From positions 1-34,458 of the forward strand of contig JAJQGB010000006.1 in NCBI GenBank assembly GCA_021200775.1: a DNA stretch of 34,458 nt. The letters are read 5' to 3'. This stretch comes from Oscillospiraceae bacterium. GTDB lineage: Bacteria > Bacillota > Clostridia > Oscillospirales > Ruminococcaceae. Positions 1 to 34,458 of this stretch are shown piece after piece. The notes under the pieces are model-generated. The model saw nothing but the letters and a program-made list of their open reading frames with translations, had not been told where the DNA came from and searched no databases. Both the position numbers and the translations under genes were made by a program. Each line of letters begins with the position of its first letter. Positions within the stretch are counted from its first letter, which is position 1.

Positions 1-43
1 ATACAAATTCATCAGTGTGTTGCACTTCGTATTGTAACATGCC

Positions 44-160
44 CCCCTCCCCTTGGCAGGGGAGGCTTTGACTGCCTCCAGGCAAGTGTCTGTGAGAGGA
101 TGATTATGGCTCCCCTGTCAAGGGGAGCTGGCAGCCACGAAGTGGCTGACTGAGGGGTTT
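44..160. repeat. GC-rich inverted-repeat element, copy A (left end incomplete)
   Basis: The segment contains two hairpins, CTCCCCTTGGCAGGGGAG and CTCCCCTGTCAAGGGGAG, followed by a third stem (GCAGCCAC/GTGGCTG) and the terminal GAGGGGTTT. The layout and sequence match copies B (23832-23972) and C (29844-29991). The outer left hairpin seen in the other copies is missing, so this copy looks truncated. It ends a few bases before the ribosome binding site of the hydrolase at 179 and fills most of the first 178 bases. No gene was found in those bases. Confidence 0.8.
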
Positions 161-178
161 CCCCAAGGAGGAATCGTT

Positions 179-1090
179 ATGAATATAGTTGAAAAGAAAG
201 TAAAGTCATCAGACGGCATACATACGCTTGTCGGGAAGGTCTATCTGCCGGAAGGTGAGCCGAAGGCGTATCTCCACGTCGTCCACGGCATGGAGGAGCA
301 CATCGGCAGGTACGACAGGTTTATGAGGGTTGCCGCCGAGAACGGATATATCTGCTTCGGGTACGACCATCTGGGGCACGGGTTGACCGCCCAGCCGACA
401 GGCGACTTCGGATATATCGCCGACAAGGACGGCTGGCTTCGGCTTTGTCAGGACGTCGAGTTCTTCTCGAGTGCCGTCCGGGCGGAGTATGGAAGCGGAC
501 TGCCCTACTACCTGATGGGGCACAGCATGGGCTCGTTTATCGTCCGTGCCGCAAGCGAAATGTATGTCAAGCCGGACAAGCTCATCATCATGGGCACCGG
601 TGGACCGATGGCGATGTCCGGAATCGGTCTGGGGCTCGTCAAGCTCAACAAGGCGGTCTATGGCGGCAGGCACTGCTCGAAGTTCGTCTATGTGACCGTT
701 TTTGGCTCGTACAACAGCCATTTCAAGTCGGAGAACGACTCCCGCAGTTGGCTCTCCTCAATTAAGGAGGAGCGTGACCGCAACCGAGATGACGAATTCT
801 GCCGCATCAAGTTCACCATCGGCGGGATGGAGGATTTGCTCCGCCTCCAGCGCTTTGTAAACCGCAAAGCGTGGTTCTCGGCACTACCAAATGAACTCCC
901 GATATTCTTGGTATCAGGCACTGACGACCCCGTCGGAAACTATGGCAAAGGCGTAAAAAAGGTCTACGACCTGCTGAAATCAAACGGCAAAAATGCCGAA
1001 CTGAAGCTGTATCAAGGCTGTCGGCATGAGATTCTCAACGATACCAGTCGTGAGGAAGTTACAAACGATATTTTGAAATTCTTAGCATAG
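179..1090 (+). CDS. alpha/beta hydrolase, monoacylglycerol lipase / S33-like
   Basis: This is a 303-residue alpha/beta-hydrolase of the serine aminopeptidase S33 (monoglyceride lipase-like) type, expected to hydrolyse lipid or other small esters in the cytoplasm. Visible features are the oxyanion-hole strand VVHGMEEHIGRYDRF (about residues 34-48), GYDHLGHG (61-68), the nucleophile elbow GHSMGS with Ser116, the acid Asp in GTDDPV (about 250) and the catalytic His in CRHEIL (about 283). No signal peptide is seen and the length is normal for the family. The ATG at 179 follows AAGGAGG at 165-171. The gene stands alone, with repeat copy A directly upstream and a convergent aminotransferase downstream. 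The exact substrate cannot be read from sequence. Confidence 0.9.
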   Translation: MNIVEKKVKSSDGIHTLVGKVYLPEGEPKAYLHVVHGMEEHIGRYDRFMRVAAENGYICFGYDHLGHGLTAQPTGDFGYIADKDGWLRLCQDVEFFSSAVRAEYGSGLPYYLMGHSMGSFIVRAASEMYVKPDKLIIMGTGGPMAMSGIGLGLVKLNKAVYGGRHCSKFVYVTVFGSYNSHFKSENDSRSWLSSIKEERDRNRDDEFCRIKFTIGGMEDLLRLQRFVNRKAWFSALPNELPIFLVSGTDDPVGNYGKGVKKVYDLLKSNGKNAELKLYQGCRHEILNDTSREEVTNDILKFLA

Positions 1091-1117
1091 AAAAAGGCTC
1101 CCGAGTGTGGGAGCCTT
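1091..1117 (-). terminator. intrinsic terminator of the aminotransferase gene
   Basis: A 9-bp stem AAGGCTCCC/GGGAGCCTT encloses a 6-base loop. On the minus strand it is followed by a T run (the AAAAA at 1091-1095). It lies between the convergent genes ending at 1090 and 1124, so it mainly serves the minus-strand gene. Confidence 0.85.
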
Positions 1118-1123
1118 AGCTGT

Positions 1124-2317
1124 TTATCTTAACTCTTCTATCGTTTCCGCCAGAATCTTCACGCCTTTGTCGATTTCTTCATCTGAAGGCATGGAGTAGT
1201 TCATCCGGAACGACCTGGTCGGCTTTGTCTCGTCGCAGAGGAACGCTGTTCCGGGGACGACGAAGACGTTTTTCTCGCCGCATTTGGCGACGAATTTTCC
1301 GAGGTCTACGCCTTCCGGAAGAGTTCCCCAAAGGAAGATTCCGCCTTCGGGACGGGTGAACTCGGCGTCAGCCGGCATGTACTTCTCCAGGCAGGAAATC
1401 ATCAGCTCAGCCTTGTGGCGGTAGAGCTCCCTTGTCTCGACAATATGCTGTTCGAGGTCGTACTCAGTCATGTATTTTGCACAGACCATCTGGAAGAAGA
1501 CGTTTGTGTGGACGTCCTCAACCTGCTTGCCGACTACAATCTTTGAAACGATTTCTTTGTTCGCCGTCAGGGTTCCGACACGGATTCCGGCGGCTAAAAT
1601 TTTTGAGAACGACCCGCAATAGATGACTCTGTCGTCAACGTCGAAGCTCTTGTATGTCGGGACATCCTCGCCCTTGAACCGGAGATCTCCGTAAGGATTG
1701 TCCTCGATAATCAGAACGTCGTACTTCCTGGCGAGCTCATAGACTGCCTTGCGGTTTTCGAGAGTCGACGTGATTCCCGCCGGGTTCTGGAAGGACGGGA
1801 TTAAGTACATAAGCTTGGTGTTCGGGTTCTCTTTTAGAGCTTTTTCGAGAAGTTCAACGTCGATGCCATCGGCTTTCAGCGGGATTCCAACGAGTTTTGC
1901 GCCGTTCGAGCGGAAAGCGTTTAAAGCTCCGATGAAGCTCGGTTCCTCGCAGATGACGACGTCGCCCGGGTTGCACATTACCTTGCATGTGAGCTCGATT
2001 CCCTGCTGACCGCCGCTGACGATGATGGTGTCGTCGTCGGGATTGTCGATGCCGTAGACTCTTGCAAGTCTTGCCTTGACAAGTTCACGAAGCGGCGCAT
2101 AGCCCTCAGTGATGCCATACTGAAGCGCCATAATCGGCTCGTTTGTGAAGATGTCGTCGGCAATCTTCTTGATTTCGGCTACCGGGAAGGAATCCGGGCT
2201 CGGGTTTCCCGCCGCAAAGCTGATTGAGCCGGGCGTGCCGAGGCTCTTAAAAATCTCCCTGATGGCAGAAGGCTTCATGTCAACGAATTTGTCGGAAATT
2301 CTATAATTTGTACTCAT
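1124..2317 (-). CDS. PLP-dependent aminotransferase, class I/II (2-aminoadipate aminotransferase-like)
   Basis: This 397-residue fold-type I aminotransferase resembles the LysN / MocR-catalytic-domain branch. It transfers amino groups between an amino acid and a 2-oxo acid using pyridoxal phosphate. Motifs are SFAAGNPSPDSFP (33-45), GGQQGIEL (102-109), the IPSFQNPAG segment (about 173-181), IIEDNPYG with the PLP-N1-binding Asp206, and SFSKILAAGIRVG with the Schiff-base Lys239. The length is full for the family and there is no fused DNA-binding domain, so this is an enzyme and not a MocR regulator. The ATG is preceded by AAAGGAC. It has its own promoter (2361-2389) overlapping the 3' end of the upstream ATPase gene, and an intrinsic terminator follows. 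Substrate preference (aromatic, 2-aminoadipate, branched chain) cannot be decided. Confidence 0.92.
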   Translation of the reverse strand: MSTNYRISDKFVDMKPSAIREIFKSLGTPGSISFAAGNPSPDSFPVAEIKKIADDIFTNEPIMALQYGITEGYAPLRELVKARLARVYGIDNPDDDTIIVSGGQQGIELTCKVMCNPGDVVICEEPSFIGALNAFRSNGAKLVGIPLKADGIDVELLEKALKENPNTKLMYLIPSFQNPAGITSTLENRKAVYELARKYDVLIIEDNPYGDLRFKGEDVPTYKSFDVDDRVIYCGSFSKILAAGIRVGTLTANKEIVSKIVVGKQVEDVHTNVFFQMVCAKYMTEYDLEQHIVETRELYRHKAELMISCLEKYMPADAEFTRPEGGIFLWGTLPEGVDLGKFVAKCGEKNVFVVPGTAFLCDETKPTRSFRMNYSMPSDEEIDKGVKILAETIEELR

Positions 2318-2360
2318 AGTGTACTACCGTCCTTTTCAAAGAATTTAATTGGTTGAGACT

Positions 2361-2389
2361 ATTATAGCACGAAATTAGTGCGATATCAA
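2361..2389 (-). promoter_or_regulatory. promoter of the aminotransferase gene
   Basis: On the minus strand, -35 TTGATA (2384-2389) and -10 TATAAT (2361-2366) are separated by 17 bp. The spacer carries a small dyad, GCAC-N7-GTGC. The -35 element overlaps the stop codon of the ATPase gene. Confidence 0.7.
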
Positions 2390-3597
2390 TACTCTTTGCT
2401 AAGAAGAAAATCTGCTATGTGCATAGTTTTTATGCCATCAACATTTCCGTCTGTGAACGGGTCAGTCCTAAGAACATATTTCGGGTAGTTGTCCTTGATG
2501 CCCAAGAGCCGCCCATACTCACGTTCTCTGGTTTTATCCGAATTGATTTCCTGCGTCACCTGAATATAGAGCTTACCTCCCTGCTTTTCGGCGACAAAAT
2601 CAATCTCGCAATCCTCCAGCTTGCCGACATAGATGCTGTATCCTCTGCGGCATAGTTCAAGATAGACGATATTTTCAAGGCTTGAAGCGACGCTGTCCTC
2701 AGAATAGCCGAGAACGCTGTACCGAAGCGAAACATCCGCAAGATAAAACTTCTCCTGAGTTTTCAGAATCTCCCTGCCCTGCAAATCATAGCGTGAGCAA
2801 CGGTGTATGAGGTACGCCTTTTCCAGCTTTTCGAGATAGTCGTAAACAGTTTCGTTGTCGATTCTGCGATTCTCCGATTTCAGATAGTCGGAAATCGATT
2901 TTGCCGAGAATGTGTTTCCGAGGTTATTGAAAACATACTTCACAACCCGTTCGAGCTGGTCTATTTTGCGAATCTGATTGCGCTTGACTATATCAGAGAA
3001 GATGGTAGAATTGTAGATGTCACGGACGATGGTATACACCTCATCCTTAGAATACTCCTGCAAGTGTGTTGCCGGGAATCCGCCAAGCCTGACGTAGTTT
3101 ACGAGTTCTGCTTTTGGGTCTCCAACACTCCCATACTGCGATTTAAACGAGAGATACTCTTCAAAAGAAAGCGTGTAAATTCTGAACGACACATACCGTC
3201 CCGTTAGGTAGGTCGAAATCTCCGAAGACATCATCCGGGAATTGGAACCGGTAACGTAGATATCGACGTCATAATCTGAAGCGAGCGAATTTACAACCTT
3301 CTCCCAGCCGGAAATTTCCTGAACCTCATCCAGAAACAGATATGTTTTGCCGCCAGGGAGGATTTTTGACTTCAGCATCTCAAACATCTGTCCCCGAGTC
3401 ATATCCTCATACTCCATAGAGTCAAACCGACAGCTTACAATCCTGTCCTCTGGAACTCCTCTTTCAACCACAAGCTTTTCCATAATCATTTTGAGGATTG
3501 TTGACTTTCCCGAGCGGCGGACGCCAGTTAAAATCTTTACAAACGGCGTATCAACATACTTCATAATCTGCTCAACATATAACGGTCTGTAAATCAT
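2386..3597 (-). CDS. AAA ATPase with DUF4143 C-terminal domain
   Basis: This 403-residue protein belongs to the widespread ATP-binding/DUF4143 family. Walker A is GVRRSGKST (25-33), Walker B is YLFLDEVQEI (about 88-97), and GSNSRMM follows as a sensor-like segment. The C-terminal part has an ExDF...QV pattern (CEIDFVAEKQGGKLYIQVTQ), typical of the PD-(D/E)XK-like fold in this family. The cellular role is not established; members are often called predicted ATPases. A TTG codon 15 bases upstream lies inside the Shine-Dalgarno sequence, so the ATG at 3597 with GGAGG eight bases before it is the better start. The gene has its own promoter and an inverted repeat between promoter and RBS. It is a single-gene unit divergent from the GH5 gene. 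Confidence 0.88.
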   Translation of the reverse strand: MIYRPLYVEQIMKYVDTPFVKILTGVRRSGKSTILKMIMEKLVVERGVPEDRIVSCRFDSMEYEDMTRGQMFEMLKSKILPGGKTYLFLDEVQEISGWEKVVNSLASDYDVDIYVTGSNSRMMSSEISTYLTGRYVSFRIYTLSFEEYLSFKSQYGSVGDPKAELVNYVRLGGFPATHLQEYSKDEVYTIVRDIYNSTIFSDIVKRNQIRKIDQLERVVKYVFNNLGNTFSAKSISDYLKSENRRIDNETVYDYLEKLEKAYLIHRCSRYDLQGREILKTQEKFYLADVSLRYSVLGYSEDSVASSLENIVYLELCRRGYSIYVGKLEDCEIDFVAEKQGGKLYIQVTQEINSDKTREREYGRLLGIKDNYPKYVLRTDPFTDGNVDGIKTMHIADFLLSKEY

Positions 3598-3611
3598 TCC
3601 GACCACCTCCA

Positions 3612-3650
3612 AATATCAAATCACGATTTGTCTAATCCAGATTTGATATT
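3612..3650. promoter_or_regulatory. inverted repeat between promoter and RBS of the ATPase gene
   Basis: The 11-bp arms AATATCAAATC (3612-3622) and GATTTGATATT (3640-3650) are perfect complements, with a further GATTTG at 3625-3630. The structure starts right next to the -10 box at 3651-3656 and reaches to the Shine-Dalgarno sequence. It could be an operator or a 5'-UTR hairpin. Confidence 0.55.
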
Positions 3651-3680
3651 ATTATACCCTATCCTGCCACGAAAAGTCAA
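3651..3680 (-). promoter_or_regulatory. promoter of the AAA ATPase gene
   Basis: On the minus strand, -35 TTGACT (3675-3680) and -10 TATAAT (3651-3656) have an 18-bp spacer. Confidence 0.7.
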
Positions 3681-3681
3681 G

Positions 3682-3736
3682 AGTTTTGCGGTTATTATCC
3701 GCAAAAGTTTCCAAAATTCCGAAGTTTTGCGGTTAT
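3682..3736. promoter_or_regulatory. direct and inverted TTTTGCGG repeats upstream of the GH5 promoter
   Basis: The 14-mer AGTTTTGCGGTTAT occurs at 3682-3695 and 3723-3736. The first copy also forms a perfect 8-bp-arm dyad, TTTTGCGG-N7-CCGCAAAA, at 3684-3706. The cluster lies 56-110 bp upstream of the GH5 -35 box, a position that would suit a regulator binding site. Confidence 0.45.
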
Positions 3737-3791
3737 AAATGTAGCAATTTCTGGAAAAGGCTTGCTCGGGAAGATTTATTATGGTCAGTGC

Positions 3792-3820
3792 TTGCAAAAT
3801 CCGTCCAGTTAATGTATACT
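3792..3820 (+). promoter_or_regulatory. promoter of the GH5 gene
   Basis: -35 TTGCAA (3792-3797) and -10 TATACT (3815-3820) have an exact 17-bp spacer, about 45 bases before the start codon. Confidence 0.7.
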
Positions 3821-3865
3821 TATAGTTGTAGTTTTCGGCACAGTACTTCAAGGAGGCATTTCAGA

Positions 3866-5308
3866 ATGAAGGCTAAAAAATTACTGAGTTTTCTTATGGC
3901 GTTGGCTGTTATGATGACGTCATTTGTGGGGGTATCAAGCAGTGTGAGTGCAACGGGGACAACTACTTCCGGAACTTCCGAAAACATGAGCACGATGGAC
4001 TTCGTCCTCAGCATGGGAATCGGAATAAATCTTGGAAACACTATGGAAGCGACCAATTCAAACGGAACAACAGTCAGAAGTTTTGAAACTGCCTGGGGAA
4101 GCCCGGTCATTACAAAAGACATCATCCAGGGCTATGCCGACGCCGGCTTCGGAGTCATCAGAATTCCCGTCGCCTGGTCTAACATGATGGACGACAACTA
4201 CAATATTGATGAAGCATACATCGAGCGTGTCCAGCAGATTGTCGACTGGGTTCTCGAATGTGGGATGAAGGCTATCGTCAACATCCACTGGGATGGCGGC
4301 TGGTGGGACGGCTTCTCCACCGACAAGAACGAGTGCATGAAGAAGTACAAGAGCATCTGGACTCAGATTTCCGAGGCTTTCAAGGACTATTCTTTAGATT
4401 TGATGTTCGAGTCAATGAACGAAGAGGGTTGCTGGGACGACATCTGGAACCGCTACGGCAGTTCCACAAGCGGCAAGAAAAAGGCTTATGAGCTTTTGGG
4501 AGAGATTAACCAGACGTTTGTCGACGTCGTGAGAGAATCCGGCGGCAACAACGAGCTTCGGCACCTCCTCATCGCCGGCTATGCCACCGACCCGGACCTT
4601 ACATGCGACGAGATGTTCGTCCTCCCCGACGACCCGGCGAACAGATACGCAATCTCGATTCACTACTATGCTCCGTCGACCTTCACGGTTATTTCGGAGG
4701 ACGCCTCCTGGGGCAAGGCTCAGTCGACCTGGGGAACCACGTCCGACTATAAATATCTCAACAAAATCATGGACATGATTTACGACACCTACGTTGCAAA
4801 CGGAATCCCCGTCATCATCGGTGAGTACGGTTGCACGACTTCAAATAAAACCGACGAAACGGTGCGGGAGTACCTGACAGCCGTCTGCGAAGCGGCGTAC
4901 ACAAGAGGCATGTGCCCGATTCTCTGGGACACTCCCGGCGGTTTCTATAACCGAAAGACCTGCGAGTTCACCGACTCTGAGCTCCTCGAAGAGTTCATGG
5001 AGATTGCGGCTATGAACCGCGCAGTCGAGATGTCGACCTATGACGATGTCGAAGAGACTGAGGACACTATCGAGCTCACTGCCACCGCCTCCGACGGCGA
5101 GGTCAAGCTCTCATGGACCTCGACCCTGTCAGACGTCGAGTACACCATCTACTACAAGCACTCGACCTCCGACACCTGGAAAGCCGCCGGCACCACTGCA
5201 AAGCTGAAAGTCACCATCACCGGCTTGAAAAACGGCACCAGCTATGACTTCAAGGTTGTAGCAGAAGACACCGAGTCGGACACCGTGACGGCAACGCCGA
5301 AGGCGTGA
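3866..5308 (+). CDS. secreted GH5 glycoside hydrolase with C-terminal Fn3 domain
   Basis: The protein has 480 residues. Residues 1-29 form a Sec signal peptide (MKAKK, hydrophobic core, AxA-like VSA). The GH5 (beta/alpha)8 catalytic domain spans about 44-390: GINLGNTMEA (53-62), VIRIPVAWSN (97-106), IVNIHWDGGWW (137-147), acid/base Glu186 in FESMNEEG, SIHYYAP (264-270) and nucleophile Glu320 in VIIGEYG. A fibronectin type III domain fills about 402-480. GH5 enzymes of this kind cleave beta-1,4-glucans or related hemicelluloses; the GxNLGNT start resembles subfamily 4, but the substrate is not certain. There is no dockerin or CBM, so it is a free extracellular enzyme. The open frame extends 60 codons upstream, but the ATG at 3866 has AAGGAGG at 3850-3856 and starts the signal peptide. 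Confidence 0.93.
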   Translation: MKAKKLLSFLMALAVMMTSFVGVSSSVSATGTTTSGTSENMSTMDFVLSMGIGINLGNTMEATNSNGTTVRSFETAWGSPVITKDIIQGYADAGFGVIRIPVAWSNMMDDNYNIDEAYIERVQQIVDWVLECGMKAIVNIHWDGGWWDGFSTDKNECMKKYKSIWTQISEAFKDYSLDLMFESMNEEGCWDDIWNRYGSSTSGKKKAYELLGEINQTFVDVVRESGGNNELRHLLIAGYATDPDLTCDEMFVLPDDPANRYAISIHYYAPSTFTVISEDASWGKAQSTWGTTSDYKYLNKIMDMIYDTYVANGIPVIIGEYGCTTSNKTDETVREYLTAVCEAAYTRGMCPILWDTPGGFYNRKTCEFTDSELLEEFMEIAAMNRAVEMSTYDDVEETEDTIELTATASDGEVKLSWTSTLSDVEYTIYYKHSTSDTWKAAGTTAKLKVTITGLKNGTSYDFKVVAEDTESDTVTATPKA

Positions 5309-5358
5309 TTAAGCAAGCCCCGCTTGGGATTTGTTTGATGGACGATTATAGCGGATTA

Positions 5359-5389
5359 AAAAAGCACTTCCGGGATGGGAGTGCTTTTT
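5359..5389 (+). terminator. intrinsic terminator of the GH5 gene
   Basis: The arms AAAAAGCACT (5359-5368) and AGTGCTTTTT (5380-5389) form a stem ending in a T run. The A-rich 5' arm makes it bidirectional, so it can also end the minus-strand MNT/HEPN transcript. Confidence 0.85.
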
Positions 5390-5414
5390 AATATTATCAG
5401 CGCATTTTTTGTGA

Positions 5415-5573
5415 CTAATCTTCTCCGTCCACTTTCTCCACAATTCCCGCAAAGAATCTCTTGACTGTGAGTAGCTCGTCCGTTGCGATATCCCAGATAA
5501 TTTTGTAGTCAAGAGTCCCATACCGGTGGGCGCAGACATTGCGGAGCTGTTTGAAGTTCCGCCAGTCAATCAT
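5415..5573 (-). CDS. HEPN (DUF86/HepT-like) protein, N-terminal half missing
   Basis: A 52-residue reading frame matches only the C-terminal half of a DUF86/HepT HEPN protein. It contains LRNVCAHRYG, the conserved RN-x3-H-x-Y ribonuclease motif (Arg11, His16), followed by TLDYKIIWDIATDELL, the usual last helix region. Family members are normally about 110-140 residues, so the first two helices are absent. The ATG lies inside the end of the MNT gene (8-base overlap of TATGATTGA), which suggests coupled translation. HEPN toxins are RNases neutralised by AMPylation from the paired MNT protein; whether this shortened form folds or cleaves RNA is unknown. It may be the remnant of a deletion that joined the MNT 3' end to the HEPN 3' half. 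Confidence 0.7.
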   Translation of the reverse strand: MIDWRNFKQLRNVCAHRYGTLDYKIIWDIATDELLTVKRFFAGIVEKVDGED

Positions 5574-5886
5574 AAATACACTTCCGCTCCTCAAGAACTC
5601 TCTTGATAAATTCTTCGTTGATGGTGACGGTGACCGGGTTGTAGAGGGCGTCCTTTGTGACGATGTCGATTTTTTTGTCGACGCTGTCCTCTATGTCACT
5701 GAAAAAGCTACAATATTTCAAGCCGATGGGTTTTGAGAACTCGACGTAGAAGTCGATGTCGCTGTCTTCAGTAGCCTCATTTCTTGCATAGGAGCCAAAA
5801 AGGTAAACCTTATCCGCACCGTACTTCTCCGCAATCGGACGTACCTTCTCAGCAATCTCTTTTGTTGTGTAAATGTCGGTGTTCAT
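5566..5886 (-). CDS. MNT-type nucleotidyltransferase (MntA-like antitoxin)
   Basis: This 106-residue minimal nucleotidyltransferase carries the GS-x10-DxD signature (GSYARNEATEDSDID, Gly31-Ser32 to Asp43/Asp45). MntA proteins AMPylate the partner HEPN toxin near its RNase motif and so act as antitoxin. The length is normal. The ATG at 5886 has AAAGGAG seven bases upstream. The next gene is a half-length HEPN. No clear promoter of its own is seen. The start codon is only about 32 bases from the duplicated lysS stop codon at 5919-5921, so before element insertion this pair would have followed lysS directly and could have been read from the greA-lysS promoter. Confidence 0.88.
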   Translation of the reverse strand: MNTDIYTTKEIAEKVRPIAEKYGADKVYLFGSYARNEATEDSDIDFYVEFSKPIGLKYCSFFSDIEDSVDKKIDIVTKDALYNPVTVTINEEFIKRVLEERKCIYD

Positions 5887-5918
5887 ACGTTAGCTCCTTT
5901 CATACAATTTAGTGTGGC

Positions 5919-5948
5919 TTTATTTATCCAAACTCTTCATCGTCGGGA
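5919..5948. repeat. left att-like direct repeat (orphan lysS 3' end)
   Basis: This is identical over 30 bp to 16333-16362. Read on the minus strand it encodes P-T-M-K-S-L-D-K-stop, the C-terminus of LysS, with no lysS body attached. Flanking bases diverge on both sides. Confidence 0.85.
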
Positions 5949-6054
5949 TTTTTAATGAGAGCTGTTCGCTATGCTTCGTGGTGCTTCGGGATGCGGTTTT
6001 TACTGCAAAGTCTCCCGTTCATCATGCTTCGTAAAGCCCCATTATCATCGCACA

Positions 6055-6095
6055 TTTGATGTCAATTTGCTGTCATTTAAAGAATTTTGCTGTCA
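6055..6095 (+). promoter_or_regulatory. three direct repeats, candidate integrase arm-binding sites
   Basis: TTTGATGTCA (6055-6064), TTTGCTGTCA (6066-6075) and TTTGCTGTCA (6086-6095) start 11 and 20 bp apart, about one and two helical turns. They lie between the att core and the integrase gene. Tn916-type integrases bind short direct repeats at such positions through their N-terminal domain. Confidence 0.6.
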
Positions 6096-6103
6096 GGCAA
6101 AAC

Positions 6104-6116
6104 GGCTCGTCGAGCC
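6104..6116 (-). terminator. short GC stem after int
   Basis: GGCTCG-T-CGAGCC lies directly after the integrase stop codon. On the minus strand it is followed by GTTTTG. It is a short stem and could be a weak terminator. Confidence 0.4.
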
Positions 6117-6120
6117 CTTC

Positions 6121-7221
6121 TTAAAATACGTTCAATTTTGCCGCCAATCGTTCAAACGATTCATGCTTTTTCTGCTCAGTTGCTTCGGCATAAATATCCA
6201 TTGTTGTCTGGATGTCCTTATGCCCCATGATAGACTGGATGACCTTCAGATTGGTCTCCTGCTCGCAAAGCCTTGTGCAGAAAGTGTGCCGCAGGTGGTG
6301 TGCCGAAAAATCAGGCAACATCACAGCTTCACGGTGTTCCTTCTTTGCGTTGACTTCCTCACCGACGTTGTAATCAGCGACTATCCGTTTGATTGCACGG
6401 TTGATGGATTGCGGATTCGGAACATTTCCGAAGCGGTTGCAGAAGATAAATCCGTGCATACCGTCAATCTCAGTGGTGTTCCAACCGTTTTCCGCCTGTT
6501 CTTCCCTCAGCATATCAAAGGCATCTTTCACGGAATCAAGCATCGGTATTGTCCGTTCACCGGCTTTTGTTTTCGGCTTTGAGACGTGCCAAACAGAAGC
6601 ACGATTTTCGCCCACCGGATAATACACCAGACTATGGTTGATGCTGATAACACCGTTTTCATAGTCGAGGTCTTCCCAGCGGAGTCCCAATGCCTCACCA
6701 ATGCGGCAACCCGTTCCCAAAAGGACGGTGAATATTGCCCACCAGTGACAGTAAATCGGGTGGTTAGCGATATGCTCCATAAACGCCCGTTGTTGCGGAA
6801 TTGTCAAGGCGTGTCGCACACCCGAAGTCTTGTCAGAGCTTTTCTTAATCTCAGCCATTACGCCATCTGCGGGATTGTTCCGGATGATGTCGTCCCGAAC
6901 TGCCAGTTGGAATGTCGGATGCAGAAGTGTATGTATGCTCTCAAGCGTGTTGACTTGGATGTTCTGTTTTTCCAACAGATAGTTGTAGAATCCGAGCACA
7001 TCCGAGAATTTGACGTCCGCAATCTTATTGTTGCCAAAGGTATCACGGACAAAACGGTCATACATATACAGGTAATTGCTTTTAGTGGTCTGCCTGAGAT
7101 TGGTTTTCAGACTCATATACCGGTCAAACACGAAATTTACTGTGGCTTTTCCGGCGACATAAATATCCAAGCCGTCCAACTGATTTTTAGCTAACTCTGC
7201 TTCCTTTTCTCTGAGGGTCAC
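6121..7221 (-). CDS. Tn916-like tyrosine integrase, normal start codon missing
   Basis: The site-specific recombinase has a complete active site: Arg173 (GTGCRIGEALGL), Lys in KPKTKAGER (215-223), HHLRH (His308/Arg311), His334 (IMGHKD) and nucleophile Tyr344 (MDIYAEAT). A SAM-like core-binding domain spans about 28-120. The annotated start is a GTG without a Shine-Dalgarno sequence. The same frame stays open about 31 codons further up (to 7317) and encodes an arm-binding-like segment, RLGTGIDTYTDPLGRRKYLY, as in Tn916 Int. That extension has no ATG, GTG or TTG before an in-frame TAG at the end of the preceding gene. Either a rare start is used or a small deletion removed the original start. 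It is transcribed with the upstream excisionase-like gene and sits next to the att repeat. Confidence 0.85.
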   Translation of the reverse strand: MTLREKEAELAKNQLDGLDIYVAGKATVNFVFDRYMSLKTNLRQTTKSNYLYMYDRFVRDTFGNNKIADVKFSDVLGFYNYLLEKQNIQVNTLESIHTLLHPTFQLAVRDDIIRNNPADGVMAEIKKSSDKTSGVRHALTIPQQRAFMEHIANHPIYCHWWAIFTVLLGTGCRIGEALGLRWEDLDYENGVISINHSLVYYPVGENRASVWHVSKPKTKAGERTIPMLDSVKDAFDMLREEQAENGWNTTEIDGMHGFIFCNRFGNVPNPQSINRAIKRIVADYNVGEEVNAKKEHREAVMLPDFSAHHLRHTFCTRLCEQETNLKVIQSIMGHKDIQTTMDIYAEATEQKKHESFERLAAKLNVF

Positions 7222-7312
7222 AAGGTCATTTGCGTAGAGATACTTACGTCGCCCAAGCGGGTCTGTATAGGTATCAATACCCGTACCAAGCCTTTCACGA
7301 TTCTTCTTCCGA

Positions 7313-7522
7313 TTAAGCTACCCGGAATGTTTCAAGGTACTTTTCTAAAATCTCGCAGTTCACAAGGGCAACCTTGTCAATTTTATAGACGGCTTTCGCC
7401 TCTTTCGCCAACTCCTGAAACTTGGTCAATCCCATGCTGTACAGCTCTGCGCCCTCCTGATAGCGGACGAATTTCTTTGCCATCTTCTTCGTGGCTTCAA
7501 CGTCTCTGCAACTATAACCCAT
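7313..7522 (-). CDS. excisionase-like winged-helix protein (DUF6462-like)
   Basis: A 69-residue protein with the core KFVRYQEGAELYSMGLTKFQ...YKIDKVALVN, the pattern of small excisionase / DUF6462 proteins that precede int in Tn916-like elements. These bind DNA and direct excision. The ATG is preceded by AAAGGAG. The stop TAA at 7313-7315 is out of frame with int but overlaps the point where the integrase frame opens, so the two genes are packed unusually tightly. Confidence 0.75.
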   Translation of the reverse strand: MGYSCRDVEATKKMAKKFVRYQEGAELYSMGLTKFQELAKEAKAVYKIDKVALVNCEILEKYLETFRVA

Positions 7523-7545
7523 ATGCTAATCTCCTTTCATTTCAA

Positions 7546-8298
7546 TTATCTTTCCAATCCTGTTTTTCGATGTTGCGTGTTCGGCTTGCGAGTGTACATA
7601 TTCAGCACTTCAGGCGGTATCCTCTCCAGAATCTCCACCGCCTCCAGATACTGATGCTTGAGCCTCTCATCCTCAAGCTTCTTAAGCACACTCTCTTTCG
7701 AAGACTTCTCAAGCGACTGCGTGAGCTGTTCGTTTTTCTTTTTCAGCTTCTTGTTCTCGTTTGTAGTAGTCGTAAAAGCGACGTTGTACTTTTTCAGAGT
7801 AGTGTGCATCTGCTCAACTGCAGGGATATACTTGTCCAAGAGCTTCTCAATCTCGTCAATCCTGCCCTTGGCATTGAATAAGTTAGCACCCGAAATCAGC
7901 TCCTCCAACTTCTCTTTCTGAGCAGTCAACTGTGTCATCTCCTTAAACACCCTCGGTGGAATGTGGTCTCGTCCCGTAAGGGATGCACTCTCTCCACGTT
8001 CCAAATCCGGGTACTTCCTGACCATATGCTCCCAGAACCTGTCCTGCCATTCGGTCAGCTTCTTTTTGTTCCCAACGATTTCTTTGGCACTGAGCCTACC
8101 GTCCTCAGTCAGCGGAACAAACGACAAGTGTATATGCGGCGTTTTCTCATCCATATGTACGGTTGCGGATTTGTTTGTGTCCACATTGGGGTTGCTTGCA
8201 TACTTCTCTTTCGTTCTCTCATTGTGAGCCTCTATATTTGAAATCTCCGGTCCCTTGTACTTTGCAAAGCGGAGAATTGCATATTGTGCTTTAGACAT
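7546..8298 (-). pseudogene. MobV-family relaxase with internal in-frame deletion
   Basis: The 250-residue frame begins MSKAQYAILRFAKYKGPEIS, the standard start of clostridial MobV (Pre/Mob) relaxases, and continues to ERTKEKYASNPNVDTNKS. It then jumps to the metal-binding motif HMDEKTPHIHL (His48, Asp50-Glu51, His55, His57). In intact members roughly 70-80 residues separate these parts; they are missing here, so the nuclease domain is probably broken. The C-terminal half (about 120-240) is a Lys/Glu-rich coiled coil. AGGAGG precedes the ATG. The frame is still open, so a stable protein could be made, but oriT nicking is doubtful. It is co-oriented with the excisionase-like and integrase genes. 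Confidence 0.8.
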
Positions 8299-8339
8299 TT
8301 TTACCTCCTATATAGCTGTGTTTTGGGTTAAAATCTGTC

Positions 8340-8368
8340 TTGCTTTTATCATCCTGATATGGTATACT
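8340..8368 (+). promoter_or_regulatory. promoter of the DUF6440 gene
   Basis: -35 TTGCTT (8340-8345) and -10 TATACT (8363-8368) have a 17-bp spacer. It is divergent from the relaxase gene. Confidence 0.65.
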
Positions 8369-8413
8369 AATTATTGTTTACGAATACAAATCGGAGTTTA
8401 CGGAGGCAATAAG

Positions 8414-8590
8414 ATGGCGAGAGAAAAGAGATTTGAAGAAATATTTAAAGAGGGAAGTGACTTATCAGAAACTCACAAAATCATTGTCGATAAGGAAACA
8501 GGAGTGAATTATCTTGTTTGGAAAAACGGATATGCTGGTGGTATTACACCCTTATTGGATGAACAAGGTAATCCAGTTATCACCAGATAA
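8414..8590 (+). CDS. DUF6440-like small protein
   Basis: A 58-residue protein with the pattern KIIVDKETGVNYLVWKNGYA and GGITPLLDEQGNPVIT, recognisable as the DUF6440 family of small proteins common on Firmicutes mobile elements. Function is unknown. The open frame reaches further upstream, but the ATG at 8414 has GGAGG at 8402-8406 and begins the conserved part (MAREKRFEEIF). A promoter lies at 8340-8368. It is the only short plus-strand gene between the relaxase and the regulator region. Confidence 0.75.
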   Translation: MAREKRFEEIFKEGSDLSETHKIIVDKETGVNYLVWKNGYAGGITPLLDEQGNPVITR

Positions 8591-8689
8591 CTTCCAGTTT
8601 ATCACCCTGAACTTAACACATTTCTATATCCAAGAGCGACTTTAACCAGCCGCTTTTTTTGCGCCCATCTGGAGGTGATTATAATGGAT

Positions 8690-8890
8690 TTACTCAAGGG
8701 CAAAGAGATAATGGCTTGGGCATTCATGGGCAATACTTGCATCCGGGCGATAGGCAACCGGCAGTCTGTTTCGGACTACATCAGGCTTGCCCTCAATAAA
8801 ACTCCCGTCAAGCTTAAGTGTTCCGTTTGAAAGATGGCTGACCTCCTCTCTGAGTCGTTCAATCGCTTTTGCTTCTTCAAAAATATTCAT
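8690..8890 (-). CDS. small protein of unknown function (66 residues)
   Basis: The frame begins MNIFEEAKAIERLREEV, a charged amphipathic helix, and I do not recognise a family. Support comes from AAGGAG eight bases before the ATG and a minus-strand promoter (8932-8960). An opposing 48-codon plus-strand frame at 8684-8830 also has an excellent Shine-Dalgarno (GGAGGTGATTATA before ATG) and would give MDLLKGKEIMAWAFMGNT and onward. Only one of the two is likely to be a real gene. The divergent pairing with the Xre regulator resembles an immunity or lysogeny-type switch, but this is inference. Confidence 0.4.
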   Translation of the reverse strand: MNIFEEAKAIERLREEVSHLSNGTLKLDGSFIEGKPDVVRNRLPVAYRPDASIAHECPSHYLFALE

Positions 8891-8931
8891 TTTGATCTCC
8901 TTGATTTTTAGTTCCGATCGATCGTATGTCT

Positions 8932-8960
8932 ATTCTACGGCAAAAAAATATCGCTGTCAG
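8932..8960 (-). promoter_or_regulatory. promoter of the 66-residue gene
   Basis: On the minus strand, -35 CTGACA (8955-8960) and -10 TAGAAT (8932-8937) have a 17-bp spacer. The palindrome CGATCGATCG (8915-8924) sits at the expected transcript start. Confidence 0.5.
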
Positions 8961-9005
8961 TCTTCAAGCGAAAAACGTAAACAGCGACAATTTTGTTCCC
9001 CGTTA

Positions 9006-9034
9006 TTGCAAATTTGCACAGGGCATGATACAAT
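9006..9034 (+). promoter_or_regulatory. promoter and candidate operator of the Xre regulator gene
   Basis: -35 TTGCAA (9006-9011) and -10 TACAAT (9029-9034) have a 17-bp spacer. A perfect 12-bp palindrome, TGCAAATTTGCA (9007-9018), covers the -35 box and fits an autoregulatory Xre operator. A second dyad, TCGCTGT (8951-8957) / ACAGCGA (8981-8987), lies between the divergent promoters. Confidence 0.6.
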
Positions 9035-9054
9035 AAAAACAGGGAGATGATAAT

Positions 9055-9885
9055 ATGAATAACGACTACGAGATTGACAGAGACAGCATTGGCTACAAAG
9101 TGAAGACGCTTCGTGAAAGGGAGAATCTATCTCAGAAGGGGCTTGCGAAGCTTATTCATGTTACGCCGTCGCAAATAAGTAGGTTGGAGAGAGGAGAGAC
9201 GACAAACGTCGGCACCGACCTTCTGGTTGACATTGCGAGGCATTTCAAGGTCTCTACAGATTATTTGCTCGGACTTACACCTATTGAATCACAGAAAAGC
9301 TACGATATTTCGAGGCTTGGGCTTTCCACTGAATCCGTTAAAAGGCTTATGACACACAGGATTGATGTTGATGTTCTTAACAGGCTATTAGAGCATGAGA
9401 GGTTCCCACATTTCTGCACCCAGATACGCAACTACTTTGAGGGCGAAATGGCAGGCGGGTATATGTCAAGGAACGTGCTATTGGATTACGGAGAGACAAG
9501 CCTCTTGAGTTTGAAAGACAATCCCGATGTGAATAAGAGCGAACTGAAGAAAGACGTAGATCTCATACAAACATCCAAGATTGGCGAGAACGAGGCGGAC
9601 ATTGAAAAGCTTAGAAGTACGATAATGGCGATTCTCAGGGACATCAAGAAAGAGTTCCCGAATAAGAGAGATAGTGAAGTGGCGACCGCTAAAGCTGTTC
9701 AGATGATTTCAAGTGATTTATCCGGCATACCACCGAGGGAAGTTAATGAAGAAAAAGTAACTGATTCTGCGATGAAATACGTTGAAAGCGTTATACCAAT
9801 GGATGCCAAAACCCGTTCACGGATGAGGAGATTTGTCCTGTTCGCAATGAAGATATTCGGGAAGAAGCGGCAGACGGAAGACTGA
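9055..9885 (+). CDS. Xre-family transcriptional regulator
   Basis: A 276-residue regulator. Residues about 14-74 form an Xre/Cro-type helix-turn-helix (VKTLRERENLSQKGLAKLIH, then TPSQISRLERGE, ending DYLLGLT). The long C-terminal region (about 80-276) is helical, charged and not recognised. It may hold the signal-sensing or oligomerisation part, as in regulators of clostridial integrative elements. AGGGAG precedes the ATG. The gene has its own promoter with a palindrome over the -35 box, is divergent from the small gene at 8690-8890, and ends at a strong terminator. It probably controls element genes. Confidence 0.85.
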   Translation: MNNDYEIDRDSIGYKVKTLRERENLSQKGLAKLIHVTPSQISRLERGETTNVGTDLLVDIARHFKVSTDYLLGLTPIESQKSYDISRLGLSTESVKRLMTHRIDVDVLNRLLEHERFPHFCTQIRNYFEGEMAGGYMSRNVLLDYGETSLLSLKDNPDVNKSELKKDVDLIQTSKIGENEADIEKLRSTIMAILRDIKKEFPNKRDSEVATAKAVQMISSDLSGIPPREVNEEKVTDSAMKYVESVIPMDAKTRSRMRRFVLFAMKIFGKKRQTED

Positions 9886-9911
9886 TATACCTTTTCAAAA
9901 TGCCAAACAAA

Positions 9912-9940
9912 CAAGGGAGCCGACACCGACTCCCTTTTGT
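9912..9940. terminator. intrinsic terminator of the Xre gene
   Basis: AAGGGAG (9913-9919) pairs with CTCCCTT (9930-9936) around a 10-base loop, followed by TTTTG on the plus strand. Confidence 0.8.
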
Positions 9941-9987
9941 AACACAGTATTGAGTTTTTGTCCGACGGCTTTTTTGCAAAGGTATAA

Positions 9988-10020
9988 CACACTAGACTTT
10001 CCATCTGGGAAAGTCGTGTG
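9988..10020. other. long hairpin downstream of the mgtA operon
   Basis: The stem CACAC-TA-GACTTTCC / GGAAAGTC-GTGTG has 13 base pairs interrupted by one two-base bulge, with a 5-base loop. It lies between the Xre terminator and the mgtA-operon terminator. It lacks a T run and its role is unknown; an mRNA 3'-end stabiliser is possible. Confidence 0.5.
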
Positions 10021-10024
10021 CCAA

Positions 10025-10043
10025 AAGGGGATGCGTCCCCTTA
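10025..10043 (-). terminator. intrinsic terminator of the mgtA operon
   Basis: AAGGGG-N6-CCCCTT is followed on the minus strand by TTTTGG. It is located 26 bases after the stop codon of the microprotein gene. Confidence 0.7.
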
Positions 10044-10068
10044 TTGGATTAACCCCTTGAGATGAGAC

Positions 10069-10221
10069 CTATGCCTTCCTTTTCGGCTTCATCCCCCAGA
10101 AAACGGCATTCATGAGAAAGACAATCACTGCAACAACAGCCATGGACGCCCAGAAGCCAATATCTAATCCGAGAAATTCTGTTGTTCCGAAAAGCTTCAT
10201 CCAGATTTCAGTCCAGTTCAT
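10069..10221 (-). CDS. 50-residue single-pass membrane microprotein downstream of mgtA
   Basis: The short frame begins MNWTEIWMKLFGTTEFLGLD and ends VFWGMKPKRKA. Residues about 22-42 (GFWASMAVVAVIVFLMNAVF) form one transmembrane helix with a positively charged C-terminal tail. The Shine-Dalgarno AAAGGAGG is near perfect, and the start codon lies only 13 bases after the mgtA stop codon, so it is the last gene of the operon. Small membrane proteins are known to modulate or stabilise Mg2+ ATPases (MgtS and MgtR in enterobacteria). There is no sequence relation to those that I can see, so a partner role is inferred from position. Confidence 0.75.
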   Translation of the reverse strand: MNWTEIWMKLFGTTEFLGLDIGFWASMAVVAVIVFLMNAVFWGMKPKRKA

Positions 10222-10234
10222 GATTTAACCTCCT

Positions 10235-12988
10235 TTAAAGCAGCTCGCCGTAATGGCGGACATAGGCTTTTTTCAGACTTGTAGCCAGCAGCATATAAAG
10301 CAGAATGCAGGGAATCAGGTAGAGGAAGTAGCTCACAGGGAGCGCGACAAATCCGAGCATCGTACCAAACGGGGTAAACGGGATTATCGTGAGGACTGCG
10401 ATTCCCGTCATCGTCATGAGAGTAAGCGGCGCGGAAGCGTGACTCTGGATGAACGGGAGCTTCGGAGTACGAATCATGTGAATAACGAGGGTCTGACTCC
10501 ACATCGATTCAACGAACCATCCGGCTTGGAACATCGCCATATATCTGAATTGCAAATCTGCAAGCTCTGCACCGCTGAAATGGTTTGCAAGATCGTTATA
10601 AAGAACGCCGCCGGAAACAAACATCGGGCAGAAGACAAAATACATGAATATGTATGTAATGAAGTCGAAGATTGAACTTGTGGGACCTATCCAAATCATG
10701 AAGCTTCCAACGCTTGAGGCATCCCATTTTCTCGGAACGGCGATAATTTCTTCATCAACATTGTCCCACGGAATTGCCGTACAGCTCAGATCATAAATCA
10801 GGTTCAGGAATATGAGATGTATGCTCATCATCGGCAGGAACGGCAGAAGTGCCGATGCCGCAAGAACGGAAAACATATTTCCGAAGTTCGAGGATGCCGT
10901 CATCTTGATATACTTAATCATGTTGGCATAGGTCTTGCGACCCTCGATAATACCCTGCTCAAGAACCATCAGGTCTTTTTCAAGAAGGATAATATCAGCG
11001 GATTCTTTTGCGACATCAACGGCTGTGTCAACCGAAATTCCTATATCTGCCGATTTCATTGCGGCGGCGTCGTTGATTCCGTCTCCCATAAAACCTACCG
11101 TATGCCCGTTTTCACGGAGAACGGATACGATTCTTGCCTTCTGGTCGGGAGTGAGCTTTGCGAATACGTCGGTTGACTCTGCGGCTCTTGCAAGCTCTTT
11201 GTCCGTCATATGCTCAAGATCCGAACCAAGGAGCATATTTCTGACCTTGAGTCCAACCTGTGCGCAGATGGTGCGGGTGACTTTTTCGTTGTCACCGGTG
11301 AGGATTTTCGTGTGTACACCGTGAGCCTTCAAAGCCTTGATAGCGTCGGCTGTTGATTCCTTCGGAGGGTCGAGGAATGCAAGATACCCTATAAGCACCA
11401 TCTCCGACTCGTCCTTCACGCTGAAGACACCGGCGGATGGCGGATTGGTTTTGTGGGCAATGCAGAGAACCCTGAAGCCCTTGTCGTTCAGATCGTCTGC
11501 TGTGTCAAGGATTCTTTCCTTGACCTCATCGTCAAGAGGTCTGACCTCGCCGTCTATCTCTGCAAACGAGCAAACGGAAAGCATCTCCTCGACGGCACCC
11601 TTCGTAATCATCTGGGTTTTGCCCGTTTTGTCCTGAACAACGGTTGTCAGGCGACGGCGTGTGAAGTCGAAAGGAATCTCGTCAACCTTGACGTAGCTTT
11701 CAGACAAATCGGTAAGCTCGGGATTTTCGCTTTCTTCCTCCTCGGTTTTCCTGATTATTGCAAGATCCATCAGATTCTTATACCCGGTCTGGAAGTAACT
11801 GTTCAGATATGCGTGTCTGAGAACTCTCCCGTCCTCCTCGCCATCAACGTTGAGGTGATACTCCAAAACTACCTTGTCCTGAGTAAGAGTGCCGGTTTTG
11901 TCGGTGCAGAGGATGTCAATGGCTCCGAAGTTCTGAATCGAATTGAGATTTTTGACTATAGTCTGTTTTTTGCTCATCGAGACTGCGCCCTTCGCAAGGC
12001 AGGTTGTCACAATCATCGGAAGCATTTCCGGCGTGAGACCTACAGCTATAGATATTGCAAACAACAGTGCGGACAACCAGTCTCCCTTTGTCAAGCCGTT
12101 GATGACAAATACCAACGGTACCATTACCATCATGAAGCGAATCAGCACCCATGAGACGGCATTGACGCCTTTTGAAAAACTGGTCTCGACTGCTTCCCCG
12201 GCAACTGCCGAAGCCATAGAGCCAAACAGCGTATTGTCGCCTACACAGACAACCACAGCGGTTGCGCTTCCCGAAATAACATTACTGCCCATAAAGGCAA
12301 TATTGGAATAATCGGTCACAGTACCCATCGTTTCTGCCACGAAAGGTGTTTTTTCGATTGGCTCGCTTTCGCCGGTCAGGCTCGCCTGACTTACAAACAG
12401 GTCTTTGGATTCCAAAATTCTCACGTCTGCGGGAATCATGTCTCCGGCAGAAAGGTGAACAATGTCTCCGACAACCAACTCGTCAAGGGGAATTTCCGAC
12501 TTCGGCTCGTCTTTACGAGTGACGGTACAGGTGGTTGTTATCATTTTGAGAAGCTTTTCAGCCGCATTACCGCTTCTTGATTCCTGAACAAATCGGAGCG
12601 TTCCCGAAATCACAACCATTGTCATGATAATGACGACCGTCAGACAGTCAAAATCCTCCGGCTCACAGCCGAAAAGGGAAAAGTATGGGAAAATCATGTC
12701 GGTTATCGTGGATACGATTGCGAGGAAAAAGAGTATCGCCGTAAACGGATTCACAAATGCGCCCGCAAGCCTCTGGGGAAGCGTTTTCTTCTTTTCCTTT
12801 GTCACACGGTTCGAGCCGTACCGAATACGGCTTTCATGTACCGCCTCCGAATCAAGTCCCGAAAGAGTGGTTCCGAGATATTCAAGAACTTCTCCCGTCG
12901 GATTGGTTGCCGCAAATGCAAGTCTTGAGTTCTGTTCGTCACGGGTGACGGCTTTTTCCGTCATCCGGCGTAAAATTTCTTTTTTCAT
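10235..12988 (-). CDS. mgtA: P3B-type magnesium-importing ATPase, paralogue 1
   Basis: This 917-residue P-type ATPase is of the MgtA/MgtB class, which imports Mg2+ across the cytoplasmic membrane. Domains run as follows: N-terminal cytoplasmic region, first transmembrane pairs (about 80-135), actuator with TGES (205-208), TM3-4 with [11 protein letters not shown] (about 315-325), phosphorylation motif DKTGTLT with Asp363, nucleotide domain, TGDN and [16 protein letters not shown] hinge motifs, then six C-terminal transmembrane helices. Full family length. The ATG at 12988 follows AAAGGAGG. It is the fourth cistron position of the unit mgtA2, regulator, attenuator, mgtA1, microprotein. It is clearly paralogous to the 13595-16162 gene yet diverged along its whole length. 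Confidence 0.95.
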
Positions 12989-13026
12989 GTTACTACCTCC
13001 TTTGTCTTATTGCATTTTTATTCTAC

Positions 13027-13087
13027 AAAAAAAGCAAGGAAATTCACATGGCGTAAACCTTGCGATTTCCTTGCTAAAAGGCAAGAA
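13027..13087 (-). promoter_or_regulatory. candidate transcription attenuator before mgtA1
   Basis: On the minus strand, a perfect 11-bp stem AGCAAGGAAAT / ATTTCCTTGCT (13065-13075 and 13033-13043) is followed by seven T residues, an intrinsic terminator placed before mgtA1. The 5' arm can instead pair with TTCTTGC (13081-13087), which begins directly after the regulator stop codon, through GCAAGGAA (13067-13074) with one bulged base. The two hairpins are mutually exclusive, as in an antiterminator/terminator switch. Confidence 0.6.
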
Positions 13088-13579
13088 TTATATTCTGTCG
13101 TTGAACTTATAACCGATGCCCCAGATGGTGAGTATGTACATGGGAGAATCGGGATGCGGTTCAATCTTCTTCCGGAGCTTGCGGATAAACGCCATGATAT
13201 TGCTGTCATCCATCAGATACTCTGCGTCCCACACCGCCTGATATATCTGTTCCTTCGTGAAGACCTCGCCACGGTTCCTGGCAAGAAAGCAGAGGATATC
13301 GAACTCCTTTGGGGTCAGGACTATATCGTTTCCCGCTCGCGTTACTCTGCGTAAGACAGGGAATATTTTAAGCTCACCGCAGACAATCTCCGACAAATCC
13401 GAAGGCTGTGAAGCTCCGTTCAATTCAAGCATCAGGCTTCTTATCTGACCGCTCGTCAGGTCGGATATGGCTCTTGAGAGTTCTCCGGCGGACAGTGCAT
13501 CGGAGGGTGCCGCTTTCAGCTTATCTGAAAGCCATCCGAGTGTGAAAGCATCCATGCTGACAAGATCAATGTTTTTCAT
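13088..13579 (-). CDS. winged-helix (OmpR/PhoB-type) regulator without a receiver domain
   Basis: A 163-residue protein. The C-terminal 95 residues form a classical Trans_reg_C winged helix: VLTPKEFDILCFLARNRGEV, KEQIYQAVWD, a recognition helix around DDSNIMAFIRKLRKKIE, and the wing YILTIWGIGYKF. The N-terminal part (1-70) is too short and lacks the acidic pocket and phospho-Asp of a receiver, so it is not a normal response regulator and no kinase lies nearby. AAAGG precedes the ATG, 15 bases after the mgtA2 stop codon. Its place between two Mg2+ ATPase genes suggests it controls this operon; the signal is unknown. Confidence 0.85.
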   Translation of the reverse strand: MKNIDLVSMDAFTLGWLSDKLKAAPSDALSAGELSRAISDLTSGQIRSLMLELNGASQPSDLSEIVCGELKIFPVLRRVTRAGNDIVLTPKEFDILCFLARNRGEVFTKEQIYQAVWDAEYLMDDSNIMAFIRKLRKKIEPHPDSPMYILTIWGIGYKFNDRI

Positions 13580-13594
13580 ATCAGTGCCGCCTTT

Positions 13595-16162
13595 CTACAA
13601 GAGTTCCCCGTGATTTTTAAAGTAAAAATGCTTTGCTATGCTCACAGAACAGAGATATAGGATTACATCCAGAGCAAGGAATAAATAGTACCCGACAGGA
13701 AGTGCCGTGAGTCCGATGTAACTTCCGAGTGGCGTGACCGTGAGAACCGAAAGGAGAACCACTCCCACAATCGTGACTCCGAAGACCGATTTTGATGGTT
13801 TGCTCTGAACAAACGGGATTTTCGGCGTTCTCAGAAGATGCAAAATCATCACCTGAGTCCACATTGACTCAAGGAACCACCCGGTCTGGAACGTAGAAAT
13901 AAACGCAAGCTGACCGGCGGAATCAAGCTGTGAAAATGCTCCACCGCAAACGGCAGGACAGAGGACAAAGAACAAAAAAGCAAATGTGATTATGTCAAAT
14001 ACCGAGCTTATAGGTCCGAACCTGAGCATGAACCTTCCCAAGTGATTGCCGCTCCAACGAGCAGGCTTTTCAAGCTGTTCAGAATCCACATTGTCCCACG
14101 GTATTATCAGGCATAGGGTGTCATACAACAGATTCAGCAAAAGAAGCTGCAGCGATGTCATAGGGAAGAACGGCAGAAGAACGCTCGCCACAACCACAGC
14201 GATAATGTTGCCAAGGTTTGACGATGCGGTGATACTGATATATTTTGTCATGTTTGCAAACGCTTTGCGTCCTTCAAGGATGCTCCGCTTGAGGACATTC
14301 AGGTCTTTTTCGAGAAGAATCACATCTGCGCTCTCTTTGACCGCATCTGCGGCGGTGTCAACCGAAATTCCGACGTTGGCTCTCAGCTCAGCCGGAAGGT
14401 CGTTCATACCGTCGCCCATGAACCCAACATTATGACCGTTTTTTTGAAGTATCTCGATAATCCGAGCCTTTTGCTTGGGAGACAGCTCCGCAAAGACTTT
14501 CGTTTTCTCAACGCAAAGCGGAATGTCGTTCTTGGAAAGCCCCGCAAGATCCGCACCCGTCAGAACAAAGTCCGTCTCGATTCCGATTCGTGAGCAGATT
14601 GAAAGTGTCGTCTTCACATCGTCTCCTGTCAGAACCCGAACGTCTATGTTGAGATTTTTCAGATTTTTTATAGTTTCGGAAGCGCTCTTTTTCGGAGCGT
14701 CAAAGAACGCCAGATAACCGATAAGTATAAAGTCGGAATTATCGGAATCAAGTACCGATTGGGAGGTGTTTCTGTAGGCAACGGCCAAGACCTTCATTCC
14801 ATCTTCCGTGAGTTCATCAGTCACTGCGTGAACGCTTTGTATTGTGTCATCCGTAACCGAAACTCTTTCTCCACGGAACTCCGCGTAGCGACATTTTGAA
14901 AGAACGTTCCCGACACTGCCCTTGATGATGTGAAGATTGTCTTCATCACCTTTCAGCAGAATCCCTACATATTTGCGGTTATAATCGAACGGTTGCTCAT
15001 CCAAAAGAATGCTGTTTTGGGAAAGCTCTTCAAAATGTGCTTCCTGCCCTGGCATGGTTCCGTATTTGAGAATAGCCGTGTCGAGATGATTTTTGACTCC
15101 GCTCTGGTAATGACTGTTCAGGAAAGCATAATCAAGAACCATACTGCTCTCATTTCCGAGAATATCCATATAGTATTCGAGTGTGATTGTGTCGTCGGTA
15201 AGTGTGCCGGTCTTATCCACACACAGAATGTCCATGCTTCCGAGCGTCTGCATTGCGTTGATATTTTTGACAACGGTCTGCTCTTTACCCATCTGATGAC
15301 TGCCCTTAGCCAGACAGGCACTGATTACCATTGGGAGCATTTCAGGAGTGAGACCGACCGCCACGGAAAGAGCGAACAGGAGCGCTTCAATCCAGTTTCC
15401 CTGTGTCAGTCCGCTTGCAAGAAATACAACGGGAATCAGAATCGCCATAAATTTAATCAGAACCCAAGCGATAGAAGTGGAGCCACTGTCAAATCCACGC
15501 TTCTGTGAAAAGCTTTCCGTGTCAAGCCCGCCATAAACGGTATTTTTCCCGACAGCACGGACAATTCCCGCGCCCGATCCACCTGTAACTGTGGTACCTT
15601 GAAAGACTATATTTGTGTAATCGCTGAGCTTTTCCGGTCTGATTTGCGGCTCTCCGGCCTTCTTTTCGAAATTCTCGCTTTCGCCGGTTATTACAGACTG
15701 TGAAACAAACAGATTCTTCGATTCCGTGAGCTCAATGTCCGCAGGAATCCGATCTCCCGCTTCGATTCTGACAAGATCTCCGACAACCAGATCTTCGGAA
15801 GAAACCTCCTGCCAGATGCCGTCTCTGCAAACAGAAACGGTAGTCCCCGCCATCTGTGAAAGGCGGTCGGCAACGCTTTTTGCCCGAAGCTCCTGAATCA
15901 AGCGGATGATACCACCGAGAAGCATCATAACTATAATTATTATAACAGACGAAAAGCTCTGTCCGTATTTATCCGGCAAAAGAACGTCGGTAATCAGCGA
16001 AACAACCGCAAGAACTATCAGAATTATCGAAAACGGATTTATAAACGCCCTGCGAACACAGTGCCTGACGGTCGTTTTGCTCCTGCCACTCTGCCAGTTG
16101 CTCCCGTATTTATTTCTGTTTTCGGAAACCTGTTCCTGCTGCAACCCGGTCGCCTCTTTCAT
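13595..16162 (-). CDS. mgtA: P3B-type magnesium-importing ATPase, paralogue 2
   Basis: A P-type ATPase of 855 residues with the same architecture as its neighbour: TGES (159-162), [11 protein letters not shown] (about 268-278), DKTGTLT with Asp316, TGDD, GDGMNDLPAELRANVG as the hinge (the neighbour has [16 protein letters not shown]), and a C-terminal transmembrane block. The N-terminus is shorter than in paralogue 1. A TTG two codons upstream could extend the frame, but the ATG at 16162 is eight bases from AAGGAGG and is preferred. It is the first gene of the operon, behind an extended -10 promoter. The hinge substitutions suggest functional divergence; Mg2+ remains the likely substrate, though other divalent ions cannot be excluded. 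Confidence 0.93.
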   Translation of the reverse strand: MKEATGLQQEQVSENRNKYGSNWQSGRSKTTVRHCVRRAFINPFSIILIVLAVVSLITDVLLPDKYGQSFSSVIIIIVMMLLGGIIRLIQELRAKSVADRLSQMAGTTVSVCRDGIWQEVSSEDLVVGDLVRIEAGDRIPADIELTESKNLFVSQSVITGESENFEKKAGEPQIRPEKLSDYTNIVFQGTTVTGGSGAGIVRAVGKNTVYGGLDTESFSQKRGFDSGSTSIAWVLIKFMAILIPVVFLASGLTQGNWIEALLFALSVAVGLTPEMLPMVISACLAKGSHQMGKEQTVVKNINAMQTLGSMDILCVDKTGTLTDDTITLEYYMDILGNESSMVLDYAFLNSHYQSGVKNHLDTAILKYGTMPGQEAHFEELSQNSILLDEQPFDYNRKYVGILLKGDEDNLHIIKGSVGNVLSKCRYAEFRGERVSVTDDTIQSVHAVTDELTEDGMKVLAVAYRNTSQSVLDSDNSDFILIGYLAFFDAPKKSASETIKNLKNLNIDVRVLTGDDVKTTLSICSRIGIETDFVLTGADLAGLSKNDIPLCVEKTKVFAELSPKQKARIIEILQKNGHNVGFMGDGMNDLPAELRANVGISVDTAADAVKESADVILLEKDLNVLKRSILEGRKAFANMTKYISITASSNLGNIIAVVVASVLLPFFPMTSLQLLLLNLLYDTLCLIIPWDNVDSEQLEKPARWSGNHLGRFMLRFGPISSVFDIITFAFLFFVLCPAVCGGAFSQLDSAGQLAFISTFQTGWFLESMWTQVMILHLLRTPKIPFVQSKPSKSVFGVTIVGVVLLSVLTVTPLGSYIGLTALPVGYYLFLALDVILYLCSVSIAKHFYFKNHGELL

Positions 16163-16200
16163 AATCAAAGCCTCCTTGCTTTACAAAGCCCAGTGCTTCC

Positions 16201-16209
16201 ATTATACCA
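16201..16209 (-). promoter_or_regulatory. extended -10 promoter of the mgtA operon
   Basis: TGGTATAAT on the minus strand is an exact extended -10 element. The -35 region is poor, although TTGACT lies just upstream at too short a distance. The leader is only about 30 nt, too short for an M-box Mg2+ riboswitch. Confidence 0.6.
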
Positions 16210-16273
16210 TAAAAGTCAATGAGGAAATCTTGTTTTTTTCTTGTTCCTGGGAAGCAATGCGGTAATGCAAAAG

Positions 16274-16306
16274 AACCGATTGCTTTCAGATTGAGAGCAA
16301 TCGGTT
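16274..16306 (-). terminator. terminator after lysS
   Basis: The 11-bp arms AACCGATTGCT (16274-16284) and AGCAATCGGTT (16296-16306) are perfect, followed on the minus strand by CTTTTGC. It lies inside the element boundary, so the element brings or preserves a stop for lysS transcription. Confidence 0.75.
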
Positions 16307-16332
16307 TTACTTTGTTTTTGATTTGTTGTGAG

Positions 16333-16362
16333 TTTATTTATCCAAACTCTTCATCGTCGGGA
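16333..16362. repeat. right att-like direct repeat (lysS 3' end)
   Basis: This 30-bp segment is identical to 5919-5948 and contains the last nine codons and the stop of lysS. The gene is intact across it. Confidence 0.85.
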
Positions 16363-17911
16363 ACAAAAGAACATCCCTGATCGCCGGCGAGCCGGTCATG
16401 AACTGCACCATTCTATCGATGCCGAAGCCGATGCCGCCGGTCGGGGGCATACCTATCTCCAAAGCGTTCATGAAGTCCTCGTCGATGGAGTTCGCTTCGT
16501 CGTCGCCGAGTCTTATAAGCTCCTCCTGAGCTTCAAAGCGCTGGCGCTGGTCGACGGGGTCGTTGAGCTCACTGTAGGCGTTGCACATTTCGGCACGGCA
16601 GATGTACATCTCGAAACGCTCAACATAGTCGGGATTCTCCGGCTTGCGCTTCGTCAGCGGCGAAATCTCAACCGGGTGGTCCATTATGAATGTCGGCTGG
16701 ACGAGGTTCTCCTCAACATACTTCTCGAAAAGAAGGTTCAGGATATCGCCCTTGTGGTGGCGCTTCTCGTCAAATTCAAGGTGGTGCTCCTTCGCAATTT
16801 CGAAAGCCTCAGCGTCGGTTTTTATCTCAGAATAGTCGACGCCCGAATACTTCTTGACGGCTTCAATCATAGTGAGTCTCTCGAACGGCTTGCCGAGGTC
16901 GATAACTTCGCCGTCGTATTCAATCTGAGTCGAGCCAACGACGGTCTCGGCGATATGGCGATAGAGATTCTCCGCCAAATCCATCATTCCGTGGTAGTCG
17001 GTGTAAGCCTGATAGAGCTCCATCAGGGTGAACTCAGGGTTGTGGTGGGTGTCGACGCCTTCGTTGCGGAAGACTCTGCCAATCTCATAGACCCTGTCGA
17101 TTCCGCCGACAATGAGTCTCTTTAAATAGAGTTCGAGAGAGATTCTCAGCTTGACATCTTCGCCCAAAGAGTTGTAGTGGGTGACAAAAGGTCTGGCGTT
17201 TGCGCCGCCTGCGTTCTGGACGAGCATCGGGGTCTCAACCTCAACAAAGCCCTGCGAATCGAGCCATCTGCGGATTTCGCTGATGATTTTTGAACGAAGA
17301 ATAAACGTCTTTTTGACGTCCGGGTTGACGATTAAATCAGTGTATCTCTGGCGGTATCTCGTGTCCCTGTCTTTGAGACCGTGCCACTTTTCGGGGAGCG
17401 GAACCAAAGATTTTGTCAGAAGTGTAATTTTCTTCGCATGAAGGGAAATCTCGCCACGACGGGTTCTGAAGACAAAGCCCTCGATGCCGATGATGTCGCC
17501 GATGTCCCACTTTTTGAAGTCCTGGAATGTCTCCTCGCCGACGTCGTTCATCCTGACGTAGCACTGCATTCTGCCGGTGCTGTCCTGGATGTCAAGGAAG
17601 TTCGCCTTGCCCATGTCACGGCGGCTCATCATTCTTCCGGCAATTTTCCACGTTTCGGCGTGGATTTTTTCGAGCTCAGCGTTAAGAGCCTCTTCCGAAT
17701 CTCCGGCAAGCTCTTTCGCCTTCGCCTCTTCTTCCTCATAATGAGCCTTCAGCTCCGAAGTGGTGGTGTTGAAATCAAACTTTGTAATCTCAAAGGGATT
17801 CTTTCCGGCGGCTTTCAGAGCCTCCAGCTTGTCAAGGCGGATTTTGCGGAGCGAATTAACCTCCTCCACAGTCATTTCCTCACCGGAATTTTCCAAAATC
17901 TCTTCCGTCAT
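16334..17911 (-). CDS. lysS: lysyl-tRNA synthetase, class II
   Basis: LysRS charges tRNA-Lys in the cytoplasm. The 525-residue protein has an N-terminal OB-fold anticodon-binding domain (about 65-180), class II motif 2 (FRNEGVDTHHNPEFTLMELY) and motif 3 (GIGFGIDRMVQFMTGS near the C-terminus). A GTG five codons upstream lies in the Shine-Dalgarno region, so the ATG at 17911 after GAGGAG is the better start. It lies 21 bases after greA and is read from the same promoter. Its last nine codons form the 30-bp repeat used as the attachment site of the downstream element, and the C-terminus MKSLDK appears undamaged by the insertion. Confidence 0.97.
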   Translation of the reverse strand: MTEEILENSGEEMTVEEVNSLRKIRLDKLEALKAAGKNPFEITKFDFNTTTSELKAHYEEEEAKAKELAGDSEEALNAELEKIHAETWKIAGRMMSRRDMGKANFLDIQDSTGRMQCYVRMNDVGEETFQDFKKWDIGDIIGIEGFVFRTRRGEISLHAKKITLLTKSLVPLPEKWHGLKDRDTRYRQRYTDLIVNPDVKKTFILRSKIISEIRRWLDSQGFVEVETPMLVQNAGGANARPFVTHYNSLGEDVKLRISLELYLKRLIVGGIDRVYEIGRVFRNEGVDTHHNPEFTLMELYQAYTDYHGMMDLAENLYRHIAETVVGSTQIEYDGEVIDLGKPFERLTMIEAVKKYSGVDYSEIKTDAEAFEIAKEHHLEFDEKRHHKGDILNLLFEKYVEENLVQPTFIMDHPVEISPLTKRKPENPDYVERFEMYICRAEMCNAYSELNDPVDQRQRFEAQEELIRLGDDEANSIDEDFMNALEIGMPPTGGIGFGIDRMVQFMTGSPAIRDVLLFPTMKSLDK

Positions 17912-17932
17912 TATATCTCTCCTCACGGGAAT

Positions 17933-18406
17933 TTATCTGTCAATGCCCAAAATCTCAAACTTCAGCGTTCCTGCGGGAACCTCAACCTCGAAAACGTCGC
18001 CAATCTTCTTTTTAAGGCACGCCTTGCCGATGGGAGACTCGTCGGAAATCTTGTTGTTGTCCGGGTCAGACTCGGTCGAGCCGACAATCTGGTACTCTAA
18101 AATTTCGTCCATGTCAAAATCTTTGAGCTTGACGATGGAGCCGACGCCGACTTCGTCGAGAGAAAGGCTGTCGTCGTCAACGATGATTGCGTTTGCGATT
18201 ACGACTTCCAGGTCAGCAATCTGGGCTTCGAGCATACCCTGCTCATTCTTTGCCTCGTCGTACTCAGCGTTTTCGGACAAGTCGCCATAGGAACGGGCTT
18301 CTTTAAGTCTCTCCGCAACCTCTTTACGCCGAACGGTTACAAGATATTCAAGCTCTTCCTGAAGCTTGTTGAACCCATCCCGTGATATTGTAGTAGCTCT
18401 CGCCAT
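17933..18406 (-). CDS. greA: transcription elongation factor GreA
   Basis: GreA rescues backtracked RNA polymerase by stimulating transcript cleavage through its secondary channel. The protein has 157 residues, the usual length. The N-terminal coiled coil carries the acidic tip (ARSYGDLSENAEYDEAKNEQ, with Asp/Glu at the hairpin tip), and the C-terminal FKBP-like domain contains ISDESPIGKACLKKKIGD. A TTG start five codons upstream overlaps the GGAGG, so the ATG at 18406 is chosen. It is the first gene of greA-lysS. Confidence 0.97.
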   Translation of the reverse strand: MARATTISRDGFNKLQEELEYLVTVRRKEVAERLKEARSYGDLSENAEYDEAKNEQGMLEAQIADLEVVIANAIIVDDDSLSLDEVGVGSIVKLKDFDMDEILEYQIVGSTESDPDNNKISDESPIGKACLKKKIGDVFEVEVPAGTLKFEILGIDR

Positions 18407-18434
18407 TGTAATTACCTCCAAAAATATCTTTTTG

Positions 18435-18458
18435 TAATATCGGCTACAACCGACATTA
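18435..18458. promoter_or_regulatory. imperfect palindrome in the greA leader
   Basis: TAATATCGG (18435-18443) and CCGACATTA (18450-18458) match with one mismatch. It lies about 15 bases downstream of the -10 box. Either a leader hairpin or an operator. Confidence 0.45.
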
Positions 18459-18472
18459 CGCCATTCTTGTAT

Positions 18473-18501
18473 ATTATAAGACTATTTTGAGTGGTTGTCA
18501 A
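18473..18501 (-). promoter_or_regulatory. consensus promoter of greA-lysS
   Basis: On the minus strand, -35 TTGACA (18496-18501) and -10 TATAAT (18473-18478) have exactly 17 bp between them, a perfect vegetative sigma promoter. Confidence 0.88.
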
Positions 18502-18522
18502 GATGTAATAAGGATGAAAGAA

Positions 18523-18551
18523 CGGCAGAGCCGTTGGTAGGTGCTCTGCCG
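18523..18551 (-). terminator. terminator of the Rpn-like gene
   Basis: A 9-bp perfect stem CGGCAGAGC (18523-18531) / GCTCTGCCG (18543-18551) follows the stop codon on the minus strand. The T run is weak (GTTCTTTC). Confidence 0.6.
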
Positions 18552-18575
18552 CTTGGGTTGTGATTTTTATTTCAG

Positions 18576-19391
18576 TTACGCACTTTTTTTGAGCATGTAG
18601 CTCTTGGCTTCTGATTCGGAAAGATTATATTTGCCCATCACATTTCCGAGTATCGCTTCTTCTGATATCCCGAATTGCCTTGCTGTTTCAATCGTAGTTT
18701 CAATCGCCACTTCTCTTGCAATTTCATCTCTGAAATCTTCCATGAGTTTGCACATATTATCTTGTCCTCCTTCGGTTTCTTTAAAATATCTTGCTCTATG
18801 TGAGAATAATTCATAGTGCATTTCGCTTGCTGACTTACACTTGAAGTCGTGCATAAGCATGCCTATCGGGTTTTCTTCGTTGGTATATTCTCCGTTTACA
18901 TAAATTATATGCGAGCCGTCTCCGAAAAGTTTGTCGTCGAGCTCTGTAATCTTTCGGTCGATGTGATAGAGTGGACAGCCTCCGCCCAGGACGTCGTTCT
19001 CAGTGATAAAAATCACGTACGCCGGCTTCAGCTTCGGAATTTTATCCCCGACATTCGCCATCTTTGTGTCGAGCATACTGCTGTTGAACCTTGCTCGTTC
19101 CGGGACTGCGCCAGCGTCCTGACGTTGAACTTCAACATCGAAGTGCTGACCGTTTGCGTCGACTGCATGGATATCCAATCTTGCCGACCGACCATTCGGA
19201 TTCTTAATCTCATACTGTCCAACCGTCTCTGTGACCGTTATTTCCGAATCTTCAAGAATAATTCTCAGAAGAAGCTGAGTCGTTTCGATATCCCCGCCGA
19301 AAAACAGTGTCATAAAACTATCATCCATCAGGCAGAACTCTTTGACTATCTGCAAATATCTTTCCCGGTATGATTTCTTTTCCTGACCCAT
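18576..19391 (-). CDS. Rpn / PD-(D/E)XK nuclease family transposase-like protein
   Basis: A 271-residue member of the Rpn recombination-promoting nuclease / PDDEXK_2 group. The catalytic core is RLDIHAVDANGQHFDVEVQR, giving Asp73, Glu87 and Gln89 in the family D...ExQ arrangement, preceded by a helical region and followed by YVIFITENDVLGGGCPLYHI. The C-terminus is a helical tail with EARRFG-like EEAILG repeats typical of these proteins. Such proteins show DNA endonuclease activity and occur in many Firmicutes copies; a role in transposition of this copy is unproven. A promoter lies at 19423-19451, and the Shine-Dalgarno (AAGGAC) is modest. It stands alone. Confidence 0.85.
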   Translation of the reverse strand: MGQEKKSYRERYLQIVKEFCLMDDSFMTLFFGGDIETTQLLLRIILEDSEITVTETVGQYEIKNPNGRSARLDIHAVDANGQHFDVEVQRQDAGAVPERARFNSSMLDTKMANVGDKIPKLKPAYVIFITENDVLGGGCPLYHIDRKITELDDKLFGDGSHIIYVNGEYTNEENPIGMLMHDFKCKSASEMHYELFSHRARYFKETEGGQDNMCKLMEDFRDEIAREVAIETTIETARQFGISEEAILGNVMGKYNLSESEAKSYMLKKSA

Positions 19392-19422
19392 GTCAACACG
19401 TCCTTCCGCCTTTCCTAGCTAT

Positions 19423-19451
19423 ATTGTACCACAAACTTCACCACTATTCAA
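19423..19451 (-). promoter_or_regulatory. promoter of the Rpn-like gene
   Basis: On the minus strand, -35 TTGAAT (19446-19451) and -10 TACAAT (19423-19428) have a 17-bp spacer and an upstream TGG extended -10. Confidence 0.7.
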
Positions 19452-19470
19452 GAGAAATTTTCATTTCCCC

Positions 19471-19499
19471 TTGCAATCCCAATCAGCATATGCTATACT
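19471..19499 (+). promoter_or_regulatory. promoter of the ATC-hydrolase membrane operon
   Basis: -35 TTGCAA (19471-19476) and -10 TATACT (19494-19499) have a 17-bp spacer. The transcript would start near 19506 and have a leader of about 155 nt. Confidence 0.7.
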
Positions 19500-19512
19500 A
19501 TCTGTATCAGTG

Positions 19513-19546
19513 TTAGTTTAAGCTAACTATAGTCAGCTTAAACTAT
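19513..19546. promoter_or_regulatory. 30-bp palindrome / paired boxes at the operon start
   Basis: Positions 19515-19544 form a palindrome with one mismatch per arm. It can also be read as two related 14-mers, TTAGTTTAAGCTAA (19513-19526) and TCAGCTTAAACTAT (19533-19546), 20 bp apart. Placement just downstream of the -10 box suits a repressor site. Confidence 0.6.
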
Positions 19547-19576
19547 CCGATTTTACTACAAAGGGAAATTATAGCT

Positions 19577-19630
19577 CCTGTTTACAAAGTAATCGGCAGG
19601 ATTCCCGCAATACGGAATCTGTCAAACAGG
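19577..19630 (+). promoter_or_regulatory. structured 5' leader with nested inverted repeats
   Basis: The outer arms are CCTGTTT (19577-19583) and AAACAGG (19624-19630); the inner arms are GATTCC (19600-19605) and GGAATC (19614-19619), extended by CAG/CTG with one bulged G. It ends 33 bases before the start codon. It matches no riboswitch class that I recognise. Confidence 0.45.
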
Positions 19631-19662
19631 ATTATTGTGCTTGTCGGGAAAGGGAAAACAAA

Positions 19663-20169
19663 ATGATAATAACCATAGTTTCAACACTTATGCTCATGCT
19701 CGGTTACTTTCTGATGCTCTACGGTGCGGTCGGGTTTATTCAGGACAAGAGATTCTTCTTCTCCGCTCCGAAAGAGAACTTGGCTGTGATTCCGGACAGG
19801 AAAGAGAGATTCAAGGGAGCGCATGTCATCGGCTGGGGCATACTTCTTATTGCTGTGCTATTGTTTATCAGTGCATTCGCCCTTGCTATCTGGGACGGTG
19901 CAAGAAATCGGTTCGGTGCTCTCAGATTCTTCCTGAGATTCATCACTATGCTCTATGCAATGGAGATTTACGACATATTTTTCTTCGACTGGTATCTTCT
20001 GTGTCGCTCAAACTTCTTCATCCACTTCTACCCTGAGCTTAAAAGTGTCGACAGAAGCCGGTTCTTCGGCTACAACAAGAAAGAGCATATCATGCACTTT
20101 TTAATCTATATCCCCGTCTGCGCCGTGCTGGCGCTGGGGTGTGGAGCTATATTTGGAGGGATACTATGA
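19663..20169 (+). CDS. multi-pass membrane protein of unknown function
   Basis: A 168-residue protein with about four transmembrane helices: residues 3-25, about 52-74 (VIGWGILLIAVLLFISAFAL), about 88-112 and 145-167. The loop between helices 1 and 2 is polar and charged (DRKERFKG). I do not recognise the family. The Shine-Dalgarno AAAGGG lies eight bases before the ATG. Its stop overlaps the next start (ATGA), so the two membrane proteins are translationally coupled. It leads a three-gene operon ending in an ATC-hydrolase-family gene. Confidence 0.75.
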   Translation: MIITIVSTLMLMLGYFLMLYGAVGFIQDKRFFFSAPKENLAVIPDRKERFKGAHVIGWGILLIAVLLFISAFALAIWDGARNRFGALRFFLRFITMLYAMEIYDIFFFDWYLLCRSNFFIHFYPELKSVDRSRFFGYNKKEHIMHFLIYIPVCAVLALGCGAIFGGIL

Positions 20170-20882
20170 AATACTTTGATATGCCCACAGGAATACAGAA
20201 AAAAAGGAATCTGACAAATCGGCTGATACTCGGAATCTTTGCATTTATATTGTTTATGGTCGGTGACTGGCTGCTCGATATGAAAAGTGCGGGAAACGTG
20301 ACGACTGGAATTGTGGAGTCCAATTGGGTTTCCATGTCCATGTGGCGGTTTGAAGCGTCCATTTTACTGGCGGCTGTGGCAATGCCATTCTATTGGGTTA
20401 GCATACATGCGGCAAAGGAAATTGTAACCGAAGAACTGAGAAACGGCACAAAATGGGACAAGCGAATGTCCAAGATGTTTTGCGTCGGCGCAAATGCAGG
20501 CTTGATATCATTTCTGTTTATTCATATTATGTGTTGCTTCTTCCCAATCGTTTTTAAGTGCATTTATGCAGAGACGGGAGATTCACTGATGGCTACGAAT
20601 CTTGTGAATCAGTCATCCGCCTATATCATGCTCCCGTTTGCCGCTTATTATGTCGTTGCGGACGGCTGTATCTCTGCCAGTTGGATTTATATGGCGTGGA
20701 CGGGAAAGCTGAAACTAAAAAAATGGCAGGTTCTTTTCTGCCCACTCTGTACGTTGCTTATCGGTTTTGTATTCAACCTGATTCCCGTACTGAAGCTGAT
20801 TACCGGAGCCTTTGAATCGTTGGGGACATTGCTGATTATGTGCGCCCTGTGTTATTCTGTTCGGAAAGCCGAATCAATATGA
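20166..20882 (+). CDS. DUF6796-like multi-pass membrane protein
   Basis: A 238-residue protein with about six or seven hydrophobic segments, beginning with an amphipathic MKYFDMPTGIQKKRN head and a first helix at about 19-36. It resembles the DUF6796 membrane family; function is unknown. The ATG at 20166 (GGAGGG seven bases upstream) overlaps the preceding stop codon by four bases and is preferred over an ATG nine codons earlier. Its N-terminal MKYFDMPTG is nearly identical to MKYFGMPMG at the start of the next protein, although the rest is unrelated. The shared head suggests common targeting, binding to one partner, or an exchange of 5' ends. Confidence 0.75.
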   Translation: MKYFDMPTGIQKKRNLTNRLILGIFAFILFMVGDWLLDMKSAGNVTTGIVESNWVSMSMWRFEASILLAAVAMPFYWVSIHAAKEIVTEELRNGTKWDKRMSKMFCVGANAGLISFLFIHIMCCFFPIVFKCIYAETGDSLMATNLVNQSSAYIMLPFAAYYVVADGCISASWIYMAWTGKLKLKKWQVLFCPLCTLLIGFVFNLIPVLKLITGAFESLGTLLIMCALCYSVRKAESI

Positions 20883-20928
20883 TTCTCGGCTATTTTGGGG
20901 TGCTGTTTTCATAAAAAGGAGAGATAGT

Positions 20929-21567
20929 ATGAAATATTTTGGTATGCCAATGGGAATGTGGACGCTGTTCGGGAAGTCTTTTGAGAGAAACTTAGCCACA
21001 TTCGGAATTGATGAAGAGACGGCGAAATCAATCAGAAAAAAGGCAAAATCCCGTTATAAAGAGATTATTTCGGGACTGCCGGAGTTCGAGAAGGCGGACA
21101 GGTTCAAGATGAATATCGTCAACTGCGCCCTGCTCTGCTCATTCGTGCTGAATATGCCCGAGCGTCCGGACGTCGGTCGGCTGACGGAATACTATAAAAA
21201 CTCGATGATGACTCCTCCCATGAACTGGTTTTGCAGAATGAGCGGCAAGAACAAATTTACAGACAAAGACATTTCTTCTCTTAAAGCCACGGAAAAGCTC
21301 CGTGCCGCCGACAGGAATCCCTACTCGTGGAACATGGAGTTTTATCCCTATGAAGACGGCTCCGGCTACGAAGCAAGGTTCACAAAGTGCGGCATCTGCA
21401 CCCTCATGCGTGAGCTCGGGCTCTATGACTTAGTCCCCACTATGTGCCGGCTTGACTACACCATGAGCGAGGCAAGCGGAGTGTCGGACTTTGTGAGGGA
21501 ATACACAATCGCCTCTGGCGGAAGCTACTGCGATTGTGGGTATAAAAAGACTTCCCGTCCTAGTTAG
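20929..21567 (+). CDS. L-2-amino-thiazoline-4-carboxylic acid (ATC) hydrolase family protein
   Basis: A 212-residue soluble protein of the ATC-hydrolase-like family. The family pattern is seen in the C-terminal third: TKCGICTLMRELGLYDLVPT, MCRLDYTMSEASG and the end ASGGSYCDCGY. The characterised member hydrolyses L-ATC to N-carbamoyl-cysteine in a cysteine pathway, but most relatives lie beside membrane proteins or TetR regulators and their substrate is unknown, so the name is a family label. AAGGAG precedes the ATG, 46 bases after the DUF6796-like gene. The stop codon lies within the terminator stem. It is the last gene of the operon. Confidence 0.82.
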   Translation: MKYFGMPMGMWTLFGKSFERNLATFGIDEETAKSIRKKAKSRYKEIISGLPEFEKADRFKMNIVNCALLCSFVLNMPERPDVGRLTEYYKNSMMTPPMNWFCRMSGKNKFTDKDISSLKATEKLRAADRNPYSWNMEFYPYEDGSGYEARFTKCGICTLMRELGLYDLVPTMCRLDYTMSEASGVSDFVREYTIASGGSYCDCGYKKTSRPS

Positions 21568-21582
21568 GGACGGGAGTTTTTC
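21550..21582. terminator. bidirectional intrinsic terminator
   Basis: ACTTCCCGTCC (21550-21560) pairs with GGGACGGGAGT (21567-21577) with one mismatch, followed by TTTTT. The A run before it also serves the convergent SGNH hydrolase gene. The stem includes the stop codon of the ATC-family gene. Confidence 0.88.
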
Positions 21583-21592
21583 TATAAGCACA

Positions 21593-22852
21593 TTATTCAT
21601 AGCAGAAGCAGATTCCATAGAATCCTTCGGCTTGCTCTTCGCTGTCGAAGACGATTTTAATCTCACTCGTGACAGTGCAGTCGTCGCTGACAATCAGGAT
21701 GTGGCGCTGGGAGTAGTCGTAGTTGAATGTAACTGTCGGAGCGACAAGAAGCTCGCCGTCGACGTAAATCTCTGTCACGTTTTCGCCGCTCTGGTAGCTG
21801 TAGTCGATTCCCAGGATTCCGGAGGCGGAGACACTCAACGTATAGGTCGTCTCATCAACCTTCGTGAACTCGTCAACACCGATATAGTCGCAGTTTGTGA
21901 ACCGGCTGACGCCAGAATTAATCGGCTTCAGGTCGTAGTCGGGAAGAGTGGTTCCGGCGGCGACATTCTTGTCGATGACATCTTCAATCGTTTCGGCATA
22001 GACCGACTGACCGTAGTCGTTCGGGTGGGTGCCGTCGTCGGTGTAGAAGTTGTAATATTCGAGAATCGGGTCTATCGTGTCAGCGACGGGAATTTGGTAG
22101 TACTCGCAAATCTCCTCAATCGCAAGAATCTTCTCGGTATAGCCTCTTTGCGACGACTCCAAGATAGAAATAATCGAACAGTTTTCGTATTTGCTGTTAA
22201 TCGCCGTGATGATAGACTCATAGTAGAGTGAGAAGTCGGTCGTGCTGTCGTTCTGCCCGTAGCAGATAATCGCAAGGTCATAGTCGATTCCGTCATCCTG
22301 AATCATCGTCCGGACATAACCGGCAAAGCTCGCATTGCCGCCCATAGAAATATTGGTGAGAGTCACCCTCGCCCCGTAAGTCAGTTCGAGATAGTTCTGA
22401 AGAAGAACTGTCCAACGGTGGTCGGAGTCGCTGGCGCCGCCACACGCTCCGATTGAGTCCCCGACAACGAGGATATTTACGTCGTAACCGCCCGCAAGCT
22501 TTTCATATACGCTGTAGGTCGAAAGAAGCTCCTGCAAAGCGGCTTCCTCAGCCTCAGCCTTTTCGACTCGCTCGACTTCCTCCTGTGCGGAAATGGTTTC
22601 TAAGTTTTTCTCCTGCTGTGCGGTCTGAATGTAAACAACCGTAACCATCACAACAAGGAGCACCGCAAGAACGCAGGAAAGCACCGCAGTGACTCTCTTG
22701 CGCTTTTTGGACGGATGGCGGATTGCCTCCCCGAGCTTCTTGAATCTTGATTTGATTTTCGCCCAAAGCCTTTGGTACCATTTCCTGTGATGGTGGTGGT
22801 GATGGTGATGATGGTGGTGATGATGCTGCTGGGAACTGTCGTTATTTTCCAT
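21593..22852 (-). CDS. membrane-anchored SGNH/GDSL hydrolase with a 13-histidine tract
   Basis: A 419-residue protein. Residues 10-22 are thirteen consecutive histidines, then a basic stretch (23-53), one transmembrane helix (about 54-75, N-in), a Glu-rich coiled coil (77-110), and an extracellular SGNH domain: block I VVGDSIG with Ser133, block II SMGGNA, block III CYGQND, block V DGTHPND with the catalytic Asp-x2-His. The C-terminal about 100 residues form a beta-rich accessory domain. SGNH enzymes of this type deacylate wall or plant polysaccharides. The ATG at 22852 (GGAG upstream) is preferred over one 11 codons earlier. The His codons mix CAT and CAC. The neighbour is a ZIP metal transporter gene on the same strand. 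Confidence 0.88.
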   Translation of the reverse strand: MENNDSSQQHHHHHHHHHHHHHRKWYQRLWAKIKSRFKKLGEAIRHPSKKRKRVTAVLSCVLAVLLVVMVTVVYIQTAQQEKNLETISAQEEVERVEKAEAEEAALQELLSTYSVYEKLAGGYDVNILVVGDSIGACGGASDSDHRWTVLLQNYLELTYGARVTLTNISMGGNASFAGYVRTMIQDDGIDYDLAIICYGQNDSTTDFSLYYESIITAINSKYENCSIISILESSQRGYTEKILAIEEICEYYQIPVADTIDPILEYYNFYTDDGTHPNDYGQSVYAETIEDVIDKNVAAGTTLPDYDLKPINSGVSRFTNCDYIGVDEFTKVDETTYTLSVSASGILGIDYSYQSGENVTEIYVDGELLVAPTVTFNYDYSQRHILIVSDDCTVTSEIKIVFDSEEQAEGFYGICFCYE

Positions 22853-22917
22853 TTTATACTCCGGTGCCTTACAAAATTCCGGCATATAGCCGACTTATAA
22901 ATCCTTCACACACAGCT

Positions 22918-22946
22918 ATTATAACTCCGATACAGTCAAAAATCAA
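22918..22946 (-). promoter_or_regulatory. promoter of the SGNH hydrolase gene
   Basis: On the minus strand, -35 TTGATT (22941-22946) and -10 TATAAT (22918-22923) have a 17-bp spacer. Confidence 0.65.
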
Positions 22947-22984
22947 CCATCCGACAAAAAAATACGTCTTTTTTATCCCAAAAT

Positions 22985-23782
22985 CTATCCCAATGCGACA
23001 TCAAGAAGCATCATCGTTGCAAATCCAGAGAGTATTCCGGTGGTGGCGAAGTATGGGTGTGCAGACTGGTTTTTCTGGCACTCAGGGATGAGTTCGTGAA
23101 CGGCAACGAGAATCATCGCTCCTGCCGCAAACGCCAGAGCAAACGGGAGTATCAGCTGAATTTTAACTGCCATAGCGGCTCCGATAACTGCGGCAATCGG
23201 TTCAACAATTCCCGAAGCCTGACCGATTAAGAACGCTTTTTTGCGGGAGTAGCCCTCACGCCGGAGTGGAAGCGAGACGGCGGCTCCTTCCGGAAAATTC
23301 TGAAGCCCGATTCCGACTGCCAAAATTATTGCGCTTGCAAGCGATTCGGCGCTATTCTCACTTCCGGCAAGCGCTCCGAAAGCAACTCCGACAGCCAAGC
23401 CCTCGGGAATGTTGTGAAGAGTTATCGACAGAACCAGCATGATGATGCGGTTTGTGGCGCTTCCCTGCTTGTTTTTCGAGAACTGAAGCCGCTCGTGGCT
23501 GACAATCCTGTCGGAAGCCCACATGAAGACGGCTCCCATAAGAAATCCCGACGTTGCGACAATCCACGCAGGTGTTTCGAGATAAGCCTCTGCTTTTTCG
23601 ATTGCAGGTTCAAGAAGCGACCAGAAGCTCGCCGCAATCATGACCCCGGCGGCAAAGCCGAGCATGAGGTTCATAGCCTTTTGATTCGTCTTTTTAAAGA
23701 ACAGCACCGTCGCCGCCCCGAGCGCAGTCACAAACCACGTCCCGAGGGTGGCAATCAGCGCCGCTGAAATGTAATTGATCAT
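22985..23782 (-). CDS. ZIP-family divalent metal transporter
   Basis: A 265-residue ZIP (ZupT/GufA-like) transporter of about eight transmembrane helices that moves Zn2+ or other divalent metals into the cytoplasm. The paired metal-site motifs are present: LHNIPEGLAVGVAFG in TM4 and LQNFPEGAAVSLPL in TM5, plus the later VHELIPE segment. The cytoplasmic loop after TM3 is short and lacks the usual His-rich stretch, whereas the adjacent SGNH protein carries a cytoplasmic poly-His. AAAGGA precedes the ATG at 23782. A 33-bp palindrome covers the -10 box and the start of the transcript, so the gene is probably under a dimeric repressor, plausibly a metal sensor. Confidence 0.92.
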   Translation of the reverse strand: MINYISAALIATLGTWFVTALGAATVLFFKKTNQKAMNLMLGFAAGVMIAASFWSLLEPAIEKAEAYLETPAWIVATSGFLMGAVFMWASDRIVSHERLQFSKNKQGSATNRIIMLVLSITLHNIPEGLAVGVAFGALAGSENSAESLASAIILAVGIGLQNFPEGAAVSLPLRREGYSRKKAFLIGQASGIVEPIAAVIGAAMAVKIQLILPFALAFAAGAMILVAVHELIPECQKNQSAHPYFATTGILSGFATMMLLDVALG

Positions 23783-23789
23783 AGGTATT

Positions 23790-23822
23790 AGTCCTTTCGG
23801 AATATTATATTCAGAAAGGACT
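23790..23822 (-). promoter_or_regulatory. 33-bp near-perfect palindrome over the ZIP promoter
   Basis: Arms of 16 bp around a single central base differ at one position (AGTCCTTTCGGAATAT against its mirror). A minus-strand TATAAT (23804-23809) sits in the centre, and the distal arm includes the Shine-Dalgarno AAAGGA. Binding here would block transcription. Confidence 0.7.
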
Positions 23823-23831
23823 GGTTTGGTG

Positions 23832-23972
23832 AAACCTCTCAGTCAGCTTCGCTGACAGCTCCCCTTATCAAGGGGAGCCTATGACTGCTTTTTTACAAGC
23901 CTTAGATAGAACAACAAAAAGCCTCCCCTGAAAGGGGAGGTGGACGCACCGAAGGTGCGGACGAAGGGGTTT
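23832..23972. repeat. GC-rich inverted-repeat element, copy B
   Basis: The termini are AAACCTCTC and AAGGGGTTT. Each half holds two hairpins (GTCAGCTTCGCTGAC and CTCCCCTTATCAAGGGGAG on the left; CCTCCCCTGAAAGGGGAGG and CGCACCGAAGGTGCG on the right). The right end touches the GH3 stop codon. Read from GH3, the CCTCCCC-TTTC-AGGGGAGG stem is followed by CTTTTTG, a good intrinsic terminator. It fills the ZIP-GH3 gap. Confidence 0.85.
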
Positions 23973-25265
23973 CTACAGTATCCCCGCCTCAATCTTCACT
24001 TCAAGAATCCTCAGCACGCTCTCCGCAATCCGTTCTTCGGAGATTTCGCCGTTCTCTACGGCTTCTATAATCCCGTTTGCCGCTTCTTCTAAATTTTCTG
24101 GCATGAGGATGATGTCGACGCCGGCTTCGATTGCCATTACGGCGGCTTCGGCGGATGTGTAGCGGTCGGTGATGGCTTCCATCTGCATGGAGTCGGTGAT
24201 TATAAGACCCGAAAAGCCGAGGTCGTTTCGGAGGATGTTTATCATCGTGGCGGAAAGCGACGCCGGGGTGTCGTCGCCGGTGACCTGAGGAACCGAGATG
24301 TGCCCGACCATCACAAGGTCTGCTCCGGCTTCTATTCCGCTGGAAAACGGGATGAATTCCGTCTCCCAGAGTTCGTCTAACGACTTGTCGAGCTCGGTGT
24401 AGCCGAGGTGGCTGTCGGTTCCGGTGTCGCCGTGACCGGGAAAGTGCTTTAAGGTGCAGAGGATTCCGCTGTCATTGAATCCCTCGACTGCCGCCGCAAC
24501 CATTTCTGCGGCGATGTCGGCGTCGGTACTGAATGCCCGGTTGCCAATGACGGTGTTACCAGGGTTTGAGTCGACGTCCGCAACAGGAGCGAAGTCGAGG
24601 TTAAAGCCGAGCTCCATAATCTCGGTGCCGATGGTGTAGCCGACGTTGTACGCCTCATCCGTGTCGCTTGTGTTGCCGATTGTCTTCATGCTCGGGAATT
24701 TGGTTGTCCCCATTTCGGAGTTGTTCCCGATTCGGGCGACCGTTCCGCCCTCTTCGTCAACGGTGATGAACAAGCCCAGGCTTGAATAAGACTGCATGTC
24801 CGAAATCATTTCAACAGTCTGTTCCCTGTCAATGATGTTCTCCGCAAACATTGCGATTCCGCCGACGGGGTAAGTCTCCAAACCCTCTTCAAAGTCGCTT
24901 CCGGTTTCGGTGATTTTCTCTGAAGAGCCTGTAATCTGCTCAGGTCTCACGATAAAGAGCTGGTAGACCTGCTCCCTAAGGGACATTCCCGAAAGTATTT
25001 CGAGAGCCTGCTCTTCGGTGGTGAGTTCGTGCGGTTCTTCTGTAGTCGCTTCGGTGGTAGCTTCGGTTGGTATGGTGGTCGCCTCAGTAGCCGGAGCAGT
25101 GGTTGGCGTTGTCGTGGTGGCGGTTGTGGTTTCGGTCGATACCGTATCGTCGATTTCCGCTGGGACGAGTCCCCGGGCAAAATATACGAGCAACAGAACT
25201 GCCGCAAAAGTCAGAACTAATGCGGCAATGTTTGTTGGTTTTATTTTACGTTTTCTTTTAGCCAT
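23973..25265 (-). CDS. membrane-anchored GH3 beta-N-acetylhexosaminidase-like enzyme
   Basis: A 430-residue NagZ-type GH3. One N-terminal transmembrane anchor (about 12-31), a Thr-rich linker (about 42-78) and an extracellular (beta/alpha)8 domain. Signatures are the NagZ His-Asp dyad loop KHFPGHGDTGTDSH (273-286) and the nucleophile Asp358 in GLIITDSMQM, plus VDEEGGTVARIG. Such enzymes remove N-acetylglucosamine from muropeptides or other beta-GlcNAc glycans. The single-domain length fits NagZ and not two-domain beta-glucosidases. The start codon overlaps the previous stop (TAATG), so it is coupled with the 142-residue membrane protein. Repeat copy B abuts the stop codon. Confidence 0.92.
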   Translation of the reverse strand: MAKRKRKIKPTNIAALVLTFAAVLLLVYFARGLVPAEIDDTVSTETTTATTTTPTTAPATEATTIPTEATTEATTEEPHELTTEEQALEILSGMSLREQVYQLFIVRPEQITGSSEKITETGSDFEEGLETYPVGGIAMFAENIIDREQTVEMISDMQSYSSLGLFITVDEEGGTVARIGNNSEMGTTKFPSMKTIGNTSDTDEAYNVGYTIGTEIMELGFNLDFAPVADVDSNPGNTVIGNRAFSTDADIAAEMVAAAVEGFNDSGILCTLKHFPGHGDTGTDSHLGYTELDKSLDELWETEFIPFSSGIEAGADLVMVGHISVPQVTGDDTPASLSATMINILRNDLGFSGLIITDSMQMEAITDRYTSAEAAVMAIEAGVDIILMPENLEEAANGIIEAVENGEISEERIAESVLRILEVKIEAGIL

Positions 25266-25693
25266 TATCTCTTGTGAGCGTGGAGCACGGTTCCGGAAGA
25301 ATCCTTCAGAGTAAACGAATCCTGGGTGATGTTTGTGATGGTGTACTTCCTGTCGCCCGAATTGATGACAACTTCGCCGTATTTTACAGCGATGGAGCGT
25401 GAAGAGTCACCCTCAAAATACCAGTCGCCATCGTCGACGATGATGGAATTCGTGCCGATACGGCTCTTAACCGACTCTTTCTCGTCAGCTGGGACGATTC
25501 CCTCCTCCGGCTCCGGCTCAAATCTTCCATAGATATAGCCGAGCGAAATCGACAGAAGAAGCAGGGTCATCGAGGACAGAACCTCCGACAGATTTCCCTC
25601 AACAATGTAGTAGATACACACGACAAGCGATGCCACAGCCAGGATTCCAAAAACAATCCGAGCCGCTATTGCGATTTTGTTTTTTCTGGACAT
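25265..25693 (-). CDS. two-helix membrane protein coupled to GH3, unknown function
   Basis: A 142-residue protein with two transmembrane helices (about 9-28 and 36-55), a Glu/Pro-rich link, and a small C-terminal beta-rich domain (about 78-142: IIVDDGDWYFEGDSS, VKYGEVVINSGDRKYTIT). I do not recognise a family. The start ATG at 25693 follows AAAGGAG. Its stop overlaps the GH3 start by one base. Promoter and palindrome lie directly upstream. Co-expression with a surface GH3 suggests a cell-envelope role. Confidence 0.8.
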   Translation of the reverse strand: MSRKNKIAIAARIVFGILAVASLVVCIYYIVEGNLSEVLSSMTLLLLSISLGYIYGRFEPEPEEGIVPADEKESVKSRIGTNSIIVDDGDWYFEGDSSRSIAVKYGEVVINSGDRKYTITNITQDSFTLKDSSGTVLHAHKR

Positions 25694-25722
25694 AACATAT
25701 TTCTCCTTTGCATTTCTTACTT

Positions 25723-25735
25723 AGGATAATATCCT
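25723..25735. promoter_or_regulatory. palindrome at the transcript start of the GH3 operon
   Basis: AGGATA-A-TATCCT is a perfect 6-bp-arm palindrome, extended by CT/AG with one mismatch, placed 7-19 bp after the -10 box. Confidence 0.5.
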
Positions 25736-25741
25736 GAGTTT

Positions 25742-25770
25742 ATTTTACTACACGGGAGATGAATTGTCAA
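25742..25770 (-). promoter_or_regulatory. promoter of the GH3 operon
   Basis: On the minus strand, -35 TTGACA (25765-25770) and -10 TAAAAT (25742-25747) have a 17-bp spacer, starting just after the permease stop codon. Confidence 0.75.
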
Positions 25771-25775
25771 GAGTT

Positions 25776-28580
25776 TTAATCCTCGCCGAGCTTCAAAGCC
25801 TTGTTGATATTAATCGACTTGACGAGCCTTGCGATAATCAGGAAGCCGACAACGAGCATTACGCCGATTATGCAGTAAAGCTTGATATAGTCGCCTCTGT
25901 CTGCCGACACGACGAACGGCGGAACCTGATCTGTCACGTTGTAGAGAACCTGGAACAGCGGGACGAACAAGTCGCTTGCTATTCCTCCTATGATAATTGC
26001 AAGGAATATCGAGACGCCCGAGACGAGAACCTGCTCGTAAATCAGCATCGAGACGATTTCACGGAAGGACATACCCATAGCCCGAAGGATACCGAACTGA
26101 AGCGTTCGCTCCCTGATGGAAAGAATCCAGTAGATAAGGAATCCGATGAAGCACATTGCCATAATCGTGATGAAGCCGAGTGTAAGCGCTCCATTTACGC
26201 CCTGGAGTATTGCGTCGGTCTTTGAAGATGTTATCAGCTGTGAAGCGACGTCAAGTCTTGTTAAGGTAATTCCCGCATCCTCAACCGACTGATAAAGGTC
26301 GGCGATTACGGCGTCGTCAGAAAGACTAATCCAGACTTCATATGGCTCCAAACTCGTCTGAATCGAGACGTAGTTATAGTTCATGATGATGAAGTCCTGA
26401 TATTCGCCGTTCGAGTTCTTATCTAACGGATTAAATGTGGGCCAGTAGTCGACAACTGCGACTACAACCGCCTCGAACCAGTCGTTCGAGCCCCACTTGA
26501 CCTCGACAACGTCGCCTAGCTGAATTCCTGTCTTGTCCTGGTAGGACTGTGAGACGATAATGCCATTAGTACACTCACTGAGTGCATTTATGTAGTAGTT
26601 GATGTGAACGGGAAGCAAATCGTCACGGAACCAGCAGACCTCAGCAAACTGCTCGGGGACTACCGCCATGATGTCGATTCCCGTCTTGGTGGAGTCGTTG
26701 TATCTTACCTGTGCGTTTTCACGGTTCAGAACCGGTGTCGCAACCTCGACTCCATCCAAATCTTCATAGATGAAGTCAGGCTCGGTATACTGGGCTTGCG
26801 TCTCCTCCTCGCCTTCGTCGTTTGTGACTGTTACACGGGAGTATTTCCACGATTCTTCGAGAACCGCATCGGCGCCTAAGTTATACGAAATTCTGTCCTC
26901 AGTATTCTTGTTGATAGCACGGGCTGTATTCGCAGAGAAGATTCCGAGGGCAACAGTCAGTATTAAGAATATCATGATGAACGACTCACGCCCGGTTGAC
27001 GAACGGCTCAGGTTGTTCATCGAGATATAAGCCGCCGGCGACCAGTGCTTTCTGCCGATTCGGTATATGAGCCGGATGAAGTACGGATAAAGCCGGACGC
27101 AGAATAGTGCACAGCCCAGGATGAAGACGGTTGAAGCCGCAAACATCAGAGGATTCATCGTTGCCGAAGTGTCGGTGACGCCCTGTTCAAGGAGAACCTC
27201 CTCCTGATAGTTGTGCCAGAGGAGCCACGCAACCGTTCCGACAATCATGATGATGTCGAAGAAGCCACGTTGCCAGAGCGGCTTCTTCTGCCCGTGAGCC
27301 TTTGACTGCTTGTGCTCGACGATTGTGACTTTGGATGCGCTTATTGCGGGTCCCAATGTCGTTATGAAGAAGACGGCAACCGCAATGAACGAGTATGCAA
27401 ATGCCGTGACGGAAAGCTTTGTCGAAAGCGCAGTTCTGTTGACAAATTCAAGGAATCCGTTTGATACGCCGATTATTCGGCAGAGAAGAAGTCCCACAAA
27501 TGGTCCCACAACTCCGGCTGTGCCGCCCAAAATCAGAGTTTCAAGGGCATAAATCTTGACAATCTGCCACCGTGACGCACCACGGGATTTGTACATCGCA
27601 ATCTCGTTCTTTTCAGACTCGATATGTAGCTGGGAAACCATGTATAAGTAGAATACCAACATAAGAACGACAGGTATATCAAGCATAAGCATGATGTATC
27701 TGAGCTGTGAAGCTTCGTCGGCATAATCCTGCAAGACTTCGAGTGCAGGAACCGAGAAGGTGCAGTTTTCGCTCTTATAGAGCTCCTTCTGGTTTTCGAG
27801 AGTCGCCACGAGAATCTCGATGGTGTTCATGTCCATATTCTGATAGTCGATTATGAACGTGCAGTCGACCTGTCCTAGAGTTACAACTCCCGTAAGGATG
27901 ACTTCGTCGGTAAGGGTTGTGAAGTCGCAGAAGAAGGTGTTGTCGTACTCAGTCAAGCCTTCCGACCAATATGTATCGGTGTCGCTTGCGGACTCGAAGG
28001 TACCGACGACGACAAGCTTAACCGTGTCGCCCGGGTTTAAGATATTTGTAACTTCGTATTCCTGATTCAGAACCAGCTGTGCCGTCTGCAAAGCCGCCTC
28101 GGTACAGATGACTTCATAGCAACCGTCCTCGTTCATCCCTGATTCAAACATTCTGCCGTTTGTAATGGTGATGTGGTCGCCGATGTCGGTCATTCCGCCG
28201 AGTTTTAATAGCGACAGCTCATCCGACTCGATACTCGAAACGTACAGATACGAATCGGACGTGAAGCACTTGTATGTGAGGAACGGAACCAGAAGGTTAT
28301 TGAACCTGTCCGCCGCAGTCTGATAGACGCTATAGACGGTCGAGCGCTGTTTTGAAATGCTCGTTCCGCTGACTATAGTCTTCGACACCTCATAGATGCC
28401 GGGGTACTCGTCGTTTTCCTCCTGATACGCCTGCATGTCCTTTATGAGCATCCTTTGCAGTGAGCCCTGCATGTATATCGGGATGGCACTCGTCATAGCG
28501 GTTGCCATGATGAAGCCTACGAGAAGGCAGATAACCATCCACTTTGTGTTTTTCATTTTCCTTATAAGTAATGTCAGCAC
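25776..28580 (-). CDS. FtsX/MacB-like ABC transporter permease
   Basis: A 934-residue two-module permease: N-terminal transmembrane helix (about 14-35), extracellular MacB-PCD-like domain (about 40-300), three FtsX helices (about 300-430), further helices (about 440-530), a second extracellular domain (about 550-790) and a final FtsX block (about 800-930, GFITIMAMCFIGFLIYWILS). Such permeases do not transport in the classical sense but couple ATPase cycles to extracytoplasmic events or to export of peptides and lipoproteins. The start is GTG at 28580 after AAGGAGGG (spacing 9). It follows the lipoprotein adaptor gene by 40 bases. No ATP-binding subunit gene lies in the window, so it must be supplied from elsewhere. 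Confidence 0.9.
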   Translation of the reverse strand: MLTLLIRKMKNTKWMVICLLVGFIMATAMTSAIPIYMQGSLQRMLIKDMQAYQEENDEYPGIYEVSKTIVSGTSISKQRSTVYSVYQTAADRFNNLLVPFLTYKCFTSDSYLYVSSIESDELSLLKLGGMTDIGDHITITNGRMFESGMNEDGCYEVICTEAALQTAQLVLNQEYEVTNILNPGDTVKLVVVGTFESASDTDTYWSEGLTEYDNTFFCDFTTLTDEVILTGVVTLGQVDCTFIIDYQNMDMNTIEILVATLENQKELYKSENCTFSVPALEVLQDYADEASQLRYIMLMLDIPVVLMLVFYLYMVSQLHIESEKNEIAMYKSRGASRWQIVKIYALETLILGGTAGVVGPFVGLLLCRIIGVSNGFLEFVNRTALSTKLSVTAFAYSFIAVAVFFITTLGPAISASKVTIVEHKQSKAHGQKKPLWQRGFFDIIMIVGTVAWLLWHNYQEEVLLEQGVTDTSATMNPLMFAASTVFILGCALFCVRLYPYFIRLIYRIGRKHWSPAAYISMNNLSRSSTGRESFIMIFLILTVALGIFSANTARAINKNTEDRISYNLGADAVLEESWKYSRVTVTNDEGEEETQAQYTEPDFIYEDLDGVEVATPVLNRENAQVRYNDSTKTGIDIMAVVPEQFAEVCWFRDDLLPVHINYYINALSECTNGIIVSQSYQDKTGIQLGDVVEVKWGSNDWFEAVVVAVVDYWPTFNPLDKNSNGEYQDFIIMNYNYVSIQTSLEPYEVWISLSDDAVIADLYQSVEDAGITLTRLDVASQLITSSKTDAILQGVNGALTLGFITIMAMCFIGFLIYWILSIRERTLQFGILRAMGMSFREIVSMLIYEQVLVSGVSIFLAIIIGGIASDLFVPLFQVLYNVTDQVPPFVVSADRGDYIKLYCIIGVMLVVGFLIIARLVKSININKALKLGED

Positions 28581-28620
28581 TTAAAGCTTCCCTCCTTAGC
28601 AGTTACAGAATGGTATCTGT

Positions 28621-29685
28621 TTACCTGATGATTACCTCGTCGCCTTCTTCGAGACCCGAGGTTATCTCAACCAGAGAGCCGCTCTGGAGTCCGGTCGTGA
28701 CTGCGACCTGAACTCGCTCGTTGTCCTTGAACACATAGACAACATCCTGACCGTTTACTGTTTTTATAAGGTTGGCAGAGATTACAATCACGTTTTCCCT
28801 GCTGTCGAGTACCAGAACCGTGTCGGCAATGTTTCCGACAGACGAAGACTCGGGGAATTCGTCGACGAAGGCAACTACAACGTCTTCGGAAATCTCGCCC
28901 AAGATTGCGTCGCCGTTCTCATCATAAAGTACTCCTTCAGTCTGAGAGTCCCACTGCTCGCCTGATGAATTGGAGACGATAATGCCGTCATAGGTCTCGC
29001 CGTCATACTTGATGGTGATGGACCTGCCGATAAGGAACGCCGACTTCTCGCTCGAAGGAGAAATCTTGATATACAGGTCGCTCAAATCGATTATAGTCGC
29101 AATGGTCGAGCCTGCTGAGACTGTCTGCCCGGGAGAAACGGTCTTGACATAGGAGATGGTTCCGCTTACGGTGGCATAAATCTTTGAAGCTTCCTTCTCG
29201 GCATAGAGCTTGTCTAAATCAATCTGGAGCAAATCGACGTCGAGCTGTTCCTTAGCCTTGACGGTTTCCGACTCGCCGTTTTCAATAGCAATCTGGACTT
29301 CAAGCTCCTCGCGTTGCATTTCGAGCTCCATTATGTAGATTTCCTCGTCAAGCTCAGTCGTTTCGAGCTCGGCAATAAGGTCGCCTTCCTCGACTTCGTC
29401 GCCGGCAGAAACATAAACCGCCTTGATGGTTCCGCCATAGGAGGCAAAATAGACATTTTCTTCCGTTCCCGAAGCGATGGTTCCGGAAGTTGTAACCTGC
29501 TTCGTGATGTCTTTAAGGGTTGCAGTCGTGGTAGTATATGAAACCTCGCTCGCCTTTACAACCGGTGGGTCGAGATACTCCTCTTCCTCCGGCAGGAAAT
29601 AGCACCCACTGAGCGACAGACACATAGCCGCCGCAGTAGCAAGCCCAAAAACAGATTTCTTTATACTCGTTCCGAGTGTATTCAT
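28621..29685 (-). CDS. HlyD/MacA-like adaptor lipoprotein
   Basis: A 354-residue periplasmic-adaptor-type protein. Signal peptide with lipobox LSGC near residue 28, so it is anchored in the membrane outer leaflet. A biotinyl-lipoyl-like half (TIKAVYVSAGDEVEEGDLIA), a Glu-rich coiled-coil hairpin (about 105-155), the return lipoyl strand (GTISYVKTVSPGQTVSAGS), beta-barrel and C-terminal membrane-proximal domain (GLQSGSLVEITSGLEEGDEV). It resembles the MacA partner of MacB-like permeases, and the next gene is such a permease. An ATG 15 codons upstream is possible, but the ATG at 29685 has AGGAGG nearby and starts the signal peptide. It has its own promoter at 29733-29761. Confidence 0.9.
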   Translation of the reverse strand: MNTLGTSIKKSVFGLATAAAMCLSLSGCYFLPEEEEYLDPPVVKASEVSYTTTTATLKDITKQVTTSGTIASGTEENVYFASYGGTIKAVYVSAGDEVEEGDLIAELETTELDEEIYIMELEMQREELEVQIAIENGESETVKAKEQLDVDLLQIDLDKLYAEKEASKIYATVSGTISYVKTVSPGQTVSAGSTIATIIDLSDLYIKISPSSEKSAFLIGRSITIKYDGETYDGIIVSNSSGEQWDSQTEGVLYDENGDAILGEISEDVVVAFVDEFPESSSVGNIADTVLVLDSRENVIVISANLIKTVNGQDVVYVFKDNERVQVAVTTGLQSGSLVEITSGLEEGDEVIIR

Positions 29686-29732
29686 GGTAAATCCTCCTAT
29701 ATGGAATTTATGCGCAAATAACATCACCATAG

Positions 29733-29761
29733 ATTATACCAGATTTTCACCCGAGTTACAA
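29733..29761 (-). promoter_or_regulatory. promoter of the adaptor-permease operon
   Basis: On the minus strand, -35 TTGTAA (29756-29761) and extended -10 TGGTATAAT (-10 at 29733-29738) have a 17-bp spacer. Confidence 0.75.
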
Positions 29762-29767
29762 TAGAAA

Positions 29768-29796
29768 ACGCCCCCAGGAAAGGCTCCCAGGGACGT
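29768..29796 (-). terminator. terminator downstream of the GH26 gene and repeat C
   Basis: On the minus strand, ACGTCCCTGGG pairs with CCTGGGGGCGT (with G-U pairs) around an AGCCTTT loop, followed by TTTTC. Confidence 0.65.
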
Positions 29797-29843
29797 AATA
29801 TTTTTTGGGATATTTTGTGTACGGATTGTGAATTAGTTTTCGG

Positions 29844-29991
29844 AAACCCCTCCACCACCGGCTTTCAGCCGGCGGTCCTCCTCCCCTTTCAGGGGAGGCT
29901 ATAGCTGCCTCTATCAAGGTCTTGTGAGAGAAAGCAAAAAGGCTCCCCTGAAAGGGGAGCTGGCAGCTGCGAAGCAGCTGACTGAGGGGTT
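29844..29991. repeat. GC-rich inverted-repeat element, copy C
   Basis: The termini are AAACCCCTC and GAGGGGTT. The left half has CACCGGCTTTCAGCCGG and CTCCCCTTTCAGGGGAG hairpins; the right half has CTCCCCTGAAAGGGGAG and GCAGCTGCGAAGCAGCTG. The right terminus overlaps the GH26 stop codon (the TAA is built from the AACCCC end). Read from GH26, the CTCCCC-TTTC-AGGGGAG stem is followed by CCTTTTTG, an intrinsic terminator. Confidence 0.85.
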
Positions 29992-31588
29992 ACTTCGTAA
30001 CCGTCTCCGAACAGTTATAGAACAGTATCCACTCCTGCTCGGACATGTAGTCGGTGCAGAGTTCGTAGTCATCCGTTATCGTGTACTCTCCGCTCCAGAC
30101 GGAGGCGAAGAGCCAGTAGGCGTTGTCCTTCTTTATGTTTGCGGGGCTTGGGAGGACGTTACATTCACTTATCGCAATCGGCTTGTCGGTCGAAAGCTCC
30201 ATCATGCGGATTAACGCCGTTACGTGGCTCTGATTGTCCCAGGTGCCGAGGCTGAAATCGTAGACGTCGAGCGAGATTATGTCGCAGTATTCGTCCCCGA
30301 CGTACCAATCCAAATCCTGTGCGTTCCATATCCAGATGATGTTGTCGAGCATGTGGTAATCGGTAAGTCTCGTATATATAAGCTCATAGAGCCATATGTA
30401 GGAACCAGAGTCTTCGCCCCACCAGAACTCGCCGTTTCCGGCTTCGGGAAGCGGTCTGAACAGAACCGGAATGTCGAGTTCGGATAATTTTGAAAGCTGT
30501 TCGGCGATGAGGTCGATTCCCTCAATAATCATGTAACACTCTTCACTGACGCCGCCGGTTCCCAAAAGCTCTGTAATCTTTTCGAGACTCATGTGCGCCA
30601 CGTCGTGGGTTGTGACAGCGTTTGAAAGGGTGAAACCAGATTCTTCAAGATAGCAGGAGCCGTTCATAGCCCAGTACCACGAATATCCGACGATTCCGCC
30701 GTCTTCGTAATAATCGATTGCGAGCTCAATATCTCCTGTATCATAGCCGGATGAGTAGCCGGAGAGTTCACCGAGGCGGATAAGTGGGTATTTTCCCGTG
30801 ACCGAAGCCACGGCGTATATTTCGGCATTAGAGCCTTGCGAACACTGCTGAGCTGTGAGGACACTTTCGCCGTACATCTCGCAGAGATACTTGTAGAGTT
30901 CATTAGTCGCATCCGTAGCACCCGAATTTGAAAGAACTCCGCTGACGCTGTAGTCAAGCTCACTCAAATCTTCGGCGTTTTCGAGCAGGAAGAAGTCCAA
31001 ATCCACTTCGCCCGATAAGTCGGAGATTGTGACAGACGACGTGTCGGGAGAAAGATAGATGTTCTCAAACTTTATCGACTCGAAATCGCCCGAGCCGGAA
31101 GTCGTGAAGGTTCCTCTTGCAAGCCCGTCGACATAGAGAGTGCCCACAACCGGTTCATCAGAAGAAAGACATACCGTCACATTATAGTGCTGGGCAGACG
31201 GAATGTCGATGACGACTGTGAGACTGCTGTCCGGCAGAGAAAGCCCGGTGACATAGCCGGTGCCGGAATAGCCATCATGGGAGGACATAGCGACAGTATA
31301 GCCGTCCATAGTTCCGTCCTCCGCCTCATAGATGACACAGCATTCGGTCGGGTTATAGGCAACATCGCCTATAAGCGACTCGGCGTGGCTGGGAAGCTCT
31401 GTGGGCGCAGTAAGCTCGGTAACCACTTCCTCCGTCGGGAGGGCTTCGATTACGTCCTCTGTCGCAACGGTCAAGGCTTCGGTGACATCAGAGGTGGCAA
31501 GTTCTTCAGTTTTCCCTGTGTCGGTGCAGGCGGTCATCGTCAAAAGAAGCATAACCGCCGTCAGCACTGCAAGTGTTCGTCTGAGCAT
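29990..31588 (-). CDS. lipoprotein with CBM35-like domain and GH26 catalytic domain
   Basis: A 532-residue lipoprotein (lipobox TMTAC, Cys21) with a Thr/Glu-rich linker (22-70), a CBM35/CBM6-like module (about 84-205, beginning VIYEAEDGTMDG), and a GH26 domain (about 225-530). The acid/base is Glu382 in VLFRPLPEAGNGEFWWG, and the nucleophile is Glu475 in KPIAISECNV. GH26 enzymes are mostly endo-beta-1,4-mannanases; the usual RPLHE is RPLPE here (His to Pro381), which may tune activity. It starts nine bases after bioY and is probably co-transcribed with it. The Shine-Dalgarno (AAGG) is weak. The stop codon is overlapped by repeat copy C. Confidence 0.88.
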   Translation of the reverse strand: MLRRTLAVLTAVMLLLTMTACTDTGKTEELATSDVTEALTVATEDVIEALPTEEVVTELTAPTELPSHAESLIGDVAYNPTECCVIYEAEDGTMDGYTVAMSSHDGYSGTGYVTGLSLPDSSLTVVIDIPSAQHYNVTVCLSSDEPVVGTLYVDGLARGTFTTSGSGDFESIKFENIYLSPDTSSVTISDLSGEVDLDFFLLENAEDLSELDYSVSGVLSNSGATDATNELYKYLCEMYGESVLTAQQCSQGSNAEIYAVASVTGKYPLIRLGELSGYSSGYDTGDIELAIDYYEDGGIVGYSWYWAMNGSCYLEESGFTLSNAVTTHDVAHMSLEKITELLGTGGVSEECYMIIEGIDLIAEQLSKLSELDIPVLFRPLPEAGNGEFWWGEDSGSYIWLYELIYTRLTDYHMLDNIIWIWNAQDLDWYVGDEYCDIISLDVYDFSLGTWDNQSHVTALIRMMELSTDKPIAISECNVLPSPANIKKDNAYWLFASVWSGEYTITDDYELCTDYMSEQEWILFYNCSETVTK

Positions 31589-31597
31589 TTTAAAACC

Positions 31598-32191
31598 TTA
31601 TTTTGCAGAATTTCGAGAGTAGCCCGGGATTCTCCGAAGAGCCGGGACAATTGCCGTCACAAGCGCAGACGCCGCAACGATTTTTATGAGGTCAACTCCC
31701 AGGAATGGGATTACGCAGTATGTGAGAGCAACCGCCAGTGTATTTCCGGAGACGAAGCAGTACCAAGCCGTTCCGAAAACATAGAGAACAGCGGTGCCTA
31801 AAATCATTCCAATCGGGTACTTTGCGACTGCAAGTATACTCTTGAAGTTGAACCTGCCGTCCTCTTTCTTATAGGCAACCTGAATCTTGTCGGCAAGAAG
31901 CCCGACGATAAGTGCAAGCGGAATGTAGCCAATGATGTAGCCGCCGGTGGCGCCGGCAATCTTCTGAAGACCGCCAGAGTAGTTTGAAAATACCGGAAGA
32001 CCGATTGCGCCGAGGAGAATATAGATTGAAACTGCGATGGTTCCTCTGTATGCGCCGAGGGTAGCCGCAGTGAAATAGATTGCAAATGTTGCGAGAGTTA
32101 TCGGAATGGGACCAATCTGCACGCTCATCGGAGCGAAAATGCAGATAATCGCCGCCGCAACCCCTATAAATGTGATGTCTCTTACTTTCAT
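31598..32191 (-). CDS. bioY: biotin transporter S component BioY
   Basis: A 197-residue integral membrane protein of about six helices, the substrate-binding (S) component of an ECF-type biotin importer. BioY hallmarks are FAPMSVQIGPIPITLATFAI in the first part, LGAYRGTIAVSIYILLGAIG, and the FSNYSGGLQKIAGATGGYI segment in the middle. It works with EcfAA'T encoded elsewhere. AAAGGA precedes the ATG, with a strong promoter upstream. No clear BirA operator was seen. The pairing with a downstream GH26 gene is unusual and may be accidental. Confidence 0.93.
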   Translation of the reverse strand: MKVRDITFIGVAAAIICIFAPMSVQIGPIPITLATFAIYFTAATLGAYRGTIAVSIYILLGAIGLPVFSNYSGGLQKIAGATGGYIIGYIPLALIVGLLADKIQVAYKKEDGRFNFKSILAVAKYPIGMILGTAVLYVFGTAWYCFVSGNTLAVALTYCVIPFLGVDLIKIVAASALVTAIVPALRRIPGYSRNSAK

Positions 32192-32250
32192 ATTAAGTTC
32201 CTTTCATATCAGTGTTAAATTTCAGACCCCTTTGTAAAGCCCGCACATGA

Positions 32251-32279
32251 ATGATACCATTTTTCGACACGGTTGTCAA
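32251..32279 (-). promoter_or_regulatory. promoter of bioY-GH26
   Basis: On the minus strand, -35 TTGACA (32274-32279) and extended -10 TGGTATCAT (-10 at 32251-32256) have a 17-bp spacer. Confidence 0.75.
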
Positions 32280-32296
32280 GGCAAGCGGAGAGTAAA

Positions 32297-32324
32297 CAAA
32301 AAAGCTCCCCCGATTCTGGGGAGC
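32297..32324 (-). terminator. terminator of the YwaF-like gene pair
   Basis: GCTCCCC (32304-32310) pairs with GGGGAGC (32318-32324), followed on the minus strand by TTTTTTG. Confidence 0.88.
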
Positions 32325-32337
32325 CCGAAAGTTCAAA

Positions 32338-33096
32338 TCATGCCCTGCTCCTATGCTTATTCCTGACCTCAATCACCGTGAACGGGGTGTACATGAGGAC
32401 GAAGAGGAGAAGGAGGATGATTATGTAGCCGATGACGAAGAGGTCTTCGCCGAAGATACTTGTGCAGAATGAGGTTATCACGTTACCGTATGGGTCGTTG
32501 ATGAAGAAGAAGTTGGTATCTAAAATCTTATTTATCGGATATATCACAATGAGCATACCGGCAAGCACCGCAAGAACCTTCGGAAGCATTTTGATTTCCG
32601 GCTTGAAGCCGCCGGCGAGGAGCATGATTGGATAGCACACAAGAAGTATATGCAGCATTTCGGAGTCGATGTGGCAGAAGTTTGCAATAGGAAGAGCGCA
32701 CCATGTCGGGCTAAGAAGTGCAACCGCCGCACCGGGCAGGCAGAGTGCATATAGAATGTTCGCCGCAAGCTTGTTCGGGTGAATCCCGTACCATAGGCTG
32801 ATGAAGATGTTGACGCTACAGAGATGCAAAGGCAGGGTCTCAGGTCTCCATTGACCGGTTACGATGATGACGGTCTGACGGGAAGCTTCAACCAGAACGA
32901 TGAGAATTGCAAGCCCCAGCTCGAACTTTCTTCTCATTCCGGGAGAAGAACGGCGATAGATGACGGCGACAACAGCACAGATAACCACGCACAGAACAAG
33001 CCAGAAGATGTGCGTCGGGCTGAAAAGCGTGAATGACGTGTAGTCAGAACCATACTTATCCTGCATGGTGTAAACGGTGTACCAGAATTCGGACAT
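32338..33096 (-). CDS. TIGR02206/YwaF-like membrane protein, paralogue 1
   Basis: A 252-residue protein with about seven transmembrane helices and the family segments SFTLFSPTHIFWLV, LPLHLCSVNIFISLWYGIHP, and DTNFFFINDPYGN (a conserved NFFF turn before the last helices). Function of the family is unknown. The ATG at 33096 has AAAGGAG eight bases upstream and is preferred over one nine codons earlier that overlaps the preceding gene. It is a tandem paralogue of the gene at 33116-33877, separated by 19 bases. Confidence 0.87.
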   Translation of the reverse strand: MSEFWYTVYTMQDKYGSDYTSFTLFSPTHIFWLVLCVVICAVVAVIYRRSSPGMRRKFELGLAILIVLVEASRQTVIIVTGQWRPETLPLHLCSVNIFISLWYGIHPNKLAANILYALCLPGAAVALLSPTWCALPIANFCHIDSEMLHILLVCYPIMLLAGGFKPEIKMLPKVLAVLAGMLIVIYPINKILDTNFFFINDPYGNVITSFCTSIFGEDLFVIGYIIILLLLFVLMYTPFTVIEVRNKHRSRA

Positions 33097-33115
33097 TGGG
33101 AGTCTCCTTTCAAAG

Positions 33116-33877
33116 TCACGCATGTGCGTGCTTCTTCTTATAAAGATTTATCAGAACAAACGGCGCATACAGCAGTGCCTCCACGATGGCGAGCAGAATT
33201 GCGTAGCCGATTATGAAGTAGTCCTCGCCGAAGATTCCGGCGCAGATGGTCGAAATCGGGTTGCCGTAGGCATAGCCGATGAAGAAGAAGTTGGTGTTAT
33301 AGCCTTCGTTAATCGGCGTGACAATCAGGCACATCGCCGCAAGTATTGCAAGAACCTTCGGAAGCTCTTTTAGTTCCGGCTTGAATTTTCCTCCGGCAAT
33401 CAGCATTATCGGATATGCGAAGATTACAATGTGCGCAATCGCCGAGTTCAGGTGGTTGAAGCTCCACACCGGAAGCATCGTCCAGGACGGGCTTATCAGC
33501 GCAAGTGCCGCACCGGGCATCGAAAGCGCATAGAGGAGATTCCCCGCAAGCCGGTTCGGATGGATTCCGTACCACGCACAGATAAATGCACTTATACTGC
33601 AAAGCTGCAAGGGAAGTGAGCTCACCCTCCACTGGTCGGTCAAAACCTCTTCAATCATCCGGGAAACTTCCAGAAACAGAGCGAACATCGAAAGCGAGAT
33701 TTCGAGCCCTCTTCTCACCTTTGCCGAAGATTTCCGGTACAAAAGAGAAATCCCCACGGTAAAAAGAAGGCACACCACCAGCCAGGTGATATGTGTTTTG
33801 TCAAACAGGTTGAACACCGTGTAATCATACCCATAGGTCTTGCTCATGGTGTATTCGGTGTACCAGAATTCGGACAT
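33116..33877 (-). CDS. TIGR02206/YwaF-like membrane protein, paralogue 2
   Basis: A 253-residue protein aligning along its whole length with the downstream paralogue: the same MSEFWYT-YTM start, YDYTVFNLFDKTHITWLV, LPLQLCSISAFICAWYGIHP, YNTNFFFIGYAYGN and IFGEDYFIIGYAI. About seven transmembrane helices and a basic C-terminal tail. AAAGGAG precedes the ATG. The two genes form a tandem duplication read as one unit, probably together with the small membrane protein gene upstream. No function is known. Confidence 0.87.
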   Translation of the reverse strand: MSEFWYTEYTMSKTYGYDYTVFNLFDKTHITWLVVCLLFTVGISLLYRKSSAKVRRGLEISLSMFALFLEVSRMIEEVLTDQWRVSSLPLQLCSISAFICAWYGIHPNRLAGNLLYALSMPGAALALISPSWTMLPVWSFNHLNSAIAHIVIFAYPIMLIAGGKFKPELKELPKVLAILAAMCLIVTPINEGYNTNFFFIGYAYGNPISTICAGIFGEDYFIIGYAILLAIVEALLYAPFVLINLYKKKHAHA

Positions 33878-33913
33878 AATAGCTCCTTTCTGCGTAATTG
33901 TCGGTTGCGGCGA

Positions 33914-34192
33914 CTACTTCGTCCTATTCAGAATCGCATAAACTCCCCAGATGACAAGTGCCATTGAGACACACGCAAGGACTATTGCGGCGGTGCCGGT
34001 TGCTACTATGTAAATCATGCAGACTATTCCCACAAGGAGGGAGATATACGCAACTGCGGTCACGACGGCGGCGGGAACGAACCTTATAAAAAGCTTGAAA
34101 AGCCTTCCCAGCGCCAGAATCAGCCCCGCAATAACCAGAACGACGGGAACTATTGCGATAAGCATCAGGATTACAAATGTCAGGCTTGTCAT
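33914..34192 (-). CDS. small membrane protein of unknown function
   Basis: A 92-residue protein, almost wholly hydrophobic, with three predicted helices (about 5-29, 38-62, 65-87) and a short basic C-terminus (NRTK). I do not recognise a family. AAGGGA precedes the ATG, and a good promoter lies at 34260-34288. It is 36 bases upstream of the YwaF-like pair and probably in the same operon. Confidence 0.75.
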   Translation of the reverse strand: MTSLTFVILMLIAIVPVVLVIAGLILALGRLFKLFIRFVPAAVVTAVAYISLLVGIVCMIYIVATGTAAIVLACVSMALVIWGVYAILNRTK

Positions 34193-34259
34193 AAAAGTTC
34201 CCTTCTTTCCCTTATATTTTCTTCTTTCCGCATGTTCCCGGATTAAAAATCATAAAATC

Positions 34260-34288
34260 ATTATACACCGTATTTCAAGCTATTGCAA
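34260..34288 (-). promoter_or_regulatory. promoter of the small membrane protein / YwaF-like operon
   Basis: On the minus strand, -35 TTGCAA (34283-34288) and -10 TATAAT (34260-34265) have a 17-bp spacer. Confidence 0.75.
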
Positions 34289-34349
34289 CATTTTTTTGAA
34301 ATTCGGCGGGGAATCGGCTTTATTCACAAGAAAATATAACAAAATAAAA

Positions 34350-34375
34350 TGCGCTGTGAGTATTCCCACAACGCA
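34350..34375 (-). terminator. terminator of tRNA-Gly
   Basis: TGCGCTGTG (34350-34358) pairs with CACAACGCA (34367-34375), with one wobble pair, followed on the minus strand by TTTTATTTT. Confidence 0.8.
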
Positions 34376-34381
34376 AATTAA

Positions 34382-34457
34382 TGGAGCGGATTACGAGGCT
34401 CGAACTCGCTACCTCCACCTTGGCAAGGTGGCGCTCTACCAGATGAGCTAAATCCGC
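34382..34457 (-). tRNA. tRNA-Gly (anticodon GCC)
   Basis: A 76-nt cloverleaf on the minus strand. Acceptor stem GCGGATT / AATCCGC, D-arm TAGCTCATCTGGTAGAGC, anticodon arm CACCTTGCCAAGGTG with anticodon GCC, T-arm GCGAGTTCGAGCCTCG, discriminator T and an encoded CCA end. It decodes GGC and GGU glycine codons. Confidence 0.95.
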
Positions 34458-34458
34458 A

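Follow-up and report, generated by a model that had tools for sequence, protein, structure and literature searches.

The 3' end of lysS in an Oscillospiraceae bacterium carries what is very probably a decayed integrative and mobilizable element (IME), which entered by tyrosine-integrase recombination and holds a horizontally exchanged Mg2+ operon in its cargo position. The window, as we call the whole stretch of 34,458 nucleotides analyzed here, is one entire contig of a 17-contig, 2.06-Mb genome (G000). The features discussed below are as follows.

5415..5570, minus strand: hepT remnant, approximately the first half deleted (alignment with G009 and G007)
5566..5886, minus strand: mntA-like antitoxin gene of the neighboring unit (PF01909; NF047752 at 43 bits, below the cut-off of 60)
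5919..5948, no strand: left (distal) att copy, the displaced lysS 3' end (30/30 identical to 16333-16362)
5949..6120, no strand: left end of the element, from the att core to int (conservation across int elements and a 230-bp remnant in G009)
6121..7221, minus strand: tyrosine integrase gene (int), N-terminally truncated (PF00589; alignment with the 405-aa genes of G006 and G011)
7319..7522, minus strand: xis-like ORF (DUF6462; PF20063, E 2.7e-27 over 7331-7525; ORF ends placed by eye)
7546..8298, minus strand: MobV-type relaxase gene (mob) with an in-frame internal deletion (PF01076 in two pieces)
8414..8590, plus strand: DUF6440 ORF (PF20037)
9055..9885, plus strand: Xre-family regulator (PF01381)
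10061..10077, no strand: backbone-cargo junction, where the terminator of the mgtA unit is lost (comparison with relatives)
10069..10221, minus strand: 50-aa membrane ORF downstream of mgtA1, its last codons altered by the junction
10235..12988, minus strand: mgtA1, Mg2+-translocating P-type ATPase (type IIIB) 1 (TIGR01524, 1129 bits, cut-off 611)
13088..13579, minus strand: winged-helix regulator without a receiver domain (PF00486 only)
13595..16168, minus strand: mgtA2, Mg2+-translocating P-type ATPase (type IIIB) 2 (TIGR01524, 849 bits, cut-off 611)
16272..16308, no strand: terminator-like hairpin of the mgtA unit, located between mgtA2 and lysS
16333..16362, no strand: right att copy, the lysS 3' end including the stop codon (repeat comparison and position of lysS)
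16334..17926, minus strand: lysS, the target gene, encoding a LysS without a C-terminal tRNA-binding domain

The att site and its target

Two exact 30-bp copies bound the interval, 5919-5948 and 16333-16362, with all 30 bases identical. A search of all 17 contigs yielded no third copy at up to three mismatches, and this restriction to two places in the genome excludes chance. The right copy spans the last codons and the stop codon of lysS, and the left lies beside a tyrosine integrase gene starting at 6121 (PF00589, E 2e-30), both as the earlier note had described. Its proposal of insertion at the lysS 3' end is now strongly supported by two relatives without the element (G012 and G007) and by Clostridia integrases that lie beside the same lysS codons. 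The part common to all aligned relatives is only the inner sequence CTTCATCGTCGGGA, or one near it, and not the full 30 bp. Together with the element-side flank (TTTTTAATGAG), the core is present in seven of the 31 genus genomes at up to three mismatches.

Integration falls within the lysS codons for FPTMK and the end of the gene is restored, as in lysS-specific elements. Judging from the chemistry of its family, the integrase would recognize the core TTCCCGACGATGAAG and exchange strands there. Recombination between attP and the FPTMK codons would have brought the element in beside the mntA-hepT unit, with the end of lysS rebuilt from element sequence; comparison with relatives shows that LysS retains its end and that the old host end stays beside int.

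The lysS locus in related genomes

lysS is nearly full length in 27 of the 31 genus genomes, the window's included; in G028 only 48 residues of its end are present, at the edge of a contig, and G024, G025, and G029 gave distant matches only. We compared 20 stretches around the gene, with the closest ten (G006 to G015) analyzed in detail; these close relatives are drafts. In G012, lysS is followed by one copy of the site, approximately 1.9 kb, and an aminotransferase gene, with the element absent from the 16 kb downstream. G007 has lysS, a core, mntA-hepT, a second core, and the aminotransferase gene. The direct succession of lysS and mntA, named in the earlier note as support for insertion, is thus found in G007; beyond hepT, however, there is a second core.

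Other relatives have different contents at the site. G009 reads lysS, core, a 230-bp ends-only remnant, core, mntA-hepT, core. In G015, lysS and a core precede FeoB, two DtxR-type regulators, and an HMA protein, then xre, mob, xis, a broken int, and a core. G006 has the aminotransferase gene, a surface protein, the mgtA operon, a core, mntA, a core, and int-xis-mob up to the contig end; its mgtA operon is outside the int unit, the island contains a gap, and lysS is on a separate contig. In G010, lysS is followed by C5 methylase and HNH genes, half a core fused to a 31-bp int remnant, the mgtA operon, and the contig end. The G010 operon runs over two contigs, and the sequence at its far side corresponds to the surroundings of the G012 operon, with 11.6 kb inverted. 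At lysS, the contents of G008, G011, G013, and G014 differ or are unfinished, and in G008 and G013 a surface-protein gene occupies the backbone position of the window's mgtA. In both Oscillospiraceae and Lachnospiraceae, modules are stacked at one conserved site in an essential gene; they include metal transport, toxin-antitoxin, restriction, and surface-protein genes.

An integrase family at lysS

The integrase was matched in 10 of the 31 genus genomes (E 1e-40). A wider search with an alignment of eight integrases gave at least 535 confirmed relatives, of which the best 80 were kept. The spacing between core and int was scored in the 79 loci with enough flank; the stretch of the remaining one, L200, ends too early. 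Among these best loci of at least 535, the core lies 155 to 215 bp after the int stop codon at up to four mismatches in 77 of 79, and shuffled cores do so, at the same tolerance, in 1.2%. The exceptions are L133 (345 bp, two mismatches) and L194 (316 bp, four mismatches).

lysS was found in all 24 genomes examined from the best 80 loci of at least 535 relatives, on the same contig as int in 16 and on a different contig in eight. A shared contig was recognized by its equal length, and for L171 within the locus itself. In each of the 16 same-contig pairs, int shares the strand of lysS and lies downstream of it, at a distance of 7 to 292 kb, and the long distances point to large or stacked islands at lysS. 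The Blautia parvula chromosome (G042; L157 and L216) has int and a displaced LysS domain 292 kb downstream of lysS, which suggests an island that is very large or stacked. By these sequence comparisons, the integrase family is lysS-specific and adjoins the same lysS codons across Clostridia.

A probably decayed mobilizable backbone

A site-specific recombinase and flanking att repeats, as in an IME, are present, though the int gene is truncated: relative to G006 and G011, a deletion of approximately 208 bp at 7273 removed the start codon and the first 28 residues. The relaxase has 250 aa compared with 327 aa in intact relatives, with 77 residues missing relative to G006 and a 13-bp overlap (8170-8182) at the break, and scores 93.7 bits against NF041497 MobV, slightly under the cut-off of 100. 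An IME has a complete relaxase gene of its own; the MobV-type gene here is 77 residues short, and we therefore call the element a decayed IME. As in an IME, no mating-pore families were found among the scanned ORFs of the interval (the short ORF at 8684-8830 lay outside the scan). The mobility genes that the earlier note placed on one side, and the two-ATPase Mg2+ operon that it placed on the other, are both there, but int and the relaxase gene are truncated. With these two genes incomplete, the window copy is probably immobile, barring a related integrase that acts in trans. Deletions affect int, the relaxase gene, and the neighboring hepT, and these three losses of approximately 200-230 bp within 3 kb of the window could partly be assembly faults.

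The backbone is int-xis-mob-xre, with species-specific cargo placed between xre and lysS: FeoB, a surface protein, or the Mg2+ operon, depending on the species. Two loci with a 327-aa mob, L133 and L122, also carry DUF5906 genes, and L133 additionally has a CHC2-type gene; neither kind was found among the scanned window ORFs.

A magnesium operon in the cargo position

Both ATPases pass the MgtA equivalog model TIGR01524 and are predicted from their family to be MgtA-type Mg2+ importers. The resemblance to MgtA (type IIIB) lies in these scores; the difference is that two paralogues flank a receiver-less regulator. The module of two type IIIB ATPases, regulator, and small membrane ORF would, if its family is a guide, add Mg2+ import. 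The 50-aa ORF has no match in Pfam or NCBIfam; it is also present in G006, G007, G008, G010, and G013, and a search by the same start did not find it in G012. The hairpin at 16272-16308 is in the same place in G006, G007, G008, G012, and G013 and is cut off in G010. When the window was scanned against Rfam for a Mg2+ riboswitch or other RNA, only a tRNA at the window edge reached the gathering score.

At E 1e-150, mgtA2 is found in seven of the 31 genus genomes, with no such match in the other 24. The operon occupies five gene neighborhoods: one near lysS (G000, G006, and G010) and one each in G007, G008, G012, and G013, where operon and lysS are on separate contigs. The mgtA flanks in the latter four have only pieces of 55-754 bp in common, and since the pairs G008/G012 and G007/G013 match only in short pieces beside the operon, we count four separate neighborhoods. 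Serine-recombinase sequence lies beside mgtA in G007 (Pfam) and G008 (DNA match), and short matching pieces do so in G012 (DNA match) and G013 (by eye). Mob remnants adjoin mgtA in G008 and G013. No lysS-type core was found around mgtA in these four genomes (stretches of approximately 20 kb, up to two mismatches of 14), which suggests another route of movement there.

Divergence at 4-fold sites between G000 and G006 is 0.117 for int, 0.177 for mgtA2, and 0.181 for mgtA1, compared with 0.396 for lysS and 0.455 for AAT. From G000 to the six other genomes, mgtA2 diverges by 0.148-0.177 and lysS by 0.223-0.396; mgtA1, in five of them, diverges by 0.154-0.258. Over all 21 pairs, mgtA2 spans only 0.138-0.177 while lysS spans 0.155-0.399. 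Values for mgtA1 (15 pairs) range from 0.144 to 0.335 and at times exceed those for lysS, as in G007-G008 (0.335 versus 0.184). In the closest species pair, G008-G013, mgtA2 (0.140) is similar to lysS (0.155). This discordance between mgtA and lysS points to horizontal exchange of the Mg2+ operon between species.

The view of the earlier note that the operon is cargo finds partial support: exchange between species and a variable cargo position speak for it, but the operon is separable from the integrase in G006 and G010. In G010 the distance to lysS is 2 kb and the integrase gave no match at E 1e-40, a placement beside lysS without int that the earlier note had listed as evidence against cargo and that is partly realized here. 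As far as these comparisons go, the Mg2+ operon is mobile and at the cargo position, yet not tied to this integrase.

The junction at 10061-10077 bears on how the two parts came together. The backbone match to G015, G008, and G013 stops at 10056-10065, the mgtA-unit match of relatives begins at 10077-10082, and this junction is seen in the window and in no relative. The operon terminator at the left boundary is kept in G006, G007, G008, G010, G012, and G013 and gone in the window. Such an imprecise junction suggests that the Mg2+ operon may be a later addition, joined for instance by a deletion between two accreted elements. Alternatively, and with somewhat less than even weight in our view, the mgtA operon was cargo of the IME itself and the two arrived together as one intact transfer unit. 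This would fit the lack of an att copy between xre and mgtA1, the shared att-flanking sequence that mgtA2 abuts in G000 and G006, and the mob remnants beside mgtA in G008 and G013. Against joint arrival, the junction cuts the small ORF and removes the terminator kept in the six relatives, the backbone of G008 and G013 has a surface-protein gene at the mgtA position, and the mgtA operons at lysS in G006 and G010 are outside or without int, with the xre-mgtA junction confined to the window.

An old chromosomal association of the mgtA operon with lysS, with mobility limited to the int-xre part, is unlikely. In its favor, mgtA is near lysS in G006 and G010 too, and mgtA2 and lysS diverge alike in G008-G013. 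However, the window's mgtA is flanked by the int unit and lysS, and no att intervenes; mgtA is absent from 24 of the 31 genus genomes (E 1e-150) and has other contigs and neighbors in four; and its divergence does not parallel that of lysS over the 21 pairs. Finally, chance or a duplication unrelated to the integrase is an extremely improbable source of the 30-bp repeat, given the conserved element-side flank and the core-int spacing in 77 of 79 relatives, and nothing was found in its favor. A decayed IME with a separately mobile Mg2+ operon in its cargo position is the reading that we retain.

Accretion of mntA-hepT units

We observed mntA-hepT type VII toxin-antitoxin units of approximately 650-790 bp with att cores at both ends and no recombinase, their distal flanks differing between species (L046 3474-4268; L042 15377-16183; L102 4792-5451; L105 9287-10081). 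The first approximately 65 bp of the element's left end are also present in these units. In G009 (L042 16154-16413), the 230-bp unit between two att cores consists of nothing but two element ends. CIMEs are typically far larger than the mntA-hepT unit or this remnant. Passages of a review of CIMEs and accretion islands describe att-bounded units without an integrase, stacked at one site (PMC5704250), and both the mntA-hepT unit and the G009 remnant resemble CIMEs as described there. The units in G007, G009, G013, and G006 have att at both ends and no integrase; the window unit has lost its distal att and half of hepT. An 86-aa ORF at 5309-5569 was rejected as hepT, being in another frame; the remnant is 5415-5570. 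We also dropped insertion order as a clock: the G006 mntA, although placed between int and mgtA, diverges about as much as core genes (0.441, from 34 sites only).

Likely domain exchange in LysS

In many Clostridia, LysS continues past its catalytic core into a C-terminal tRNA-binding domain (PF01588), and the FPTMK target codons lie where the two meet. In all 79 loci, the remnant that was displaced reads P[TA][MLI][KRQ] in the lysS frame (best core within 150-420 bp after int), as is partly expected from choosing the best core. The remnants comprise 46 short tails, 28 tRNA-binding domains (called by sequence motif, one confirmed by Pfam, PF01588), four HD-domain proteins (one confirmed), and one other. 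In L178, L179, L203, and L210, the remnant after int encodes a protein of approximately 220 aa and not a tRNA-binding domain, with an HD domain in L179. Among the 24 genomes examined, eight have LysS fused to the tRNA-binding domain plus a displaced copy (on another contig in G041 and G043), eight have a displaced domain with a LysS that lacks one, and eight have a short tail or HD remnant.

Replacement of a gene's 3' end has a precedent in prophage e14 at icd. We consider it likely that this integrase family mediates the exchange of a domain of an essential enzyme, with insertion severing the domain and some elements bringing a complete replacement. The severed LysS domain could be left as an ORF able to start at the att-core ATG, and elements may supply a replacement for it. 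Dorea phocaeensis (G038; L227) and Blautia sp. Marseille-P3201T (G039; L217) have lysS genes 80.1% identical over the 600 bp before the core; their attached domains are 100% identical over 474 bp, with full identity continuing to the end of the stretch (approximately 1.5 kb), and their displaced tails are 75.7% identical. The two elements are not identical throughout, as other common pieces match at 84-97%. Among the 28 pairs of genomes with a fused domain, four show attached domains 88.9-100% identical compared with 76.8-80.1% before the core, and the other 24 do not. Two observations go against simple replacement: the displaced tails of G038 and G043 are also close (94.6%), and the attached and displaced copies of G047 are 96.3% identical, which local duplication could produce.

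G002 and G003 are the only genomes of the window's genus in which the domain is fused; the window LysS is without it, and may have lost it by such an insertion. A search of the window's genome for a free lysS-derived tRNA-binding domain gave one match only, at 44% identity in a 673-aa frame that is probably metG. The accessible parts of the open-licence literature yielded no description of domain-sized exchange in lysS, and those of PMC6907783 and PMC12904643 do not mention lysS. Elements that replace, separate, or omit the tRNA-binding domain of LysS are a natural experiment, and the need for the domain is directly testable.

Known elements at lysS

lysS is already published as an integration target, and the window element therefore belongs to a known type. 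As described in sections of PMC4701971, streptococcal ICEs integrate in the lysS 3' end with a tyrosine integrase and direct repeats of 13 or 17 bp. The window element has a similar arrangement, in integrase type, in target, and in its direct repeats. Unlike it, with only a MobV-type relaxase gene, the streptococcal ICEs and decayed ICEs covered in those sections have conjugation modules (PMC4701971). The enterococcal vanD genomic islands Tn6711-Tn6713 have a 13-bp repeat, TTCCC(A/G/C)ACAATGA, inside the lysS 3' end, according to portions of PMC8301612. They share with the window element, whose core is TTCCCGACGATGA, a repeat within the lysS 3' end and, in those portions, the lack of conjugation genes (PMC8301612). 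They differ in size, at 112-126 kb compared with 10.4 kb, and in cargo (PMC8301612).

Elsewhere in the window, at 32338-33877, two adjacent similar membrane-protein genes form a tandem duplication, with DNA 71-81% identical over the repeated stretches.
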